Below, piece after piece: positions 1 through 64,000 of a DNA stretch of 64,000 nucleotides (its first letter is position 1; each line of letters starts with the position of its first letter). A model generated the notes under the pieces. That model saw only the letters and a list, made by a program, of their open reading frames with translations, searched no databases and was not told the DNA's origin. The DNA lies in assembly GCA_029233925.1 (NCBI GenBank), contig JARGOX010000004.1, positions 62,001 to 126,000 on the forward strand. The letters run 5' to 3'. Position numbers and translations under genes: made by a program. This DNA is from Rhizobiaceae bacterium (GTDB lineage: Bacteria > Pseudomonadota > Alphaproteobacteria > Rhizobiales > Rhizobiaceae).

Positions 1-1
1 A

Positions 2-145
2 GTACCACAGGAGGGGGAACTGAAACACGATCACATCGTGATCCAGCAGGCGCTGTTGCTCGACTTCTATGTTTATCTTGAAACGCGGATACAGGGCGTA
101 AAGGTCAATCAATGTTACATTGTCAACGCCGCTTGCGGCCTTTGA
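2..145 (+). CDS. C-terminal fragment of an unidentified protein (5' end outside window)
   Basis: An open frame enters from the left edge and runs 47 codons to a TGA. Its last residues read ...IVNAACGL. The stretch around KHDHIVIQQALL faintly recalls the last helices of the FCD domain of GntR-family regulators, a common neighbour of hydroxyproline genes, but the match is too weak to name it. It could equally be non-coding. The upstream sequence would settle it. Confidence 0.25.
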   Translation, partial: VPQEGELKHDHIVIQQALLLDFYVYLETRIQGVKVNQCYIVNAACGL

Positions 146-446
146 AAGGTCCCTGTTCGCCCGGGAATAGCGTTGCCCCGGATGGGCAAAAAGTACGAGT
201 ATCCTTTGGTCTGGCCGCACCACAGTTTCCCTGTTCCGCTGGAACCTGTCCTGATTTCATTCATTGACGAGAGGTTCCAGGTTCGTGTTTTACGCGCGCT
301 CTCAACGAAAATTGCTTCACACTGTTGCCGAAGCGTTCTAAAACACGGACTATCTTGTCCGTACCAGACCTTGTCAACAACGGGTAGTGCCGGAACAATC
401 AATGCGCCTGTCAAAAGAGACAGACCTGTCAGAAAAGGAAGAACCA
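146..446. other. Intergenic region upstream of the hydroxyproline-type genes
   Basis: About 300 bases without a credible gene; the short ORFs here lack ribosome-binding sites and family resemblance. An inverted repeat, GGAACCT at 241-247 and AGGTTCC at 272-278, with a 24-base spacer, could be an operator or a weak hairpin. I see no clear -35/-10 pair. The end of the region (AAGGAAGAACC) supplies a Shine-Dalgarno for the next gene. Confidence 0.35.
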
Positions 447-1340
447 ATGTGGCGCGGCGTCATTCCAGCAGTAACAACCAAATTCAAAGAGGATTTCAGC
501 CTTGACCATGCGGAAATGGAGCGTTGCTTTGCCCTGCAGATGGACGCTGGTTGTCATGGACTGATCGCCTGCGGCACCCTGGGGGAAGGCAATATGCTTT
601 CTCACGAGGAGCGCATTGACGTATTGCGCCTGTGCAAGAGCGCCACGGGGACCAAACCAGCCCTGCTGACCATATCCGAGGCTGGAACAAGAGAAGCCTG
701 TGAACTGGCGAAAATGGCCGCATCGGCCGGAGCGGATGGCCTGATGGTCGTGCCTTCACCGATCTACCATACGGACCGCGATGAAACGATCGCCAATCTG
801 AGGGCCATTGCCCAGGCAGGCGGCCTGCCGGTGATGATCTATTCCAACCGGGTCGGATATCGTGTCGATATCACCCCTGAGATGATGGTTGAACTGGCAG
901 AAGAGCCGCTTTTCGTGGCCATCAAGGAAAGTTCGGACGATATCCGTCGCGCAACGGAAATCTTCAATATGCTGAGTGACCGTTACGACGTTCTGACCGG
1001 TGTGGACAATCTGGCCTATGAGGCTCTGGCGGTTGGTGCTGTCGGCTGGGTCGCCGGTCTGGTCGTCGCTTTTCCGCGTGAAACTGTGGCGATCTATGAA
1101 TTGATGCAGCAGAACCGCCACGCTGAAGCGCTGAAAATCTATCGCTGGTTCCGCCCTCTGCTGGATCTGGATGTCTCCACCTATCTGGTTCAGCAGATCA
1201 AACTGGCTGAACTGATTGAAATCAACAGCAATGACCGGGTCAGGATGCCGCGCCAACCGCTGAAGGGCGACCACCGCGCCCGTGTGGAGCGCATCATTCG
1301 CGATGCCATCGCCTGCCGCCCAGACCTCCCGCAATATTGA
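447..1340 (+). CDS. DHDPS-family lyase, probable 1-pyrroline-4-hydroxy-2-carboxylate deaminase
   Basis: A 297-residue (beta/alpha)8 class I aldolase-like protein of the dihydrodipicolinate synthase/N-acetylneuraminate lyase family. The Schiff-base lysine is K160 in VAIKESSDD, the catalytic tyrosine is Y132 in MIYSNRVGY, and the substrate loop is ACGTLGEGN near residue 45. The start at 447 is preferred over a longer frame from 387 because AAGGAAGAACC precedes it and the protein then begins with the usual MWRGVIPAVTTKF. The next gene is a proline racemase-family epimerase only 7 bases downstream. In alphaproteobacterial hydroxyproline catabolism this pairing supplies epimerase and deaminase, with 1-pyrroline-4-hydroxy-2-carboxylate as substrate. 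The dehydrogenase steps are not in the window. Another aldolase or deaminase specificity of this broad family cannot be excluded. Confidence 0.75.
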   Translation: MWRGVIPAVTTKFKEDFSLDHAEMERCFALQMDAGCHGLIACGTLGEGNMLSHEERIDVLRLCKSATGTKPALLTISEAGTREACELAKMAASAGADGLMVVPSPIYHTDRDETIANLRAIAQAGGLPVMIYSNRVGYRVDITPEMMVELAEEPLFVAIKESSDDIRRATEIFNMLSDRYDVLTGVDNLAYEALAVGAVGWVAGLVVAFPRETVAIYELMQQNRHAEALKIYRWFRPLLDLDVSTYLVQQIKLAELIEINSNDRVRMPRQPLKGDHRARVERIIRDAIACRPDLPQY

Positions 1341-1347
1341 GCGCCCC

Positions 1348-2361
1348 ATGGCACAGCACAGCTTCTTTTGCATTGATGGCCACACCTGTGGTAATCCGGT
1401 GCGTGTCGTGGCGGGCGGAGGCCCTCAGCTCGATGGCAACAGCATGCTTGAACGCCGGGCTCATTTCCTCGCCGACTATGACTGGATCCGAACCGGCCTG
1501 ATGTTTGAGCCGCGTGGCCATGACTTGATGTCCGGTTCAATTCTCTATCCGCCGACACGCGCCGATTGCGATGTCGGCGTGCTGTTCATAGAAACATCCG
1601 GATGCCTGCCGATGTGCGGCCATGGAACGATTGGTACCGTCACAATGGCCATTGAGCACGGGCTTGTCACACCGAAGACACCAGGTATTTTGCGGCTGGA
1701 TACGCCAGCCGGGCTGGTCATTGCGGAATATCGGCAGGACGGTCGCTTTGTCGAAGAGGTGCGACTGACCAACGTGCCATCCTTTGTGCATTCCACCGGC
1801 TTGAGCGTTGAATGCCCGGGTCTTGGCGAACTCACCGTCGATATTGCCTATGGCGGCAATTTTTACGCCATTGTCGAACCACAGGCGGGTTTTCGCGACA
1901 TTGCCGATCACCGCGCCATCGACCTGATCGGATGGAGCCCCGGCCTGCGCGCTGCCCTCAATGAAAAATATCGGTTCATTCACCCCGAACATCCCGAAAT
2001 CCAGGGGTTGTCGCACATTTTGTGGACCGGCGCGCCGACGCCATCCACAACGGGGCCAACCGCAACCGCCCGCAATGCGGTGTTCTATGGCGACAGGGCC
2101 ATTGACCGCTCACCCTGTGGCACAGGCACCTCGGCACGCATGGCCCATTGGGCCGCACGCGGACAGCTGAAAACCGGTGACGAATTCATCCACGAAAGCA
2201 TCATCGGGTCCATTTTCAAAGGCCGGGTTGAAGGCACTGCCCGGGTAGGTGATCACGATGCCATCATTCCCTCCATTGGCGGATGGGCGCGCATGACCGG
2301 CCTCAATACAATATTCATCGATGACCGGGATCCGTTTGCGCATGGCTTTGTGGTGAACTGA
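1348..2361 (+). CDS. Proline racemase-family protein, probable 4-hydroxyproline 2-epimerase
   Basis: A 337-residue cytoplasmic epimerase that would interconvert trans-4-hydroxy-L-proline and cis-4-hydroxy-D-proline by two-base chemistry. Both catalytic cysteines are present: C90 in PMCGHGTIG and C257 in DRSPCGTGTSA. This excludes the trans-3-hydroxyproline dehydratase subgroup, which has threonine at one position. The start at 1348 gives MAQHSFFCIDGHTCGNPVR, the canonical N-terminus. The longer frame from 1282 overlaps the upstream gene and has no ribosome-binding site. It probably forms an operon with the DHDPS-family gene, the two catalysing consecutive or near-consecutive steps of hydroxyproline use. 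True proline racemase is the alternative, but the neighbour favours hydroxyproline. Confidence 0.85.
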   Translation: MAQHSFFCIDGHTCGNPVRVVAGGGPQLDGNSMLERRAHFLADYDWIRTGLMFEPRGHDLMSGSILYPPTRADCDVGVLFIETSGCLPMCGHGTIGTVTMAIEHGLVTPKTPGILRLDTPAGLVIAEYRQDGRFVEEVRLTNVPSFVHSTGLSVECPGLGELTVDIAYGGNFYAIVEPQAGFRDIADHRAIDLIGWSPGLRAALNEKYRFIHPEHPEIQGLSHILWTGAPTPSTTGPTATARNAVFYGDRAIDRSPCGTGTSARMAHWAARGQLKTGDEFIHESIIGSIFKGRVEGTARVGDHDAIIPSIGGWARMTGLNTIFIDDRDPFAHGFVVN

Positions 2362-2385
2362 ACCCGGCAAGGGATTTCCATTTCA

Positions 2386-2895
2386 CTATGGTCCCACCGT
2401 GCTTGCGGCGATGCGGGCAAATATCTGGTCGAGTTCGCCAGCCAAGATTTGCAGGGCATTCTCACCCTCTTCAAAATAGGGAGAGAAAACATGGGTCGGC
2501 GTTTTGTAGGACAGGGTCGCCCCACCGTCAGGATTTTGAAAAACGTAAAAGCGTATGGGTGCCTCAATGCCTGCAGCCAGGCTTGCTTGCAGCATGCGAA
2601 CGGCAAAATCATTGCGGTAGACACCAACAACACGGTTTCCGGGTATGTCTACCCCTCGGCTGCGCGCCCCCACTGAGGCGCTGGCCTGCGTGACGAGACC
2701 CATTTTTTCTGCCCTGATGGCCGCATCCAACCGCGCATTCAATGCGTCAAACGAATAGGCGCTCACATGCGCCACCCATCCGACACGGTCAAACGGCTTG
2801 CCTGTTTGCGCGGCGGCGGGAAGGCTCATCAAAAGACACAAAGCCATTGCCGCAAAGGTTGAAAGTGCTGATGGAACTGGCAGTCGGGTCATCAT
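2386..2895 (-). CDS. Exported DUF302-family protein
   Basis: About 170 residues. An N-terminal signal peptide (MMTRLPVPS followed by a hydrophobic stretch ending SLPAAAQ) points to periplasmic location. The mature part carries the DUF302 pattern: an N-terminal strand, then MGLVTQASASVGARSRG, then VGVYRNDFAVRMLQASLAAGIEAPIRFYVF, where small DUF302 proteins place a potential ligand pocket. Function is unknown for the family. The start is placed at MM, as the longer frame to 2973 only adds poorly coding sequence. It is convergent with the epimerase gene (24 bases apart) and divergent from the dienelactone hydrolase gene. Confidence 0.75.
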   Translation of the reverse strand: MMTRLPVPSALSTFAAMALCLLMSLPAAAQTGKPFDRVGWVAHVSAYSFDALNARLDAAIRAEKMGLVTQASASVGARSRGVDIPGNRVVGVYRNDFAVRMLQASLAAGIEAPIRFYVFQNPDGGATLSYKTPTHVFSPYFEEGENALQILAGELDQIFARIAASTVGP

Positions 2896-3158
2896 GTCTG
2901 TCTTTCCGGGCCTTGCCCCACTGTACAAAACAGATTCTCGTATCGAACAGACCGATGGGCGATGTCCAATCACGTCGGTTCACAATCTGTTTCGGCTCAT
3001 GGCGCTGCTGCACAGGCGCAGGTGTTTCCAGGGTGCACCACCTGAAGCAGCCGCATTGACCAATAAAATGAACCTCACTCTTGGCAACGCTGTACGGCGC
3101 TCTAAATTGATGGCTAGGTGTTGAAACCTGCAATTGATCGCTTAACGGGAATAAAACG

Positions 3159-4064
3159 ATGAATGAACACAGCTCAATTCAACGCAAGACCGCCAAGGAC
3201 TTTCCGCAGAAACTGCTCGATCTCTATGACTATTATGCCCATGGGAAAATCACCAAACGGGCGTTTCTGGATGGCGCGGCGAAATACGCTGCCGCGGGGG
3301 TCACGGCAGCCATGCTGCTTGACCAGCTCTCCCCGAATTACGCCTTGGCCCAGCAGGTGGCACCGGACGATCCGGATATCGAGGCCAGCCGCGTCACGTA
3401 TGATTCACCCAATGGCAACGGATCAGTGAATGCCTATCTGGTGCGTCCGGCCGGGGCAAAAGGCAAACTCCCGGCCGTGCTGGTGATTCACGAGAACCGC
3501 GGATTGAACCCCTATATCGAAGATGTCACGCGCCGCATGGCAAAGGCCGGTTTCATGGCTCTTGCACCGGACGGCCTGACATCGGTCGGCGGCTATCCGG
3601 GCAATGACAATGATGGGCGTGACCTGCAGCGCACGGTTGACGGTGAAAAACTGCTCAATGATTTTTTTGCCGGTTTTGAATATCTCATTGCCCGCGAGGA
3701 TTGCTCAGGCAAAGTCGGCGCGGTCGGTTTTTGTTATGGCGGGGGTGTCGTCAATGCACTTGCTGTGGCCTATCCGGAACTTGCCGCGGCGGTGCCCTTT
3801 TACGGGCGGCAGCCCGATGCCGCTGATGTCAAGGACATAGGTGCTGCACTGCTCATTCAATACGCAGAACTCGATGAGCGGATCAACGCCGGCTGGCCGG
3901 CCTATGAAGCCGCGCTGAAGGCCGCTGGAACGCCCTTTACCGTGCATATCTATCCGGGTGTCAATCACGGTTTTCACAACGATACGACACCGCGCTACGA
4001 TGAGGCGACCGCGAAACTGGCGGAAGAGCGCACTGTGGCCTTTTTCAAAGAACACCTCATGTAA
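3159..4064 (+). CDS. Dienelactone hydrolase family protein, YghX-like, probably exported
   Basis: A 301-residue alpha/beta hydrolase. The triad is C192 in GFCYGGG, about D239 in AELDERIN and H270 in VNHGFHND: the Cys-Asp-His set of dienelactone hydrolases, not a serine triad. An N-terminal helical segment (residues about 30-62, ending NYALAQQ) looks like a signal or anchor, as in YghX-type proteins, so the enzyme probably acts in or facing the periplasm. The aldo/keto reductase downstream reproduces the E. coli yghX-yghZ neighbourhood. This suggests a shared role in handling small reactive carbonyls or lactones, which is inference. The true substrate is unknown. Confidence 0.8.
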
Positions 4065-4123
4065 CCGATGCGGCAACGCGTTGATCGGCGTTCGCCGCTC
4101 ATGAAATTGCGGCGCCCGGCAGG

Positions 4124-4156
4124 ATGAGCCTGTGTCACGGTTGGACACAGGCTCAT
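4124..4156. other. Perfect 13-bp stem-loop between the hydrolase and reductase genes
   Basis: Arms ATGAGCCTGTGTC (4124-4136) and GACACAGGCTCAT (4144-4156) are exact reverse complements around a 7-base loop. No T-run follows, so it is not a classical intrinsic terminator. It may be an RNA-stability or processing element, or a transcription-factor palindrome. Confidence 0.7.
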
Positions 4157-4237
4157 TGACCATGCATAAAGATAACAGGAGAGACTGGGGACCCGACTCG
4201 GGTCACCCATCAAAACAAACGACGAAAGAGAACCTGC

Positions 4238-5266
4238 ATGACCTACACGCCCAACGCGGATCGCTACGCCAATATGGTCTATAATCGTTGCGGCGACAGC
4301 GGCTTGAAATTGCCGGCGATATCGCTGGGTCTGTGGCACAATTTCGGCGACGACACGCCGTTCTATACAAAACGGGATATTTGCAGGGCGGCCTTTGATC
4401 TGGGGATCACGCATTTCGACCTGGCCAATAATTACGGACCACCGGCCGGCAGCGCGGAACGCGCATTCGGGCAGATACTACGCACCGATTTTGCCAATCA
4501 CAGGGATGAGTTGATCATTTCCAGCAAAGCGGGATACGGCATGTGGGAAGGTCCTTATGGAGAATGGGGCAGCCGCAAATATTTGATTTCGTCCTGCGAC
4601 CAGAGCCTGAAACGGATGGGGCTCGATTATGTGGATATTTTCTATTCGCATCGGTTTGACCCGGATACGCCTCTGGAAGAAACAATGGGTGCGCTTGACC
4701 AGATCGTGCGCTCGGGCAAAGCGCTTTATGCCGGCATCTCATCTTACAATTCGCAGCGCACACGTGAAGCTGTCGCAATCCTGAAGGATCTGGGCACACC
4801 GTGCCTCATTCACCAGCCAAGCTACAATATGATCAATCGGTGGGTTGAGCGGGATGGATTGAAGGATACCCTGAAGGATCTGGGTGTCGGGTCCATCGCC
4901 TTTACGCCCCTGGCACAGGGCATGCTGACAAACAAATACCTCAAGGGCGTCCCTGAAGGCAGCCGTGCAGCGCAGCATAAATCGCTCAAACCGGAATTTT
5001 TGTCGGAAAAGGCCATCGACAATATCCGGCAGTTGGATCTCATCGCAAAACGCCGTGGCCAGACTCTGGCTCAGATGGCCATTGCCTGGGTGTTGCGCGA
5101 CGGTGGCATCACCACGGCGCTGATCGGTGCGTCGCGACCGCAACAGGTGGTTGATTGCGCCGGTGCGATCGACAATCTGGACTTCACGGCGGAGGAACTT
5201 GCCGAAATAGACACCTATGCCGACGAAGAAGGCATCAATCTCTGGGCAAAATCCTCAGCCGATTAA
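4238..5266 (+). CDS. Aldo/keto reductase, YghZ/Gpr-like
   Basis: A 342-residue NADPH-dependent (beta/alpha)8 reductase. The family active-site region FDLANNYGPPAGSAERAFG holds the catalytic Asp and Tyr, the Lys sits in IISSKAGYGMW, and the His in DIFYSHRFDPDTP. The cofactor-binding C-terminus includes TALIGASRPQQVVD. It closely follows the layout of E. coli YghZ (L-glyceraldehyde 3-phosphate/methylglyoxal reductase), including the Kv-beta-like GPYGEWGSRKYL segment. A cytosolic role in reducing small aldehydes is likely. It lies 173 bases after the YghX-like gene, with a strong hairpin between. Confidence 0.85.
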   Translation: MTYTPNADRYANMVYNRCGDSGLKLPAISLGLWHNFGDDTPFYTKRDICRAAFDLGITHFDLANNYGPPAGSAERAFGQILRTDFANHRDELIISSKAGYGMWEGPYGEWGSRKYLISSCDQSLKRMGLDYVDIFYSHRFDPDTPLEETMGALDQIVRSGKALYAGISSYNSQRTREAVAILKDLGTPCLIHQPSYNMINRWVERDGLKDTLKDLGVGSIAFTPLAQGMLTNKYLKGVPEGSRAAQHKSLKPEFLSEKAIDNIRQLDLIAKRRGQTLAQMAIAWVLRDGGITTALIGASRPQQVVDCAGAIDNLDFTAEELAEIDTYADEEGINLWAKSSAD

Positions 5267-5545
5267 TGTAAAATTCAACATCCAGATGTAAAACACTCAG
5301 AAGGGCTCGGCGTTTTGCTTGCAATACGCCAAATGGTTCCGAATAGGTGTACCAATTCGAGGAAATGGGGCAATTATGGCCGGTTTGCCTCGTTCGTTTG
5401 GTCTGTGTGTCTTGACACAGAGGGTGCGGGGATAAAGAGTTAAACTCGCAATGGGGATAATAACTGGCGCAGCCGGAACTGAGAAACAGCCACATCATGG
5501 TCTGATGATGCAGGACGATCGGGACGCGTGAGAGGTGGAGATCAA
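5267..5545. other. Intergenic region upstream of the ABC-like gene
   Basis: About 280 bases with no credible gene. A TTGACA hexamer near 5411 resembles a -35 element, but no convincing -10 is correctly spaced, so no promoter is claimed. The last bases (AGAGGTGGAG at 5530-5539) form the ribosome-binding site for the TTG start of the next gene. Confidence 0.3.
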
Positions 5546-8260
5546 TTGGAGCGCAACCTTCTAAAATATATCTGGCGCCATTCGCGAAGTAAACAGATAT
5601 GGATATTCATAGTTGTACTGGCAGCCATGCCAGTCTACTTCCTGATGTTGCAGTTGCCCAAGCTCATCGTCAATGGTCCCATCCAGGCGGTTGGTTTCGA
5701 GACACCCGAGGCCACGCAACCCTTTCTTTCTATCTCGTTGCCTTTCACGCAATATTTTACCGATCAGCAGATCATGCTGTTCGACGGTTTCCAATTGCAA
5801 CGGCCATCCATGCTGGTGGTCTTGTGTATTTCCTTTCTGCTGGCCGTTGCCCTGAACGGCTGGTTCAAACTCTATATCAATACCTACAAGGGCAAACTCG
5901 GCGAAAGCCTGTTGCGCCGGTTGCGCTACGAGCTGTTTGATCGTGTGCTGCGCTATCCGATCGGCAAGATCCGTCAGGTCAAGCCGTCGGAGATTTCCAG
6001 CGTCATCAAGGATGAAGTCGAACCGCTGGGCGAATTTTTCGGAGATGCCTTTTCAGCGCCGGTCTTTCTGGGCGCCCAGGCGCTGACAGGCATGACGTTC
6101 CTGTTTCTGCAAAATACCATGTTCGGGGCTATCACGCTTGGGATCGTGGTGTTCCAGGCGTGGATCATTCCGCGCCTGAGGCGGCGTTTGCTGGAACTTG
6201 GACGTCGACGCCAGCGGGCAGCGCGCAGATTGTCCGGTAGAATTGGCGAATATGTCCAGGGCATGGACGACGTCCATCTGCATGGCGTCACCAATCGTGC
6301 CCGGGCGAACATCTGGAACATATTGCGCGGCATTCTCGCCACACGCTTCGAGCTCTATCAGCGCAAGTTCTTTGTCAAATTCATCAACAACTTCCTCATC
6401 CAGCTCCTGGCATTTATTTTCTACCTTCTTGGCGGTTATCTGGTGATTACCGGCCGGATGGATCTTGGTGCTTTGGTCGCATCGATTGCCGCCTACAAGG
6501 ATTTGCCCGCACCCATCAAGGGTATTATCGACTGGGATCAACAACGTTTGATGAACCAGATTCGCTATGAACAGGCGGTAGAGGATTTTGCAGAAACCGA
6601 AATCGTCCCCTATGAGCGGCAGGTGGCAACAGACCAGGTCCTGTCGAATATTCAAGATGGGTACAAACTGAGTAATATTACGGTGGTGGATTCGTCGGAC
6701 CAGCCAGTGATCGAGTCCTTCTCGGCTACCCTGTCGCGGCATGAAGCCGTGGCCATTGTTGGTGGCAATGATTCCGGTGCCGAACAGGTTGCTGAAGTTT
6801 TGGGCCGATTGCTTCATGCGCGGTCGGGCTCCATTACGCTGGACGGAAATGATCTGGACAACATAGCGGAATCGCAGACGGGCCAGCGCATCGGCTATGC
6901 CGACAGCAATGTATTCTATGCCGGCGGCAGTATAAAAGCCACTTTGGCCGAAACATTGCCATTTGTCGGGAATGCAGCACCGGTGATCAAGAATGCGAGT
7001 TCTGGTGCCGATTTCTCGAACTATGAAAACGATGCGATGGTGAGTGCCGATGTCGACATGATCTACGATGTCGATGATCCGGTTTCCAATCCCTCCTGGC
7101 CTGATGACGCCTTCTGGCCGCACCTGCTTTCGGTGATGCGGAGCACCAGACTGTATAATGATGTTCTTGAATTTGGTTTGCTACGCACGCTGGACAGTGA
7201 GGGTGATGAAACGATCAAAGCCAGTCTGCTGGAAGCACGGCGGGAGTTTGCCGACGACAAATCAATCGATGAACTCAGCGGTGCAGTGGAATTTTTTGAT
7301 CCGGAAAAATACAATCATCAACTGACAATCGGCGAGAACCTGATTTTCGGCACACCCCTTGATGCGCAATTCAACCCGGAAAACCTGCCGTCCAACAAGA
7401 CAATGCTTGGCGTGCTCAAGCAAACAGACCTGATGTCGCAGCTGTTTGATGCGGGACGTGAGGTGGCTGAAAACAATGTGGAACTGTTTGGTGATCTGAC
7501 CGAGGACAGCATGCTGCTGCAACGCACCGGCGGTCCCTCCCCCGAACAGATTGTGGCCATGAAACAGATGTTGGACCGCACATCCGGAAAGACGGTTACA
7601 ACCGCTCCGGCAAATGATGTCACCACCATACTGGCACTTGCATTTGGCTATAGCGAAACGCAGTCTCGTTTCGGTGTGCTGGACGAAGCGCTGCAGACAC
7701 AATTGCTCAATGCCCGCAAGAAACTTGCTGAAACACTGGGATCGCAAGGCAATGACTCTGTTGCATTCCTTGACCCTGCACGTTTCAATCCGTCATTGAC
7801 GATTATTGATAACATTCTGTTCGGACGCATCGATGCCAGGCGGACAGGCGCCCGCGACCGGGTTCTCAATGCGATCAAGAAAATCCTCGAAGAACGCAAT
7901 ATATCCGAGACCATTTTCCGCATTGGTCTTTCCTACGACATCGGTGTTGCCGGCAGGAACCTGACAACCAGCCAGGCACAGAAACTCAAAGTCGCCCGGG
8001 CGTTGTTGAAGAAACCGGATATGGTCATCCTCAACCGTGCCCTTTCGGCATTGGATCCAGTGGAACGCAAGGCCATCATTCATGATATCCTGTCTCTGGG
8101 AAGCAAAGACGGGAAACGTCAAATGGGTGTCATCTGCGTGCCTGTCGACCATGGTCCCTGGGATGATTTTGACCGCGTCATATTGATGGAAGGTGGCAGT
8201 ATTTCGATTGATGGTACACCTGAGCAAGTCGCTCCACGCCTTGAAATGAGTAATGCATAA
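5546..8260 (+). CDS. ABC-exporter-like protein with degenerate, insert-containing nucleotide-binding domain
   Basis: A TTG start at 5546 (AGGTGGAG 6 bases upstream) gives 904 residues and is preferred to the GTG at 5528. Residues 1-340 form an ABC exporter transmembrane domain with about six hydrophobic segments. From about 375 an ABC ATPase fold begins, but every catalytic motif is altered. Walker A is GGNDSGAEQ (about 406), without the P-loop lysine. The Q-loop glutamine is replaced (GYADSNVF). The signature is LTTSQAQKL (about 805). Walker B is VILNRALSAL (about 825), with Asn-Arg in place of Asp-Glu. About 260 residues are inserted between the Q-loop and the signature half, and carry an internal duplication (see findings). 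The fold and dimer interface may persist without ATP hydrolysis. The cyclic-nucleotide-binding gene follows 30 bases later, so the two probably work together. Substrate unknown. Confidence 0.8.
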   Translation: MERNLLKYIWRHSRSKQIWIFIVVLAAMPVYFLMLQLPKLIVNGPIQAVGFETPEATQPFLSISLPFTQYFTDQQIMLFDGFQLQRPSMLVVLCISFLLAVALNGWFKLYINTYKGKLGESLLRRLRYELFDRVLRYPIGKIRQVKPSEISSVIKDEVEPLGEFFGDAFSAPVFLGAQALTGMTFLFLQNTMFGAITLGIVVFQAWIIPRLRRRLLELGRRRQRAARRLSGRIGEYVQGMDDVHLHGVTNRARANIWNILRGILATRFELYQRKFFVKFINNFLIQLLAFIFYLLGGYLVITGRMDLGALVASIAAYKDLPAPIKGIIDWDQQRLMNQIRYEQAVEDFAETEIVPYERQVATDQVLSNIQDGYKLSNITVVDSSDQPVIESFSATLSRHEAVAIVGGNDSGAEQVAEVLGRLLHARSGSITLDGNDLDNIAESQTGQRIGYADSNVFYAGGSIKATLAETLPFVGNAAPVIKNASSGADFSNYENDAMVSADVDMIYDVDDPVSNPSWPDDAFWPHLLSVMRSTRLYNDVLEFGLLRTLDSEGDETIKASLLEARREFADDKSIDELSGAVEFFDPEKYNHQLTIGENLIFGTPLDAQFNPENLPSNKTMLGVLKQTDLMSQLFDAGREVAENNVELFGDLTEDSMLLQRTGGPSPEQIVAMKQMLDRTSGKTVTTAPANDVTTILALAFGYSETQSRFGVLDEALQTQLLNARKKLAETLGSQGNDSVAFLDPARFNPSLTIIDNILFGRIDARRTGARDRVLNAIKKILEERNISETIFRIGLSYDIGVAGRNLTTSQAQKLKVARALLKKPDMVILNRALSALDPVERKAIIHDILSLGSKDGKRQMGVICVPVDHGPWDDFDRVILMEGGSISIDGTPEQVAPRLEMSNA

Positions 8261-8290
8261 TGATGGAACCGGAGATACTGGAGGGTCTTG

Positions 8291-8755
8291 ATGAGTACAC
8301 TTAAAGATGATGTGGCCATGCTGCGCAGGGTCGCACTTTTTTCAAGTGTCGACCCGAGTAAACTCAAACTGATTGCCTATACTGCATCGCAGCGGGTGTT
8401 TGAAGACGGAGAGATGGTATTCGCAAAAGGTTCAAACGGGACCTCTGCCTATCTGATCGTCCGGGGTGAAGCCGAAATACTCGTTGAAAGCGGTGGCAAA
8501 CAGGTCGTTGTGGCGGTGCATGGAAGAAATGCGCTTTTCGGTGAAATTTCCGCTTTCTGCGACGTGCCACGGACGGCCGGCGTGCGCGCCCGTGGCCAAT
8601 TGTCAGTTCTGGAACTGAAGCGAGAAAACCTCATGGAACTCATCCACGAATTTCCCGAGGTTGCCGTTGAGGTGATACGCGAACTTGCCAGACGACTGGC
8701 ATCGACAACCAGTGATCTGGCCCATGTGCTGGACAGCAAAGAGACATCCGACTGA
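8291..8755 (+). CDS. Stand-alone cyclic nucleotide-binding domain protein
   Basis: A 154-residue single-domain protein of the Crp/cNMP-binding fold without a DNA-binding domain. The beta-roll runs from LFSSVDPSKLKLIAY to the phosphate-binding cassette region FGEISAFCDVPRTAGVRA, where the G-E and R positions of a cNMP cassette are present. The protein ends in a C-terminal helix (MELIHEFPEVAVEVIRELARRL). The ATG at 8291 is preceded by GGAGGG. Only 30 bases separate it from the degenerate ABC protein, so it may act as a ligand-sensing partner of that protein, which is inference. Transcriptional regulation is unlikely because no HTH is present. Confidence 0.85.
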   Translation: MSTLKDDVAMLRRVALFSSVDPSKLKLIAYTASQRVFEDGEMVFAKGSNGTSAYLIVRGEAEILVESGGKQVVVAVHGRNALFGEISAFCDVPRTAGVRARGQLSVLELKRENLMELIHEFPEVAVEVIRELARRLASTTSDLAHVLDSKETSD

Positions 8756-8929
8756 TTTCAGCCATGTGCTGATTTATACCAAAGATCGCTTGAAAACAGA
8801 ATGCCGCCTTCGGCGCAAGTTCGGCATCATTAAAGGCGCTCAGAGGTTTGCAATATATGCAACACAGGCAACCACAGGGGCTGCGCCTTCCGGGCACGCC
8901 AGCCGGTGGCGCTGTGCCAATGATTCACT

Positions 8930-9316
8930 TCAATAGGGAAGTTCCAGGAGCATAAACAGCAAAATGATCACATAGGTCAGTTGGTGAACCAGCTGGTCTA
9001 TGCCGTGGGCGATCCAGTAGGAGCGGGTGTGTGCATCGGCCTTGTGAACAAGACCGTGCCGCGCCTTGATATAGTCGGTCAGAAAATGAACGACAAACTC
9101 GAACGCCAGCAGCATTGCCACGGTGACCAATGACAGGCCGCACAACAACAATACCGGGAGTGTGCCGGCAATATGTATGGCCGCATGGATGTATCCACCG
9201 GGCCTGTTGAGGTGCGGTTTGTCAGCGATCATTGATCCCCATTGAAGGGAATAATCCGCTACAAAATGCTTTATCTGGAGGCCAGCCAGCGCCCACAGGA
9301 ATACAAAATCCATCAT
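8930..9316 (-). CDS. DUF3307 family integral membrane protein
   Basis: A 128-residue protein with about four hydrophobic segments. It has the DUF3307 pattern: an N-terminal FLWALAGLQIKHFVADYSLQ with His-Phe-x-Ala-Asp, a loop with HLNRPGGYIHAAIHI, EFVVHFLTDYIKAR, and a C-terminal IDQLVHQLTYVII. The charged and His residues inside membrane segments are the family hallmark. Function is unknown. It is transcribed away from the neighbouring epimerase gene across a 240-base divergent region in which I see no specific operator. Confidence 0.75.
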   Translation of the reverse strand: MMDFVFLWALAGLQIKHFVADYSLQWGSMIADKPHLNRPGGYIHAAIHIAGTLPVLLLCGLSLVTVAMLLAFEFVVHFLTDYIKARHGLVHKADAHTRSYWIAHGIDQLVHQLTYVIILLFMLLELPY

Positions 9317-9557
9317 TTTACCCTGGTGAGGAATTCACCTTCATCTGCCAACATGAATTGTCCAGCGCACTAGTGCAAATTATTTAGGCCCAAACAAGCG
9401 TTTTTGCTGCGGATAATTGCAGGAGCCGGTGCTCTTGTGAACACCGTGCAGACTGGAATGTCGTTTTTCTGCGATGGGCGATCTGTCCAATAGCTTAACT
9501 TGACAGGATGATCTGACGCCTTCAATTTGAATGGTCGAATGGCTATTGGAATTTCAC

Positions 9558-10562
9558 ATGACTCTTCGCGTGCTTTTTGTCGGCGGAACCGGCCAGATAT
9601 CATTGCCCTGTGTTCAACAGGCTGTCGCGGCCGGACACGATGTCAGTGTCCTCAACCGGGGCAGTGGCAATGGGGAATTGCCCGGCGGCGCAAGACAGAT
9701 CTCGGGTGACTTCCGTGACGACGTTTCCTACGCTGCTGCTGCCCAGGGCCACTATGATGTCGTCTGCCAGTTCATCCTCTTCGAACCGCAGGATGCACAG
9801 CGCGACGTGGCGCTTTTTGCTGGCAGGACCGGCCAATATATTTTCATATCGTCGGCATCTGCCTATAAAAAACCGGCGCCCATTTTTCCGATCACCGAAG
9901 ATGTGCCGTTGGGCAACCCGTTCTGGCAGTACAGTCAAAAAAAGGCTGCCTGTGAAACCGTCCTGATGCATCAGGACGGACTGCCCGTCACCATCGTGCG
10001 ACCGAGCCATACGGTGCGCACGCGGTTTCCCACAGCCTTTTCGGAAGGGGACACGCTGCTTGCACGGCTGATACAGGGCAAACCCGTGATTGTGCCTGGC
10101 GACGGCACATCCCTTTGGACCCTGACACGCGCAGAGGATTTTGCGGCGCCCTTTATTCGCCTGTTTGGCAAACAGGCAGCATTGGGCAAGGCCTTTCATC
10201 TGACATCCGACAATGCCTTCACCTGGAACACCATCTATCAGGCGATCGGCAGGGCGGTCGGCAGAACCGCAGAGCTTGTGCACGTGCCGACAGACAATCT
10301 GATCCGTTTCAATGCGGATTGGGAAGGCCCTTTGCTGGGAGACAAGGCCCATTCGACCCTATTTGACAATTCCCGGATCCAATCCATCACCGGCGCCTTT
10401 TCCTGTGAAAGCGATATAGACAGGATCCTTGAGCCCGTTGCCAGGCATTGGCACGCCAATGGCGGCACCAACACGACACAGGCTTCCAGCGAACTCGATG
10501 CCCTGTTTGATACCATCATAAACGCACAAAAACAGGTGCTGCCACAATCACCTAGTTTGTGA
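9558..10562 (+). CDS. NAD-dependent epimerase/dehydratase family protein (extended SDR)
   Basis: A 334-residue Rossmann-fold protein. The nucleotide-binding glycine motif VGGTGQIS lies at the N-terminus. A Ser-Tyr-Lys set is formed by IFISSASAY and the YSQKK motif (Tyr-x3-Lys). A UDP-sugar-epimerase-like C-terminal domain begins around VIVPGDGTSLWTLTRAEDFA. The start at 9558 begins directly with MTLRVLFVGGTG; the longer frame from 9531 adds only a non-homologous leader. The likely reaction is redox or epimerisation of a nucleotide- or free sugar-like substrate, which cannot be specified. The AraC-type regulator starts 30 bases downstream, suggesting co-transcription. Confidence 0.75.
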   Translation: MTLRVLFVGGTGQISLPCVQQAVAAGHDVSVLNRGSGNGELPGGARQISGDFRDDVSYAAAAQGHYDVVCQFILFEPQDAQRDVALFAGRTGQYIFISSASAYKKPAPIFPITEDVPLGNPFWQYSQKKAACETVLMHQDGLPVTIVRPSHTVRTRFPTAFSEGDTLLARLIQGKPVIVPGDGTSLWTLTRAEDFAAPFIRLFGKQAALGKAFHLTSDNAFTWNTIYQAIGRAVGRTAELVHVPTDNLIRFNADWEGPLLGDKAHSTLFDNSRIQSITGAFSCESDIDRILEPVARHWHANGGTNTTQASSELDALFDTIINAQKQVLPQSPSL

Positions 10563-10591
10563 TACGCGCCCTCAAGCAGGAGTGACGACAG

Positions 10592-11656
10592 GTGCACACA
10601 AACAACCAAGAGCGGCCCGGGCAAGCCGCAACCTTTGATGCGCCGCTTGCCAGGCGCTCGCCACTGCAACTTGCGGCATTCGACCCGGGTCACCTGGCTG
10701 TCGCCAATAAAGCCATCTCGCAAACGCAGACGAATTCACCGGCCGAGGCCCACAGGCTGCTGTGCAGCCGCTACAAATCCCATGATCTGAAATTGAGCAA
10801 CGGCGCGGCGGGTTTCGATTTTCTCCATGTCAGCACACGAGTCAGTGCAGGCAGTTTGAACATTCTCAAATATGGCGCGGGCGTCACCATCGACCCGGAT
10901 AATTTTGAGGATTTCTACATGCTGGAAGTGCCGCTGGAGGGTGGTGTCGATATTCGCATCAACAACCAGGATTTCAATTCGCGCCCTGAAGCAGGCCTGA
11001 TCATTTCACCCGGCCAACGTCTCGTCTCATTCTGGCGGCCGGGCACGACGCAATTCATGTTGAAAATCGACAGGGATTTTTTGCTGAAGCGCTGGAACCT
11101 GCTGACCGGCAGAGCCGAGAAGGTGCACCCCATATTCCGGACCAGCGTTGATTTCTCGACGCCCGAGGGCTGGCGTATCAGGAACCTGATGGGCCTGTTG
11201 ATGGAGGAATTTGTCCGTTTTGCCCATGATCGCGCCTGGCAGATCGAAACCTCCACCCTCTCGCACGCCGTGGTTGATGCCCTGCTGATGAGCATAGAAC
11301 ACGACCAAACACCACTGCTGCCCAATGCTTCGGCCAATATCCTGCCAAGACACGTGCGCGCCTGCACCCGTTACATCTCGGAAAATCTGGCCTCCCCGGT
11401 TTCTGTCGCCGAATTGGCAAAGGCCGCCGATGTCAGTGAACGGTCCGTTTTCGAAGGCTTCCGGCATTATCTGAGCGCAACGCCCATGCAATATGTGCTG
11501 GAGACCCGTCTCATGAATGCACGGCAAATGTTGCTATCGGAAAAAACCACGGTTGCAGCAGCGATGAAGCAATGCGGCTTCCGGCATGCCGGGCGTTTTT
11601 CAAAATATTATATGGACCGGTTCGGGGAATATCCTTCCCGCACGGCCAAAAAATAG
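10592..11656 (+). CDS. AraC family transcriptional regulator with AraC-binding-like N-terminal domain
   Basis: 354 residues from a GTG start. The N-terminal half (residues about 70-230) is the cupin-like ligand/oligomerisation domain of the AraC-binding-like type (ILKYGAGVTIDPDNFEDFYMLEVPLEGGV). The C-terminal 100 residues hold two HTH motifs: SVAELAKAADVSERSVFEGFRHY and the second centred on VAAAMKQCGFRHAGRFSKYY, followed by the conserved FGEYPS end. It probably controls the upstream epimerase gene or the sugar genes further right. The effector is unknown. Confidence 0.85.
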   Translation: MHTNNQERPGQAATFDAPLARRSPLQLAAFDPGHLAVANKAISQTQTNSPAEAHRLLCSRYKSHDLKLSNGAAGFDFLHVSTRVSAGSLNILKYGAGVTIDPDNFEDFYMLEVPLEGGVDIRINNQDFNSRPEAGLIISPGQRLVSFWRPGTTQFMLKIDRDFLLKRWNLLTGRAEKVHPIFRTSVDFSTPEGWRIRNLMGLLMEEFVRFAHDRAWQIETSTLSHAVVDALLMSIEHDQTPLLPNASANILPRHVRACTRYISENLASPVSVAELAKAADVSERSVFEGFRHYLSATPMQYVLETRLMNARQMLLSEKTTVAAAMKQCGFRHAGRFSKYYMDRFGEYPSRTAKK

Positions 11657-11786
11657 GGGTGTGCTTACGGCTTGCTGGTCAGCTTTGCCTATAAAATGAC
11701 CAAAACCGAGAGTTCTGGCAACCTCCCAAACGGTGAGAAGCGGTTGTTGGTTGAAGAAATTGCTAGGTAATCAGGACACCAAATCA

Positions 11787-12806
11787 CTAGAGCGCATGGC
11801 TGACCGCTGTACGCAAAGTCCAACTAAGCCCTACCGGAAGATACTGCAAATCCACAGTCCCTGACAGCGACGACTCCGCCATTTCCTTGATAACCTTCTG
11901 ACCAAATCCCTTGTGAGAGGGTTGTTTGACGATTGGCCCACCCGTTTCAATCCATCTCAAGGCAAACATTGGCTCATCGTCATCCTCTATCGACCACACG
12001 ATCGATACTTCGCCGGAATCCTCCGACAATGCGCCATATTTCAAAGCGTTCGTCGCCAATTCGTGAATGGCCAATCCGATTGGTTGAACTGCATCTGTTT
12101 TTAATATCAACTCCGGACCTTCAATATTTATCCTATTGGTCGTCGGGTTTCCGAAAGGAGACAATTGATCAACCACCAAAGAACGCAGACTCACCCCCGC
12201 AAAGTCCATTGAAATAAGCAAAGCCTGGTTGGAGGCAAGTGCGTTTAATCGTTGTGTGAACCGCTCCAAAAAGGTTTCGTGGCTGGACTTCCGACTGGTC
12301 ATTCTGGCAATCGACTGAATGACTCCAATGAGATTTTTTATCCTGTGACGAGATTCACCCATCAGATAGACAAATCTTTCCTCACTTTTTTTAAGGGCGG
12401 TTATATCCATTATGGCAACCAGACCAGAAACCGGTCGCAATTTCGACCCGCTGTCGTCCATTTCGAATATGACCCTTATCTTGGCATTCAACCAAAGGAT
12501 CTCACCATTTTCATGCACGACCCGGTGTTGAACATTCAGGTCATTGACTTCATTTGGATTCAACAGGCATCGAACCTGAGATTCTATATAGTTTTTGTCC
12601 TCAGCATGCACCCTGGCATGGAGGTCCTGGCGCGAAACAGGCATATCTGGTGGCAAGTCAAACAATTCTGACGCCCTCTGGTCAAGGGTGATCGTATCGG
12701 CAATATAATCAACTGAGCCAAGACCAAGTTGCGCAAGGCTGACGCCCAATTCCAACTGGGACGCTGCAAATGAACTGCATTCTGAGTGCATCTTCAAGAC
12801 GCCCAT
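11787..12806 (-). CDS. HWE-family sensor histidine kinase with PAS domain
   Basis: About 340 residues, soluble. A PAS fold at residues about 25-130 (LGLGSVDYIADTITLDQRASELFDLP to VSGLVAIMDITALKKSEE) precedes the HWE kinase core. The phospho-accepting His is in GESRHRIKNLIGVIQSIARM, the N-box is HELATNALKYGAL, and the diagnostic W-x-E is in RWIETGGP, followed by the KGFGQKVI G-box. The ATG at 12806 has an upstream AGGA. A TTG 18 bases earlier is the alternative. It is divergently oriented from a lone receiver gene, its probable phosphotransfer partner. The PAS domain implies cytosolic redox, light or small-ligand sensing, unspecified. Confidence 0.85.
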   Translation of the reverse strand: MGVLKMHSECSSFAASQLELGVSLAQLGLGSVDYIADTITLDQRASELFDLPPDMPVSRQDLHARVHAEDKNYIESQVRCLLNPNEVNDLNVQHRVVHENGEILWLNAKIRVIFEMDDSGSKLRPVSGLVAIMDITALKKSEERFVYLMGESRHRIKNLIGVIQSIARMTSRKSSHETFLERFTQRLNALASNQALLISMDFAGVSLRSLVVDQLSPFGNPTTNRINIEGPELILKTDAVQPIGLAIHELATNALKYGALSEDSGEVSIVWSIEDDDEPMFALRWIETGGPIVKQPSHKGFGQKVIKEMAESSLSGTVDLQYLPVGLSWTLRTAVSHAL

Positions 12807-13062
12807 CGTTTCTGATCCTGTCAATAAGGGTTCGCGTTACCGTGCAATAAGCCAGGGCGTCAGCCTCGGTGTCGGCAGAACCAAGCAACATCTTTATTGA
12901 TCGCAATCCGTGGTCACAATTAAATTTGACATAGCAGGTGTGTCGAACAGACTTCACGTCATCGTGGGTTCAATCAAATTCCAGCAAATTGAACTATTCC
13001 AGACTTTGTGCGTTTAGTTTCCATAGCCATAGAGCTGATACAAAACAGAGTGTTGTGATGGA
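12807..13062. promoter_or_regulatory. Divergent region between kinase and receiver genes with a weak EcfG-like promoter match
   Basis: The sequence TGAAC-N16-CGTT at about 12990-13014, directly upstream of the receiver gene, is one base off the GGAAC-N16/17-CGTT consensus of alphaproteobacterial EcfG general-stress promoters. HWE kinases are frequent in that stress network, which makes the match plausible but not convincing. No other promoter was recognised. Confidence 0.25.
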
Positions 13063-13413
13063 ATGGCAAAAAAACTCTTGATAGTGGAAGACGACCCAAT
13101 CATCGCGACGGACATGGAATTGTTTTTTTCCGATTCCGGATTTAATGTCGTGGCAGTGGCGCATAATGTGGAAACGGCAATTTCAGCTATAGAAGGAAAC
13201 CGTCCCGACATCGCTCTATTGGACTATCAGTTGGGTAAGGAAAACAGTCTGGCAATTGCAGAAACGTTGGACAATATGAATATTCCATTTTGCTTTTTGA
13301 CAGCAAGTTCCAGCGCTCAAATTGGCTATGCAAATTCTCCCGATACACCTATTTTCTCAAAGCCCGTTCGCTATGAACTGGTCTTGGCGCATATCGCTAA
13401 ATATTTTACCTGA
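13063..13413 (+). CDS. Single-domain response regulator (receiver)
   Basis: A 116-residue CheY-like receiver without an output domain. It has the acidic pair in LIVEDDPII, the phospho-acceptor Asp in IALLDYQLG (about 50), a Thr-Ala switch position in CFLTASSS, and the conserved Lys in FSKPVRYE. It is divergent from the HWE kinase and 15 bases upstream of a Crp/Fnr regulator, so it probably relays kinase signals, possibly by protein-protein contact. Its ribosome-binding site is weak. Confidence 0.85.
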   Translation: MAKKLLIVEDDPIIATDMELFFSDSGFNVVAVAHNVETAISAIEGNRPDIALLDYQLGKENSLAIAETLDNMNIPFCFLTASSSAQIGYANSPDTPIFSKPVRYELVLAHIAKYFT

Positions 13414-13428
13414 GGGCTTTTTGAATTA

Positions 13429-14187
13429 ATGACCCTAAATCGTCCACTATCACTAAAACAACAGCACCCGTGTTCCCAATGCCCCCTGGCAAACAATCCT
13501 GCATTCCGCGACATGACTGCCGATGAAATTGCGTTCATGTCAGACTTTAAACGCGGCGAGTTGCAGGTTCAGGCGAATTCTACAATTTTGGTCGAAGGCA
13601 ACAATAGTCCACACATGTATACGGTTCTCAGCGGTTGGGGATTTCGTTACAAAACATTGGAGGACGGTCGAAGGCAGATTCTCAATTTCGTTTTGCCCGG
13701 AGACCTCGTCGGCCTGCAGGGTACCCTTCTGGCAGAAATGCAGCACTCCGTGGAAGCGCTGTCGGATATGATGCTGTGTGTATTCGAGCGAAATTCGCTT
13801 TACCTACTGTTCAAAAATCGCCCGAGTCTGGGCTTCGATGTGACCTGGCTGGCCGCCAAGGAAGAACAAATACTGGACGAACATTTGCTCAGTGTTGGGC
13901 GGCGTAGCGCATTGGAACGCGCCGCATATCTTATTTCTTTTTTGAATCAGCGCGCCCATCGTGTGGGTCATCTGCAGGAAGGGCAACCTTTGGCACCCTT
14001 CACACAAAACCACATCGCAGATACGTTGGGACTTTCGCTCGTGCATACAAATAAGACACTGAAAAAGCTGCAAGACAAAGGCATCATTGAGTGGTCAGGG
14101 AAGACTTGTCTGGTAAAAGACACAAAAAGGCTCATGGATGTGGCTAATTGGGATGGAAGTGTGGATATTCAACGTCCGTTTATCTAG
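13429..14187 (+). CDS. Crp/Fnr family transcriptional regulator
   Basis: 252 residues. The N-terminus has HPCSQCPLANNPAFR, a CxxC that resembles part of an Fnr iron-sulfur ligand set but lacks the full four-cysteine arrangement. The cNMP-fold sensor follows (ILVEGNNSPHMYTVLSGWGFRYKTLEDGRRQIL, LPGDLVGLQG), then a dimer helix and an HTH_Crp domain with FTQNHIADTLGLSLVHTNKTLKKLQDKGIIEW. The RQILNF and GDLVGL motifs are typical of the FixK-unlike Crp branch found beside HWE kinases in Rhizobiales. It is probably co-transcribed with the receiver gene. Its ligand, if any, is unknown. Confidence 0.85.
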   Translation: MTLNRPLSLKQQHPCSQCPLANNPAFRDMTADEIAFMSDFKRGELQVQANSTILVEGNNSPHMYTVLSGWGFRYKTLEDGRRQILNFVLPGDLVGLQGTLLAEMQHSVEALSDMMLCVFERNSLYLLFKNRPSLGFDVTWLAAKEEQILDEHLLSVGRRSALERAAYLISFLNQRAHRVGHLQEGQPLAPFTQNHIADTLGLSLVHTNKTLKKLQDKGIIEWSGKTCLVKDTKRLMDVANWDGSVDIQRPFI

Positions 14188-14447
14188 ACCCGCATTGCGG
14201 ATGATATCAGATCTGGAAGTTCAGACTTGATCTTGAAGTTGGCCGTTTTGTTGGCGGTATCTGTCCGGTCAAATTTGAACCTCACCATTTCAAGGCACCC
14301 CAAAGATGGGACGGCGGACTGTTTCACCAGCCTGGTGTCGTCCTCAAACTGCATGATTTGTCCGCGATCGGAATGTTTGTTGTTCTTGATCCCTCCCCGG
14401 ACCGGTTCGTGCTTGCCTGGAACCGGCTCCAGGGACAGTCTGAACAA

Positions 14448-15248
14448 ATGCGTTTTCAGCCAACCCAAAAAAGCAGGATGGACGCCGTGGTTTCAAGCGG
14501 CAAGAACATCCTTATCGCCTATGTGCCCACCAGCGATCCGCTGATTGCGCCCTCGCTTGTTGATGTCTATTGCCGGAGCGGGGTCAATATTCTCGAAATG
14601 GGCATCCGGTCTGACAATCCCTATCTGGATGGAGAGGCTGTTCGCGCCTCGATGAAAAGGTCGACAGGGTCCGGGTCTGTTCACGATGCCCGCGCGGTGC
14701 TGGATCGCCTGGAGGCAACGGATTGCGACGCAGCGGCGGTGATTTTTGCCTATGCATCGCGCCACCTGCTGCCATCGGGCAAAGCCGATATTCGGTCAGA
14801 GCAGATGAGATGGGACTGGAAAGGCATAGACGGGCTCCTGTGCCTGCCGGAAAATGATACGGATGCAAAGGACGCAATCGAACAAGATGCTGTTGAAGCC
14901 GGGGTGAAAATCGTGGCGCTTGTACCCTACCATTTTGATGAAGGTCATTTGGAACGCGCCCGCAACACCTCAAGCTATGTGATGCTTCAGGCCTGTGAGG
15001 GCAGCACCGGCATTCGCAGCGGCTTTGACAGAACCTGTGGCCAGCGCCTGAAACAGCTGAGAAATGCCGGCGTCACCGCCCCCATTGTTCTGGGCATCGG
15101 CATCAGTACGCCTGAGCAATGCCGTCAGGCCATTGACTGTGGCGCCGATGGTGTGGTGGTTGGATCGCGCGCCTTGCTGGAGGGAATGAAGGGCGCAAAG
15201 GCTCTGGAAGACTATCTTCGCTCGATCAGGGAGACTTTGGATGGCTGA
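14448..15248 (+). CDS. TrpA-like (tryptophan synthase alpha family) protein in a sugar operon
   Basis: A 266-residue (beta/alpha)8 protein. The TrpA fold is recognisable from ILIAYVPTSDPLIAPSLVDVYCRSGVNILEMGIRSDNPYLDGEAVRAS, where the catalytic Glu (EMGI) and Asp (LDGE) equivalents are retained although the usual PFSDPxADGP is strongly altered. The phosphate-binding end is also present (GIGISTPEQCRQAIDCGADGVVVGSRALLEG). No trpB neighbour exists. Instead it overlaps by 8 bases an FGGY sugar kinase and precedes a sugar ABC importer. TrpA performs a retro-aldol cleavage releasing glyceraldehyde 3-phosphate, so a dedicated aldolase for a phosphorylated sugar is a reasonable inference. The start at 14448 is tentative; 14478 is possible. 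Confidence 0.75.
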   Translation: MRFQPTQKSRMDAVVSSGKNILIAYVPTSDPLIAPSLVDVYCRSGVNILEMGIRSDNPYLDGEAVRASMKRSTGSGSVHDARAVLDRLEATDCDAAAVIFAYASRHLLPSGKADIRSEQMRWDWKGIDGLLCLPENDTDAKDAIEQDAVEAGVKIVALVPYHFDEGHLERARNTSSYVMLQACEGSTGIRSGFDRTCGQRLKQLRNAGVTAPIVLGIGISTPEQCRQAIDCGADGVVVGSRALLEGMKGAKALEDYLRSIRETLDG

Positions 15249-16713
15249 GGAAATGCTGCTCGGCATTGATGTCGGAACAACCGCGGTCAAGGCGATCCTG
15301 TTTGATGCGGGTGGCGCAGAGCTGGATTGCTACCGGGCATCCTATCCCACCACGCGCCGGTCCAATGGCGTGGTCGAGCAGGATCCCGAGCTATGGATCC
15401 ATCATATCCTGCAGGCGCTGGAGCAATTCACCGCCGGTCGCGACCTTGGCAACCTGAAAGCCATTGGTATCACCTCACAGGTAGACACCCACGTCTTCGT
15501 CGACGCGGATGGCAACAGTCTGGCACCTGCCATCGTCTGGCAGGATGGGCGGTGCGCCAGGGAAGCGGCGGAACTCGACGCGCTGGTGTGCGACGAGGAC
15601 CGGACGCGCTGGTGGGGGTCTCCCCGGCGCATTGATGCGAGCCATTGCCTGAGCCGCATGCGATGGATGGCCCGACATCACCCTGATATCTGGGACAGGA
15701 CAGAAAGGGTCATGCTTCCCAAGGATTTCTGCATTTACAAACTGACAGGCGAATTCGTTTCCGATCCGATCTCCAATTTCGGCCTGGTGGATACGAACCT
15801 TGACTATATCCCAAAACTGCTGGATCTGGTCCCCGGTGCGAGGGACCGGCTGGCCCCGTTGGCAAGGATCACCGACCTGGCCGGCAGGGTGCGCCCGGAT
15901 CTGCCCTGCGCGGGGGTTCCGCTTTGCGTGTCAACAATGGATGCCTGGGCCGGCATGTTCGGCGTTGGCGTGCACGACGACCGGCAGGCCATGTATCTGA
16001 GCGGAACCAGCGAAGTCCTCGCCATTGTTTCCCCGGATGTTCACCCGGTCCCCGGTGTTCTGGTGTTTCCCGACTATGACGCCATGAAGGTGCATATCGG
16101 CCCGACGCAATCGGGTGGCGCCTCCATCACCTGGTATTGTGATCTGTTCAATGTCATGCCTGCCGAGATGGCGGCACGGGTTGAGGCACTTGACCGTGAC
16201 GCCCCCTGCCCGTTGTTCCTTCCGCATCTGCAGGGTGAGCGGGCACCCATCTGGGATATTCATGCACGCGGAACATTCTTGGGGATCGATGCGCGCATGG
16301 GAGCCAGTGAAATCGCACGTGCCGTCTATGAAGGCGTGGGGTATTCTGCGCGGCTTTTGCTGGATTCGCTGCAAAGGTCTTCGCAAACCGAGGTGCACAC
16401 AATCAATTGCGGTGGCGGTGGCTTTCAATCCGATATCTGGAACCAGATTCGCGCCGATATCCTTGGACGCAGCCTGAAACGGACAAAGGTATCGGATCCG
16501 GGTGTCCTGGGTGCCTCGGCAATGGCGGCAGTGGCGGCCAATCTGTTTGGCACGCTTGAAGACGCTTTGGCACAGATTGTCAAATTCGATCGCACATTCG
16601 AACCGGACGCTGCACGTCACAGGCGCTACAATGATTTGTTCAAACTCTATGAGGAGACCTATCTGGCAACACGCCACATCAATGCGGAGCTTGGCCGGAT
16701 CTACGCCAATTGA
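15241..16713 (+). CDS. FGGY-family carbohydrate kinase, xylulokinase-like
   Basis: A 490-residue two-domain sugar kinase. The N-terminal phosphate-binding motif is GIDVGTTAVKAILFDAGG, and substrate-region elements include ITSQVDTHVFVD and IVWQDGR. The catalytic Asp lies in STMDAWAGMFGVG, and the ATP site in YLSGTSEVLA and NCGGGGFQSDIWNQIRADILG. It is translated from within the end of the TrpA-like gene (8-base overlap). With the downstream importer it would phosphorylate an incoming ketose or polyol. Xylulose, ribulose or a rarer sugar are possible and the exact specificity cannot be read from motifs. Confidence 0.85.
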   Translation: MAEEMLLGIDVGTTAVKAILFDAGGAELDCYRASYPTTRRSNGVVEQDPELWIHHILQALEQFTAGRDLGNLKAIGITSQVDTHVFVDADGNSLAPAIVWQDGRCAREAAELDALVCDEDRTRWWGSPRRIDASHCLSRMRWMARHHPDIWDRTERVMLPKDFCIYKLTGEFVSDPISNFGLVDTNLDYIPKLLDLVPGARDRLAPLARITDLAGRVRPDLPCAGVPLCVSTMDAWAGMFGVGVHDDRQAMYLSGTSEVLAIVSPDVHPVPGVLVFPDYDAMKVHIGPTQSGGASITWYCDLFNVMPAEMAARVEALDRDAPCPLFLPHLQGERAPIWDIHARGTFLGIDARMGASEIARAVYEGVGYSARLLLDSLQRSSQTEVHTINCGGGGFQSDIWNQIRADILGRSLKRTKVSDPGVLGASAMAAVAANLFGTLEDALAQIVKFDRTFEPDAARHRRYNDLFKLYEETYLATRHINAELGRIYAN

Positions 16714-16984
16714 TTCAGGCAAGAAGATCACGGGCAGTTGAATGCTGCAAAAATCATCCGCATTGTGCAGAAAACTGCAGGCCATAGCGCTGCGACGGCC
16801 TATTGGTGACTGATGACGCAGACGGTTTGGCCCTAAGCTGAAGACAGTCTGTGACTGGCTGGCAGCCATGGAACGCGGCCTGAATCAAAACCGGGTGTGG
16901 ATCCGGGATACGAGGGGCCCGGCAAATGAGCTGAATAAATCGGGGATCACTGAAAATTTGATCCCATATTTGGGAGATAAGATC

Positions 16985-17932
16985 ATGCGTATATCCAAGA
17001 CACTCAAAACAATTGCCGGACTTGCAGGCGCCATGGTGCTTGCCACCGGGCTTTCGATGGGTCTGGCCCAGGCAGCAAGCAAGGTGGCCGTCATCACGCC
17101 TTATCTGGCACAACCCGGCACGCAGTTTTATGTCGAAGGCTTCAAGGCAGCGGCTGAGAAAAACGGTTGGGAGACCAATATCGTGGATACCGCCGGCGAC
17201 GTGGCTGCCGTCATCAGCCGTCTGGAAGACGCGGTCAACCAGAAGGTCGATGCCATCGTCATCAACGTTGACCCGCAACAGGTGGCAGCCGGACTTGAAG
17301 TTGCCAGGGAAGCGGGCATTCCCGTCGTTGGAATGGATTCTGGCTCTGACCCACTCCTGGCGACAAATGTGACCAGCAATGGTTATGCAATGGCGGCTGA
17401 AACTGCCGTCTATGTTGCCAACCGGATCGGCGGCAAGGGCCGCGTCGTAATGTTTGTTTTTGACGCCTTTCCGCCCGTGCAAATTCGCGGCGTTGTTGCC
17501 GATGCGATCTTTGGCAATTTTCCCGACATTGAGATCGTGGATCGCGTCACACCCGATGTGCAGGATGGCGGCATTGCCGATTCGCGTGCAAAAATGGAAG
17601 CGATCCTGGCGGCCAATCCGGACAAGGGCAGCATTGCGGCCGTCTGGGCTGCCTGGGACCAACCGGCACTCGGCGCACTGCAGGCAATCGAAGATGCCGG
17701 AAGGTCCGATGAAGGCATTGTGATCGTCGGCATGGATGCCAATCCGCAGGCCCGCGATGCCATCGGCACCGGCGGCAATTTCGAAGCCTCCATGGCGCAG
17801 GACTTCATCGGCATCGGCAACAAGGCCGCAGAAATGGTCGGACGTCTTCTCAAGGGTGAAACCATCCGGGAACCCGTCGTCTATGTTCCGACCACGCTGG
17901 TGACATCATCCAATGTCGCAGATCTCGATTAA
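16985..17932 (+). CDS. Sugar ABC transporter, periplasmic substrate-binding protein (ribose/xylose type)
   Basis: 315 residues. A signal peptide (MRISKTLKTIAG then a hydrophobic stretch to GLAQAAS) is followed by a type I periplasmic binding fold of the Peripla_BP_4 class: VAVITPYLAQPGTQFYVEGFKAAAEKNGWE, then IVINVDPQQVAAGLEVAREAGIPVVGMDSG, then IAAVWAAWDQPALGALQAIEDAGR and IVGMDANPQARDAI. The start at 16985 follows GGGAGATAAGATC. It captures a monosaccharide or polyol for the ATPase and permease downstream. A 7-bp inverted repeat (16943-16949/16959-16965) lies just upstream of the ribosome-binding site. A stem-loop follows the stop codon. Confidence 0.85.
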   Translation: MRISKTLKTIAGLAGAMVLATGLSMGLAQAASKVAVITPYLAQPGTQFYVEGFKAAAEKNGWETNIVDTAGDVAAVISRLEDAVNQKVDAIVINVDPQQVAAGLEVAREAGIPVVGMDSGSDPLLATNVTSNGYAMAAETAVYVANRIGGKGRVVMFVFDAFPPVQIRGVVADAIFGNFPDIEIVDRVTPDVQDGGIADSRAKMEAILAANPDKGSIAAVWAAWDQPALGALQAIEDAGRSDEGIVIVGMDANPQARDAIGTGGNFEASMAQDFIGIGNKAAEMVGRLLKGETIREPVVYVPTTLVTSSNVADLD

Positions 17933-17940
17933 TACCATTT

Positions 17941-17978
17941 CGGAGCGGAACAGGCCCCAAAAGCCCATTCCGCTTCGG
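17941..17978. other. Stem-loop after the sugar-binding-protein gene
   Basis: AGCGGAA at 17944-17950 pairs with TTCCGCT at 17968-17974 and can be extended outward by additional pairs. No T-run follows. Its position between the binding protein and ATPase genes suits an element that protects the upstream message or attenuates read-through. Confidence 0.5.
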
Positions 17979-18003
17979 ACAGCGTCGTTGCGCAGTATCA
18001 TCC

Positions 18004-19503
18004 ATGTCCTTTCTTGAAGTCGCACATGTCTCCAAAAGCTATTCCGGCGCCATTGCCCTGAAGGATGCGCGTCTGGACATTGCACCGGGTGAAGTGCATG
18101 CGCTGATGGGGGAAAATGGTGCCGGGAAAAGCACGATTATCAAAATCCTGGCCGGCGTCACTGCGGCTGACAGCATGGCGGCCACCATCGATGGCAAGCC
18201 TGTCACCATCTCGGACGCGCAGGAATCCTATCGTCACGGGCTGCGCTTCATCCATCAGGAACTCAATATCGTGCCACACCTGTCCGTGGCGGAAAACATC
18301 ATGCTCGGGCTGCCCTATCCAAGACGCTTCGGTGCTCTGGTGGACTGGAGCAAACTGAATGCCATGGCCCGCGCGGCCCTCGACAAATTGCAGGTCAGTC
18401 ACATTGACACGCGGATCAAAGCGGCCCGGTTAAGCACCGGCGATCAAATGCTGATGAAGATCGCTGCCACACTGATTTCCGCAGGAGACAACATGGCTCG
18501 ACTCTATGTCATGGATGAGCCGACAGCAGCGCTCACCGGGGCAGAATCGCGCAAGCTCTTTCAGGTGATCGAGGAGCTCAAACAGTCGGGTGCGTCCATC
18601 CTCTATGTTTCACACCGGATGAACGAAGTGATGGAGATCTGCGATCGGGTGACCGTTTTTCGTGACGGGCAGACCATCGCGACCCGCAACCTTTCCGATA
18701 CCGACAAAAATGAAGTCATACACCTGATGACCGGGCGCGACGTCAAGGACAGCTACCCACCGCGCCGCACCGCCGTGGGCGAAGAGATCCTGCTGGAAGC
18801 CAAAGCTCTGCGCACAGTACAGGTCAGGGACGTTGGCTTCCAGGTCAATCGCGGCGAAATCCTCGGCATTGCCGGCCTGGCAGATGCCGGGCAAAGCGCC
18901 GTCCTCCTGGCCCTCCTGGGGGTAGACAGGATGCAGGCAGGACAGGTGACAATCCATGGTTCCCCTGTTGCTGCCAAAAACCCGTCGGCGGCCTGGCGCA
19001 ATCATGTGGCCTATATCCCAAGGGAGCGTCGTCGCGAGGGGCTGATGTTACAGCGCAGGATTGTCGATAATATCAACCTGCCGCATCTGCAAAAACTCAG
19101 CTTTGCTGCTGGCTTGCTCAGCCGCAGGCGCGAGCGACGTTTTGCAGATGCGCTGGGAAAAAAGGTACGGCTGAAATCCGGCGGCATGAACCAGGCCTGC
19201 TATCAGCTCAGTGGTGGCAACCAGCAAAAGGTCGTCTTCGCACGGGCGCTCGGCGACGCACCGGAACTGCTTTTGCTGGATGAACCGACACGCGGTGTCG
19301 ATGTCGGCGCCAAATTCGACATCTACACATTGATCCGCGAGCGGAGCGCAGAAGGGGCAGCGGTGGTGATGACATCTTCCGATCTGCCCGAACTGATCGG
19401 TATGTGCGATCGCATCCTGATCATGCGCGAAGGGGCCCAGCATAGCATCATCGAAACGGACGGACTGAGTCCCGCCGATCTGCTGGCGAAATTCTATGAT
19501 TGA
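18004..19503 (+). CDS. Sugar ABC transporter ATP-binding protein (two-domain, RbsA/XylG type)
   Basis: 499 residues with two ABC domains in tandem. The first has Walker A GENGAGKST, an altered signature LSTGDQ and Walker B LYVMDEPTAAL. The second, as usual in this family, has a non-functional Walker A (GLADAGQS) but a canonical signature LSGGNQQK and Walker B LLLLDEPTRGVDVG. It sits on the inner face of the membrane and energises the single permease that follows. Its stop overlaps the preceding reading of the permease frame. Family context sets the substrate class as monosaccharide or polyol. Confidence 0.9.
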   Translation: MSFLEVAHVSKSYSGAIALKDARLDIAPGEVHALMGENGAGKSTIIKILAGVTAADSMAATIDGKPVTISDAQESYRHGLRFIHQELNIVPHLSVAENIMLGLPYPRRFGALVDWSKLNAMARAALDKLQVSHIDTRIKAARLSTGDQMLMKIAATLISAGDNMARLYVMDEPTAALTGAESRKLFQVIEELKQSGASILYVSHRMNEVMEICDRVTVFRDGQTIATRNLSDTDKNEVIHLMTGRDVKDSYPPRRTAVGEEILLEAKALRTVQVRDVGFQVNRGEILGIAGLADAGQSAVLLALLGVDRMQAGQVTIHGSPVAAKNPSAAWRNHVAYIPRERRREGLMLQRRIVDNINLPHLQKLSFAAGLLSRRRERRFADALGKKVRLKSGGMNQACYQLSGGNQQKVVFARALGDAPELLLLDEPTRGVDVGAKFDIYTLIRERSAEGAAVVMTSSDLPELIGMCDRILIMREGAQHSIIETDGLSPADLLAKFYD

Positions 19504-19522
19504 GACCAAAGGATCCGGCTTC

Positions 19523-20485
19523 ATGATTTCACTGTTCAAACGCTACGGCACGCTGGTCGGCTTCATCGCCATCGTTGCCTTCTTCTGGTTCAATTTACCC
19601 GATACGTTCATGACGGCGCGCAACTGGCTGAATATTTCGCAACAGATCAGCATGCTGGCGGTGGTTGCCTTCACCATGACCTTTGTCATGGTCATGGGTG
19701 ATTTCGACCTCAGCGTCGGGTCGATGGCAAGCCTTTCCGGTATTACCGCAGCCCTTCTTTTCAGCCAGGGCTATCCGGTGGCCGCAGGGGTCGCAGCGGC
19801 ATTGGCAATGGGCATTCTCGGTGGCTTCTTCAACGGTTTTCTGGTCAGTATTCTTGGCATTTTGCCCTTTGTGGCAACGCTTGGCACATTGACCATGTTC
19901 AGCGGTCTGGCGTTCTGGCTGAGCGATGGCAAGACGATCTTTGGCCGCGACATACCAAAGACATTCAGCGGTTTTGCCCGGGGTGGTGTGGATATTGAAC
20001 TTGCTGGAACGTTGGCTCTCAAAATCCCCTATCTTTCCATCCTTGCACTCTTGGTTCTGGCGGCAGTCTGGTTGGTGCTGGAGCAGACGTCCTTCGGTCG
20101 ACGCCTTTATGCCATTGGCGGCAATTACGAGGCAGCTCGGCTTGCCGGGGTCAAGGTACGACGGCTGCGCATGGCGGCTTTTGCGCTGACCGGCTTTGGG
20201 GCGGCCATTGGTGGTCTGATGTATGCAAGCCGGGTCGCATCAGCCAACCCCACCCAGGGAAGCGGCCTGATGCTGGATGCCATCGCCGCTGTGTTTCTTG
20301 GCATGACCATGAGCGAAGAAGGCGAGCCGAGGGTATTGGCAACCCTTGTCGGCGTGCTCATTCTCGGGGTTCTCGACAATGGGCTGACCCAGATGAGCGT
20401 CGACAGCTACATTCGAGAAATCCTTGTCGGTGCAATCATCCTGACAGCTGTGGCATCATCCAGTGTCGGAAAATTCAGGCGATAG
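19523..20485 (+). CDS. Sugar ABC transporter permease (RbsC type)
   Basis: A 320-residue polytopic protein with about eight to ten hydrophobic segments. It has the BPD_transp_2 signature region (FTMVMGDFDLSVGSMASLSG) and the cytoplasmic coupling loop IGGNYEAARLAGVKVRRLRMAAFALTG. The ATG at 19523 (AAAGGA at 19508) is preferred over 19496, which lies inside the ATPase gene. It completes the importer with the preceding binding protein and ATPase. Confidence 0.85.
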   Translation: MISLFKRYGTLVGFIAIVAFFWFNLPDTFMTARNWLNISQQISMLAVVAFTMTFVMVMGDFDLSVGSMASLSGITAALLFSQGYPVAAGVAAALAMGILGGFFNGFLVSILGILPFVATLGTLTMFSGLAFWLSDGKTIFGRDIPKTFSGFARGGVDIELAGTLALKIPYLSILALLVLAAVWLVLEQTSFGRRLYAIGGNYEAARLAGVKVRRLRMAAFALTGFGAAIGGLMYASRVASANPTQGSGLMLDAIAAVFLGMTMSEEGEPRVLATLVGVLILGVLDNGLTQMSVDSYIREILVGAIILTAVASSSVGKFRR

Positions 20486-20642
20486 AGGCATTTACAGCCA
20501 ATTGACCTCCATCAAAGCAGGCACCGACCAAAATGCATATTGAGAATAATTGCGTAATCCGTGATAGATGTACGCAAAGACCAATAGCGGGATTTGTCCA
20601 CGCAGCAGGCGCTGGTGGATGTGCGACCATCAGGTGAATTGA

Positions 20643-21602
20643 ATGGACTACAAGGATTATTACGAAACCCTCGGACTGAAGCGCACCGCGACACAGGACG
20701 AGATCAAAAGCACCTATCGCAAACTGGCGCGCAAATTCCATCCGGATGTGAACAAGGATGAAGGCGCGGAAGACAAGTTCAAGGCGCTTGGCGAAGCCTA
20801 TGAAGTTCTCAAGGATCCGGAAAAACGCGCGGCCTATGATCAGCTCGGGGCCAATTGGCAGGAAGGGCAGAATTTCCGCCCACCACCGGAATGGGATAGC
20901 GGCTTCGAATATGCCGGGGCCGACCCCGGCGCTGCCGATGAAGGTGCGTACAGCGATTTCTTTGAAAATCTGTTTGGGCAGGCACGTGCAGCCGGTGCGG
21001 GTACTCGTCAGCGTGGTCGTCAGGAGTTTCATGCTGCCGGGCAGGATCATCATGCAAAAATCACCATCGACCTGAAGGACGCTTATGAAGGCGCGACTCG
21101 GTCGATTTCCCTGCGATCGCCGGAGGTTGATGCATCCGGCCATGTGCAACTCAAGGAACGCACCATCAAGGTGAAAATTCCCAAGGGCATCACACAGGGG
21201 CAGCACATCAGGCTGGCCGGCCAGGGAAACCCCGGCATGGGCCGCGGCCAGGCAGGCGATCTTTATCTGGAGATTCATTTCCACGAGGACCCGGTCTTCA
21301 GCGTCGACGGGCGCGATGTCTATTTCGACCTTCCGATAGCACCTTGGGAAGCGGCTTTGGGAGCAAAGGTCAAAGCGCCGACACCCACTGGCGTGGTCGG
21401 CCTCAATGTCGCGAAAGGCGCACATACGGGGCAGAAACTGCGGCTCAAGGGACGCGGCATTCCCGGCAAGCCAGCCGGTGACCTTTATGCCGTGCTGCAG
21501 ATTGTCCTGCCACCGGCCAATACGGACAAGGACCGGGCATTCTACGAACAGATGGCGCGCGAAATGGATTTCAATCCGCGCGCAAAGTTGGGAGTTAAGT
21601 GA
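20643..21602 (+). CDS. cbpA: DnaJ-like co-chaperone / curved DNA-binding protein CbpA
   Basis: 319 residues. The J domain at 1-70 contains the HPD triad in KFHPDVNKDE and the closing DPEKRAAYDQLG. A Gly-rich linker follows, then two C-terminal substrate-binding barrels (AKITIDLKDAYEGATRSISL, VKIPKGITQGQHIRLAGQGNPG, LPIAPWEAALGAKVKAPTPTG). There is no zinc-finger, so it is of the CbpA/DjlA-less type rather than DnaJ. The next gene is its modulator CbpM, 3 bases downstream, which confirms the assignment. It is expected to stimulate DnaK ATPase and to bind DNA in stationary phase. Confidence 0.9.
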   Translation: MDYKDYYETLGLKRTATQDEIKSTYRKLARKFHPDVNKDEGAEDKFKALGEAYEVLKDPEKRAAYDQLGANWQEGQNFRPPPEWDSGFEYAGADPGAADEGAYSDFFENLFGQARAAGAGTRQRGRQEFHAAGQDHHAKITIDLKDAYEGATRSISLRSPEVDASGHVQLKERTIKVKIPKGITQGQHIRLAGQGNPGMGRGQAGDLYLEIHFHEDPVFSVDGRDVYFDLPIAPWEAALGAKVKAPTPTGVVGLNVAKGAHTGQKLRLKGRGIPGKPAGDLYAVLQIVLPPANTDKDRAFYEQMAREMDFNPRAKLGVK

Positions 21603-21605
21603 GCC

Positions 21606-21947
21606 ATGGAAAATCGATCGTCAGAAGCGCTTCCCGGTGAAGTGATTGAAATGGTGACTTTGACGCAATTGTGCCAATCATGCGGAGTGCAGACAGACTG
21701 GGTGGTTGAACTGGTCAATGAGGGCGTTCTCGAACCACAGGGACCTGACCCGAAGCGTTGGCAATTCTCGGCTGTCAGCATCACCAGAGTTCGTGTCGCC
21801 TGGCATCTGCAGCGTGACCTCGGCGTAAACCGGGCCGGCATTGCCTTGGCGCTGAACTTGCTGGAGGAACGCGAAGCACTGCGCCAGCAACTCCAGCGTT
21901 TCGGGCGTTCCGTGCCTGGCGGCATCGTTGATGCTGACGGTTCCTAG
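21606..21947 (+). CDS. cbpM: Chaperone modulator CbpM (MerR-like)
   Basis: A 113-residue MerR-HTH-like protein (LTQLCQSCGVQTDWVVELVNEGVLEPQGPDPKRWQFSAVSITRVRVAWHLQRD) with a C-terminal helix. Proteins of this size and sequence directly after cbpA bind the CbpA J domain and block DnaK interaction. The HTH-like region serves protein binding rather than transcription in characterised members. Confidence 0.85.
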   Translation: MENRSSEALPGEVIEMVTLTQLCQSCGVQTDWVVELVNEGVLEPQGPDPKRWQFSAVSITRVRVAWHLQRDLGVNRAGIALALNLLEEREALRQQLQRFGRSVPGGIVDADGS

Positions 21948-22011
21948 AAGAATTCTTGCCATTTGATAAATATTGCATTGCACAATTTGTTCGCATGCGC
22001 ACAATGGGCGT

Positions 22012-22617
22012 ATGTCTGTTGCACAATTGTCTGTTCTTGTCATTGATGAAAACCATATACGCGCATCGATCATAGAGGCGGGTCTGCGCGAGGCCGGCTA
22101 TCAGGCCGTTTCCGTCATCAACGAACTGGATGGGGTTGCGCAGCATATTGAGCGGTCCCAGCCCGATGTCATTGTCATTGATATCGAAAATCCCAACCGC
22201 GACATGCTGGAGGGTCTTTTTGCCCTGACGCGCTCCGTGCAGCGCCCGATTGCCATGTTTGTCGACAAATCGGATCAACGCTCCATCGAGGCAGCGGTCG
22301 ATGCAGGCGTTTCCGCTTATGTGGTCGATGGTCTTCGCAAGGAACGGGTCAAGCCCATCCTCGACATGGCCATCAGCCGCTTCAAGGCATTTTCACGCAT
22401 GGCGCGGGAATTGGCGGATGTCCGCAGTGAACTGGAAGGCCGCAAGATGGTTGATCAGGCCAAAGCCATTTTGATCAAGGCGAGAGGCATCAGTGAAGAG
22501 GAAGCTTACCGGTTGTTGCGCAAAACCGCGATGAACCAGAACAGAAAGCTTTCCGAAATAGCCCAGAGCCTCGTCACCGCATCAAACCTGCTGGAACCTC
22601 AGGAGCAGAAACCGTGA
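22012..22617 (+). CDS. nasT: ANTAR-domain antiterminator NasT
   Basis: 201 residues. An N-terminal pseudo-receiver (LSVLVIDENHIRASIIEAGLREAGY, DVIVIDIENPNRDMLEG) precedes a coiled-coil and a C-terminal ANTAR RNA-binding domain (ELEGRKMVDQAKAILIKARGISEEEAYRLLRKTAMNQNRKLSEIAQSL). NasT binds tandem hexaloop hairpins in target leaders and prevents terminator formation. Such a leader is present before nrtA. The 4-base ATGA-type overlap with nasS (nasS starts at 22614) shows translational coupling with its inhibitor. The start at 22012 lacks a good Shine-Dalgarno; a TTG at 21973 is an alternative. Confidence 0.9.
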   Translation: MSVAQLSVLVIDENHIRASIIEAGLREAGYQAVSVINELDGVAQHIERSQPDVIVIDIENPNRDMLEGLFALTRSVQRPIAMFVDKSDQRSIEAAVDAGVSAYVVDGLRKERVKPILDMAISRFKAFSRMARELADVRSELEGRKMVDQAKAILIKARGISEEEAYRLLRKTAMNQNRKLSEIAQSLVTASNLLEPQEQKP

Positions 22618-23840
22618 GAAACGATCTTTTCCCTGTCCATGCCGGTTTTCTGCCACTGATTGATTCCGCGATTCTGGTTGTCGGCAGTGAAAAGGGTTTT
22701 GCCGAGGATGAGGGCATAGACCTGACGCTGGTGCGGGAAAACTCATGGGCCAATATCCGCGACCGCATGGCCATCGGCCATTTTGAAGTGGCGCATATGC
22801 TGGCGCCCATGCCGATTGCGGCAAAGCTGGGCCTGACACCCATGCCGCTGGAGATCATTGCGCCCATGGCCCTTGGTCTTGGCGGCAACGCCGTCACGCT
22901 TTCGCGCGGGCTTGCGGAGAGTCTCAATATCGGTTCGGATGGAACGGCATTCGCTGCAGCACCCAGCGGCAAAGCCCTGTTTGGCGAGGTTCAGCGCCGT
23001 AGAATTGGCGGACTGAAAAAGCTGGTTCTTGGTGTTGTACATCCCCATTCCGGTCATAATTACGACTTGCGTTATTGGCTCGCGGCAAGCGGCATTGATC
23101 CCGAGCGCGACGTGGACATCGTTATCATTCCACCGCCCTACATGCCCGACGCCCTGAAGGCCGGCCGCATTGATGGATTTTGCGTTGGTGAGCCATGGAA
23201 TTCAGTGGCCGTACGTGATGGCAGCGGCGTAATCATGACAACAAAATCGGAAATCTGGCGGTCCAGCCCGGAAAAGGTGCTCGGTGTCTCGCTCGAATTC
23301 GCCGAAAGAAATCCAGAGGTTCTCAAAGCCCTTCTGCGTGCCCTTACCCGTGCTGCCATGTGGTGCGAAAAGAGTGACAATCATGAGGAACTGGCCCATC
23401 TGCTCTCCCGCATACACTATATCGGGATTCAGCCGGAAACGCTGCTTCCATCCTTGAGTGGTGCATTCGAAACAGCGGATGGCACGCTTCATCACGTCGA
23501 AGATTTCTTCATTCCCTTTTCCCGGGCCGCCAACTTTCCCTGGCGCAGCCATGCCCTGTGGTTTTACAGCCAGATGGTTCGCTGGGGTCACGCCGACTGG
23601 GATGCCAGCCAGACAGAGGCCATTTCTCAAACCTACCGGCCGGATCTCTATCGCAGCGCTTTGGCCACTTTTGATATTCCGTTGCCTGCTGCCAGTTCCA
23701 AGGTGGAAGGTGGCCTGCCGCGCACTGTTCCAGTCGGTGCCAGCAAAGGCAGCCTGCTGCTTGGCCCCGATGGATTTTTTGATGGCAAGATTTTCGATCC
23801 GGATATGATTGAAGCCTACGTGCTGTCACAAAAAACCTGA
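22614..23840 (+). CDS. nasS: Cytoplasmic nitrate sensor NasS (NrtA-like)
   Basis: 408 residues homologous to nitrate-binding NrtA/CmpA proteins but without a signal peptide (it begins MRNDLFPVHAGFLPLIDSAILV), hence cytosolic. Shared family segments include GFAEDEGIDLTLVRE, HPHSGHNYDLRYWLAASGIDPERDVDIVIIPPPYMPDALKAGRIDGFCVGEPWNSVAV and RWGHADWDASQTEAISQTYRPDLY. In characterised systems NasS holds NasT inactive and releases it on binding nitrate or nitrite. The immediate nasT partner and the nrt-nir-nas operon downstream support this role. Confidence 0.9.
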   Translation: MRNDLFPVHAGFLPLIDSAILVVGSEKGFAEDEGIDLTLVRENSWANIRDRMAIGHFEVAHMLAPMPIAAKLGLTPMPLEIIAPMALGLGGNAVTLSRGLAESLNIGSDGTAFAAAPSGKALFGEVQRRRIGGLKKLVLGVVHPHSGHNYDLRYWLAASGIDPERDVDIVIIPPPYMPDALKAGRIDGFCVGEPWNSVAVRDGSGVIMTTKSEIWRSSPEKVLGVSLEFAERNPEVLKALLRALTRAAMWCEKSDNHEELAHLLSRIHYIGIQPETLLPSLSGAFETADGTLHHVEDFFIPFSRAANFPWRSHALWFYSQMVRWGHADWDASQTEAISQTYRPDLYRSALATFDIPLPAASSKVEGGLPRTVPVGASKGSLLLGPDGFFDGKIFDPDMIEAYVLSQKT

Positions 23841-23990
23841 TCATCTGCCCCATTGATCGTGAACAATTATTGTGCACCGCATAAATTTCATGCATTTTTG
23901 TGCAATGCGGCTGGATCGATCGGAAAACCATTTCCAGATAAATAAAATCAACGCATTGATATCATTACATATTGTTAGTTTTTATGAAAC

Positions 23991-24006
23991 TGGCATGTAA
24001 ATTGCT
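23991..24006 (+). promoter_or_regulatory. Sigma-54-type (-24/-12) promoter for the nitrate operon
   Basis: TGGCAT-N5-TTGCT matches the RpoN consensus TGGCAC-N5-TTGCW, with GG and GC correctly spaced. It sits so that transcription would begin around 24017, just at the first base of the leader hairpins. NtrC-dependent activation under nitrogen limitation is the usual logic for such operons. TGCA-rich half-sites at 23868-23910 could be enhancer sites but do not fit the NtrC palindrome well. Confidence 0.6.
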
Positions 24007-24041
24007 TTTTTATTGGTGATCCTAACCGGATCAAGAAATAT

Positions 24042-24076
24042 TGCGTCCAAAGACGGGCGCATCAGGCAAAGCTGCC
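24042..24076 (+). ncRNA. Putative NasT (ANTAR) target: tandem hexaloop hairpins in the nrtA leader
   Basis: Hairpin P1 has a 7-bp stem (24042-24048 with 24055-24061, one G-U pair) closing the hexaloop AAAGAC. Three bases later hairpin P2 has stem GGC/GCC (24065-24067 with 24074-24076) closing the hexaloop AAAGCT. Both loops have A at position 1 and G at position 4, the consensus for ANTAR recognition. P2 shares bases 24071-24076 with the 5' arm of the terminator. Thus NasT bound to P1-P2 would preclude the terminator. A further stem (TGATCC/GGATCA, 24017-24033) precedes them. Confidence 0.7.
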
Positions 24077-24135
24077 GAACCGCAACAGTGCGCTACCTCC
24101 TCCCGGTGCACCCTTGCGATTCGGCGGCTTTTTTT
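24071..24135 (+). terminator. Intrinsic terminator in the nrtA leader (attenuator)
   Basis: The arm 24071-24084 pairs with 24115-24128 over 13 of 14 positions (one G-U, one C-A mismatch), enclosing a 30-base loop, and is followed by seven T residues (24129-24135). It lies 60 bases ahead of the nrtA start, so by default it would stop transcription before the operon. It competes with hairpin P2 of the NasT target. Confidence 0.75.
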
Positions 24136-24195
24136 GTTTGGGCCATGCCCTTGAGATCAAGAGCTCCAACGGAGCCAGCAAACGGAGAAACCGAA

Positions 24196-25593
24196 ATGCG
24201 CAAAGGCACCGCGACACGCCGGACATTTTTGGTGGCAGCCAGCTCAATCATGCTTGCAGCCACCGCGCTTTCCACAGCATCGGCAGAGATGCTTGATGTT
24301 GAAAAAGACGAATTGAAATTCGGATTCATCAAACTCACCGACATGGCCCCTTTGGCCATCGCCTATGAGAAGGGTTATTTCGAAGAAGAAGGATTGTTCG
24401 TTACCCTCGAACCACAAGCCAACTGGAAAGTGCTGCTGGACCGCGTCATCACCGGTGAACTTGACGGCGCGCACATGCTGGCAGGCCAGCCCCTGGCCGC
24501 GACCATCGGCTTTGGAACAAAGGCCCATATCGTGACGCCGTTTTCAATGGATCTCAATGGCAATGGCATCACCGTTTCCAATGAAGTCTGGGAAATGATG
24601 AAGCCGCATATCCCGATGGGCGATGACGGCAGGCCGGTTCACCCGATCAAGGCGGATGCGCTCAAGCCGGTGGTCGATGCTTTCAAGGCCGATGGCAAGC
24701 CTTTCAACATGGGCATGGTATTTCCGGTATCCACCCATAATTATGAATTGCGCTACTGGCTGGCATCTGGCGGCATTCACCCCGGCTTCTATTCAGGAAC
24801 CGATATTTCCGGCCAGATCAAGGCTGACGCTCTGCTTTCCGTAACCCCACCACCACAGATGCCATCCACTCTGGAAGCCGGAACAATCGACGGCTACTGC
24901 GTGGGAGAACCCTGGAATCAGCAAGCTGTTTTCAAGGGCATCGGCGTTCCGGTGATCACCGACTATGAAATCTGGAAGAACAATCCCGAAAAAGTCTTCG
25001 GTCTTACCAGGGCATTCACCGAGGAAAACCCCAACACCACGCTGGCCCTGACCAAGGCGCTCATCCGGGCTGCCAAATGGCTGGACGAGAATGACAACGC
25101 CAACCGTGAGGAAGCCGTGGAAATCCTGTCCCGCCCGGAATATGTGGGCGCCGACGCGGAAGTCATCGCCAATTCCATGACCGGCACCTTCGAGTATGAA
25201 AAGGGCGACAAGCGCGACGTACCGGACTTCAATGTCTTCTATCGCTACCATGCGACCTATCCCTTCTATTCCGATGCTGTCTGGTACCTCACGCAAATGC
25301 GCCGCTGGGGACAGATTGCCGACCACAAGGATGACGCCTGGTACGAAGAAGTCGCCAAATCGGTTTACCGGCCGGATATCTACCTTGAGGCTGCAAAAAT
25401 GGTGGTCGATGACAGCAATGCCGATGCAGCGGACTTCCCTTGGGATTCCGACGGCTACCGCGAGCCGACGCCGGCTACCGACATCATTGATGGTGTCGCC
25501 TATGACGGCAAAAAACCCAACGCCTATATCGACAGCCTCTCGATCGGTCTGAAGTCCAACCAGATGATTGAAGGCAATGAGGTTTCCGGCTGA
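24196..25593 (+). CDS. nrtA: Nitrate ABC transporter substrate-binding protein NrtA
   Basis: 465 residues with a twin-arginine-type export signal ([23 protein letters not shown]), so it is likely folded before export. The mature protein has the NrtA/NMT1-like pattern: [79 protein letters not shown] and [27 protein letters not shown]. The ATG at 24196 is preceded by GGAGAAACCGAA. The frame upstream to 24013 is leader RNA, not protein. It captures nitrate (possibly nitrite) in the periplasm for NrtB and the fused ATPase. Expression should require NtrC/RpoN and NasT antitermination. Confidence 0.9.
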
Positions 25594-25607
25594 ACCCGAA
25601 CCAAAAT

Positions 25608-25631
25608 GGGCTGACCGCAATCGGTCAGCCC
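25608..25631. other. Perfect 10-bp stem-loop between nrtA and nrtB
   Basis: GGGCTGACCG (25608-25617) and CGGTCAGCCC (25622-25631) close a CAAT tetraloop. There is no T-run, so it probably stabilises the nrtA message 3' end and lets the binding protein be made in excess over the permease. Confidence 0.7.
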
Positions 25632-25663
25632 GTCTGACATTCAACACTGCAAGGATCTGCATT

Positions 25664-26743
25664 ATGGTCGATGCGACTAACGAAATCTCATCCGAGCTCG
25701 CCGCGCCGCGCCGTGAAAAAATTTTCTCCGCGATCAACCGGGCAAGCAGTTGGCTTGAGGCCCTGGGTTTCAGCTGGCTTACACCGATCCTGAAATTGCT
25801 GGCCGGCGACGACCCTCGCGCGCAATTGCAGGAACTCAAGAAGGTTCTTGTCATTCCTCTGCTTGGCATCGCCATCTTCCTGCTGGCCTGGGGATTCCTG
25901 GCGCCCCGTGTGCAAACCTCTCTTGGAGCCATTCCCGGGCCCGTTCAGGTCTGGGAGCAGGCAGTCAATCTGGCAAGCGACCATCAGCGTGAACGCGCCA
26001 AGGCTGATGCCTTCTACCAAAGGCAGGATGTGCGCAACGACAAGCTCGTTGCCGATGGCAAGGCCGACAAGGTCAAATATCGCACCTATACGGGCAAGCC
26101 GACCTATCTTGACCAGATTGTAACCTCCCTGTTCACCGTGGGGCTTGGGTTTTTCATTGCGACTCTGATTGCCGTGCCGGTGGGCATCGCATCCGGATTA
26201 TCGAAAACGTTCAATGGTGCGATCAATCCGCTGATTCAGATCTTCAAACCCGTTTCACCACTGGCATGGTTGCCGATCGTCACGATGATCGTCTCTGCAC
26301 TTTATGTGGATACCAGTGATTTGATGCCGAAATCCCTGGTGATTTCAGCGGTAACAGTGACGCTCTGCTCGCTTTGGCCAACCCTCATCAATACGGCCCT
26401 GGGCGTTGCATCCATCGACAAGGACCTGATGAATGTCGGCAAGGTTCTGCAACTGCCGACCATGAAGACAGTCACAAAACTTGTTCTGCCTTCGGCCCTG
26501 CCCCTGATCTTCACCGGCATGCGCCTGTCACTTGGCGTGGGCTGGATGGTGCTGATTGCGGCGGAAATGCTGGCGCAGAATCCCGGTCTCGGCAAATTCG
26601 TCTGGGATGAGTTCCAGAACGGCTCCTCGCAGTCCCTCGCCAAAATCATGGTCGCGGTTCTGACCATCGGCATTCTCGGCTTCATACTGGACCGCCTGAT
26701 GTTCGCTTTGCAGCGTGCATTCACCTTTTCGGCAAACCAGTAG
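25664..26743 (+). CDS. nrtB: Nitrate ABC transporter permease NrtB
   Basis: 359 residues with about six membrane segments after a 60-residue cytosolic N-terminus. The BPD_transp_1 coupling region is visible as ASIDKDLMNVGKVLQLPTMKTVTKLVLPSALPLIFTGMRLSLGVGWMVLIAAEMLAQNPGLG. An extra-cytoplasmic loop between TM1 and TM2 (residues about 105-155) is long and hydrophilic, as in proteobacterial NrtB. The ATG at 25664 follows AAGGATCTGC. It forms the channel with the fused ATPase 9 bases downstream. Confidence 0.9.
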   Translation: MVDATNEISSELAAPRREKIFSAINRASSWLEALGFSWLTPILKLLAGDDPRAQLQELKKVLVIPLLGIAIFLLAWGFLAPRVQTSLGAIPGPVQVWEQAVNLASDHQRERAKADAFYQRQDVRNDKLVADGKADKVKYRTYTGKPTYLDQIVTSLFTVGLGFFIATLIAVPVGIASGLSKTFNGAINPLIQIFKPVSPLAWLPIVTMIVSALYVDTSDLMPKSLVISAVTVTLCSLWPTLINTALGVASIDKDLMNVGKVLQLPTMKTVTKLVLPSALPLIFTGMRLSLGVGWMVLIAAEMLAQNPGLGKFVWDEFQNGSSQSLAKIMVAVLTIGILGFILDRLMFALQRAFTFSANQ

Positions 26744-26752
26744 GGGGCGAGC

Positions 26753-28513
26753 ATGACATTTTTGGAAATATCCAACCTGTCGAAACATTACGGTGAGGGC
26801 AAGAACCGCACCGAGGTTTTGAAAAACATCAATCTCAAGGTGGCGGACGGAGAATTCATCGCCATCGTCGGGTTTTCCGGGTCGGGTAAAACAACTCTGA
26901 TTTCGGCCCTTGCCGGCCTCATCAAGCCGGATGAAGGCGGCGTTATCTTCAAGGGCAAGGAAATCACCGGGCCAGGCCCCGAACGCGGGGTGGTTTTCCA
27001 GTCCTATTCACTGCTGCCATGGCTATCGGTTGCCGGCAATGTCTGCCTCGCCGTGGACGCCGTCTTCAAGGCAAAGTCAAAGGCCGAACGCAGGTCCATT
27101 GCCGAGACCTATATCAACATGGTCGGGCTCACCGCCGCACGCGACCGCAAACCGGCTGAATTGTCCGGCGGCATGCGTCAGCGCGTTGCTGTTGCACGCG
27201 CTCTTGCGATGCGCCCTGAACTGCTGCTGATGGACGAACCGCTTTCGGCACTCGATGCCCTGACCCGCGCCAAGCTGCAGGACGAATTTGCCGATATATG
27301 CGAGCAGGAGAAAAAGACCATCATCCTCGTCACCAATGACGTCGACGAAGCCATCCTGCTGGCTGACCGTATCATTCCGCTCACACCTGGGCCGAGCGCC
27401 ACGCTGGGCCCTGAGTTCCGGGTTGATCTGCCGCGTCCACGCGATCGGGCCGAGATGAACAGCAATGATGAATTCATTCGCCTGCGTGCTGCCGTGACAG
27501 ATTATCTGCTGCAGCTTGGCAATGATCGCGGATCCGGTCAGGAACGCGACATTACCTTGCCGAACATTGTGCCGATCACCCAGGCAGCGGACCCGTCGCC
27601 GGACGCCTATGTAGAGGCAAGCGCTTCCGCCCATGACGAACGTTATCTGGAGTTCAGCGAAATCCAGAAGGTCTACCCCACACCCAAGGGCCCGCTCACT
27701 GTCGTCGACGGGTTCGACCTGAAAATGAAAAAAGGCGAATTCATTACGCTGATCGGTCATTCGGGATGCGGAAAATCCACCGTGCTCTCCATGGTTTCCG
27801 GCCTCAATGAGATCAGCAGAGGCGGCATTATTCTCGACGGCAAGCATATCGCTGGCGCCGGACCGGACAAGGCCGTCGTTTTCCAGGCGCCGTCACTGCT
27901 GCCATGGCTTTCAGCCTATGACAATGTCGCCTTGGGTGTGGACAAGGTTTATCCGAACGCCACCCGGGCAGAACGCAGGGATGTGGTGGAATATTACCTT
28001 TCCAAGGTTGGTCTTGGTGATTCCATGCATAAGATGGCCGATGACCTGTCAAACGGCATGAAACAGCGCGTCGGCATTGCCCGCGCCTTTGCCCTGTCGC
28101 CCAAATTGCTGCTGCTGGATGAGCCTTTCGGCATGCTGGACTCGCTGACCCGCTGGGAATTGCAGGACGTGCTGATGGACGTGTGGAAACGAACGCAGGT
28201 CACAGCCATCTGCGTGACCCATGATGTCGACGAAGCCATCCTGCTGGCCGACCGGGTCGTCATGATGTCCAACGGACCGAATGCCAGGATCGGCAATATC
28301 ATGGAGGTTGACCTGCCCCGTCCGCGTTCGCGCGCGGCGCTGCTCGGTCACCCCGATTATTACGCCTACCGCGAAGAGCTTCTTGATTTTCTCGAAGCCT
28401 ATGAGGGTGGCGCAAACCCCAGCGAAGAACAGCTGGAATCCATCAAGCAGAAACGCGCAACCCGGATGGCACGGCAGGCAAAAGCTGCCCGCATGCCCGC
28501 TGCGGCTGAATAG
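26753..28513 (+). CDS. Nitrate ABC transporter ATPase, two fused NBDs (NrtC/NrtD-like)
   Basis: 586 residues with two complete ABC domains joined by a linker around 245-300. NBD1: Walker [10 protein letters not shown], signature LSGGMRQR, Walker [13 protein letters not shown], but Asn replaces the H-loop His (VTNDVDEA). NBD2: Walker [10 protein letters not shown], signature LSNGMKQR, Walker [13 protein letters not shown]-loop His intact (VTHDVDEA). In the closed dimer this would leave one consensus ATP site (NBD2 Walker with NBD1 signature) and one degenerate site. Cyanobacterial NrtC/NrtD are separate proteins; here one chain carries both. There is no NrtA-like C-terminal regulatory domain. 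The gene is co-transcribed with nrtB and nirB. Confidence 0.9.
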
Positions 28514-28524
28514 GGAACCTGCAC

Positions 28525-30972
28525 ATGAAAAAGAAACTGGTCGTTGTCGGGAATGGAATGGCCCCGGGCCGGATGCTGGAACACCTGTTCGAGCTTTCAC
28601 CTGATGGCTTTGATGTCACGGTGTTCAACGCCGAACCCCGGGTCAATTACAACCGCCTGATGCTCTCGCCGGTTCTGTCGGGCGAGAAGACCTACGAGGA
28701 CATCATCACCCATGATGATGCCTGGTACGAACAGCAGCGCATCACCTTGCACAAAGGATCCAAAGTCAGCCGGATAGACCGCGGTGCAAAGACCGTGACA
28801 TCGGACAACGGTATCACCGCAAGCTACGACACGCTGATTGTGGCAACCGGGTCCAACCCTTTTATCATTCCGCTGCCCGGCAAGGATCTTGAAGGCGTAC
28901 TGACCTACAGGGATCTGGATGATGTCGAGAAAATGCTCTGCGCTGCGCGCGCCGGTGGCCGCGCCGTCGTCATAGGCGGCGGATTGCTGGGGCTGGAAGC
29001 TGCCGCCGGCCTGCGCCAGCAGGGCATGGAGGTCACTGTGCTGCACCTGATGCCGAGCTTGATGGAACGCCAGCTCGACCCGGCTGCCGGATACCTTCTG
29101 GAAAAGGCCTTTGCCGATCGCGGCATCGATGTCATCACCAAGGCCAACACCCATGAAATCGTCGGCAAGGACGGCCAGGTTGCGGGCGTGAAACTCGACA
29201 ATGGCACCGTGATCGGTGCCGCCATCGTTGTCATGGCCGTGGGCATTCGCCCGGGCATTGATCTTGCCAAAGAATCCGGCCTCAACGTCAATCGCGGTAT
29301 TCTGGTGGGCGACGACATGCAGACATCCGACCCGGCCATCTATGCCTTGGGCGAATGTGTCGAACACCGCGACCAGGTTTACGGGCTGGTCGCTCCGCTT
29401 TACGAAATGGCTGTGACCATTGCCGAGAACCTGTGTGGCAACAAGGCCGCCTATACAGGCTCTGTCACGGCAACCAAGCTCAAGGTTACCGGCATTGACC
29501 TTTACTCGGCAGGCGATTTCGCCGAGGCCGAGGACCGCCAGGAAATCGTCCTGCGGGATGCAACGGCGGGGGTCTACAAGAGGCTTGTGCTGAAAGATAA
29601 CCGGATCATCGGTGCCGTGCTCTATGGGGAGACGTCGGATGGACCATGGTTTTTCGACCTTCTGAAGAAACAGACCGATATCAGCGACATGCGTGAAACG
29701 CTGATTTTCGGACAGGCCTATCAGGGAGGATCCCCACTGGACCCCATGGCGGCCGTTGCAGCCTTGCCGGATGATGCGGAAATCTGCGGCTGCAACGGCG
29801 TTTGCAAATCAAAAATCAGCAATGCAATTGTTGGAAAAAACCTGAACTCGCTTGATGATGTGCGCGCTCACACCAAGGCTTCTGCCTCCTGCGGGTCCTG
29901 TACAGGTCTTGTCGAACAGTTGCTGTCGCTGGCGCTTGGCGAGGCCTATAATCCGGCCGCCGTGCAGCCCATGTGCGGTTGCACGGAGCTGGGCCATGAC
30001 GATGTGCGCCGGCTGATCGTGGCAAAACAACTCAAGACCATTCCGGCAGTGATGCAGGAACTGGAGTGGAAGACCTCCTGCGGCTGCGCCAAATGCCGCC
30101 CTGCTCTCAACTATTACCTGGTGTGCGACTGGCCGGATGAATATGCCGATGATTACCAGTCCCGCTTCATCAACGAGCGCGTTCATGCCAATATCCAGAA
30201 GGACGGCACCTATTCCGTCGTGCCGCGCATGTGGGGCGGTGTCACATCCTCGAAAGAGCTGCGCGCCATCGCCGACACGGTCGACAAATTCGACATACCG
30301 ATGGTCAAGGTCACCGGCGGGCAGCGCATCGACCTGCTGGGCATCAGGAAGGAAGACCTGCCGGCTGTCTGGGGCGACCTTGGCAAGGCGGGTTTCGTAT
30401 CCGGCCAGGCCTATGCAAAGGGCCTGCGTACGGTGAAAACCTGCGTTGGAACCGACTGGTGCCGTTTCGGCACGCAGGATTCCACCGGACTTGGCATCCG
30501 CATTGAAAAGTTCATGTGGGGATCATGGACCCCGGCCAAGGTGAAGATGGCGGTTTCCGGGTGCCCGCGCAACTGCTCGGAAGCGACCTGCAAGGATGTC
30601 GGAATCATTTGCGTCGACAGCGGCTTCGAAATTCACTTTGCCGGCGCCGCCGGGCTCGACATCAAGGGAACCGAGATTCTCGGCATGGTGAAAACCGAAG
30701 ACGAGGCGCTGGAACACGTCGTGGCGCTGGTTCAGATGTACCGCGAACAGGGCCGTTACCTGGAGCGCATCTACAAATGGTCCAGGCGCATCGGCTATGA
30801 CGAGGTTCGCCGCCAGATCATGGACGATGCAGACAAGCGCAAGGCCTATTTCGAGCGTTTTGTCTTCAGTCAGAAATTTGCCCAGGTCGATCCGTGGTCC
30901 GAACGCGTTTCGGGCAAGGACAAGCACGAATTCCAACCTATGGCGACCCTTTCCCTGGAGGCTGCGGAATGA
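28525..30972 (+). CDS. nirB: Assimilatory NAD(P)H nitrite reductase large subunit NirB
   Basis: 815 residues, cytoplasmic, reducing nitrite to ammonium with six electrons from NAD(P)H. Domain order: FAD/NAD-binding pyridine nucleotide-disulfide reductase fold (VVVGNGMAPGRMLEHL, then VVIGGGLLGLEAAAGL); BFD-type [2Fe-2S] region with CGCNGVCKSKI and CGSC at about 430-480 and a second CGC...CAKC element near 510-535; then NIR/SIR ferredoxin-like domain and the siroheme/[4Fe-4S] site TCVGTDWCRFGTQDS and SGCPRNCSEATCKDVG. Length matches the family. nirD starts inside its stop codon. Confidence 0.95.
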   Translation: MKKKLVVVGNGMAPGRMLEHLFELSPDGFDVTVFNAEPRVNYNRLMLSPVLSGEKTYEDIITHDDAWYEQQRITLHKGSKVSRIDRGAKTVTSDNGITASYDTLIVATGSNPFIIPLPGKDLEGVLTYRDLDDVEKMLCAARAGGRAVVIGGGLLGLEAAAGLRQQGMEVTVLHLMPSLMERQLDPAAGYLLEKAFADRGIDVITKANTHEIVGKDGQVAGVKLDNGTVIGAAIVVMAVGIRPGIDLAKESGLNVNRGILVGDDMQTSDPAIYALGECVEHRDQVYGLVAPLYEMAVTIAENLCGNKAAYTGSVTATKLKVTGIDLYSAGDFAEAEDRQEIVLRDATAGVYKRLVLKDNRIIGAVLYGETSDGPWFFDLLKKQTDISDMRETLIFGQAYQGGSPLDPMAAVAALPDDAEICGCNGVCKSKISNAIVGKNLNSLDDVRAHTKASASCGSCTGLVEQLLSLALGEAYNPAAVQPMCGCTELGHDDVRRLIVAKQLKTIPAVMQELEWKTSCGCAKCRPALNYYLVCDWPDEYADDYQSRFINERVHANIQKDGTYSVVPRMWGGVTSSKELRAIADTVDKFDIPMVKVTGGQRIDLLGIRKEDLPAVWGDLGKAGFVSGQAYAKGLRTVKTCVGTDWCRFGTQDSTGLGIRIEKFMWGSWTPAKVKMAVSGCPRNCSEATCKDVGIICVDSGFEIHFAGAAGLDIKGTEILGMVKTEDEALEHVVALVQMYREQGRYLERIYKWSRRIGYDEVRRQIMDDADKRKAYFERFVFSQKFAQVDPWSERVSGKDKHEFQPMATLSLEAAE

Positions 30973-31301
30973 ACGCATTGACCGAAAACTGGGTGGCCAT
31001 CGGCGCCGTCAGCGATATTCCGAGACGCGGTTCGCGCTGTGTGAAGAACGGCGATACGACGATCGCCATTTTCAGGACAGTCGACGATCACATCTATGCG
31101 CTGGAAGACAAATGCCCGCACAAAAAAGGTCCGCTCTCGCAAGGCATTGTCCATGATGGCTGCGTGACCTGCCCCTTGCACAATTGGGTCATTTCGCTGG
31201 AAACAGGCCAGGCGCAGGGCGCTGATGAAGGCGGGACATTGAGTTTCGGTGTGAAGCTCGACGGTGATTCCATATTGCTCGATATCGGAGGCGCGCGATG
31301 A
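30969..31301 (+). CDS. nirD: Nitrite reductase small subunit NirD (Rieske-type)
   Basis: 110 residues. It starts in ATGA overlap with nirB and its own stop overlaps the start of nasA, so the three are tightly coupled. A complete Rieske ligand set is present: CPHKKGPLSQG (C-x-H) and CPLHNW (C-x-x-H). Some enterobacterial NirD proteins lack these, so here the subunit probably binds a [2Fe-2S] cluster and passes electrons within NirBD. Confidence 0.9.
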   Translation: MNALTENWVAIGAVSDIPRRGSRCVKNGDTTIAIFRTVDDHIYALEDKCPHKKGPLSQGIVHDGCVTCPLHNWVISLETGQAQGADEGGTLSFGVKLDGDSILLDIGGAR

Positions 31302-33955
31302 GTTCCACCTGCCGGACCACCTGCCCCTATTGCGGGGTTGGATGCGGGGTGCTGGCAACGCCGGCACCGGACGGTAGCGTAAAGATAGAAGGCGACCCGG
31401 ATCATCCGGCCAATTTCGGACGGCTGTGTTCCAAGGGGTCGGCGCTCGGCCAGACACTGGATCTGGAAGGCCGGCTGCTTTACCCCGAAATTCACGGGGA
31501 ACGGGCAAGCTGGGATGCATCTCTGGATCTGGTCGCCCAAAAATTCGGTGATGCGATCCGCGAGCATGGGCCCGATTCCGTCGCCTTTTATGTTTCCGGG
31601 CAATTGCTGAGCGAAGACTATTACGTTGCCAACAAGCTGATGAAGGGTTTTATCGGTTCGGCCAATATCGACACGAATTCTCGCCTTTGCATGTCCTCCA
31701 GCGTTGCAGGTCATCTGCGCGCCTTCGGCTCGGACACGGTTCCCGGCAATTACCACGATCTGGAACTGGCTGACCTGATCGTCCTGGTGGGCTCGAATCT
31801 CGCCTGGTGCCATCCGGTGCTTTACCAGCGCATCGAGGCGGCCAAAAAAGCCCGGCCGGAGATGAAAGTCGTGCTGATCGACCCCCGCCGCACCATGACT
31901 GCACAATTGGCCGACATGCATCTGGCCATCAGGCCGGACGGCGACACCGCTCTGTTTGCCGGATTGTTTGCCCATCTTGTTGCCTCGGAGCGGATTGATC
32001 GTTCCTATCTGGATCATCACACCAGCGGTTTCGATGCAACCTTCGAAGCGGCTGTCGCCCTGTCCATGGAAGAACTGGTGCAGCAGACCGGCCTCAGCGC
32101 GCAGCAACTGACGCAATTCTATCACCTGTTCGCAAATACCGAGAAAACCGTCACGGCCTATAGCCAAGGCGTGAACCAGTCGATCTGCGGCACGGACAAG
32201 GTCAACGCCATCATCAATTGCCACCTGGCCACGGGCCGGATCGGCAGGCCCGGAATGGGGCCCCTTTCGCTGACCGGCCAGCCCAATGCCATGGGCGGGC
32301 GCGAGGTGGGCGGCCTTGCCAACATGCTGGCCTGCCATATGGATCTTGGCAACCAGAAACACCGGGATCTGGTTCAGGACTTCTGGAACGCGCCTTTCAT
32401 GTCCACAAAGCCCGGCCTCAAGGCCGTCGAACTGTTTGAAGCGGTCGCCGATGGTCGCATCAAGGCCATCTGGATCATAGCGACCAATCCGGTCGACAGC
32501 CTGCCGGATGCCGGCGCCGTGGAAGAGGCCATCAGCAAATGCCCCTTTGTCGTTGTCTCCGATATCATGGCGCAGACCGATACCGTGCGCCATGCCCATG
32601 TGAAACTGCCCTCTGCGGGCTGGGGCGAAAAGGACGGTACGGTTACCAATTCCGAGCGCCGCATATCGCGGCAACGCAACTTCCTGCCTCTCCCCGGAGA
32701 GGCAAGGCCGGACTGGTGGCAGATGGCGGAAGTGGCAAAACGCCTGGGATTTGACACGGCCTTTTCTTTCACCGGACCGGATCAGATTTTCCGCGAATTT
32801 GCCTCTCTTTCGGCGCAGGGAAATGCTGGAACGCGCGATTTCGATATCGGCGCTCATGGCCGCATCAGCGCGGAAACCTATCAGGGGCTCGCCCCCTTCC
32901 AGTGGCCACAGCGCGAAGGAGACATGCCCGGCGAGACCCGTTTCTTCGCAAATGGTCGCTTCTATACGCCGGATGGAAGGGCGCGCCTTGTGGCAGTGGA
33001 AACAAAGCGCGCTGATATCGTCGAACTGGCCTATCCGTTGCGCCTGAATACCGGGCGGGTGCGCGACCATTGGCACACGATGACACGCACGGCGAAAAGC
33101 CCGCGACTGTCGGCTCACATGGCTGAGCCCTTTTGCGAAATGCACCCGCAGGACGCCGAACGGCTGGACCTCGGCCCGGCCGATATCGTCGATGTGGACA
33201 GTGCCCATGGCACCATTCGTGTGCGCGCCCTGATCACTTCGCGCCAGCAGCGCGGCTCAATATTCGTGCCGATGCACTGGACAGATCAGTTTGCGTCCAA
33301 TGCAAGGGTGGACAAGCTGGTGGCGCCGCGAACAGACCCGATCTCGGGCCAGCCGGCCTCGAAGAACGTTCCCGTCAGTGTCCGACCATTCGCGGCAAGC
33401 CATTACGGCTTTATCCTTTGCCGGGCATTGCCGGAACAGATGGAAGCGGCCTATTGGGCCAAGGCAAGATGTGCCGGAGGCTGGCGGGTCGAACTGGCCT
33501 TCGACAATCCAGACATTGCAACGGCTGATCTCGTTCAAGGCGCGCTTGGCCTTGCTGTTGATGGTGCCAGCGTCTCGTACGAGGACGACAGGACCGGTCA
33601 GCAGCGCTATGCATGGTTTGACGGTCCGCAATTGCAGGCGGCCATATTCCTGGCAAGAACACCCGTTGAAGTTTCGCGCGCCTGGGCAAGCGACTTACTT
33701 GCAACGCAGCATGAAAATCCCCTTGACCGCTTTCGCCTTGTTGCCGGAAGGCCCGGGCAGGATGTGCCCGATCGCGGCGCCATCGTCTGTTCGTGTTTCG
33801 CGGTCGGGGCCAATGAGATCGCCCTCGCCGTCGGTGCTGGCTGCACCAGTGTCGAGGCCATCGGAAAACGTCTGAACGCGGGCACCAATTGCGGCTCCTG
33901 CAGATCTGAAATCAGTGGAATCATCAATGAACACCGTATCCTTGCTGCCGAGTGA
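31298..33955 (+). CDS. nasA: Assimilatory nitrate reductase catalytic subunit NasA
   Basis: 885 residues, a cytoplasmic Mo-bis-MGD enzyme of the DMSO reductase family (no Tat signal). The N-terminal [4Fe-4S] site is TCPYCGVGCGVLA with the fourth Cys in NFGRLCSKGS. The molybdopterin domains follow (INCHLATGRIGRPGMGPLSLTGQPNAMGGREVGG; IATNPVDSLPDAG; the C-terminal TGRVRDHWHTMTRT). An additional BFD-type [2Fe-2S] domain lies at the C-terminus (VCSCFAVGANEIALAV, then GTNCGSCRSEI), as in the NasA/NasC branch, for accepting electrons from a ferredoxin or NADH partner. A separate NasB diaphorase is not evident here. Confidence 0.95.
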   Translation: MSSTCRTTCPYCGVGCGVLATPAPDGSVKIEGDPDHPANFGRLCSKGSALGQTLDLEGRLLYPEIHGERASWDASLDLVAQKFGDAIREHGPDSVAFYVSGQLLSEDYYVANKLMKGFIGSANIDTNSRLCMSSSVAGHLRAFGSDTVPGNYHDLELADLIVLVGSNLAWCHPVLYQRIEAAKKARPEMKVVLIDPRRTMTAQLADMHLAIRPDGDTALFAGLFAHLVASERIDRSYLDHHTSGFDATFEAAVALSMEELVQQTGLSAQQLTQFYHLFANTEKTVTAYSQGVNQSICGTDKVNAIINCHLATGRIGRPGMGPLSLTGQPNAMGGREVGGLANMLACHMDLGNQKHRDLVQDFWNAPFMSTKPGLKAVELFEAVADGRIKAIWIIATNPVDSLPDAGAVEEAISKCPFVVVSDIMAQTDTVRHAHVKLPSAGWGEKDGTVTNSERRISRQRNFLPLPGEARPDWWQMAEVAKRLGFDTAFSFTGPDQIFREFASLSAQGNAGTRDFDIGAHGRISAETYQGLAPFQWPQREGDMPGETRFFANGRFYTPDGRARLVAVETKRADIVELAYPLRLNTGRVRDHWHTMTRTAKSPRLSAHMAEPFCEMHPQDAERLDLGPADIVDVDSAHGTIRVRALITSRQQRGSIFVPMHWTDQFASNARVDKLVAPRTDPISGQPASKNVPVSVRPFAASHYGFILCRALPEQMEAAYWAKARCAGGWRVELAFDNPDIATADLVQGALGLAVDGASVSYEDDRTGQQRYAWFDGPQLQAAIFLARTPVEVSRAWASDLLATQHENPLDRFRLVAGRPGQDVPDRGAIVCSCFAVGANEIALAVGAGCTSVEAIGKRLNAGTNCGSCRSEISGIINEHRILAAE

Positions 33956-35108
33956 ACGGACGACACGCAAAGCCCGCCAGAGGCATTCCCAACGCGTCGG
34001 CGAACTGGCGGTCCTGCCTGTCTTTTTCAAGCTGAAGGCCAGAAAGATCGTGCTGGCGGGCGGCACCGAAGCGGCTGCATGGAAGGCCGAACTGCTGGCC
34101 GCCAGCGGCGCCAGGGTGCATGTCTACGCCGAGACACTGTCCCCCGAATTCAAAGCGATCATTGCGGCCGGAGAACCCGGGCAATATATCCATCATGCGC
34201 GTCAATGGGGCCCTGATGGTTTCGAAGACGCTGAACTGGCACTGGCGGATGCTGAAAATGATGATGAGGCAAAGGCTTTCTTCACGGCGGCCAGAGCCTG
34301 CGGCCTTCCGGTCAATGTGATCGACAGGCCTGCCTTTTGCAGCTTTCAGTTCGGCAGCATTGTCAACCGCTCACCGGCGATCATCGCCATATCAACCGAC
34401 GGCGCGGCGCCGATCCTCGGACAGGCTATCCGCCGCCGCATCGAGGTGTTGTTGCCGCCTGCCCTGCAGGATTGGGCGCGCCTTGCCGCAAAGTTGCGCG
34501 GCATCATCAATCAAAGGCTGAAACCCGGCCCGCAGCGACGGGCCTTCTGGGAACGATTCGTCGACAGGGCATTTGCCAGGGCGCCGGATCACAAAGCCGA
34601 AGCAGCATTGCTTGGCGATGTGGAAATGATCCGCACCGCCCCATCTCGTCATGGCGGCAAGGTGACTTTCGTCGGCGCCGGTCCGGGTGATGCCGAACTG
34701 CTGACCATGAAAGCCGTCCGTGCACTGCAGGCAGCCGATGTCATCCTGTTTGACGACCTGGTTTCTGGCGACGTTCTGGAACTTGCCCGGCGCGAGGCAA
34801 AACGTTTGCTGGTGGGCGAAGGCAAGGAATGTGAAACCAACGAGATGATGATCAGCCTCGTCAAGGCCGGCAAAAATGTCGTCCGGTTAAAATCCGGCAA
34901 CCCTATGACGTGTTGCCAGGCAGCCGATGAAATTGCACGGCTGGAAGCCCGGAATATTGCGGTCGGCCTGGTGCCGGGGGTTGCAATGGAGCTAGAGGCG
35001 ACAACGACGGCGGGCATTGGGTCCAACGGCCTCGTAGGAGGCCCATCAAGCGTCAATGCCCGAGGCCAGTATCCGGCAAAACACATGCACCAGACACGGC
35101 AACATTGA
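33927..35108 (+). pseudogene. cysG: Siroheme synthase CysG with decayed, truncated methyltransferase domain
   Basis: The frame starts at 33927 within the end of nasA. Residues 1-210 form a credible precorrin-2 dehydrogenase/ferrochelatase (VLAGGTEAAAWKAELLAASGARVHVYAE; QFGSIVNRSPAIIAISTDGAAPILGQAIRRRIE). The uroporphyrinogen-III methyltransferase domain begins well (VTFVGAGPGDAELLTMKAV). Then the substrate motif reads RLKSGNPMTCC where family members have GDP-x-FGR, resemblance ends about 30 residues later, and a stop cuts the protein at 393 residues against the usual roughly 460-480. No in-window frameshift restores the rest. The N-terminal half may still be active, but the methylation step must come from another gene. 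Confidence 0.75.
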
Positions 35109-35139
35109 AGCCAGTCGGCTGCTTGCCAAAAGCCCGTTT

Positions 35140-35829
35140 CTAATTCCGAAAATCGGCGCCGGCAGCGTGCAGGGTCAGCCCTACAGAATCCAGCAATGTC
35201 GCTGACGGATTGCCATTTGATATATGCTGGCAGGCATCGAGGCCCCGGAAGTTTGTGCAAAAGCACAGGACCGTGTCGCAGCCCTCGTCCAGACAGGAAC
35301 GCATCAGATCCGCGATCCGCTCGGGCGACACGTCCGCCATGTCGCGGCTGCGATCCAGCTCGAGGCAGTGACTGACCTTTGTGGCGAACCCCTCGCCTGC
35401 GAAATTTTGCACAATCGCCTCGTGCACATCGGTGCGAAATGGCGTTATCAGGCCTATGCGGGCAGCGTTTGCTTTTCGCAGGGCTTCAAGCGCCAGCAGC
35501 GTGGTGCTGGTGACAGGAATGTGTGCCCGGTCAGTGGCCCGCCGGCACCAGGCCCGTTCGCGGTCAAGGCCGAGCCAGGCGCCGGCGGTCCCGGCAAAGA
35601 TGATCCGGTCGACATCCGCCTCCATGAGCTGATCTATCGCCCGGTCGATGGCCGCGTCCTGAAACTGATCGACGGAATCGCTGCCCAGATCGACGGCGAC
35701 GACGGAGAACCGGGCGATATGAAAGGCGACCGCCGGGTTCATATCGCCAGCCTGCTGGCGCAATGTTTCCTCCACGACGACGTTGGAGGACGGTATGATC
35801 AGACCCACACGGTGCATTTCAACTCCCAA
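35140..35829 (-). CDS. Asp/Glu racemase superfamily protein (maleate isomerase/arylmalonate decarboxylase-like)
   Basis: 229 residues. N-terminal VGLIIPSSNVVVEETL is the maleate isomerase/AMDase-type start. The family normally uses two cysteines. Here the first position lies in FAGTAGAW, with Gly instead of Cys, while the second is retained in CFCTNFRGLDA. A Gly at the first site with a Cys at the second is the arrangement of arylmalonate decarboxylase, whereas racemases and isomerases keep both. The substrate could be a malonate or maleate derivative. It is transcribed after the SDR gene (39 bases), away from TTT transporter 1. Confidence 0.7.
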   Translation of the reverse strand: MGVEMHRVGLIIPSSNVVVEETLRQQAGDMNPAVAFHIARFSVVAVDLGSDSVDQFQDAAIDRAIDQLMEADVDRIIFAGTAGAWLGLDRERAWCRRATDRAHIPVTSTTLLALEALRKANAARIGLITPFRTDVHEAIVQNFAGEGFATKVSHCLELDRSRDMADVSPERIADLMRSCLDEGCDTVLCFCTNFRGLDACQHISNGNPSATLLDSVGLTLHAAGADFRN

Positions 35830-35868
35830 ACCAGCAAGGTGGAACCATACCCATGGACTTCAGTCGCG

Positions 35869-36651
35869 TCAGATGATCGAGCTGCGCGAGGCAATACCGC
35901 CATCAATCGTGACAATGGTGCCGCTGGTATAGCCCGCCCGTTCGGAAGCGAGAAATACCATCTGATCAACCACTTCGTCAACGTGAGCCGGACGACCGAG
36001 CGGATAGTTTTTCTCCAGTTCGCCGTAACGGGCCTCATCACCCAGCCATTCCTTGGCGCGGTGTTTGAGAAGCTTGTATATGCGATCCGTATTGACCGGA
36101 CCGGGATTGACGCCGACCACCCTGATATTGTCATCCAGGCTGGGGCCGCCAAGCGCACGCGTGAATGCCATCAGCGCAGCGTTTCCGGTTGTACCGGCAA
36201 TATAATTGGCGTCATAACGCTCACCCGCATTGCCGATATTGTTGATGATGACACCGCCGCCCTGTGCCTTCATGCGCGCGTAATAGAGCCGACACATGTC
36301 AATATAGCCAAACACCTTCAGTTCCCAGCCCTGACGCCAGGTTCTTGCATCGATGGAAGCGAGATCCCCTCCAGGGATGACGCCCGCATTGTTGACAAGG
36401 ATATCGACATCTCCCACTGCATCGGCAAGGCGGTCCACTGCCTGGTCCTGCGTCAGGTCACAGGCATGAGCGGTGGCCGTTATGGCGTATTCGCTCTGCA
36501 GGCGCTTGCACAATGCATCAAGCAGATCTCCGCGACGGGCAGTCAGATGCAGGTTCACGCCCTCTTTGGCAAAACCAACCGCCAGTCCCTCGCCAATGCC
36601 CTGTGAAGCCCCGGTAATCAGTGCTGTGCGCCCTTTGAGACCCAAATCCAT
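35869..36651 (-). CDS. SDR-fold protein lacking the catalytic Ser and Lys
   Basis: About 260 residues. The cofactor site is intact (TALITGASQGIGEGLA; LVNNAGVIPGG). At the active site the Tyr is followed by I-A-G-T, so the Tyr-x3-Lys motif has Thr in place of Lys, and the upstream Ser position is Asn (VIINNIGNAGERYDANYIAG). The remainder is typical (RVVGVNPGPVNTDRIYKLL; GYTSGTIVTIDGG). The start at the second of two adjacent ATG codons is chosen because AGGAG then lies 6 bases upstream. It may be a non-classical dehydrogenase or a non-catalytic NAD(P)-binding protein. It is in an operon with the racemase-superfamily gene and divergent from tctC1. Confidence 0.8.
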   Translation of the reverse strand: MDLGLKGRTALITGASQGIGEGLAVGFAKEGVNLHLTARRGDLLDALCKRLQSEYAITATAHACDLTQDQAVDRLADAVGDVDILVNNAGVIPGGDLASIDARTWRQGWELKVFGYIDMCRLYYARMKAQGGGVIINNIGNAGERYDANYIAGTTGNAALMAFTRALGGPSLDDNIRVVGVNPGPVNTDRIYKLLKHRAKEWLGDEARYGELEKNYPLGRPAHVDEVVDQMVFLASERAGYTSGTIVTIDGGIASRSSII

Positions 36652-36716
36652 CATATGCTCCTGTTTGTTTGCACGACCTTTTTCCATAAACGCTCAGTAG
36701 GTGTACAAAATTTAGA

Positions 36717-36743
36717 ATATTGTGCAATATTATTGCGCAATAT
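36717..36743. promoter_or_regulatory. 27-bp near-perfect palindrome in the divergent SDR / TTT-1 promoter region
   Basis: ATATTGTGCAATA, one central T, then TATTGCGCAATAT: 13-bp arms with a single mismatch. It lies between the divergent starts (SDR at 36651, tctC at 36858) and is a good candidate operator for the FCD-type GntR regulator encoded at the end of the TTT operon, or for a global regulator. Confidence 0.55.
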
Positions 36744-36857
36744 GGATAAATTGGTACCATATATATGTCAATTCATAATTTTTGGTAGACACAATATGCA
36801 TTTCATGTTTGCCTGCATCACGCGCGAAAGTGCACGCCATCATCAGGAGAGAAGGAA

Positions 36858-37844
36858 ATGACTATGTTGAGATTATCTCGAAGGACGCTTTTTAACGCTC
36901 TGTTCGTATCGACACTTGCCTTGGCCGCGGGACCGGCGACAGCAGCAGGTTTCCCGGAAAAGCCCATCACCATCGTTGTAAACTGGCCGGCAGGTGGCGG
37001 ACAGGACACCGCAGCGCGGCTGATCGCCGACTGGGCTTCAAAACGCGCACCAGTGCCGATCATCGTATCAAACGTTACCGGCGCCGGCGGCGCAAATGGC
37101 ATCCGGGCCGCAGCGGAGGCAGAGCCGGATGGCTATACGCTTGGCATCATGGGCTCCAGTTTTGTGGCGCGCGGCTATCTCAATGAAAACGCAACGCCGC
37201 TTGAAGACATCGATCCTCTGGTGTTTTTCGGACCGGACCCGGGCGCACTGGAAGTGCGCGCCGACACGGGTATCAAGACTGTCCAGGACTATATCGACAA
37301 GCTCAAGGCCGAGCCGGGCAGTATCATTAACGGCAATGACGCACCAGGCGGTTCGTCCCACATTGTGGCGTCCTTGTTTGAAAGTGCCTTTGACGTGGAA
37401 ATGACCAAGGTGCCTTACCAGGGGTATGCGCCGACAGTCGCAGCCATCATATCAGGTGAAGTCCAGTCGGCGACACTGCCGGTGCATCAACTGGCTGACC
37501 AGCATAAAGCCGGTGACATCATCATCCTGGCAGTTGCTGCCGAAGCCCGCCATTTCCTGACGCCGGACGTGCCCACATTCAAGGAATTGGGTTTTGACTT
37601 TGTTGCCGGTGACTGGCGGGCGCTGTTCCTGCCGAACGGCGTTCCGTCCGAGACAAAAACCTATCTGGAGAAATTGTTCATGGAGACCATGTCCGATCCG
37701 GCATTTGTCGAAGCTGCGCAGAAAGTGGGCTTCATGGTGACACCCATGCCCCCGGCTGAGACCAAGGCCTGGATTGTGGCACATGATGCAGCCGTATACC
37801 CCATATTGCTCGATGCAGATCTTGTAACGACCCGCAAGAAATAG
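36858..37844 (+). CDS. TTT transporter 1, periplasmic binding protein (TctC/Bug family)
   Basis: 328 residues. Signal peptide (MTMLRLSRRTLFNALFVSTLALAAGPATAAG) followed by the Bug fold: FPEKPITIVVNWPAGGGQDTAARLIADW, NVTGAGGANGIRAAAEAEPDGYTLGIMGSS, PGGSSHIVASLFESAFDVEMTKVPYQGYAPTVAAIISGEVQ, and DVPTFKELGFDFVAGDWRALFLPNGVP. It captures a carboxylated compound, which the nearby racemase/decarboxylase-like gene hints may be a malonate or maleate derivative (inference). The gene follows GGAGAGAAGGAA. A stem-loop follows it. Confidence 0.9.
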   Translation: MTMLRLSRRTLFNALFVSTLALAAGPATAAGFPEKPITIVVNWPAGGGQDTAARLIADWASKRAPVPIIVSNVTGAGGANGIRAAAEAEPDGYTLGIMGSSFVARGYLNENATPLEDIDPLVFFGPDPGALEVRADTGIKTVQDYIDKLKAEPGSIINGNDAPGGSSHIVASLFESAFDVEMTKVPYQGYAPTVAAIISGEVQSATLPVHQLADQHKAGDIIILAVAAEARHFLTPDVPTFKELGFDFVAGDWRALFLPNGVPSETKTYLEKLFMETMSDPAFVEAAQKVGFMVTPMPPAETKAWIVAHDAAVYPILLDADLVTTRKK

Positions 37845-37903
37845 TGTGCACCTGCCAAAACTGACGTGGGTTTTGGGATATGAGACGGCCAATAGTAGAA
37901 GAT

Positions 37904-37938
37904 GGATCGCGGTTTTGACCCAGTCAGAATCGCGATCC
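37904..37938. other. Stem-loop between tctC1 and tctB1
   Basis: GGATCGCG (37904-37911) and CGCGATCC (37931-37938) are exact complements. An inner TGAC/GTCA can extend the structure. No T-run follows. Confidence 0.6.
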
Positions 37939-37985
37939 GGCGCCTGACAGGGTAAAGAAGCTTCTTGCGGTTTGGGGGATGACAT

Positions 37986-38489
37986 ATGGACAATGACGCG
38001 GGGCGCAACCAGAACAATGCCGGTCTGGATCTGGGTGTCGCCGTATTCTTTCTCCTTTGGGCTGGCGTTGGCTGGGTTTCAATCGCGACAAATTCCAGCC
38101 TGTTCAGTGGCCGCGCAACAGGTCTTGATCCGGGGCCGGCACTGTTGCCCATCATCACCCTTGCCATCCTGACCGCTGGTGGCCTTGCGCTCACCGTCAG
38201 TCCGGTGAGGAAATGGATGTCCGCATCGCGCCGCATCCGATGGAAGTCCGATCTCAACTGGCGCCCGATCGGATTTCTGGCTTGCGTCGTGGCTTTTCCG
38301 ACGATCATGCATGCTATTGGATATGCAGCAGCAACAGCACTCTTCGTTTTCTTCTGGAGCTTTGCGCTTGCTCCCAATGCCATGCAACGGCCGCGTCGTA
38401 CCCTTGCCATTGCGACCATTGCAGCCATTGTCACAACCCTGCTCATCTATGTGGGATTTGATCTCGTGATCCGTTCCCGTTTGCCATGA
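37986..38489 (+). CDS. TTT transporter 1, small membrane subunit (TctB)
   Basis: 167 residues with four hydrophobic segments in the TctB arrangement: one near LGVAVFFLLWAGVGWV, a second around GPALLPIITLAILTAGGLALTV, then the pair starting PIGFLACVVAFPTIMHAIGYAAATALFVFFWSFAL. The segment RATGLDPGPALLP matches the family's conserved Gly-Pro loop after TM1. It lies between the binding protein and the large permease, as usual. Confidence 0.8.
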   Translation: MDNDAGRNQNNAGLDLGVAVFFLLWAGVGWVSIATNSSLFSGRATGLDPGPALLPIITLAILTAGGLALTVSPVRKWMSASRRIRWKSDLNWRPIGFLACVVAFPTIMHAIGYAAATALFVFFWSFALAPNAMQRPRRTLAIATIAAIVTTLLIYVGFDLVIRSRLP

Positions 38490-38618
38490 ACGTCCGATTG
38501 AAGCCCCGCTCCATGGCGGAACGTCTTGTTGCTTTACCCAGGCGAGCATCCATTGTTGCGCGCTGCCTTGTCGCATACCCGCTTTGCATTTTTGTACAAG
38601 CGCTCCCAGGAGACCAAC

Positions 38619-40121
38619 TTGTTTGACGTATTTGCCGCAGCTCTGATCGAGATCGCAACGAGACCAGACCTTCTTGGCCTGTCGCTGACCGGAGTCATGG
38701 TCGGCATCATCCTGGGGGCGCTGCCGGGTGTCAGTTCGACCATGGCGCTGGCGATCCTGTTGCCCCTGAGCTACGCCATGCCAACCGATGCGGCCATGGT
38801 TTTTCTGATCGGTGTATTTTCATCCAGCGTTTTTGGTGGATCCATTTCTGCCATTCTCATCAATATTCCAGGAACGCCCGGCGCCATCGTCACGCAGTTT
38901 GACGGATACCCCATGGCAAAATCAGGCCGTGCCGGTGAGGCCCTGAGCTACGCGCTTCTGGCCTCGACCGTCGGAGGACTTCTGGGCCTTGCCATCCTGT
39001 CGATCGTTGCACCACTGATCGCGTCGGCCGCCTTGCAGTTTCGCAGTCCGGAATTCGCCATGGCAGCCATATTCGGTCTGACCATGCTTGCCTATGCCTC
39101 ACCCGGATCAACCTTTCGCGGTATATTGGTGGGATGCATCGGCTTGATTGTCGGCATGGTTGGCTTCGACAAGTTGACCGATGTGGCCCGTTTCGATTTT
39201 GGCACGCGCGTCTTGCAGAACGGTATTGATATCGTGCCGCTGACCGTCGGTATATTCGGTTTTGCCGAAGTGCTGATCAACCTGTCCTCGACCAATCAGC
39301 CAATCACCCATGTCGCGCGGATCAATCGGATTTTTCCGCCCCTTGCCTCGCTTCCAAAGCTCATCGCGCCAATGATGCGCGGATCGCTGATCGGCACTTT
39401 TGTCGGAGCGATACCAGCAGCCGGATCAGCCATTGCGGTCGCCCTGGCCTACGCACAGGAGCAAAGACTGTCGAAGGAACCGGAAACCTTCGGCAAGGGC
39501 GCCCCCGCCGGCATTGTCGCGCCGGAAGCGTCAAACAATGCCTGTGTGGGCGGCGCGCTCGTGCCGATGATGACACTCGGTGTGCCCGGTGACACGATGA
39601 CTGCTGTCCTGATGGGTGCGCTGCTGCTGCACGGCCTGCGTCCAGGGCCGCTCTTGTTCGCGGAAAATCCTCAAATGGTCGGCACGATCTTCGGATCGCT
39701 CTTTTTCGCCATTCTGCTGACACTCGTTTTCGGTTTTGTCGCCATTGCCGCCATTATCCAATTTCTGAAGATGCCCCGGCATATTCTGATGGTGGGGATT
39801 GCTACCCTGTGCATCTTCGGCTCCTTTGCCGTTCGTAACACCATGAGCGACGTCTACATCATGATCGCTTTTGGCGCCGTCGGTTTTGTCATGAACAAGC
39901 TGAAGCTGCCAACGGCGCCGCTTGCCTTCGGCCTCGTCCTCGGGCCATTGCTGGAAGAAAACTTGCGGCGCAGCCTGATTATCAGTCGCGGGTCTTGGTC
40001 GGTCTTCATCGATCGCCCGATATCACTGGTCCTGATATTGCTGTCCATGGCTGCATTGCTCTATCCGCTGGTCGGTTTATACAGGAAAAATCGGCGAGAG
40101 CAGACGGGAAGAGAAATATGA
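38619..40121 (+). CDS. TTT transporter 1, large membrane subunit (TctA)
   Basis: About 500 residues, 11-12 membrane segments. Family hallmarks: GIILGALPGVSSTMALAILLPLSYAM, GGSISAILINIPGTPGAIVTQFDGYPMAKSGRAGEAL, KGAPAGIVAPEASNNACVGGALVPMMTLGVPGD and the C-terminal LPTAPLAFGLVLGPLLEENLRRSL. The start is placed at TTG 38619, because AGGAG ends 6 bases upstream and the protein then begins MFDVFAAALIEI. An ATG at 38526 would add 31 residues unlike the family. Its stop overlaps the regulator start (ATGA). Confidence 0.9.
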   Translation: MFDVFAAALIEIATRPDLLGLSLTGVMVGIILGALPGVSSTMALAILLPLSYAMPTDAAMVFLIGVFSSSVFGGSISAILINIPGTPGAIVTQFDGYPMAKSGRAGEALSYALLASTVGGLLGLAILSIVAPLIASAALQFRSPEFAMAAIFGLTMLAYASPGSTFRGILVGCIGLIVGMVGFDKLTDVARFDFGTRVLQNGIDIVPLTVGIFGFAEVLINLSSTNQPITHVARINRIFPPLASLPKLIAPMMRGSLIGTFVGAIPAAGSAIAVALAYAQEQRLSKEPETFGKGAPAGIVAPEASNNACVGGALVPMMTLGVPGDTMTAVLMGALLLHGLRPGPLLFAENPQMVGTIFGSLFFAILLTLVFGFVAIAAIIQFLKMPRHILMVGIATLCIFGSFAVRNTMSDVYIMIAFGAVGFVMNKLKLPTAPLAFGLVLGPLLEENLRRSLIISRGSWSVFIDRPISLVLILLSMAALLYPLVGLYRKNRREQTGREI

Positions 40122-40801
40122 CGGAAACACGATCACTATCGGCAAGCATAGCCGCGCAACTGGAAGCCGATATTCTCACCGGCAAGCGCAGCCTTGGAGA
40201 CCGGCTGGATGAAAGGGAACTGGCCCTGCAATTCAAGGCCTCCCGCACGCCGGTTCGCGAAGCATTGCAGCGGCTTTCGGCAACCGGGCTGGTTCAGATC
40301 AACGGGCGCCATGGCACCAATGTGGCGCGGCTCACCATGACGCAGCTTCTTGATGGTTTCCGCGTTGTCAGCGAACTGGAAGCCATTGCCGCCCTGCAGG
40401 CCGCCGGACGGATCACCGAGGATCAGATTGCTGCCCTGTGGCAATACAAGAAGGAATGCGAAGAGGCCTTTGCCGACCACGACACAGATGCCTTCTGTAC
40501 CGCCAATGACCGACTCCACAACACCATACTGGAAGCCAGCGGCAATTGGATGCTTAAGGAACAGATGCGCGTGGCCCGTGTTCTGGGTCCTTACCGACGC
40601 CATATCACCTACCAGCCCGGCCGCATGGAAAGTTCGCTGAGCGAACATGAGGCCTTCGTCAAAGCCATCGTGGCAGGCAATGGCACTGCCGCCGCCAACC
40701 AGATGCGTACCCACGTGAACGCCCTTGCAAACGGGCTGTCGGATTTCCTCTATTTTCTCAACCGCACCGGCCGCAGCCAGATCATCGCCTCAGGGCAGTG
40801 A
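40118..40801 (+). CDS. GntR family regulator with FCD domain
   Basis: 227 residues. N-terminal winged HTH (IAAQLEADILTGKRSLGDRLDERELALQFKASRTPVREALQRLSATGLVQINGRHGTNVARL) and C-terminal all-helical FCD domain (ELEAIAALQAAGR, DRLHNTILEASGNWMLKEQM, EHEAFVKAIVAGNGTAAANQMRTHV) with the His/Asp positions used for metal/ligand binding. It is co-translated with tctA (ATGA overlap), so it probably responds to the TTT substrate and controls the operon through the palindrome at 36717-36743. Confidence 0.85.
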   Translation: MTETRSLSASIAAQLEADILTGKRSLGDRLDERELALQFKASRTPVREALQRLSATGLVQINGRHGTNVARLTMTQLLDGFRVVSELEAIAALQAAGRITEDQIAALWQYKKECEEAFADHDTDAFCTANDRLHNTILEASGNWMLKEQMRVARVLGPYRRHITYQPGRMESSLSEHEAFVKAIVAGNGTAAANQMRTHVNALANGLSDFLYFLNRTGRSQIIASGQ

Positions 40802-40943
40802 GGCCGGTCAGAAGGCCAATTTAAAGGAAGCAAAGCGACACTCCCCCTGGAGCAGGTCTGGTATCTGTCGGTGAACGGTTACGCCCGCCTTTGCATCGTG
40901 TTCAAAATTGGGCATCATGGGATTTCGCAGGGAGGAGTTCACC

Positions 40944-41330
40944 ATGGGGATCAAGGCTTATCTGCTTTTCTTGTTCATTGTGCCGGGGGGCAGTGTCGCA
41001 AGCCTGGCAGAGGATGCCGCGCCGCTGGTTGCAGCGGGTGCGAGGGTTGCGGCTGTTCACTGCGCGCGCTGCCATGTTGTTGACGAGGTCAATGTTTTTG
41101 GCGGCATTTCATCCACGCCCTCATTTCCGCTTCTGGTCAAGGCGCTTGCGGACTGGGAGGACCGGTTTCAGAGTTTTCACACCCGGCCTCCACATCCAGC
41201 CGTGATCCGCTTCGCGGGCGAAGTGTCTGCGCCCGATAAACCTGTGTCCATTGCCCCGGTCGAGTTGAACTATTCGGACATTGAAGCCATTGTGGCCTAC
41301 GCCCGTTCACTCAACAAAAGAGACCAATAA
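40944..41330 (+). CDS. Small secreted monoheme cytochrome c
   Basis: 128 residues with a signal peptide (MGIKAYLLFLFIVPGGSVASLAE) and one heme motif CARCH at about residue 38. A later Met could serve as axial ligand but is not certain. The gene has a strong GGGAGGAG ribosome-binding site and ends 15 bases before tupB, so it appears to be the first gene of the tungstate operon. A periplasmic electron carrier for a molybdenum or tungsten enzyme is a reasonable inference. Confidence 0.8.
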   Translation: MGIKAYLLFLFIVPGGSVASLAEDAAPLVAAGARVAAVHCARCHVVDEVNVFGGISSTPSFPLLVKALADWEDRFQSFHTRPPHPAVIRFAGEVSAPDKPVSIAPVELNYSDIEAIVAYARSLNKRDQ

Positions 41331-41344
41331 GATCAAGGGACCGC

Positions 41345-42049
41345 ATGCGTGATTTATGGCAGGGGATGATCGAGGCTTTCTGGCTGATTGCCTCCTTCAA
41401 TGCCGATCTTTATGAAATCGTCCTGCGATCATTGCAGGTCACCGTTACGGCGGTGATCATTGCCTCGGCTATCGCCCTGCCCCTTGGCGCCGCTTTGGCG
41501 GTCAACCGGTTTCGCTATCGCCGGGCCACCATTTCCCTGCTCAATGCCTTGATGGGCCTGCCGCCTGTTGTCGTTGGTCTGTTCGTTTATATCCTGCTGT
41601 CGCGATCCGGTCCCTTTGGTGTACTTGGACTGCTGTTTACCCCGACCGCAATGATCATCGCCCAGATCATCATCATCACACCGCTGATCGCATCAATCGC
41701 CCATCAGGCCATTCGTGACCTGTGGGCCTCCTACCATGACCTGCTGATCTCGATGAACACGACGAAATGGCAGCGCATGCGCACGCTGATATGGGATGCG
41801 CGCCGCTCGCTGATCACCGCATCGCTGGCCGGATTTGGCCGGGCGATTGGCGAGGTTGGCGCCATCATGATTGTCGGCGGCAATATCGATCACCTGACGC
41901 GGGTGCTGACAACGGCCATAGCGCTGGAAACCGGCAAAGGTGATTTCTCACTGGCTCTTGGCCTCGGCTTCATCCTGATCGCCCTTGCCATTGCGGTGAA
42001 TATGGCCATTCATGCCATCTCGCGCACCGAGAGGGCCAGCACATGGTAG
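41345..42049 (+). CDS. tupB: Tungstate ABC transporter permease TupB
   Basis: 234 residues with about five membrane segments. Conserved core NALMGLPPVVVGLFVYILLSRSGPFGVLGLLFTPTAMIIAQ and coupling loop WQRMRTLIWDARRSLITASLAGFGRAIGEVGAIMIVGGNI characterise the TupB/WtpB branch. The last 7 bases overlap the ATPase gene. It would form the oxyanion channel with TupC. Confidence 0.9.
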   Translation: MRDLWQGMIEAFWLIASFNADLYEIVLRSLQVTVTAVIIASAIALPLGAALAVNRFRYRRATISLLNALMGLPPVVVGLFVYILLSRSGPFGVLGLLFTPTAMIIAQIIIITPLIASIAHQAIRDLWASYHDLLISMNTTKWQRMRTLIWDARRSLITASLAGFGRAIGEVGAIMIVGGNIDHLTRVLTTAIALETGKGDFSLALGLGFILIALAIAVNMAIHAISRTERASTW

Positions 42050-42759
42050 CCTCCATTCTGCCGCTCACCTTGACAGACGCGACCGTGCGCAAGGGCGGCA
42101 AGACCATCATCGGTCCGATGAGCGAAACCATCGGCCCCTCGGGATTCACCATTTTCATGGGTCCCAACGGATCCGGCAAGACGACCTTGCTGCGACTCAT
42201 GCACGGTCTGGAGCATCCGCGTGGTGGCAGCGTCACATGGCAATTGCCTGCCGCACAGGCGCGGATGAAACAGGCCTTTGTATTCCAGACGCCGGTGATG
42301 ATGCGCCGCACGGTGGTTGAAAATATTGCCTATCCGCTTCGCGTCCGGGGCGAGGCGAAAAACTGGGCATATGCGGAAGCAGCCCGTTGGGCGGACATCA
42401 TCGGTCTCGGCAACGCTCTGGAGCAAAACGCCGAGGTGCTTTCCGGTGGCGAGAAGCAGAAACTGGCAGTCGCACGCGCGCTGATCGTCCAGCCGGAGGT
42501 GCTTTTTCTCGACGAGCCAACAGCCAATCTGGATGGAAAGGCGACGCGTGAAATCGAAGGTATTTTGCTGGCGGCACAGGCCGACGGGGTGCGCATTCTC
42601 ATGGCGACCCACCATCTTGGCCAGGCACGGCGTCTTGCGAGTGACATCATTTTTTTGTATCAAGGACAGGTGCACGAACGTGCAGCGGCGGAGGAATTTT
42701 TCAACACACCAAGAACGCCGGAATCCAAATCATTTTTATCAGGAGACATAGTTGAATGA
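42043..42759 (+). CDS. tupC: Tungstate ABC transporter ATPase TupC
   Basis: 238 residues. Walker A GPNGSGKTT, Q-loop FVFQTPVMMRRTV, signature LSGGEKQKLAVARAL, Walker B VLFLDEPTANLD, H-loop MATHHLGQ. It has no C-terminal TOBE/molybdate-binding extension, unlike ModC. It overlaps tupB (7 bases) and tupA (4 bases). Confidence 0.9.
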   Translation: MVASILPLTLTDATVRKGGKTIIGPMSETIGPSGFTIFMGPNGSGKTTLLRLMHGLEHPRGGSVTWQLPAAQARMKQAFVFQTPVMMRRTVVENIAYPLRVRGEAKNWAYAEAARWADIIGLGNALEQNAEVLSGGEKQKLAVARALIVQPEVLFLDEPTANLDGKATREIEGILLAAQADGVRILMATHHLGQARRLASDIIFLYQGQVHERAAAEEFFNTPRTPESKSFLSGDIVE

Positions 42760-43580
42760 GATATTTTTCTCCCCTCATGGGCCTTATTTTTTCACTGGCA
42801 TTCAGTACTGCATCGCTGGCTGATGACATCAAGGTTGCGGTCACGACATCATTCCACAATTCAGGTCTGTCAGACATTCTGTTGCCGGAAATCAAAAAAG
42901 ACCTGGGCCTTGATGTGCACCTTCTCGTGGTCGGAACGGGCCAGGCTCTCAAACTCGGCCGGGCTGGCGATGTTGATGCCATTCTGGTTCACTCCAGAAA
43001 TGCAGAAGATACATTTGTCGCCGAAGGCTATGGCACCCACAGACGTGAAATCATGTACAATGATTTTGTCATTATCGGCCCCGGCAGCGACCCGGCCGGT
43101 ATTTCGACAGCCGAAAAGGCCAATGAGGCACTGGCAAAAATTGCCGACGCCGAGGCCATATTCGTCAGCCGCGGGGATGACAGCGGAACCCATCGCAAGG
43201 AAACCGCACTGTGGCAAACCGCCGGCCAGAACCCGGAAGGTTTTGATGTGAGCTGGTACCGCGAAGCAGGTGCAGGCATGGGCGCAACGCTGAACACAGC
43301 CGTGGGCATGGATGCCTATGTCATTTCAGATCGCGCCAGTTGGCTGAAATTCAAGAACAAGGGCGATTCGAAAATTCTTTTTTCCGGCGACCCGGTTCTT
43401 TTCAACCAATATGCCTATCTGCCGATCAGCAAGGAAAAACACGCACACACAAAGGACGAGCTTGCGCTGCAGCTGGAAGAATGGCTGGTCAGCAAAAAAG
43501 CGCAGGACATCATCGGGTCCTATACCATCGGCGGTGAGACCCTGTTTACACCCAACGCCAACGCCAGTGGTGGCACTTAA
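42756..43580 (+). CDS. tupA: Tungstate ABC transporter substrate-binding protein TupA
   Basis: 274 residues with a signal peptide ending SLADDIK. The TupA oxyanion signature VAVTTSFHNSGLSDILLPEI resembles the TTSTxDSGLLD pattern, followed by DVDAILVHSRNAEDTFV, YNDFVIIGPGSDPAGI, FVSRGDDSGTHRKETALW and AGAGMGATLNTAVGMDAYVISDRASWL. TupA prefers tungstate over molybdate. The gene order here is B-C-A rather than A-B-C. The context suggests supply of tungsten for a formate dehydrogenase-type enzyme. Confidence 0.9.
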   Translation: MRYFSPLMGLIFSLAFSTASLADDIKVAVTTSFHNSGLSDILLPEIKKDLGLDVHLLVVGTGQALKLGRAGDVDAILVHSRNAEDTFVAEGYGTHRREIMYNDFVIIGPGSDPAGISTAEKANEALAKIADAEAIFVSRGDDSGTHRKETALWQTAGQNPEGFDVSWYREAGAGMGATLNTAVGMDAYVISDRASWLKFKNKGDSKILFSGDPVLFNQYAYLPISKEKHAHTKDELALQLEEWLVSKKAQDIIGSYTIGGETLFTPNANASGGT

Positions 43581-43592
43581 CAGATCAATACA

Positions 43593-43626
43593 GCAGAGCG
43601 TTTGCTGCCAAAAGGAAACGCTCTGC
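43593..43626. other. Perfect 11-bp stem-loop after tupA
   Basis: GCAGAGCGTTT (43593-43603) pairs exactly with AAACGCTCTGC (43616-43626) around a 12-base loop. No T-run follows; it may mark the 3' end of the tup message. Confidence 0.65.
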
Positions 43627-43677
43627 AGACCAACGCGACCCAAACCGACCAGAGGCAATTCAAGTCAGGGACAGAAC

Positions 43678-43977
43678 ATGGATGAACAGGGGCACAAGCC
43701 AAACCGCAAGGAGCGGCGCACCGCCGAGGCCAGTGGTGGCATGACAGATCGCCTGTTCCTCGAAATTGCCGATCGCTTCATTGATGTGGCCAATCGCGAA
43801 AACAGGACGGTGCAGGCAACCGATCTGCATATGGCCTTTCTCTATGCCGCAGCCCGCTACAATGCCCATGTGGCAAAGAATGTTGTCGCGGTTTCAGAGC
43901 ATGAGCCCTTTGTGGACGAAATGACCAAAGCCTATCAGGAAATGCTGCGCAACCATCTGGCCGACCCACAGGTTTAA
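43678..43977 (+). CDS. DUF3144-like small protein
   Basis: 99 residues beginning MDEQGHKPNRKERR. The core FLEIADRFIDVANRENRTVQATDLHMAFLYAAARYNAHVAKN followed by EMLRNHLADPQ resembles the DUF3144 helical family. Soluble, no signal peptide, function unknown. It is convergent with the DUF3306 gene (12 bases apart). Confidence 0.65.
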   Translation: MDEQGHKPNRKERRTAEASGGMTDRLFLEIADRFIDVANRENRTVQATDLHMAFLYAAARYNAHVAKNVVAVSEHEPFVDEMTKAYQEMLRNHLADPQV

Positions 43978-43989
43978 GGTCAAACGAGC

Positions 43990-44709
43990 TTACCCGTTTT
44001 CTTCCATCATCAGACGCCGTCGCAGTGATACCTTGCGCGCCGGTACAGGTTCGGCATCTTCCATATCCATTTCCGCAGGCCGGGCCAAATTTTCTGACAT
44101 TTCACTCGCTGGCAGGGCATCATCGCCGACTGGCAGCAGCGCTTCGCCATCCGTCAGGAGCGCCGTTTCATCTGGCACCGCCAAAGCCTCTTCTCCAGCT
44201 TCAGGATCATCCGCATCGACGCTTGCCGCTGCTTTGTCTTCAGCCTCGCCTTCGGTGAATTCCTCGACGGCTTTCAGGTAACCACGACCGGCCTGCCAGG
44301 CTGATTTGAACGTCTTCATGATGAGATCGGGACTGCCGAAATCCTCACCGTAATCGACAAGTCCATCGACATTGGCGTAGACGGGATTGGAGCGCCAGAG
44401 CGCCGCCATGGCCTGTTTTTTCAAAAGCTTCGGCACACCTTCCTTGAGAAAGACCGAAAAATCCGAATTCTCGTCCAATGTCGTCAGATCAACGGCTTCT
44501 GCCGCTTGCCGGTTGGCCGCAAGTTGTGCCTCCAGAGCCGCAGCCTCGGCCGCCTGACGTTCCACTTCCTGCGGGCTTGGTTGCGGTACGACCTCCTCGA
44601 CCTCGACGGCTGGAACCGCATCGGCTTTTGCACTGGCGAGCTTCTGCCTGGACCAGCGGGATAAACGCCCTTGTGTTTTGTCTTCAGGTGGCATTTTTTT
44701 ATCCGTCAA
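43990..44709 (-). CDS. DUF3306 domain protein, formate dehydrogenase-associated
   Basis: 239 residues. N-terminal LSRWSRQKLASAKAD, an acidic/Ala-rich linker, the conserved core DLTTLDENSDFSVFLKEGVPKLLKKQAMAALWRSNPVYANVDGLVDYGEDF, and a low-complexity acidic tail ending in a basic RRRLMMEE. Proteins of this type travel with DUF3305, a multi-cluster ferredoxin and formate dehydrogenase genes and are presumed maturation factors. The start overlaps the end of DUF3305 by 4 bases. Confidence 0.85.
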   Translation of the reverse strand: MTDKKMPPEDKTQGRLSRWSRQKLASAKADAVPAVEVEEVVPQPSPQEVERQAAEAAALEAQLAANRQAAEAVDLTTLDENSDFSVFLKEGVPKLLKKQAMAALWRSNPVYANVDGLVDYGEDFGSPDLIMKTFKSAWQAGRGYLKAVEEFTEGEAEDKAAASVDADDPEAGEEALAVPDETALLTDGEALLPVGDDALPASEMSENLARPAEMDMEDAEPVPARKVSLRRRLMMEENG

Positions 44710-45263
44710 TGCTTTGTGTGTGTCTTGAAGATCGGCGTCTTGCCGAATTGCTGCTCCTCGGTATTCAGTCGATCCCGACGTCTCTTGATGAATTCCACAT
44801 CGACATGGTGCTCTTCCACGAAGGCCTGGACAAAAGCTGCAACAGCCTCGGGCATCGCGATTTTTTCGATAATGTCATCTCCGGCATCGTGGTAATCCTG
44901 CGCTTCATAGGAAGAGGCTGTGACGATGCGCGGAACATAGGGAAATTCGGAAGCTGCATCTTCATTTTCCTGCAGAACCACATAGAGTTCCGGCTGATCG
45001 AGCATCAGGTTCAGCCGCAATGCTTCCGTTTCCTTGCGATGCAATGTCAGGGGCAGAGTCGCGGCATGATATTGTGTAAAATCATCGCCAGACATCAAAA
45101 TATCCCAGGACGCATCCTGCGATCCGTTCAGGAAAACCGCCGTCGGCTTCCAGACCCAATCGGCCCAGGGATGGGACGATTTGCGTTTCTCGACAACAAT
45201 GCCAAGCGGGATACTGACTTCTCGGTCAACGATGGAACTTACAATAATGCGCCACTCCTTCAA
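44706..45263 (-). CDS. DUF3305 domain protein, formate dehydrogenase-associated (start uncertain)
   Basis: About 185 residues. The family region begins SIPLGIVVEKRKSSHPWADWVWKPTAVFL and continues with LPLTLHRKETEALRLNLMLDQPELYVVL and VPRIVTASSYEAQDYHD. The start codon is unclear: TTG at 45263 is the nearest canonical one, but the only good Shine-Dalgarno (GAAGGAG, 45261-45255) sits 6 bases ahead of an in-frame ATT at 45248. Function is inferred only from constant linkage with DUF3306 and Fe-S/formate dehydrogenase genes. Confidence 0.8.
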   Translation of the reverse strand: MKEWRIIVSSIVDREVSIPLGIVVEKRKSSHPWADWVWKPTAVFLNGSQDASWDILMSGDDFTQYHAATLPLTLHRKETEALRLNLMLDQPELYVVLQENEDAASEFPYVPRIVTASSYEAQDYHDAGDDIIEKIAMPEAVAAFVQAFVEEHHVDVEFIKRRRDRLNTEEQQFGKTPIFKTHTKH

Positions 45264-45407
45264 TGCACCCAAGACCACAGAGTGTGAACGATAGCACAGC
45301 GCGTGCCAAGGGCGAATAAGCCTTTGGAACAAACCTAGGGATGTATAGGACAACCGGGTTTGCATGGGCTATGCTTGGGGACTTGCGCATCCGGGGAGGA
45401 GACAAGC

Positions 45408-47453
45408 ATGATACCAACGGGACACAAGTGCCTGATATGCGATTGCGAAAAATCCATGCCGCTCAATGCGTCAAAACTGACGAAGGCACTGGGACAGGAT
45501 GTCGATGTCATTCATACCCACCTTTGCCGTTCCGGCATTGGCGCGTTTGAAAGAGCCCTTGCAGACGATGCCCCGCTGCTGGTTGCCTGCACACAGGAAG
45601 CGCCGCTGTTTCAGGAGATCGCCGATGAAAACGGGCGGTCGGAACAGGTGTCTTTCGTCAACATAAGAGAAAATGCAGGCTGGTCTGCAAACGCTGCGGA
45701 CGTGAGCCCGAAAATCGCCGCGCTGCTTGCAACAGCGCAGTACAATTCCAGGCCGGCGCGGCTGAAATCAATCCAGTCCGACGGCATGTGCCTGGTCTAT
45801 GGGTCTGGGCAACAGGCGCTGGACGTTGCGAAAATCCTGTCATCAAGACTTTCGGTCACCCTGCTTCTTTCTGATGACGTGGATCTGCTGCCGCCCGCGA
45901 TCGCGGATGTTCCAATCTATCGAGGCGACATCGCCCAGGCCGAAGGATCCTTTGGCGCATTTTCGCTGACGGTCAATCAATATGCACCCATCATGCCCTC
46001 ATCACGCAATGGGCTGAATTTCCTGATGGCGCGCGATGGCGCGAAGTCCGATTGCAGCCTGATACTCGATATCTCAGGGGGTGCGCCTCTGTTTACAGGC
46101 CATACCCACCGCGACGGCTACAGATACGTCGATCCCGGCGATCCGGCAGCAGTTTTGCGCGCCGCAATCGAACTCTCCGACATGGTTGGCGAGTTCGAAA
46201 AACCCCTTTACGTCGATTACAATGCGGCGACCTGCGCCCATTCGCGCTCGCAACAACCAGGCTGCAACAAGTGCCTTGATGTCTGCCCGGCCGGTGCCAT
46301 CAGCGACGCCGGAGACATCATATCGATCGACAGCGGCATATGCGGTGGATGCGGGGCCTGCCATGCCGTCTGCCCGACGGGTTCGATCTCCTATCAGTAT
46401 CCTGACCGGGCAGATATGATCGGCCATGCCCAGACGCTGCTCGGCGCCTATCATAAAGCTGGTGGAAAGCAACCGGTCCTGCTCATGCATGACGAACCGT
46501 TTGGCAGCGACCTGATTGCCGCCATGGCGCGCTATGGCAAAGGGCTGCCGGCCAATTGTCTGCCGATGGCCATGCATGCGCCGACCACTTTGGGCCATGT
46601 CGAAATGGCGTCCATGTTGGCCGGTGGCGCGCAGCATATCGTCTTTCTGTGCGATCCTTCAAAAGACGATGAGATGGACGGACTGCGGGCCGAATGCCAT
46701 CTGGCCAACGTCATCCTGTCAGGTCTGGGTTTTGGCGAGGAAGTGCGGGTCAGCCTGTTGAACGATGCCGATCCCGACAGGATTGAAGAGGCTTTATGGT
46801 CGCTTCCCCTGCACAGCATGATCGCGGGAGAGACCTTCAACCCGATCGGCTCGAAGCGCGATGTGGCGCGCATGGCCTTTTCCAAGCTGCACCAACAATC
46901 CCCCACACAGCCTGATGTGATTTCACTGCCGGCCTATTCGCCCTATGGCCGGGTGGAGATCGACCAGACGGCCTGCACCCTGTGTATGGCCTGCACGTCG
47001 GCCTGCCCATCAGCTGCCGTGGTTGACACGCCGGGCGAACCCAAGCTGCGCTTTGTTGAAAGTGCCTGCGTACAATGCGGTCTGTGCGTCAATACCTGTC
47101 CGGAAAATGCCTTGAAACTCGTCTCGCAAATCGATTTCACACCCAAGGCCATGCAGCCCATTACGCTCTATGAGGAGGAACCCTTCAACTGCGTGGAGTG
47201 CGGCACGCCCTTTGCGACCCAATCGACCATCGACCGGATCAAGGGTCAATTGGCCGGAAAGCACACGATGTTTGCCGATGCAGAACGCTCGCGCATCATG
47301 GAAATGTGCGACAAATGCCGGATCGAGTTTCAGGCAAACAGCATCAACGATCCCTTTTCCGCCGGAACACGCCCGCGCCCCCGCACCACCGAGGATTACC
47401 TTGAAGCAGAAAGCAAGGGCCTGAGTGTCGATGACTTCCTGATGGACGATTAA
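45408..47453 (+). CDS. Multi-cluster 4Fe-4S ferredoxin-like protein, formate dehydrogenase-associated
   Basis: 681 residues, no signal peptide. An N-terminal CLICDC pair, a long domain, then two 2x[4Fe-4S] regions: CNKCLDVCPAGAIS/CGGCGACHAVCPTGS near 290-340 and CTLCMACTSACPSAAV/CVQCGLCVNTCPENAL near 520-585. A C-terminal zinc-ribbon-like set (CVECGTPF and CDKCRIEF) follows. This architecture is characteristic of the ferredoxin encoded beside DUF3305/DUF3306 in formate dehydrogenase loci. It has a strong GGGGAGGA ribosome-binding site and is divergent from the DUF3305 gene. The expected next genes (TorD-like chaperone, formate dehydrogenase subunits) are missing; an unrelated dehydratase gene follows. 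Confidence 0.85.
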   Translation: MIPTGHKCLICDCEKSMPLNASKLTKALGQDVDVIHTHLCRSGIGAFERALADDAPLLVACTQEAPLFQEIADENGRSEQVSFVNIRENAGWSANAADVSPKIAALLATAQYNSRPARLKSIQSDGMCLVYGSGQQALDVAKILSSRLSVTLLLSDDVDLLPPAIADVPIYRGDIAQAEGSFGAFSLTVNQYAPIMPSSRNGLNFLMARDGAKSDCSLILDISGGAPLFTGHTHRDGYRYVDPGDPAAVLRAAIELSDMVGEFEKPLYVDYNAATCAHSRSQQPGCNKCLDVCPAGAISDAGDIISIDSGICGGCGACHAVCPTGSISYQYPDRADMIGHAQTLLGAYHKAGGKQPVLLMHDEPFGSDLIAAMARYGKGLPANCLPMAMHAPTTLGHVEMASMLAGGAQHIVFLCDPSKDDEMDGLRAECHLANVILSGLGFGEEVRVSLLNDADPDRIEEALWSLPLHSMIAGETFNPIGSKRDVARMAFSKLHQQSPTQPDVISLPAYSPYGRVEIDQTACTLCMACTSACPSAAVVDTPGEPKLRFVESACVQCGLCVNTCPENALKLVSQIDFTPKAMQPITLYEEEPFNCVECGTPFATQSTIDRIKGQLAGKHTMFADAERSRIMEMCDKCRIEFQANSINDPFSAGTRPRPRTTEDYLEAESKGLSVDDFLMDD

Positions 47454-47620
47454 AGCAGATGGCAATCGTAACCGCGGTTCATGAACCCGGCACCGGAATC
47501 TCGCCTACCGGTTCTTGATTAATCCATTGACCTAGCTTACTGACATTATTACATTCCCAGTTGGGAGAATGCCTCCTATCCGGGTGCATGTTCTGCGAAA
47601 TACCAGTGATCGGAAAACAG

Positions 47621-48883
47621 ATGGGACAATCGGTTTCACAAAAGATAATTGCCAGGGCCACAGGGCGGGAATACGTGGAACCGGGCGAGTACGTGATTGC
47701 CACGCCGGATTTTACAGTGTGCCAGGAAATATCGTGGCCTGCCCGCAAGGCCATCATGGAGCGCGCAGGCGTGAACAAGATAGCCAATCCCGAAAAAGTG
47801 GCTTTCGTCATCGACCACACCACATCGGCCGGCATGGGTACCAATTACTACAAGGCCCACAAGGAAATGAAGGAATTCGCCCTTGCCAATGGCGCGCACT
47901 TTTACGGCGCCGGATCCGGCCTCAGGCACCTGGTCATGACAGAAAACGCATTCGCGCGTCCTGGCGGCCTGATCTTTTCCGATGAACCCAATATTGCCAG
48001 CGTCGGGGTTTTGGGCGCTTTGAACATTGCCATATCGTCAGAGGTGGTCGTGACACAAGTCAGCGACAGCAACTGGATGATGGTGCCGCGTCCGGTGCGG
48101 ATCAAACTCCACGGCAAACTTCCACGGGGCGTCACCACGCGCGATCTGGCGCAAACGCTGATCCGCGATTTTTCACAGACGGATACGCTATCGCAGTCCT
48201 GCATTGAGTATTGCGGTCCGGCTATCGCCGATCTCGGACTGGACGCACGCCAGACGCTGCTTGCCTGCACCTATCACGCCGGTGCCGATACCGCACTGAT
48301 GCCAGTCGATGAAAAAGCCATGGCCTATGTGCAGGAACGTGCACCGGATGGGCAGTACGAGGTGTTCGAAGCCGACGCGGATGCCGAATATGCATTTGAA
48401 ACCAGCTACGATCTCTCGGTGCTCAGTCCGATGGTCACAGCCCCACCCGAATTGCACAATGTCTCTGTCGTCGAAGATTTTTCCGATCAGCGTATCGACC
48501 AGGCAGCGATGGGGACCTGCGCCAATGGAAGGCTGGAAGACCTGCGCATTGCCGCGGAGATTCTCAAAGGCCGAAAGATCGCACCCCACGTTACCTTCTA
48601 CATCACACCGGGCAGCCGTGAGGTCTATGCGAATGCGGCGCGTGAGGGACTGCTGGAAATCTTCATGCAGGCCGGCGCAACGGTGCTGGCGCCGGGTTGC
48701 ACCACCTGCTGGGGATATGAGGGCTATATGGACGCCGGAGAGGTGCAGATATCAACGCACCAGATGAACTATCACGGCCGCAATGGCAGCAGGGACTCCC
48801 TGTCGTTCCTCTCAAGCCCACATGTCGTTGCCGCGTCTGCCATCACCGGCTTCATCTCGGATCCGCGCCCGATGCTCGCCTGA
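47621..48883 (+). CDS. LeuC-like (aconitase/isopropylmalate dehydratase family) large subunit
   Basis: 420 residues. It starts MGQSVSQKIIARATGREYVEPGE, the usual LeuC-type N-terminus; a longer TTG frame from 47561 is less likely. The [4Fe-4S] cysteines are visible in MGTCANGRLEDL and APGCTTCWG. The catalytic region FVIDHTTSAGMGT is present. It is a dehydratase/hydratase for a hydroxy di- or tricarboxylate and needs a small swivelling subunit. None is adjacent, but a LeuD-like gene lies at 58949-59467 in the same region. It is convergent with the fumarase-type genes (7 bases between the stops). Confidence 0.85.
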   Translation: MGQSVSQKIIARATGREYVEPGEYVIATPDFTVCQEISWPARKAIMERAGVNKIANPEKVAFVIDHTTSAGMGTNYYKAHKEMKEFALANGAHFYGAGSGLRHLVMTENAFARPGGLIFSDEPNIASVGVLGALNIAISSEVVVTQVSDSNWMMVPRPVRIKLHGKLPRGVTTRDLAQTLIRDFSQTDTLSQSCIEYCGPAIADLGLDARQTLLACTYHAGADTALMPVDEKAMAYVQERAPDGQYEVFEADADAEYAFETSYDLSVLSPMVTAPPELHNVSVVEDFSDQRIDQAAMGTCANGRLEDLRIAAEILKGRKIAPHVTFYITPGSREVYANAAREGLLEIFMQAGATVLAPGCTTCWGYEGYMDAGEVQISTHQMNYHGRNGSRDSLSFLSSPHVVAASAITGFISDPRPMLA

Positions 48884-48890
48884 GCCTGTG

Positions 48891-49514
48891 TCAGTCCCGG
48901 CGCGCCCGCGCCAGGTTCAATTGTTCGATGATCTGCTCGCGACGCTGCCGCACGCTTGCATCCAGATTATCATAAAGACTTTGCCCATGAGCATCGATGG
49001 CGACCGTTAGCGGTCCCAGTTCGGCCACGTCCATTGCGACCAGACGATAGTGCGAGACCAGGTCGGTCCAGGCAACCTGTTCTATTCTTCTGATCGACTC
49101 GGAATGCAACGGCGCACCACCACCCAGAAATGACAGATAAACACCGCCAACATCCTTGAGGGCCGCCGCACAGGCTGAATCAAGCCCACCTTTCCCCCCA
49201 ACGCAACGCAGGCCGAAATGACGGATAATCCTCGGCATCATATGGTTGAAACGCGTGCTTGTCGTGGGATTCATGTACAGGATTTCAATACCGTTCCCGG
49301 TGTCCCGGCTATAACTGCCCAGATGAAAAAAAGCCGATTGCGACAAGTCCATTGGCATTTTCTTGCCGGCATCGATGAAGTCGAGAATGCGCTGATGGGT
49401 GGGCATGCCGGCAGTCATCTTTACCGGGCCCGTGAGCGTTACCATGTCACCGAGCTCAAGACTTTCCGCCGTCTGACGGCTCATGGGAAGTTCAATTTTA
49501 CGTATGGCACTCAT
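48891..49514 (-). CDS. Fumarase class I / L-tartrate dehydratase beta subunit family
   Basis: 207 residues corresponding to the C-terminal domain of class I fumarases: LELGDMVTLTGPVKMTAGMPTHQRILDFIDAGKKMP, SAFFHLGSYSRD, NPTTSTRFNHMMPRIIRHFGLRCVGGKGGLDSACAAALKDVGGVYLSFLGGGAPLH and the closing AELGPLTVAIDAHGQSLYDNL. Such two-subunit enzymes hydrate fumarate, mesaconate or dehydrate tartrate. It follows the alpha subunit gene with a 2-base gap and would form the alpha2beta2 enzyme. Confidence 0.9.
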   Translation of the reverse strand: MSAIRKIELPMSRQTAESLELGDMVTLTGPVKMTAGMPTHQRILDFIDAGKKMPMDLSQSAFFHLGSYSRDTGNGIEILYMNPTTSTRFNHMMPRIIRHFGLRCVGGKGGLDSACAAALKDVGGVYLSFLGGGAPLHSESIRRIEQVAWTDLVSHYRLVAMDVAELGPLTVAIDAHGQSLYDNLDASVRQRREQIIEQLNLARARRD

Positions 49515-49516
49515 GA

Positions 49517-50386
49517 TTATTCCAGCCGCTCCACATGCCCGTCACTGTATATTCGTGCGCGGGTTCGCCGGTTGATCCAGCAGTTGAAGGCAACGGCAAC
49601 CGGCGTAAAGCCATGACCGGCAGCATAGTCCACGTGCACGCCCAGAACCGTCGTAGCGCCGCCGGTGCCCATCGGGCCATAACCCAACGCATTGACCGCT
49701 TCACACAATCGCTCTTCCATTGCGGCAACCTGCGGATCAGGATTGATGGATCCGATCTCGCGCAGCGTCTGTTCCTTGGCCAATTTGGTGCAATAGTCGA
49801 ATGTGCCGCCGATGCCCACGCCCATCACGACAGGAGGACAATGTTGGGCGCCTGCCTTGATCGCCACATCAAGAATATAAGTCTCGATTGTCTCGAGGGT
49901 GGGAAATGTGAAAAGTTCCATGGCCGCCCAGCGTCCGGAGCCGAGTGCCTTTGGCGAGCAGATGATTTCAATGTAGTCCGCGTCTTCGACGAGATCATAA
50001 GTGATGATCGGCATGTGCCTGCCGGAATAGCTGCGCTCATTGGTCAGCGGATTGGTGACATGTTTGAGGAGCGGTGGCTGGATTGTTTCCACAAGATGAT
50101 CAAAACCGGCCCTGATTGCCGATTTGATGTTGGCATTCCAATCGGCCTTCGTGCCGATCTTGACGAAATAGACAGGCACCCCGGAATCGGAACAGACGAA
50201 CTGGTTATCGTTCTCGGCCCGATTGGCGCTGGTGAGCATCATGTTGAGTGTTCGGCGGGCGGTGTCCGTGGTTTCCCGGTCGCGGGCCGCAGCCAGGGCC
50301 ACCTTCGTGTCTTCAGGCACCTTTCGCAGCGCCCAGGAATAAAGGTCCTCACTGAGTTTCTGTATGTCTGCGTCTTTAATGGTCAT
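49517..50386 (-). CDS. Fumarase class I / L-tartrate dehydratase alpha subunit family
   Basis: 289 residues. The three Fe-S Cys regions of the class I fumarase N-terminal domain are present: FVCSDSGVPVYFVK, EIICSPKALGSGRWAAM or AQHCPPVVMGVGIGGTFDYCTKLAKEQTL, and a C-terminal GPMGTGGATTVLGVHVDYAAGHGFTPVAVAFNCWINRR. Its start overlaps the stop of the CMD-family gene (ATGA), so the minus-strand genes form one operon. Substrate could be fumarate, mesaconate or tartrate. Confidence 0.9.
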   Translation of the reverse strand: MTIKDADIQKLSEDLYSWALRKVPEDTKVALAAARDRETTDTARRTLNMMLTSANRAENDNQFVCSDSGVPVYFVKIGTKADWNANIKSAIRAGFDHLVETIQPPLLKHVTNPLTNERSYSGRHMPIITYDLVEDADYIEIICSPKALGSGRWAAMELFTFPTLETIETYILDVAIKAGAQHCPPVVMGVGIGGTFDYCTKLAKEQTLREIGSINPDPQVAAMEERLCEAVNALGYGPMGTGGATTVLGVHVDYAAGHGFTPVAVAFNCWINRRTRARIYSDGHVERLE

Positions 50387-51021
50387 AAGGCTGGCAACGC
50401 GCTGAGATTGTCGGGTTGACCGTCGTCGGCATATCCAAACTGAGGTTCAGTTCCGTCGGGTAGAGGCACATGGTGGGCATTGAGCATCATGGCCACCATC
50501 GTGTAGTAACCGACCACGCCGGTCAGTTCCACGACACCCTGTTCACCCCAACGTTCTTTTACGGCCAGATAGGTTGCGTCCGATACTTTTCCTGTCATTT
50601 GCAGTTCCTGTGTAAAGGCGTAAACCTCCCGCATGCTCTCATCGGGAAAATCCGGCACGACGCCTTCTTTCAAGGCATCAATGATTTGAGGTGACACACC
50701 GGCTTTTTCAGCAATTCCCCGATGAATGCACCATTCAACTTCACTGTTCCACCGGCGCGCGCTTGCAATGATGCTCAATTCGGTCAGCTTCTCCGGCAAG
50801 ATCGTGTGATAACGCACGAACTCACCCAGCTTTTGCCATCGATCCGCCAATACCGGGCTGTGAATCGCTGCGCGAATGGGCCCGACCACCATGCCGCGAG
50901 GACCTGCGAGCATATCATCGTATACGCGCCTTTGCTCCTTCGAAAGTTCTTCGGGTCCCGGCAAGCTGATGCGTACGCCGCGATCTGACCCGTTGACGGA
51001 TTTCAAATCTCTGCTTGTCAT
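50383..51021 (-). CDS. Carboxymuconolactone decarboxylase (AhpD-like) family protein
   Basis: 212 residues from ATG 51021 (GAAGGAG upstream). The all-helical CMD fold is indicated by YHTILPEKLTELSIIASARRWNSEVEWCIHRGIAEKAGVSPQIIDAL, with the E-x6-H-type active-site set and one Cys two residues before the His, so it is not a two-Cys peroxidase type. The second repeat ends VELTGVVGYYTMVAMMLNAHHVPLP. Substrates vary widely in the family; an oxo-acid decarboxylase or lactone-handling role beside an enol-lactonase-like hydrolase is plausible. Confidence 0.8.
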   Translation of the reverse strand: MTSRDLKSVNGSDRGVRISLPGPEELSKEQRRVYDDMLAGPRGMVVGPIRAAIHSPVLADRWQKLGEFVRYHTILPEKLTELSIIASARRWNSEVEWCIHRGIAEKAGVSPQIIDALKEGVVPDFPDESMREVYAFTQELQMTGKVSDATYLAVKERWGEQGVVELTGVVGYYTMVAMMLNAHHVPLPDGTEPQFGYADDGQPDNLSALPAL

Positions 51022-51211
51022 TGATACTCTCCTTCGACCCGGCCGGTTTTCGCAAGCAACACTTCTCCTTGCTCGCCCCACAAGGGAACATGCCGGTCAG
51101 GACTCAATGGTGCGTTTGTTGAATACATAGGTCTGACAGACTGAGGAAGCTCATCCCAAGATGGATGTTTGATGAGGCGAAATGCCTGTTCAATATGAGA
51201 ATGCAGGCCGC

Positions 51212-51898
51212 TCACGGTTGCGCTGTCAGAAAGTCGATAATGGGCTTTTTTGGGTCGAAATTTTCGCCAACCACTCCCGGGGACGGATCATCCTGCGGCA
51301 CCGTTGCACGGATGCTCTCGCGCGCGGAAACCCTCTCATGCCACTTGGCCAGCTGTGGGAACGCCTCCCGCCATTGATTTTCAAGAAAGCGGAAATCCAG
51401 TTGCCCGAGAGCGCAAACGATCCCAATGTGCCCCAAGCCGAACCCGGCAGAATCGAGTTGCCCTGCCTCACGCTCCAGAAGCGCCATTGTTGCGCGCACC
51501 TTGCTTTCGAAAGACAGCGGCAGAATCTCCAGGACACCCGTCGGACGCGTCAGTTCAGTCCGCCAAAGAAGCAAAACGTCGGTCAGACCGTCGCCGAGGG
51601 CCTGCCAGCGCAATTGTGAAAACCGAGCCTCCCCTGAATCGGGCAGAAGACGCGGGCCACTGCCCAGTGTGTCGAGATACTCACATATTACCCGGGAGTC
51701 GAAGAGGGTTCGATGATCATCGAGCACGAGGGTCGGCAGCTTGCCCAGAGGGTTGTCGCGCTGGAGTTCTCGATTGGGCATTGCAGCAAACGCGACTGTA
51801 GAGCGCACGCACGCCACCTGATCGAGCATTCCCTTTTCTTGCAGGACAATCATCACCTTTCTGACAAAGGGAGATCGTGGCGACCAATGCAGTTTCAT
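51212..51898 (-). CDS. Glutathione S-transferase family protein
   Basis: 228 residues. N-terminal thioredoxin-like domain MKLHWSPRSPFVRKVMIVLQEKGM with the Ser-Pro-x-Ser-Pro-Phe-x-Arg-Lys active site of beta/zeta-like GSTs, cis-Pro in GKLPTLVLDD, glutathione-binding LFDSRVICEYLD, and an alpha-helical C-terminal domain. It lies in the minus-strand catabolic operon and could perform glutathione-dependent isomerisation, as zeta-class maleylacetoacetate isomerases do. This is inference. Confidence 0.85.
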   Translation of the reverse strand: MKLHWSPRSPFVRKVMIVLQEKGMLDQVACVRSTVAFAAMPNRELQRDNPLGKLPTLVLDDHRTLFDSRVICEYLDTLGSGPRLLPDSGEARFSQLRWQALGDGLTDVLLLWRTELTRPTGVLEILPLSFESKVRATMALLEREAGQLDSAGFGLGHIGIVCALGQLDFRFLENQWREAFPQLAKWHERVSARESIRATVPQDDPSPGVVGENFDPKKPIIDFLTAQP

Positions 51899-52039
51899 GG
51901 GGCGATGCTCCTCCGGACGGATATGAATTCACGGCAATGAAGCCTCGCCAGGAAACTAATTGCCAATCGCAATAAAGTCAATCTTATGGATATTTGACTT
52001 TTTGAAAAACACAAGGTCCTCGAACCCGGCTGATTGCAC

Positions 52040-52846
52040 TCATGAGGGATCGGTATTTTCCAGGAAGTCCAGCAAAACCTTGTTGAAAGCGTCCGGCTGC
52101 TCATAGCAGGGCACATGCCCTGCATCGCGAATTAACGCATATCGCGCACCAGCAATATTATCGCACAGGACGCGCATGGAAACCGGCATGTTGCCGTCGT
52201 TTTCTCCGACGATGACAAGGGTGGGCACATCAATCCGAGACAGTTGCGAACTGTAGTCATAAGCCTGCAAGGCCCGCACACATGCCACATAGCCCTCAAG
52301 CGGCACCCGTTCGGCAGCCTCAAGCGCCTTCCTGTGATGGCCGGCGTCACGGAAACCCTGACTGAACCAGCGCTCCGCCATATCCGCAGCAATTGATTTC
52401 ATGCCCCTGGCATGCGCCATGTCTATGCGGGATTGCCAGGTATCGCGGCCTCCCGGCGCCGTCGCGGACTGGCCATCGCACAGAACCAGCCTGTTAACGC
52501 GCCCGGAGGCCGCCTGCCAGGTGTCCAACACGGTGGGCACACCCATCGAGAGACCGATCAAGGTCGCGGATTCTATGGAGAAATGATCCAGAAGGGCACG
52601 CAGATCGGCGCCGAGCCTTTCGAAAGTACAAGGGCCGCTTGGAACGCTTGTCTGGCCGTGGCCTCTTTGATCATATCGCAGGACATTGTAGCGGCCGGCG
52701 AGCGCCACAGCCTGTTCATCCCAGAGACTCAGATTGGTCAGAATTGAATTTGCGAAGACGATCCAGGGCCGGTTTTCCCCGGCACGCTGGACAGAACATC
52801 TGAAGCGCAATCCGTCATGATCAACCCATTCGATTTCAGAGGTCAT
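52040..52846 (-). CDS. Alpha/beta hydrolase, 3-oxoadipate enol-lactonase-like
   Basis: 268 residues. Triad: Ser in IGLSMGVP, Asp in IVGENDGNMPV, His in RDAGHVPCYEQ. N-terminal WVDHDGLRFRCSVQRAGENRPWIVFANSILTNLSLWDEQ and YDQRGHGQTSVPSGPCTFERLGADL are characteristic of the PcaD type, which opens enol-lactones of beta-ketoadipate metabolism. ATG at 52846 is chosen; a GTG 12 bases upstream is possible. It is the first gene of the minus-strand operon (hydrolase, GST, CMD, fumarase alpha, fumarase beta). Confidence 0.85.
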   Translation of the reverse strand: MTSEIEWVDHDGLRFRCSVQRAGENRPWIVFANSILTNLSLWDEQAVALAGRYNVLRYDQRGHGQTSVPSGPCTFERLGADLRALLDHFSIESATLIGLSMGVPTVLDTWQAASGRVNRLVLCDGQSATAPGGRDTWQSRIDMAHARGMKSIAADMAERWFSQGFRDAGHHRKALEAAERVPLEGYVACVRALQAYDYSSQLSRIDVPTLVIVGENDGNMPVSMRVLCDNIAGARYALIRDAGHVPCYEQPDAFNKVLLDFLENTDPS

Positions 52847-53284
52847 GTCATTTTCCACTCACAATAAAAGCTATGAAGCATATTATTATATCTATGAGGA
52901 GATTTCACAAGACATTTTATGGGGATTGATGACGCCGGCTTCGAAAATGCCAAGGCTGCAGTGAAAATCGATATACCCGCAACCTGTCGATTTCCTCACC
53001 TTCATTCAACCCGTGACGCGCGATATTTCATGAACAGTAGACCCTAACCCCATGATGAGTTTCAACGAGGGTGACAAATTTGGCCAGCAACGGACAGTAT
53101 AATGGCGCAAAGATCCGGCCGATTGTGTGTTTGCGCCGCTTTGCCGCGGCAGCTGTTCGACCCATCTCACAATCAATATAAGTTATAAGATTGACTTTTT
53201 AGGTTTTGATGGTACCGTCGCTAAAAATATCGAGCCAACCGCCTCACCGCATGGATTCAAGAAGAGCAAAAGGGAGTAACGAAC
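52847..53284. other. Divergent intergenic region between the hydrolase operon and the CoA-transferase operon
   Basis: About 440 bases without a gene I can support. An AT-rich part around 53172-53212 (ATAAGTTATAAGATTGACTTTTTAG) could hold promoter elements for the rightward operon. A ribosome-binding-like AGGGAG at 53271-53276 precedes the small ORF at 53285. Confidence 0.35.
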
Positions 53285-53443
53285 TTGCAAAACTCCACCC
53301 ACTTAAATCTGATGAAGACCAAGGCAACGTTGCCCCAGATTGAGGCCGGGCGCCTCATCCGCAGGAACGGCATGCCAGGATCTGTTTCCGGCTGTCCGGC
53401 CGCAATACCGAATTTCGAGCCTTTGGCACACCTGCCAAATTGA
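53285..53443 (+). CDS. Small ORF, 52 residues, coupled to the next small ORF
   Basis: It starts at TTG 8 bases after AGGGAG, contains an internal ATG at 53312, and ends FEPLAHLPN. Its TGA overlaps the ATG of the next ORF (TGATG). The sequence is unlike anything I recognise. The overlap pattern, not similarity, is the reason to list it. It could also be part of a frameshifted remnant. Confidence 0.3.
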   Translation: MQNSTHLNLMKTKATLPQIEAGRLIRRNGMPGSVSGCPAAIPNFEPLAHLPN

Positions 53444-53577
53444 TGTCAGCCAGCCCGGCCGAGGACTTTGCCGGTGCCGGCCCCCTGGCGAATTTCAAAA
53501 GAAGCAAAGCCTTCAACGCCACGCTTTCGCAGATTGGCGATTCTCAAACACGTGACACTTTCAAGGAGACCCGTTGA
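53443..53577 (+). CDS. Small ORF, 44 residues, coupled to the CoA-transferase gene
   Basis: Begins MSASPAEDFAGAGPLANFK and ends TFKETR. The start overlaps the previous ORF's stop (TGATG at 53441-53445). Its own TGA overlaps the CoA-transferase ATG (TGATG at 53575-53579). The AAGGAG for the CoA-transferase lies inside its last codons. No homology recognised; a leader peptide for translational coupling is one possibility. Confidence 0.3.
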   Translation: MSASPAEDFAGAGPLANFKRSKAFNATLSQIGDSQTRDTFKETR

Positions 53578-54770
53578 TGTCCGGTCCGCTTTCTCATATT
53601 CGTGTTCTGGATCTCAGCCGGATCATGGCCGGTCCCTGGTGTGGCCAGATCCTCGCCGATCTCGGCGCCGACGTGATCAAGATCGAACGGCTGGGTGCAG
53701 GAGACGACACCCGCCGCTGGGGACCGCCCTTTCTGAAGGACAAGGATGGCAACCACACAGGCGAGGCTGGTTATTACCTGTCGGTCAACCGCGGCAAGCG
53801 ATCGGTGGAACTGGATCTGAAAAGCGAAGAGGGTCGGGCAGCCGTGCGCGCGCTGGCGGCGCAAAGCGATATCCTGCTGGAAAACTTCAAGACCGGTACT
53901 CTTGGACGGATGGGGCTCGGATATGACGACCTCAAGAAGGTCAATCCCAAGCTCATCTATTGCTCGGTCACCGGTTTCGGCTTGACCGGGCCACAGGCCG
54001 GAGACGCGGCCTACGACTTCATGATCCAGGGGATGGGCGGACTGATGAGCGTGACCGGAGGTCCGGATGGCAATTCGGGCGGCGGGCCGCAAAAGGTTGG
54101 CGTTCCCATTATCGACCTCATGACCGGCATGTATACCGCCGTCGGAGCGCTCGCCGCTCTGGCGAACCGCGAGCAGACCGGCAAAGGCGATCATATTGAC
54201 CTTGCCATGCTCGATGTCTCCGTGGCGACGCTGTCCAATCAGGCAATGAATTACCTGATCTCGGGACAAAATCCCGTGCGGCGCGGCAATCGCCATCCCA
54301 ATATCCAGCCGCAGAACGTCTACCCCGTTGCCGATGGTCACATCGTGCTGGCGGTGGGCAATGACGGACAGTTCCGCAGTTTCTGCGACGTGATCGGCCT
54401 GCCCGCGCTGGCGGACGATCCCAAATACGCCACGAACGCGGCGCGGGTGGAAAACCTGGAACAGCTGGAGACGCGGCTGATCGAAGCGCTGGCCTCCGGC
54501 ACCATTGCAAAATGGTGCACGGATCTCGCTGCTGCGGGCGTTCCATCCGGTCCCATCAACACGATCGACCGGGTCTTCGAGGAGCCGCAAGTCAGGCATC
54601 GCCAGATGCTGCGCGACATCCCGCACCCGCTTGCAGGAACGGTCAAGCAGGTGATCAGCCCGCTCAATTTCCGCAACGCGCCTCTATCGTTCGAGAAGGC
54701 GCCCCCATTGCTGGGTGAACATACGCTGGAAGTGCTTTCGGAACTCGGACTGGGCGATGCGAAATCATGA
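53577..54770 (+). CDS. Class III CoA-transferase (CaiB/BaiF family)
   Basis: 397 residues. N-terminal LSHIRVLDLSRIMAGPWCGQILADLGADVIKIERLGAGDDTRRWGPPF, the catalytic Asp region AYDFMIQGMGGLMSVTGGPDG, and FRSFCDVIGLPALADDPKYATNAARVENLEQLETRL typify the family. It moves CoA between acyl-CoA and a carboxylic acid such as oxalate, itaconate, citramalate or mesaconate. Together with the enoyl-CoA hydratase downstream it suggests activation of the imported acid and hydration of its CoA ester. It has a strong AAGGAG ribosome-binding site and a TGATG overlap with a small upstream ORF. Confidence 0.9.
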   Translation: MSGPLSHIRVLDLSRIMAGPWCGQILADLGADVIKIERLGAGDDTRRWGPPFLKDKDGNHTGEAGYYLSVNRGKRSVELDLKSEEGRAAVRALAAQSDILLENFKTGTLGRMGLGYDDLKKVNPKLIYCSVTGFGLTGPQAGDAAYDFMIQGMGGLMSVTGGPDGNSGGGPQKVGVPIIDLMTGMYTAVGALAALANREQTGKGDHIDLAMLDVSVATLSNQAMNYLISGQNPVRRGNRHPNIQPQNVYPVADGHIVLAVGNDGQFRSFCDVIGLPALADDPKYATNAARVENLEQLETRLIEALASGTIAKWCTDLAAAGVPSGPINTIDRVFEEPQVRHRQMLRDIPHPLAGTVKQVISPLNFRNAPLSFEKAPPLLGEHTLEVLSELGLGDAKS

Positions 54771-54961
54771 GCAACAGTCCCGGTACAAACCAGACGGGCC
54801 AATGGCAAGGAACTGCGCTGATTGCACAACTTGAAACGTCGCCGCCGAACCGGGCGTACTATTATTCACGGCATGCCGAATCATTTGACAGAAGCGCCGG
54901 CATCGCCTGTCACCGCCTTTCAAAGGTTTGCTTTGCCGGTTCATGGAATATGGACCAATAA
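54767..54961 (+). CDS. Small ORF, 64 residues, overlapping the CoA-transferase stop
   Basis: ATG at 54767 overlaps the CoA-transferase TGA (ATGA). The product reads MSNSPGTNQTGQWQGTALIA at its start and AGSWNMDQ at its end, with a Tyr-rich middle. No family recognised. It fills most of the gap before the flavin-reductase-fold gene; it may be a genuine small protein or fortuitous. Confidence 0.25.
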   Translation: MSNSPGTNQTGQWQGTALIAQLETSPPNRAYYYSRHAESFDRSAGIACHRLSKVCFAGSWNMDQ

Positions 54962-55009
54962 TGCCGCTATTTGCATAAACAAAATCATGAATCATATCAG
55001 GAAGACCAG

Positions 55010-55621
55010 ATGTTCTACGACCCCCGCCACGACGACCACGGCCTGCCTCACAATCCATGGATGGCGCTTATCGTGCCGCGCCCGATCGGCTGGATTTCCA
55101 CCGTCGATCAGGCAGGGATACGCAACCTCGCTCCCTACAGCGCGTTCAATACGATATCGTCGCGTCCTCCCTTCGTCATGTTCTCGTCAGACGGTGACAA
55201 AGACAGCATCATCAACGCAGAGGCCACTGGCTTTTTCTGCGTGAATATCGCTACATTCGAGTTGCGCGAGGCGATGAACCGGAGTTCCGCGCCCTATCCC
55301 CCCGAGATCGACGAATTTGCCGCCGCCGGCCTTACAGCAGTCCCTTGCGAGAACATTCCCTGTCCGCGGGTCGCCGAAGCGCCGGTATCGATCGAGTGCA
55401 TGCTGTCACAGATCATCCTGCTCACACCCGCCAGCGGCGCCCCATGTACCAACCGCATCGCTATCGGTGAGGTCGTGGGCATTCATATCGACGAAAGGGT
55501 GCTGCGCAACGGCAGGGTGGACTCGGAACTGCTGCAACCTCTCGGGCGGATGGGTTACCGGGATTACACCGTTTCCACGCGCGCCTTCGAAATGATCCGC
55601 CCCGTGCTCGACGAGAGCTGA
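55010..55621 (+). CDS. Flavin reductase-like domain protein (FMN-binding split barrel)
   Basis: 203 residues starting MFYDPRHDDHGLPHNPW after CAGGAAGACC. The pattern ALIVPRPIGWISTVDQAGIRNLAPYSAFNTISSRPPFVMFSS, then FFCVNIATFELREAMNRSS, belongs to the DIM6/NTAB flavin reductase fold. It could bind FMN and reduce flavin for a partner oxygenase, but no oxygenase is seen here. It lies between the CoA-transferase and enoyl-CoA hydratase genes in the same orientation. Confidence 0.8.
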   Translation: MFYDPRHDDHGLPHNPWMALIVPRPIGWISTVDQAGIRNLAPYSAFNTISSRPPFVMFSSDGDKDSIINAEATGFFCVNIATFELREAMNRSSAPYPPEIDEFAAAGLTAVPCENIPCPRVAEAPVSIECMLSQIILLTPASGAPCTNRIAIGEVVGIHIDERVLRNGRVDSELLQPLGRMGYRDYTVSTRAFEMIRPVLDES

Positions 55622-55651
55622 TACCCTAGGAAAGCTGAAAGGAGCCCCCCG

Positions 55652-56419
55652 ATGAGCCACACCGAAACCCTTTCGGTCGAAGTTGCCGAATACATCGCCA
55701 CGATCACCATCAACCGCCCACCCGTCAACGCGCAGAACAACCAGTTTCGCGACGAGCTGGTGCATGTCATCGACGTGCTTGGCGATCGTACGGATGTGCG
55801 CGCAATCATTCTCACCGGCGAGGGCAAGGCCTTTTCCGCCGGGGCCGACCTGTCGGAGCGCCCGACGCAGGAGCCGGGTCATTACACCACCCACAACCGC
55901 CGGGTGCGGGCAAGCTTCGACTGCCTGCTCGAGTGTCCCAAGCCGATTATCGCGGCCCTGAACGGAGCGGCCATCGGCGCCGGCTGCGTCACGGCGCTTT
56001 GCTGCGACATCATCGTGGTATCGGAGAAGGGCTTCCTGCAAATGACCGAAGTCAAGGTCGGTCTCGCAGGTGGCGTGGCCCATGTGCGCCGTCACTTCGG
56101 CGAAAGCGATGCGCGGATGATGATCTATACTGCCCGCCGGGTCTACGGGCCGGAACTGCTTCGCATGAACGTGGCCTCGGCCTGCGTGGCACCGGAAGAT
56201 CTGCTGGACACGGCCAGAGCGATCGCCAGCGACATCACCAGGGCCAGCCCTTCCGCCGTGCGCGCTGCCAAGAAATCGTTCCAGATGACCGAAGGCGTAT
56301 CGATCTATGATGGTTACCGCTTTGAACAGGGCCAGACCAGGGCGCTTTCGACCTCGGAGGACACAGCCGAAGCGATGGCCGCGTTTCGCGAGAAGCGGTC
56401 GCCGGTTTTCAAGAGCTGA
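55652..56419 (+). CDS. Enoyl-CoA hydratase/isomerase (crotonase) family protein
   Basis: 255 residues. The oxyanion-hole segments are AFSAGADLSERP and ALNGAAIGAGCVTALCCDIIVVSEKGFLQMTEVKVGLAGG. One of the two catalytic Glu positions of classical hydratases is retained (QMTEVKVG) while the second lies in an altered GLAGGVAHVRRHFGES context, so a lyase, dehydratase or isomerase activity on another CoA ester is possible. Ribosome-binding site AAAGGAG. It closes the rightward CoA operon. Confidence 0.85.
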   Translation: MSHTETLSVEVAEYIATITINRPPVNAQNNQFRDELVHVIDVLGDRTDVRAIILTGEGKAFSAGADLSERPTQEPGHYTTHNRRVRASFDCLLECPKPIIAALNGAAIGAGCVTALCCDIIVVSEKGFLQMTEVKVGLAGGVAHVRRHFGESDARMMIYTARRVYGPELLRMNVASACVAPEDLLDTARAIASDITRASPSAVRAAKKSFQMTEGVSIYDGYRFEQGQTRALSTSEDTAEAMAAFREKRSPVFKS

Positions 56420-56468
56420 AGAGGGGTTTGCCGCTCCTGAAACGGCGCGGCAAACATCAACCCGGCGT

Positions 56469-57221
56469 CTATCGCAAAGTCACCTCGATCTTCATCATGT
56501 CGCCCCGGTAGATGCCGATGGCCAGCAGGATGATGATTCCATGCTGGTTGACGACCATCCGCTGTACCTTGGCCACGGGATCGCCGATGGAGATGTTGAG
56601 TTCCGTCGCGGTTTCGAGATCCGCGGCGCCGATGGTGACAATCTGGTTGGCTTTTTCAACCGTCTGGCCCGGAATGTCGGAGACCAGACGCATGGCCGTG
56701 ACCTTGGTGTAGTTGTCCTCGGGAATCGCTTCACAGATGCTTTCATCCACGAAAACGTCCGCCAGCAGGAATGCCGCGCCGTCACGGTTATGCTTGCGTC
56801 GCAAGTGCCGATAGGAAGTGGCAGCCGCGCCAAGGCTGCCCTCGTAGCGGGGCAAGTTCACACCGCGCTCGTCGCCGAGAATTTCGATGGTTGCGTTATC
56901 GACCGCAATGAGAAGCCCGGACCAGTCCGTCTTGACTTCGCACCACAGGTCGCGCTTGGGGCGTTCGACCACGAAAGTGCCCTTGGCGCGATAGCGCTCG
57001 ATCAGTCCCTCCTTTTCGATTATGTCGAGCGCCTGGCGTATTGTCATTGTGGCGACACCGCACTGTTCCGCCAATTCCTTGACCGTCGGTATCTTGGTGC
57101 CCACGTCCCACTCGCCGGTGTCGATCCGCTGACGGAACAGGCTGGCGAGTTGTATGTAACGCGACACATTGCTCTTTTGCATGGCCTTTACGGTCGCGTT
57201 TCCACTTTTCGCATCTGGCAT
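56469..57221 (-). CDS. GntR/HutC-type transcriptional regulator with UTRA domain
   Basis: 250 residues from ATG 57221 (GAGAGGATGTACC upstream). Winged HTH YIQLASLFRQRIDTGEWDVGTKIPTVKELAEQCGVATMTIRQALDIIEKEGLIERYRAKGTFV, then the UTRA ligand-binding domain (YRHLRRKHNRDGAAFLLADVFVDESICEAIPED; ETATELNISIGDPVAKVQRMVVNQHGIIILLAIGIYRGDMMKIEV). It sits between the CoA operon and TTT transporter 2 and probably controls both and itself, with an organic acid as inducer. Confidence 0.85.
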   Translation of the reverse strand: MPDAKSGNATVKAMQKSNVSRYIQLASLFRQRIDTGEWDVGTKIPTVKELAEQCGVATMTIRQALDIIEKEGLIERYRAKGTFVVERPKRDLWCEVKTDWSGLLIAVDNATIEILGDERGVNLPRYEGSLGAAATSYRHLRRKHNRDGAAFLLADVFVDESICEAIPEDNYTKVTAMRLVSDIPGQTVEKANQIVTIGAADLETATELNISIGDPVAKVQRMVVNQHGIIILLAIGIYRGDMMKIEVTLR

Positions 57222-57890
57222 GGTACATCCTCTCATTACGTCCCCGCCAAAGATAGGCGCGGTCGGGCATAGTATCAATCATAAAAACTAGACTTTTGGC
57301 TCTTATTGTGAAACGCCGTCGGATGAACCCCGCCTTGCCGTTGACCTGACCTTTGACCTGAATTGCAGAAGACCCTGACCCTTCAATGCGTTCCCTGGCA
57401 ACATCCTGAAATCTTCAGCCACGAATTTGCGATCCGTCAGACTGGCCCTACTCCTGACCCTGACGCGCCGGATACTGAAAGGTGCTCTTGCGAGGCGAAT
57501 GCTTGCCTCGCACAAAGACACCCAAGCAACGCTCACAGAAATGCGCACCGGTCCCGGTGTTGACAACCGACATCGATACCTTTTTAAATTATAATTATAG
57601 TTCATTATATCGTACGCGAGGGATTGAGGCCGTAAATTACGCGAAATCTTCTGCTCACGGCTCGGCCAGCCTATTGGCATCGGAATTATGCGTTGTCCCA
57701 TGTAGGGTTGAGAATGCCCCGAAACCCTTGACAATCGGCAAAATCATCCATGCCAATCGCCTAGCAACACTTTACAAAACCCATTAACCTAGTCTATAAA
57801 CATAAATGGTTTCACAGGTCATTCTCTTCGCTTATATTGACGCGTGAAACGACACCGATTTTCAACATGACACTTCCCCGGGAGGAAAAC
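57222..57890. other. Regulatory intergenic region upstream of TTT transporter 2 (about 670 bases)
   Basis: No credible gene. Visible elements: a TTGACCTGA direct repeat (57341-57349 and 57353-57361); an exact 8-bp stem-loop TGCGAGGC/GCCTCGCA (57489-57496/57505-57512); an AT-rich stretch (57580-57612). A shared hexamer AGTCTA appears near both divergent genes: as CTAGACTTTT at 57288-57297 close to the regulator, and AGTCTATAAAC at 57791-57801 close to tctC2. GntR/HutC operators often centre on GT-x-TA-x-AC-like cores, so these are candidate half-sites, unproven. Confidence 0.35.
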
Positions 57891-58856
57891 ATGAAACTGA
57901 CCGCCGCTCTAAGTCTCGCCACAGCTCTGATGCTGGGCGCAGCACCTGCCATGGCGCAGGATTTCCCAAGCAAACCGATCACCATTATAAACCCCTATTC
58001 CGCTGGTGGCCCGGCTGACCTGATCAGCCGCACCCTCGCCGAAGGCGTCAGCAACATCCTGGGTCAGCCGGTGGTGGTGGAAAACCGGACGGGTGCGGCG
58101 ACCGCGATTGCCGCAACGGCAGTCGCAAAGGCGCCAGCCGATGGTTACACGCTGCTGATCGCTGGCTCGCCAACCCATATCATCGTGCCAGCGCTGCAAA
58201 GCGTGAACTATGACGGAATCGCGGATTTCACCCCCGTGGCGACCGTTGCCCTCGTGCCAAACGTTCTTGCCGTCAACAAGAAATCAGGGATAACCAGCAT
58301 CGAGCAATTGGTGGCCAAGGCCAAGGAAAGCGACGACGCCGTCAGCTTTGCATCGGTCGGCAATGGCAGCCTGCCGCATCTGTCCGCCGCATTCTTCCAG
58401 ATCGAAACCGAAACGAAAATGGTGCATATCCCCTATAAGGGCGCGGCTCCAGCCGTCGCTGACCTGCTCGGTGGCAACGTTGACATGGGTTTCCTGAACG
58501 CCCCACCCCTGATGCCGCATTTCGAATCCGGCGACCTGATTGCCCTGGGTGTGGCTTCACCAAAGCGCTCCGCCAAGCTGCCGGATGTACCGACAATGGA
58601 AGAGCTTGGTTTCAACGGCTTCGAAATGAGCACCTGGTACGGCATTTCAGCGCCTGCCGGCACGCCTGACGACGTGGTTGCCATTCTGACTGACGCATTC
58701 GGCAAGGCTCTGGCCAAGCCTGAAATCGCCGAGCGGCTTGCTGAACGCGGCGTTGAAGTCAACTACATGGATAATCAGGGTTTCGCTGCACTTCTTGCAA
58801 GGGATTCCGATCGCATGCTCGGCTTGATCGAGAGCGCCGGCCTCGTAAAACAGTAG
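57891..58856 (+). CDS. TTT transporter 2, periplasmic binding protein (TctC/Bug family)
   Basis: 321 residues. Signal peptide ends PAMAQ. Bug signatures: DFPSKPITIINPYSAGGPADLISRTLAEGVS, ENRTGAATAIAATAVAKAPADGYTLLIAGSP, GSLPHLSAAFFQIETETKMVHIPYKGAAPAVADLLGGNVDMGF, DVPTMEELGFNGFEMSTWYGISAPAGTP. The start at 57891 follows GGGAGG. It collects the organic acid processed by the surrounding enzymes. A stem-loop follows the stop. Confidence 0.9.
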   Translation: MKLTAALSLATALMLGAAPAMAQDFPSKPITIINPYSAGGPADLISRTLAEGVSNILGQPVVVENRTGAATAIAATAVAKAPADGYTLLIAGSPTHIIVPALQSVNYDGIADFTPVATVALVPNVLAVNKKSGITSIEQLVAKAKESDDAVSFASVGNGSLPHLSAAFFQIETETKMVHIPYKGAAPAVADLLGGNVDMGFLNAPPLMPHFESGDLIALGVASPKRSAKLPDVPTMEELGFNGFEMSTWYGISAPAGTPDDVVAILTDAFGKALAKPEIAERLAERGVEVNYMDNQGFAALLARDSDRMLGLIESAGLVKQ

Positions 58857-58873
58857 AACCGCGACAAAAAAGC

Positions 58874-58899
58874 GGGGATGCCGTGCTTGCGGCGTCCCC
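58874..58899. other. 10-bp stem-loop after tctC2
   Basis: GGGGATGCCG (58874-58883) pairs with CGGCGTCCCC (58890-58899), one G-U pair, 6-base loop. No T-run. Likely separates expression of the binding protein from the genes downstream. Confidence 0.6.
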
Positions 58900-58948
58900 A
58901 TCTAAAGTGCAACAGGGTTGCGAACTCGAATTGTCTGGCGAAAAGAAG

Positions 58949-59467
58949 ATGACATTGATTGAGGGGCGGGTCTGGAAGTTCGGCAACAATATCAGCGCCG
59001 ATGACGGTATCATCCAATACTCACAGGTACCTGATCTCGGGACTTTCGATATTCCCGCGCTCAAGGCCATGTGTTTTGCTACGCTGGAGCCCGATTTTCC
59101 GCGCAGAGTGCGCCAAGGCGACATCATTGTGGCAGGCAGCAATTTTGGCCATCACAGCCACCCGCATGCCTGCGTGGCGATGAAGGAGTCAGGCATCGCC
59201 GCCGTTTTGGTCGAAAGCTGCGATTCTGCCTTCGTGCGCAAGGCGCTCAATGTCGGTCTGCCCATTATCCCCTGCCCCGGCATTACCAATTTCGCGGAGG
59301 CGGGCGATGTCCTCCGTACCGACCTTGCGACTGGAACCGTTGAAAAAGCGGGTGCAGCCGGAAGCCTTCACTACCGTCCATTTGCCGCTCAAATGATTGA
59401 AATCTGGGAGGCGGGCAACCTGGCGGATGCGCTGAAAAAACGACTGTCCGGAGTAGAAATTCCATGA
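58949..59467 (+). CDS. LeuD-like (isopropylmalate dehydratase family) small subunit with altered swivel loop
   Basis: 172 residues: MTLIEGRVWKFGNNISADDGIIQY, then the swivel-domain core GDIIVAGSNFGHHSHPHACVAMKESGIAAVLVESCDSAFVRKALNVGLPIIPCPG. LeuD proteins normally read NFGCGSSREHA at the loop; here it is NFGHHSHPHA, so the substrate-contacting residues differ. Its partner is probably the LeuC-like protein at 47621-48883. The gene sits inside the TTT operon and its stop overlaps the tctB2 start (ATGA), a strong link between transport and hydration or dehydration of the same compound. Confidence 0.85.
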   Translation: MTLIEGRVWKFGNNISADDGIIQYSQVPDLGTFDIPALKAMCFATLEPDFPRRVRQGDIIVAGSNFGHHSHPHACVAMKESGIAAVLVESCDSAFVRKALNVGLPIIPCPGITNFAEAGDVLRTDLATGTVEKAGAAGSLHYRPFAAQMIEIWEAGNLADALKKRLSGVEIP

Positions 59468-59925
59468 CCAACCGCGTCGGCAAGACCCAAAGATACAATA
59501 TATGGGAAAGTGCGATTGCCGTAATACTGGCGCTTTCGGGGGCCTATATGGTGTGGCAGGGGTTGGAATACGGCTTTGGCTCCCTGCGTCGGATGGGGCC
59601 CGGCTTTTTCCCTGTAACGGTCGGTGCAGCCCTGATCATACTGGCATTGGGCATCGCTTTTGAAACACGCTCAAGTACGGCATCGAACCCCAACCTGCCG
59701 TGGCGGCCATTGATCGCCATTGCTGTCGGGCTTGGTGCATTTGCCACGTTCATCAATCTCCTCGGAGCGATCCCGGCGACCTTTATGCTCATATTTGTAA
59801 GCATGATCGGTGACCGTTCCGTCAGTTGGAAAACCCGATTGATCACTGCGGCCGGCATCGCGGTACTGGGTTTCTTGTTTTTTGGAATTGCCTTCCGGCT
59901 CCCCATTTCCGCATTTTGGTGGTGA
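59464..59925 (+). CDS. TTT transporter 2, small membrane subunit (TctB)
   Basis: 153 residues, four hydrophobic segments, with the family motif after TM1 (YGFGSLRRMGPGFFPVTVGAALIILALGIAFE). The third and fourth helices lie in LIAIAVGLGAFATFINLLGAIPATFMLIFVSMIG and AAGIAVLGFLFFGIAFRLPI. Translationally coupled to the LeuD-like gene; 2 bases separate it from tctA2. Confidence 0.85.
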   Translation: MTNRVGKTQRYNIWESAIAVILALSGAYMVWQGLEYGFGSLRRMGPGFFPVTVGAALIILALGIAFETRSSTASNPNLPWRPLIAIAVGLGAFATFINLLGAIPATFMLIFVSMIGDRSVSWKTRLITAAGIAVLGFLFFGIAFRLPISAFWW

Positions 59926-59927
59926 CT

Positions 59928-61439
59928 ATGGATATTCTTACCGATATCGCCCTCGGTTTTCACCGAGCGATCTCTCCCGATGCTCTGTTGTTCTGTTTTG
60001 TCGGTGTCACGATCGGCACGTTTGTAGGGGTCCTGCCTGGCGTGGGAGCACTGGCCGCAGTCTCCCTGTGCCTGCCGTTTACCTACTATCTCGATCCGAC
60101 AGTGGCACTCATCATGCTGGCGGGTATCTTCTACGGTGCGCAATATGGCGGCTCGATTGCCTCCATCCTTCTCAACGTGCCGGGTACGGTCACTGCTGCA
60201 GTGACCGCGCTTGATGGTAATCCCATGACAAAACAGGGTCGCGCCGGCATTGCGCTGTTCACCGCCATGATTTCCTCCTTCATCGGTGGATCGATTGCCA
60301 TCGTCCTCATGATGTTGTTCACCCCCATGCTCGCGCAATTCGCCCTGCGGTTTTCCTCGGCCGAATACTTCATGATCATGTTGCTGGGCCTGATCGCTGC
60401 ATCGACGATCGCACCGGGTTCGCGGCTCAAGAGCTTCGCCATGATGGCCGCCGGACTGGCAATCGGCCTCGTTGGTTCCGATCTCAATACGGGCACAATG
60501 CGCTTTACTTTCGATCGAATTGAACTGACCGACGGCATCAGCCTGGTGTCCATTGCCATGGGGCTGTTCGGCGTTGCTGAAATCCTGTCGAGCATTGGTG
60601 GCGATCGGCCGGAAAAAATCGATGTTGGAAAGATAAGATTGAAATCCATGATACCCTCGCGGGCGGAACTGGGTAAAATCATCAAACCCATTTTGCGTGG
60701 AACCTTTACCGGCGCCGGTATCGGGGCCTTGCCGGGTTCCGGCGCCGTTGTCGCGACCTTCATGGCCTACGCGATCGAGAAAAAGGTGGCCAAAGATCCC
60801 TCACGCTTCGGCAAAGGCGCCATTGAAGGCGTCGCTGCCCCGGAAGCGGCCAACAATGCCTCTGTGCAGACTGCCTTTATCCCGACTCTGAGTCTCGGCA
60901 TTCCCGGCGATGCGCTGATGGCCTTCATGCTGGGTGCGATGCTGATTCATGGCATCGTCCCCGGCCCCCGGTTCATCATAGAACAGCCGGTCATTTTCTG
61001 GGGATTGGTCGTGAGTTTCTGGATTGGCAACCTCATGCTCCTGGTGCTGAACCTGCCCCTGATCGGGATCTGGGTACGCATGCTGTCTATCCCCTATCAC
61101 ATCCTCTATCCGGCAATGCTGTTCTTTATCGCCATCGGTGTTTATTCAGTTCACTATCAGGTTTTCGACATCTACATGGTATTGGCATTCGGTTTCGTCG
61201 GCTTCTTCATGAACAAGTTTGGATACCCGGCTGCTCCCCTATTGCTGGGCTTCATTCTGGGGCCGCTGATGGAGGAACACTTCAAGCGGGCATTGCTGAT
61301 GTCCCGTGGCCAATTCGACATCTTCTGGGAACGCCCGATCAGCGCCGTGTTCCTGGCGATTGTGGCAATGCTGCTGGCCTACAGTCTTTTTTCAATCGTC
61401 CGGCGGCAGAAAAATTCCAAAAACAGACCGGAGGCATGA
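59928..61439 (+). CDS. TTT transporter 2, large membrane subunit (TctA)
   Basis: 503 residues, 11-12 membrane segments. Hallmarks: VTIGTFVGVLPGVGALAAVSLCLPFTY, GGSIASILLNVPGTVTAAVTALDGNPMTKQGRAGIAL, KGAIEGVAAPEAANNASVQTAFIPTLSLGIPGDALMAFML and YPAAPLLLGFILGPLMEEHFKRALLMSRG. The start at 59928 (MDILTDIALGFHRA) fits the family better than the overlapping longer frame. Followed after 1 base by the dehydrogenase gene. Confidence 0.9.
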   Translation: MDILTDIALGFHRAISPDALLFCFVGVTIGTFVGVLPGVGALAAVSLCLPFTYYLDPTVALIMLAGIFYGAQYGGSIASILLNVPGTVTAAVTALDGNPMTKQGRAGIALFTAMISSFIGGSIAIVLMMLFTPMLAQFALRFSSAEYFMIMLLGLIAASTIAPGSRLKSFAMMAAGLAIGLVGSDLNTGTMRFTFDRIELTDGISLVSIAMGLFGVAEILSSIGGDRPEKIDVGKIRLKSMIPSRAELGKIIKPILRGTFTGAGIGALPGSGAVVATFMAYAIEKKVAKDPSRFGKGAIEGVAAPEAANNASVQTAFIPTLSLGIPGDALMAFMLGAMLIHGIVPGPRFIIEQPVIFWGLVVSFWIGNLMLLVLNLPLIGIWVRMLSIPYHILYPAMLFFIAIGVYSVHYQVFDIYMVLAFGFVGFFMNKFGYPAAPLLLGFILGPLMEEHFKRALLMSRGQFDIFWERPISAVFLAIVAMLLAYSLFSIVRRQKNSKNRPEA

Positions 61440-61440
61440 A

Positions 61441-62352
61441 ATGCAAGAGCGGCACGAATTGCTTGTCGTCGCTTCAATTCCGCCCGAATTGAGGCTGCAA
61501 CTTTCAAAAAACCATGATCTTGTGGACCGGCGGCCGGAGCCGGGTCAATCCTTACCAGGTTACCAGGTGGCCGTGACCATGAGCGTGGCGGGGATGGATG
61601 CAGCCATGATGGCGGCCCTGCCGGATCTCAGGCTTCTGGCGTGCAATGGCGCAGGTACGGACAAAATCGACCTCGCGGAAGCCGAACGGCGCGGCATCAA
61701 GGTGCAGCACACGCCCGATGCCGTGACGAATGATACCGCCGACACCGCCATTGCATTGTTATATGCGACCCTGCGCCGGGTGGTGGAAGCCGATCGCTTC
61801 GTTCGCGCAGGCAACTGGAAATCCAAACGCATGACACCGTCCAGACGCGTGTTCGATGCCAGGCTGGGAATCGCCGGCCTTGGAAAGATCGGCATGACGA
61901 TCGCACGCCGCGCATCCGCGCTTGGCATGGACGTGTGCTATTGCGGCCCGCGTGAAAAGAGTGACGTAAATTATCCCTACTACGCTGAAATCACCGAAAT
62001 GGCTGCTGCGGTCGACGTGCTGGTCCTGTCCTGCCCGGCGGCGCCGACCACCGAAAATCTGGTCAACGCCGAGGTTCTTCAGGCATTGGGCCCGAATGGC
62101 TACCTTATAAATATTTCTCGTGGCTCCGTCGTCGATGAAGAAGCTCTGATCACAGCACTTGAATCAGAACGGATTGCCGGCGCGGGTCTTGATGTATTCC
62201 GGAAAGAACCGGACATAGACCCACGTTTTCTTGTCCTTGAAAACGTTGTTCTGCAGCCGCACTACGCGTCCGTGACCACTGCAACGCGCAATGAGATGGC
62301 CCAGCTTCTGGACTCCACAATAAGCGCTTTTTTCAACGAAAACACATCCTAG
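61441..62352 (+). CDS. D-2-hydroxyacid dehydrogenase (glyoxylate/hydroxypyruvate reductase-like)
   Basis: 303 residues. NAD(P)-binding LGIAGLGKIGMTIARRASALGMDV; catalytic Arg in NISRGSVVDEEAL, Glu in VFRKEPDIDP, His in LQPHYASVT. The preceding CNGAGTDKIDLAEAERRGIKVQHTPDAVTNDTADTAIAL is typical. As last gene of the TTT-2 operon it probably oxidises or reduces the 2-hydroxyacid formed or used by the LeuCD-like enzyme. Its TAG stop (62350-62352) is partly built from the left end of the inserted MITE-like element. Confidence 0.85.
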   Translation: MQERHELLVVASIPPELRLQLSKNHDLVDRRPEPGQSLPGYQVAVTMSVAGMDAAMMAALPDLRLLACNGAGTDKIDLAEAERRGIKVQHTPDAVTNDTADTAIALLYATLRRVVEADRFVRAGNWKSKRMTPSRRVFDARLGIAGLGKIGMTIARRASALGMDVCYCGPREKSDVNYPYYAEITEMAAAVDVLVLSCPAAPTTENLVNAEVLQALGPNGYLINISRGSVVDEEALITALESERIAGAGLDVFRKEPDIDPRFLVLENVVLQPHYASVTTATRNEMAQLLDSTISAFFNENTS

Positions 62353-62621
62353 AACATGTCTGACTTTCATTGAACCACTCTGTTCGTGATCCAGTGAGCA
62401 GATGCGCCAGGAAAGCGGTAAAGAGCGATGCTTTTGCATCGGTCGAGACCTCTGACGCAGCGGGCGGCCACTGGTCTCGAACCCTTCGGGCCAGCTGTTT
62501 TTTCGCCACTATCCACGTCGTTTCGTTTGCCCGTACCTGAAGGAACGGGCTTCGCGAACCAACTTGATCCTGACCAAAAAACAACTGGCAGAGTGAATCA
62601 ATGAAAGCAAGACATGCTCTA
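62350..62621. mobile_element. MITE-like element, 272 bp including TA at both ends, no transposase
   Basis: The two ends form imperfect terminal inverted repeats of 33 bp, 28 identical positions: left TAGAACATGTCT... from 62350, right end reverse-complemented TAGAGCATGTCT... from 62621. Both end in TA, the target duplication expected of IS630/Tc1-mariner-type elements. The 200-base interior has no open reading frame I would call. It separates two convergent genes and overlaps both stop codons. Confidence 0.75.
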
Positions 62622-62945
62622 AAGCGGATGCTGCGCCTGGCACAGATCCGTAGCGCGGGCCTTGAATGATGCATATTGGGCGTCATTGATGATGCCCTCT
62701 TGCTTCATCCGCTCGACATCGCCAACACGTTTTTCAAGGCAGTTGGCCAATGCGGGATTTGTCTCGGTTACAGGAGAAGGTTTGGCGGCAATCGGGATGG
62801 GGCCTGCATCGCCGGAAAGCAATCTGCCGATATCATTTGCCCAATTGCTGTAAAGCAGAAATGCGAGCAGTGCCGCGACCACCAGTGCCAGCAGCCTGGC
62901 ATAAGGCGTATCCCAAAAACTGCGTGACGTTGGTGCATGTGCCAT
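62619..62945 (-). CDS. Small membrane-anchored protein of unknown function
   Basis: 108 residues: a polar N-terminus, one membrane helix (YARLLALVVAALLAFLLYSNW), a Pro-rich linker and a C-terminal helical segment with two Cys (ALANCLEKRVGDVERMKQEGIINDAQYASFKARATDLCQ) resembling a short SHOCT-like hairpin. No family assigned. It lies 21 bases after the DUF6352-like gene on the same strand, so likely in its operon. The stop TAG lies at the right end of the MITE-like element. Confidence 0.65.
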   Translation of the reverse strand: MAHAPTSRSFWDTPYARLLALVVAALLAFLLYSNWANDIGRLLSGDAGPIPIAAKPSPVTETNPALANCLEKRVGDVERMKQEGIINDAQYASFKARATDLCQAQHPL

Positions 62946-62966
62946 ATTTGTCTCCCCTGGTGTCTG

Positions 62967-63971
62967 TCAGCCCCTTTGAATGGGCAGGTTCGTCAAAAGA
63001 TTTTGCGGTTTGAAAACCAGCTTTCTGTCGGTCGTCATTGCCACCCCCAGATAGACGGGTTTTCCCCTCACCTGTTCCATCATGTCTGCCGGATCCAGAA
63101 ACTCCATCCGATAGAGCGCGATGATACGATAAAGGTCGGCTTCGGCAACATCTTCGCCATTATACAGGCAATTGAGAATTTTTGTGGATTCCTGATCACA
63201 TCCCACATGCCAGGACCAGCTTTCGTCCCGGATGGATTTCACCGCCTGAATGCGTGTGCGTATTCCAAGGAAATGGCCGGTCCAGGCTTCCATGACGCGG
63301 CCCAGCGCATCGGATGCCGGTTGGGTGAAACGAAAATCCACAGCCATGTCGAACTGGTCGGAGCGTTTCCAGTAGGCTGACTTGTTTTCCTCTGTCATGA
63401 CGTCAAGGGCGATTTCGCGCGCCGGGGTTCCAGCTTCCGCCAGCAATTGTCCCAGGCCGCCAAAGCCGCTCTGGCTGCGCATCTCGACGATTTCCTGGTC
63501 GGCCAGCATCAGTTGGTCATCGCCCGTTGTCACGGCCTGTTCGCGAAAGAACAGTTCAGCGGCCCGCAACTGCATGACATCATCGGTGTCAGCCAGAATA
63601 TTGCACAGGATGAGATGCACCATCTGATCGATGAAAACCGGAGGGATGGAAATCGTATCGCCGGCAAAAAGGGCCGCATAGGCCGATTCCACCGTTCCAT
63701 GGCGGGCGAGATGGTCACGAAACGCCAGCACGACGCGGTAATTGTCCGCCGTATCGTGATCGGCAATCGCGTTCAATTCATCATTTGAGACAGCTGCAAA
63801 GGGATCAGCCATCAGCTTTTCAAACAATGCATGTTCATGGGCGCAGGATTCTTCGACCGGGTGAATTTCCGGCCGCGTCAGATAGGCCCGCAGATAATCC
63901 GCTGTCACCTTGAGCCAACCATTCGCGTCGCGCTCGACCAGATGTATACCTGCAGATTTCCAAAATTCCAT
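62967..63971 (-). CDS. DUF6352-like protein, possibly formate dehydrogenase-associated
   Basis: 334 residues, no signal peptide or membrane helix. Beginning MEFWKSAGIHLVERDANGWLKVTADYLRAYLTRPEIHPVEESC, with conserved-looking blocks YWKRSDQFDMAVDFRFTQPASDALGRVMEAW and DESWSWHVGCDQESTKILNCLYNGE. The ATG at 63971 is chosen since AGAGGA lies 6 bases upstream; a second ATG 6 bases earlier has no room for one. From memory, proteins of this type occur with DUF3305/DUF3306 and formate dehydrogenase genes. This is a recollection, not a search result. Function unknown. Confidence 0.65.
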   Translation of the reverse strand: MEFWKSAGIHLVERDANGWLKVTADYLRAYLTRPEIHPVEESCAHEHALFEKLMADPFAAVSNDELNAIADHDTADNYRVVLAFRDHLARHGTVESAYAALFAGDTISIPPVFIDQMVHLILCNILADTDDVMQLRAAELFFREQAVTTGDDQLMLADQEIVEMRSQSGFGGLGQLLAEAGTPAREIALDVMTEENKSAYWKRSDQFDMAVDFRFTQPASDALGRVMEAWTGHFLGIRTRIQAVKSIRDESWSWHVGCDQESTKILNCLYNGEDVAEADLYRIIALYRMEFLDPADMMEQVRGKPVYLGVAMTTDRKLVFKPQNLLTNLPIQRG

Positions 63972-64000
63972 AGTCATTCCTCTACCACGTCCCAGACACG

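Follow-up and report, generated by a model that had tools for sequence, protein, structure and literature searches.

Exporter-fold membrane proteins with degenerate ATPase motifs and a cyclic-nucleotide-binding partner form a widespread bacterial family

ABC exporters carry a Walker A motif of consensus GxxGxGK[S/T], and a helical arm normally couples the NBD to the membrane domain. In exporters with one degenerate site, of which CFTR (ABCC7) is an example, catalytic residues have been lost and function is kept (PMC7756269). HetC of Nostoc, a peptidase-type ABC exporter, has an N-terminal cNMP-binding domain that binds ppGpp in vitro (PMC10986499). Here we consider a gene pair in a window of 64,000 nucleotides (the whole stretch of DNA analysed) from a Rhizobiaceae bacterium, consisting of an exporter-like protein and a single-domain cNMP-binding protein (Table 1). 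The exporter-like protein is not a local oddity: it is a member of a widespread bacterial membrane-protein family without a name. The literature matches listed include none on a degenerate ABC/cNMP pair or on the glycan cluster discussed below, the subscription literature being mostly beyond reach.

Table 1. Features of the exporter/cNMP pair, in window positions.
Feature	Position	Strand	Basis
Pseudo-ABC exporter gene	5546..8260	+	frame open from GTG 5528; Pfam, relatives' alignment starts
ABC exporter transmembrane domain, Pfam core, residues 93-320	5804..6487	+	PF00664 1.6e-17
Degenerate Walker A GGNDSGAEQ, residues 412-420	6761..6787	+	translation; family statistics
Arm repeat R1, residues 445-552; begins with canonical Q-loop segment, Gln lost	6860..7183	+	profile scores; canonical Q-loop strand alignment
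Arm repeat R2, residues 553-690; core FFDPEKYNHQLTIGENLIFG at 7292-7351	7184..7597	+	local alignment and profile scores
Arm repeat R3, residues 691-822, extends into signature; core FLDPARFNPSLTIIDNILFGRI at 7766-7831	7598..7993	+	local alignment and profile scores
Degenerate signature motif LTTSQAQKL, residues 812-820	7961..7987	+	translation; family alignment
Degenerate Walker B VILNRALSAL, residues 833-842	8024..8053	+	translation; family alignment
Switch-histidine region, residues 870-876	8135..8155	+	family-variable; canonical position judged by eye
Single-domain cNMP-binding protein gene	8291..8755	+	PF00027 (cNMP_binding) 1.8e-18
Phosphate-binding cassette FGEISAFCDVPRTA	8537..8578	+	translation; family conservation

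The exporter frame is open on the forward strand at 5528..8260 from a GTG (910 aa in the open reading frame translation). The initial annotation had the protein start at TTG 5546, and this is the likelier start because five of the six alignments with group relatives start at residue 4-7 (the one with the 97% relative at residue 1) and a GGAG lies 5 nt upstream of the TTG; the protein then has 904 residues. Its transmembrane domain and ABC outline were said to be kept, and Pfam agrees, giving ABC_membrane (1.6e-17, residues 93-320) and a split ABC_tran (1.8e-10). Pfam gives only these two, and a C39 peptidase domain was not found. Solved ABC exporters match the protein by sequence, which supports the assignment of the transmembrane domain. 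Conservation in the family alignment is highest in the membrane part (residues 10-355), with a mean column identity of 0.61; columns at least 90% identical number 62 of 346 there, 3 of 114 in one NBD half and 8 of 130 in the other. The structure predicted for the full protein, from an alignment of seven sequences, is of low confidence (pLDDT 39.7).

The cNMP gene lies 30 bases past the exporter stop, as first noted. It is intact, with an ATG start and a GGAGG upstream, and encodes 154 residues. Pfam detects no DNA-binding domain in the product, the sole other match being DUF7453, below the cut-off. The phosphate-binding cassette, whose residues we presume to play their usual roles, is largely kept in the family: G in 100/100, E in 90/100 and R in 100/100. 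Absence of the cNMP gene and the insert from relatives had been named as evidence against the original reading, and we found the opposite. The repeats are family-wide, and the domain is adjacent, near or fused at 100 of 106 exporter loci (split and adjacent at 86, 615 nt away at one, fused at 13, not found at six); fusions also occur on named plasmids of Ruegeria and Azospirillum. A palindrome lying 124 bases ahead of the open frame was rejected as a candidate Crp-type site, being present only in the window and the 97% relative and absent in five other group members.

The ATPase motifs quoted in the initial annotation are all found as written; Walker A, Q-loop, signature and Walker B are degenerate, and the switch motif is degenerate too. 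The degeneration runs through the whole family and is patterned, as judged from an alignment of the 127 distinct sequences among 170 (window included; some, e.g., L063, are incomplete, and the broken genes L077 and L171 were excluded). The Walker A K plus S/T is retained by 5 members and the Walker B D plus E by 4; the window has neither pair (GGNDSGAEQ in Walker A, N-R in Walker B). Homologues with intact motifs had been named as grounds for refuting the original reading; the homologue survey that had been proposed turned up no aligned member with all five scored ATPase features (0/127), and two members have four. At the Walker A Lys position, Lys is found in 58/127 and Arg in 37/127, and the window and all seven sequences of its group have Ala. 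The next position is acidic in 95/127 and S/T in 12/127. The Walker B Asp position is Asn in 74 members and Asp in 22. In place of the signature LSGGQ the window has LTTSQ, and Gly occupies the two GG positions in 15/127 and 12/127 members. This loss of motifs suggests that the exporter-fold protein no longer hydrolyses ATP and would work independently of it. Nucleotide binding without hydrolysis could still occur, since 58 of the 127 keep the Walker A Lys.

The insert comprises about 290 residues, between about residues 476 and 770. A duplicated block had been seen in it; both copies are real, and a third, the canonical Q-loop segment itself (R1), had been missed. The repeat is thus a triplication: the canonical Q-loop/helical-arm segment and two additional copies. 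The local alignment of R2 with R3 scores 95, whereas none of 500 shuffles exceeds 53, and their profile score is 106.2 (at most 20.4 in 40 column-shuffled controls). R1 scores 43.4 with R3 (shuffled maximum 15.2) and, compared as non-overlapping blocks, 42.5 with R2 (shuffled maximum 18.3); by local alignment within the window sequence alone, the R1 copy is indistinguishable from shuffles. Repeat positions are alignable across the family, and one Asn per insert repeat is invariant (N604 in R2 and N762 in R3, each 127/127). The insert is predicted to be mostly helical, at low confidence (pLDDT 52.0).

Relatives occur in 96 of 289 sampled Alphaproteobacteria genomes. The initial annotation had taken the protein to be maintained rather than decaying, and dN/dS values bear this out: 0.05-0.14 in four comparisons with the window, three of which have a near-saturated dS of 1.9-2.2, and 0.07 in an additional pair. 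A decaying, functionless exporter, to which the loss of motifs and the copy of Sinorhizobium meliloti 1021 split into two pieces (762 and 237 residues) might point, is therefore scarcely credible, as such values mean purifying selection, the exporter is kept at full length in many genomes and repeat residues are invariant. The view that the protein evolved from an exporter and is paired with a cNMP protein is likewise supported, in the form of a maintained, ATPase-degenerate descendant. Some relatives consist of the TMD only, so the membrane domain can persist without any NBD. No relatives were found in viral contigs and phages. An anti-phage role was considered and rejected: the PADLOC matches fall on the cNMP portion of TIR effectors and on a Pycsar cyclase, and the exporter has one weak match. 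The phylum of genome G711 was reached via a Candidatus Cloacimonadota locus. A search of 124 genomes of that phylum at E 1e-60 gave none, a zero that shows nothing, the search having had no known match as control.

A feature new in this analysis is that the family co-occurs with a glycosyltransferase cluster. Among the 106 loci, the recurring neighbours are GT4-like (61) and GT28-like (55) proteins, a family that includes a tandem Opp-type ATPase (up to 46), a protein with weak similarity to DUF2334 (33), a histidine phosphatase (32) and a small membrane protein (31). These families are conserved and mostly divergent; among them, only the pseudo-exporter could be identified as an exporter-type component. 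In Rhizobium johnstonii 3841 the annotated record shows the exporter, the cNMP gene, three glycosyltransferases and an importer next to one another. For two cluster families Pfam offers names only below the cut-off, so that the glycosyltransferases are the main basis of the glycan reading. Of the 289 genomes, 90 have both the exporter and the marker glycosyltransferase, 6 the exporter only, 3 the transferase only and 190 neither. The 90 compare with 31 expected, in counts that ignore phylogeny and combine searches with different queries and cut-offs; an unrelated control, cellulose synthase, also overlaps more than expected (13/22 vs. 7.3, p 0.0099). The two genes lie within 6 kb in 64 of the 90 genomes and not in the other 26, and in the window's own genome the exporter/cNMP pair is unlinked to the cluster. 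Locus tags SMb20803-20816 may be those of this locus. One paper attributes an effect on capsule to smb20804 and smb20805 (PMC5539429), from which we draw no conclusion.

The view we prefer, tentatively and at somewhat less than an even chance, is that of an exporter-fold complex that does not hydrolyse ATP, is gated by cNMP and serves an uncharacterised glycan pathway. The ligand-gated scaffold, sensor or channel of the initial annotation is likewise a conjecture. The exporter-fold and cNMP proteins would form a two-part membrane complex, in which the cytoplasmic domain, enlarged by the triplicated arm, may provide the platform for the partner. Nucleotide binding by the partner would switch the state of the complex, and the switched complex may control either the passage or the assembly of what the glycan cluster makes. 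That pathway would build its sugar chain in the cytoplasm, possibly linked to a lipid. That the pair is a translocator gated by a cyclic nucleotide and independent of ATP, in which an ABC exporter has become, class-wide, a ligand-gated flippase or channel for the glycan, with the NBD motor made into a gate via arm triplication, seems to us rather unlikely.

Another reading, unlikely and yet deserving weight, has the pseudo-exporter transport nothing and act as a scaffold or allosteric regulator that brings the glycosyltransferases together at the membrane or signals the cNMP level to them. A dead ATPase site with triplicated, mainly helical arms fits a docking platform, and the cluster glycosyltransferase co-occurs even when unlinked; the membrane part, however, is the most conserved, seemingly more so than a mere anchor needs. 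An ATP/cNMP co-sensor that binds ATP without hydrolysis, with the Lys-retaining members nearest the ancestral state, could draw on the Lys and Arg counts at Walker A. It is quite improbable given the Ala of the window's group and the absence of S/T after the Lys position in 115/127. We also doubt strongly that the protein pairs, as a degenerate half, with an active ABC half-transporter in a heterodimeric exporter. One degenerate site is common among non-homodimeric exporters (PMC7756269), and other ABC proteins are present in the genome, so an unlinked partner is conceivable. Against this, no half-exporter adjoins the pseudo-exporter within the window, as judged by eye, and the recurrent neighbouring ABC gene examined is the Opp-type tandem ATPase. 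Fragments of two broken genes aside, no second protein in the 106 neighbourhoods exceeds 118 bits against the family profile, whereas the best 60 solved ABC chains, mostly exporters, score at least 173 with the related profile A1.

The annotated records examined label family members as ABC transporter ATP-binding or transmembrane-domain proteins, and the partner is labelled Crp/Fnr family in one; 'ATP-binding' and 'Crp/Fnr' are misleading for the pair. Should the cNMP-gated reading be true, a third of the sampled class would possess an exporter-fold machine that lacks a working motor and is almost always accompanied by a nucleotide-sensing subunit. The machine would be tied to an uncharacterised glycan pathway, also present in legume symbionts, and bacterial cNMP control of a membrane machine would become testable. 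The natural series of Lys kept, Lys lost and TMD only may tell what an ABC membrane domain does without ATP hydrolysis.

In closing, the pair resembles several known systems in part. With Crp/Fnr regulators the partner shares the cNMP-binding fold and the phosphate-binding cassette; it differs in having only 154 residues and no detected helix-turn-helix. HetC likewise couples a cNMP-type domain to an ABC exporter, but it carries a peptidase domain and depends on its ATPase residue, neither of which we found here, and its cNMP domain is N-terminal rather than C-terminal or separate (PMC10986499). In exporters with one degenerate site, one of the two sites is active (PMC7756269), whereas no aligned family member has the full motif set (0/127). 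To the Type IV ABC exporters (MsbA, PCAT1 and P-glycoprotein) the family is alike in its related TMD and, by sequence, in the same order of NBD motif positions; it departs from them in that the ATPase motifs are lost, the arm segment is triplicated and a cNMP domain is present, either separate or fused.

The exporter gene of the window is followed by a gene for a cNMP-binding protein, its partner, in which no DNA-binding domain was found. TTG at 5546 is a likelier start than the beginning of the exporter frame at 5528, and a domain search divides the protein into a transmembrane domain and an NBD split by about 290 residues. The initial annotation described an ABC protein with degenerate ATPase motifs and a repeated insert in its NBD, paired with a lone cNMP-binding protein. 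This observation holds as a whole, and all the exporter motifs it listed read as quoted in the translated frame. A palindrome upstream of the frame is common, among the seven compared, only to the window and its 97% relative. The genome is 6.1 Mb; its near relatives with names are Rhizobiaceae-group MAGs, alphaproteobacterial MAGs, Hoeflea poritis and a Nitratireductor strain.

Coordinates of the exporter, its partner, relatives and a detached gene cluster (L numbers are fetched loci)
Feature	Location	Strand	Remarks
Palindrome TGTGTGTCTTGACACA	window 5404-5419		124 bases 5′ of the open frame
Exporter open frame	window 5528..8260	+	910 residues
Single cNMP-binding domain protein	window 8291..8755	+	30 bases past exporter
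Exporter paralogue, own genome, C26	L002:877-3933		C-terminal cNMP fusion, eroded motifs
TMD-only relative, own genome	L206:8170-9186		338 residues
TMD-only relative	L203:8001-9200		without any NBD
TMD-only relative	L204:7540-8781		without any NBD
TMD-only relative	L205:8531-9730		without any NBD
Detached cluster, own genome, other contig	L215:9639-18817		four glycosyltransferases; divergent: two permeases and binding protein, Opp-type importer
Split exporter gene, Sinorhizobium meliloti 1021 pSymB	L077:12001-14662		two frames, 762 + 237 residues
Degenerate exporter, plasmid record	L078:12004-15276		annotated ABC transporter ATP-binding protein

Loss of the ATP site is a property of the family, as aligned from 127 sequences (window included, two broken genes excluded). 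The Walker A Lys position holds Lys in 58, Arg in 37 and Ala in 19; the residue after it, normally Ser or Thr, remains so in 12 and has become acidic in 95. The Walker B Asp position is Asn in 74, Asp in 22 and Ser in 18, and the catalytic Glu position has Glu in 46. Walker A K plus S/T occur jointly in five sequences and Walker B D plus E in four; when five ATPase features were scored, no sequence had all five, two had four and five had three. On a quick tree built from membrane-domain columns, the motif states require a minimum of 19-29 changes, so that erosion continued across numerous lineages. That the residue after Lys is so often acidic, and the Walker B Asp so often Asn, suggests impairment as far back as an early ancestor. 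In contrast to the eroded ATP site, N604 (repeat R2 of the insert) and N762 (repeat R3) are invariant (127/127). The replacements themselves (A418 and E419 in Walker A, N836 and R837 in Walker B) are invariant in the window's 7-sequence group. Exporter dN/dS between the window and four relatives is 0.050, 0.131, 0.121 and 0.139, and 0.07 between two of the relatives, with dS near saturation (1.9-2.2) in three pairs; dN/dS is lowest in the membrane domain in four of the five pairs.

The insert region was compared as three blocks, R1 (residues 445-552), R2 (553-690) and R3 (691-822). Profile comparison scores are 106.2 for R2-R3, 43.4 for R1-R3 and 42.5 for R1-R2. With the columns of R3 shuffled 40 times, the top score is 15.2 for R1 and 20.4 for R2; 40 such shuffles of R2 go no higher than 18.3 with R1, and a membrane-domain block scores 11.3 against R1 and 9.7 against R3. 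In the window sequence alone, only R2-R3 stands out from shuffles (95, with 500 shuffles reaching at most 53); R1-R3 (37) is equalled by 18 of 500 and R1-R2 (23) by 394 of 500. In the alignment to solved exporters, the canonical Q-loop strand falls at the start of R1, and past its core R3 leads into the signature. A normal NBD has the Q-loop-to-signature segment once; from the scores and this alignment it is present three times here, and the insert is, as judged by homology, a triplicated arm. Two structure predictions gave no usable model, and our structural statements are limited to the level of sequence homology.

The partner was followed through 106 loci with flanks (100 genome stretches and six plasmid records), which were drawn from search hits, are not independent and include a few short contigs. 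In 86 of them the cNMP domain immediately follows the exporter, in one it lies 615 nt away, in 13 it is fused to the C-terminus and in six it was not found; these split, fused and absent states need five changes on the membrane-domain tree. Of 100 cNMP domains, all have the G and the R of the phosphate-binding cassette, 91 its A, 90 its E and 84 its T; in CRP and PKA these residues hold the cyclic nucleotide. Fused forms, on Ruegeria and Azospirillum plasmids and as the 1018-residue paralogue of the window genome, argue that exporter and cNMP protein work together. By eye, an ACT-domain frame lies on one side of the paralogue and a glpX-like gene on the other.

Exporter relatives are found in 96 of 289 Alphaproteobacteria genomes (class sample, E 1e-50) and 30 of 61 relative genomes (E 1e-40), own genome counted in each; the class is identified as Alphaproteobacteria from the records of relatives with names. 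Of 72,556 plasmid records, 262 have a relative, mainly Rhizobium and Sinorhizobium. The 27 matches among 398 genomes of a phylum sample (E 1e-100; share of other classes not given) are all Alphaproteobacteria, and a search of viral contigs and phages found none. Besides the split pSymB gene, some S. meliloti records match in at least two pieces and others in one. In L078 the partner lacks an HTH yet is annotated as a Crp/Fnr family transcriptional regulator; the annotation of both genes there is misleading.

In many genomes the exporter lies beside a glycan-type gene cluster. Its recurring neighbours in the 106 loci sit upstream, mostly divergent, and include GT4-like (61 loci) and GT28-like (55) glycosyltransferase families. 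A family of mixed make-up, present in up to 46 loci, includes a tandem Opp-type ATPase. A protein of 33 loci matches DUF2334 below cut-off in one representative and nothing in Pfam in a second; a histidine phosphatase recurs in 32 loci, and a small membrane protein, matching DUF6585 below cut-off, in 31. Family names come from genes of locus L105, a complete row with four glycosyltransferases; visual inspection alone covered the remaining recurring families. One row in the Rhizobium johnstonii 3841 record holds an importer ATPase, a binding protein, two permeases, three glycosyltransferases, the exporter and the cNMP gene. These permeases best match Opp4 models, below cut-off. None of the cluster genes accompanies the window's exporter copy; the same genome carries a detached cluster with permeases 68-70% identical to Sinorhizobium copies.

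The GT28-like gene is present in 93 of the same 289 genomes. Both genes occur in 90, the exporter only in six and the GT only in three; the expected overlap is 30.9 (Fisher p 3e-63, a statistic that ignores phylogeny). The two are linked within 6 kb in 64 of the 90 and not in 26. Cellulose synthase, as a control, is found in 22 genomes and overlaps in 13 against 7.3 expected (p 0.0099). Lineage or genome size therefore accounts for part of any overlap, yet cellulose synthase falls far short of the near-identity of exporter and GT.

As to how the exporter may act, columns at least 90% conserved are most frequent in the membrane part (62 of 346, against 3/114, 16/262 and 8/130 in other parts). 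One TMD-only relative, with a family-profile score of 165, is encoded by the window genome, and three other genomes have such proteins of 399-413 residues (scores 310-318); in the two tested, Pfam ABC_membrane is slightly under cut-off. Together, these relatives and the conservation point to a membrane domain that works without ATP hydrolysis. Neighbours of L203 (Pfam: CopB, multicopper oxidase, cupredoxin) form a copper-resistance island, and by eye those of L204 and L205 resemble them; none of copper type were seen around L206. Most likely, the partner's ligand would gate a putative exporter-cNMP complex, which would pass or organise the glycan product; a scaffolding role for the exporter is the nearest rival. 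The interpretation proposed initially is partly supported, with a ligand-gated scaffold, sensor or channel as a possible role, and the pair is now placed beside a pathway.

Among the papers listed by a literature search, none describes an ATPase-degenerate exporter family with a triplicated arm. The exporter fold and its cNMP coupling are already known from HetC, whose like domain binds ppGpp in vitro according to PMC10986499. HetC is the known precedent for the coupling; here it occurs in an ATPase-degenerate family whose arm is triplicated.
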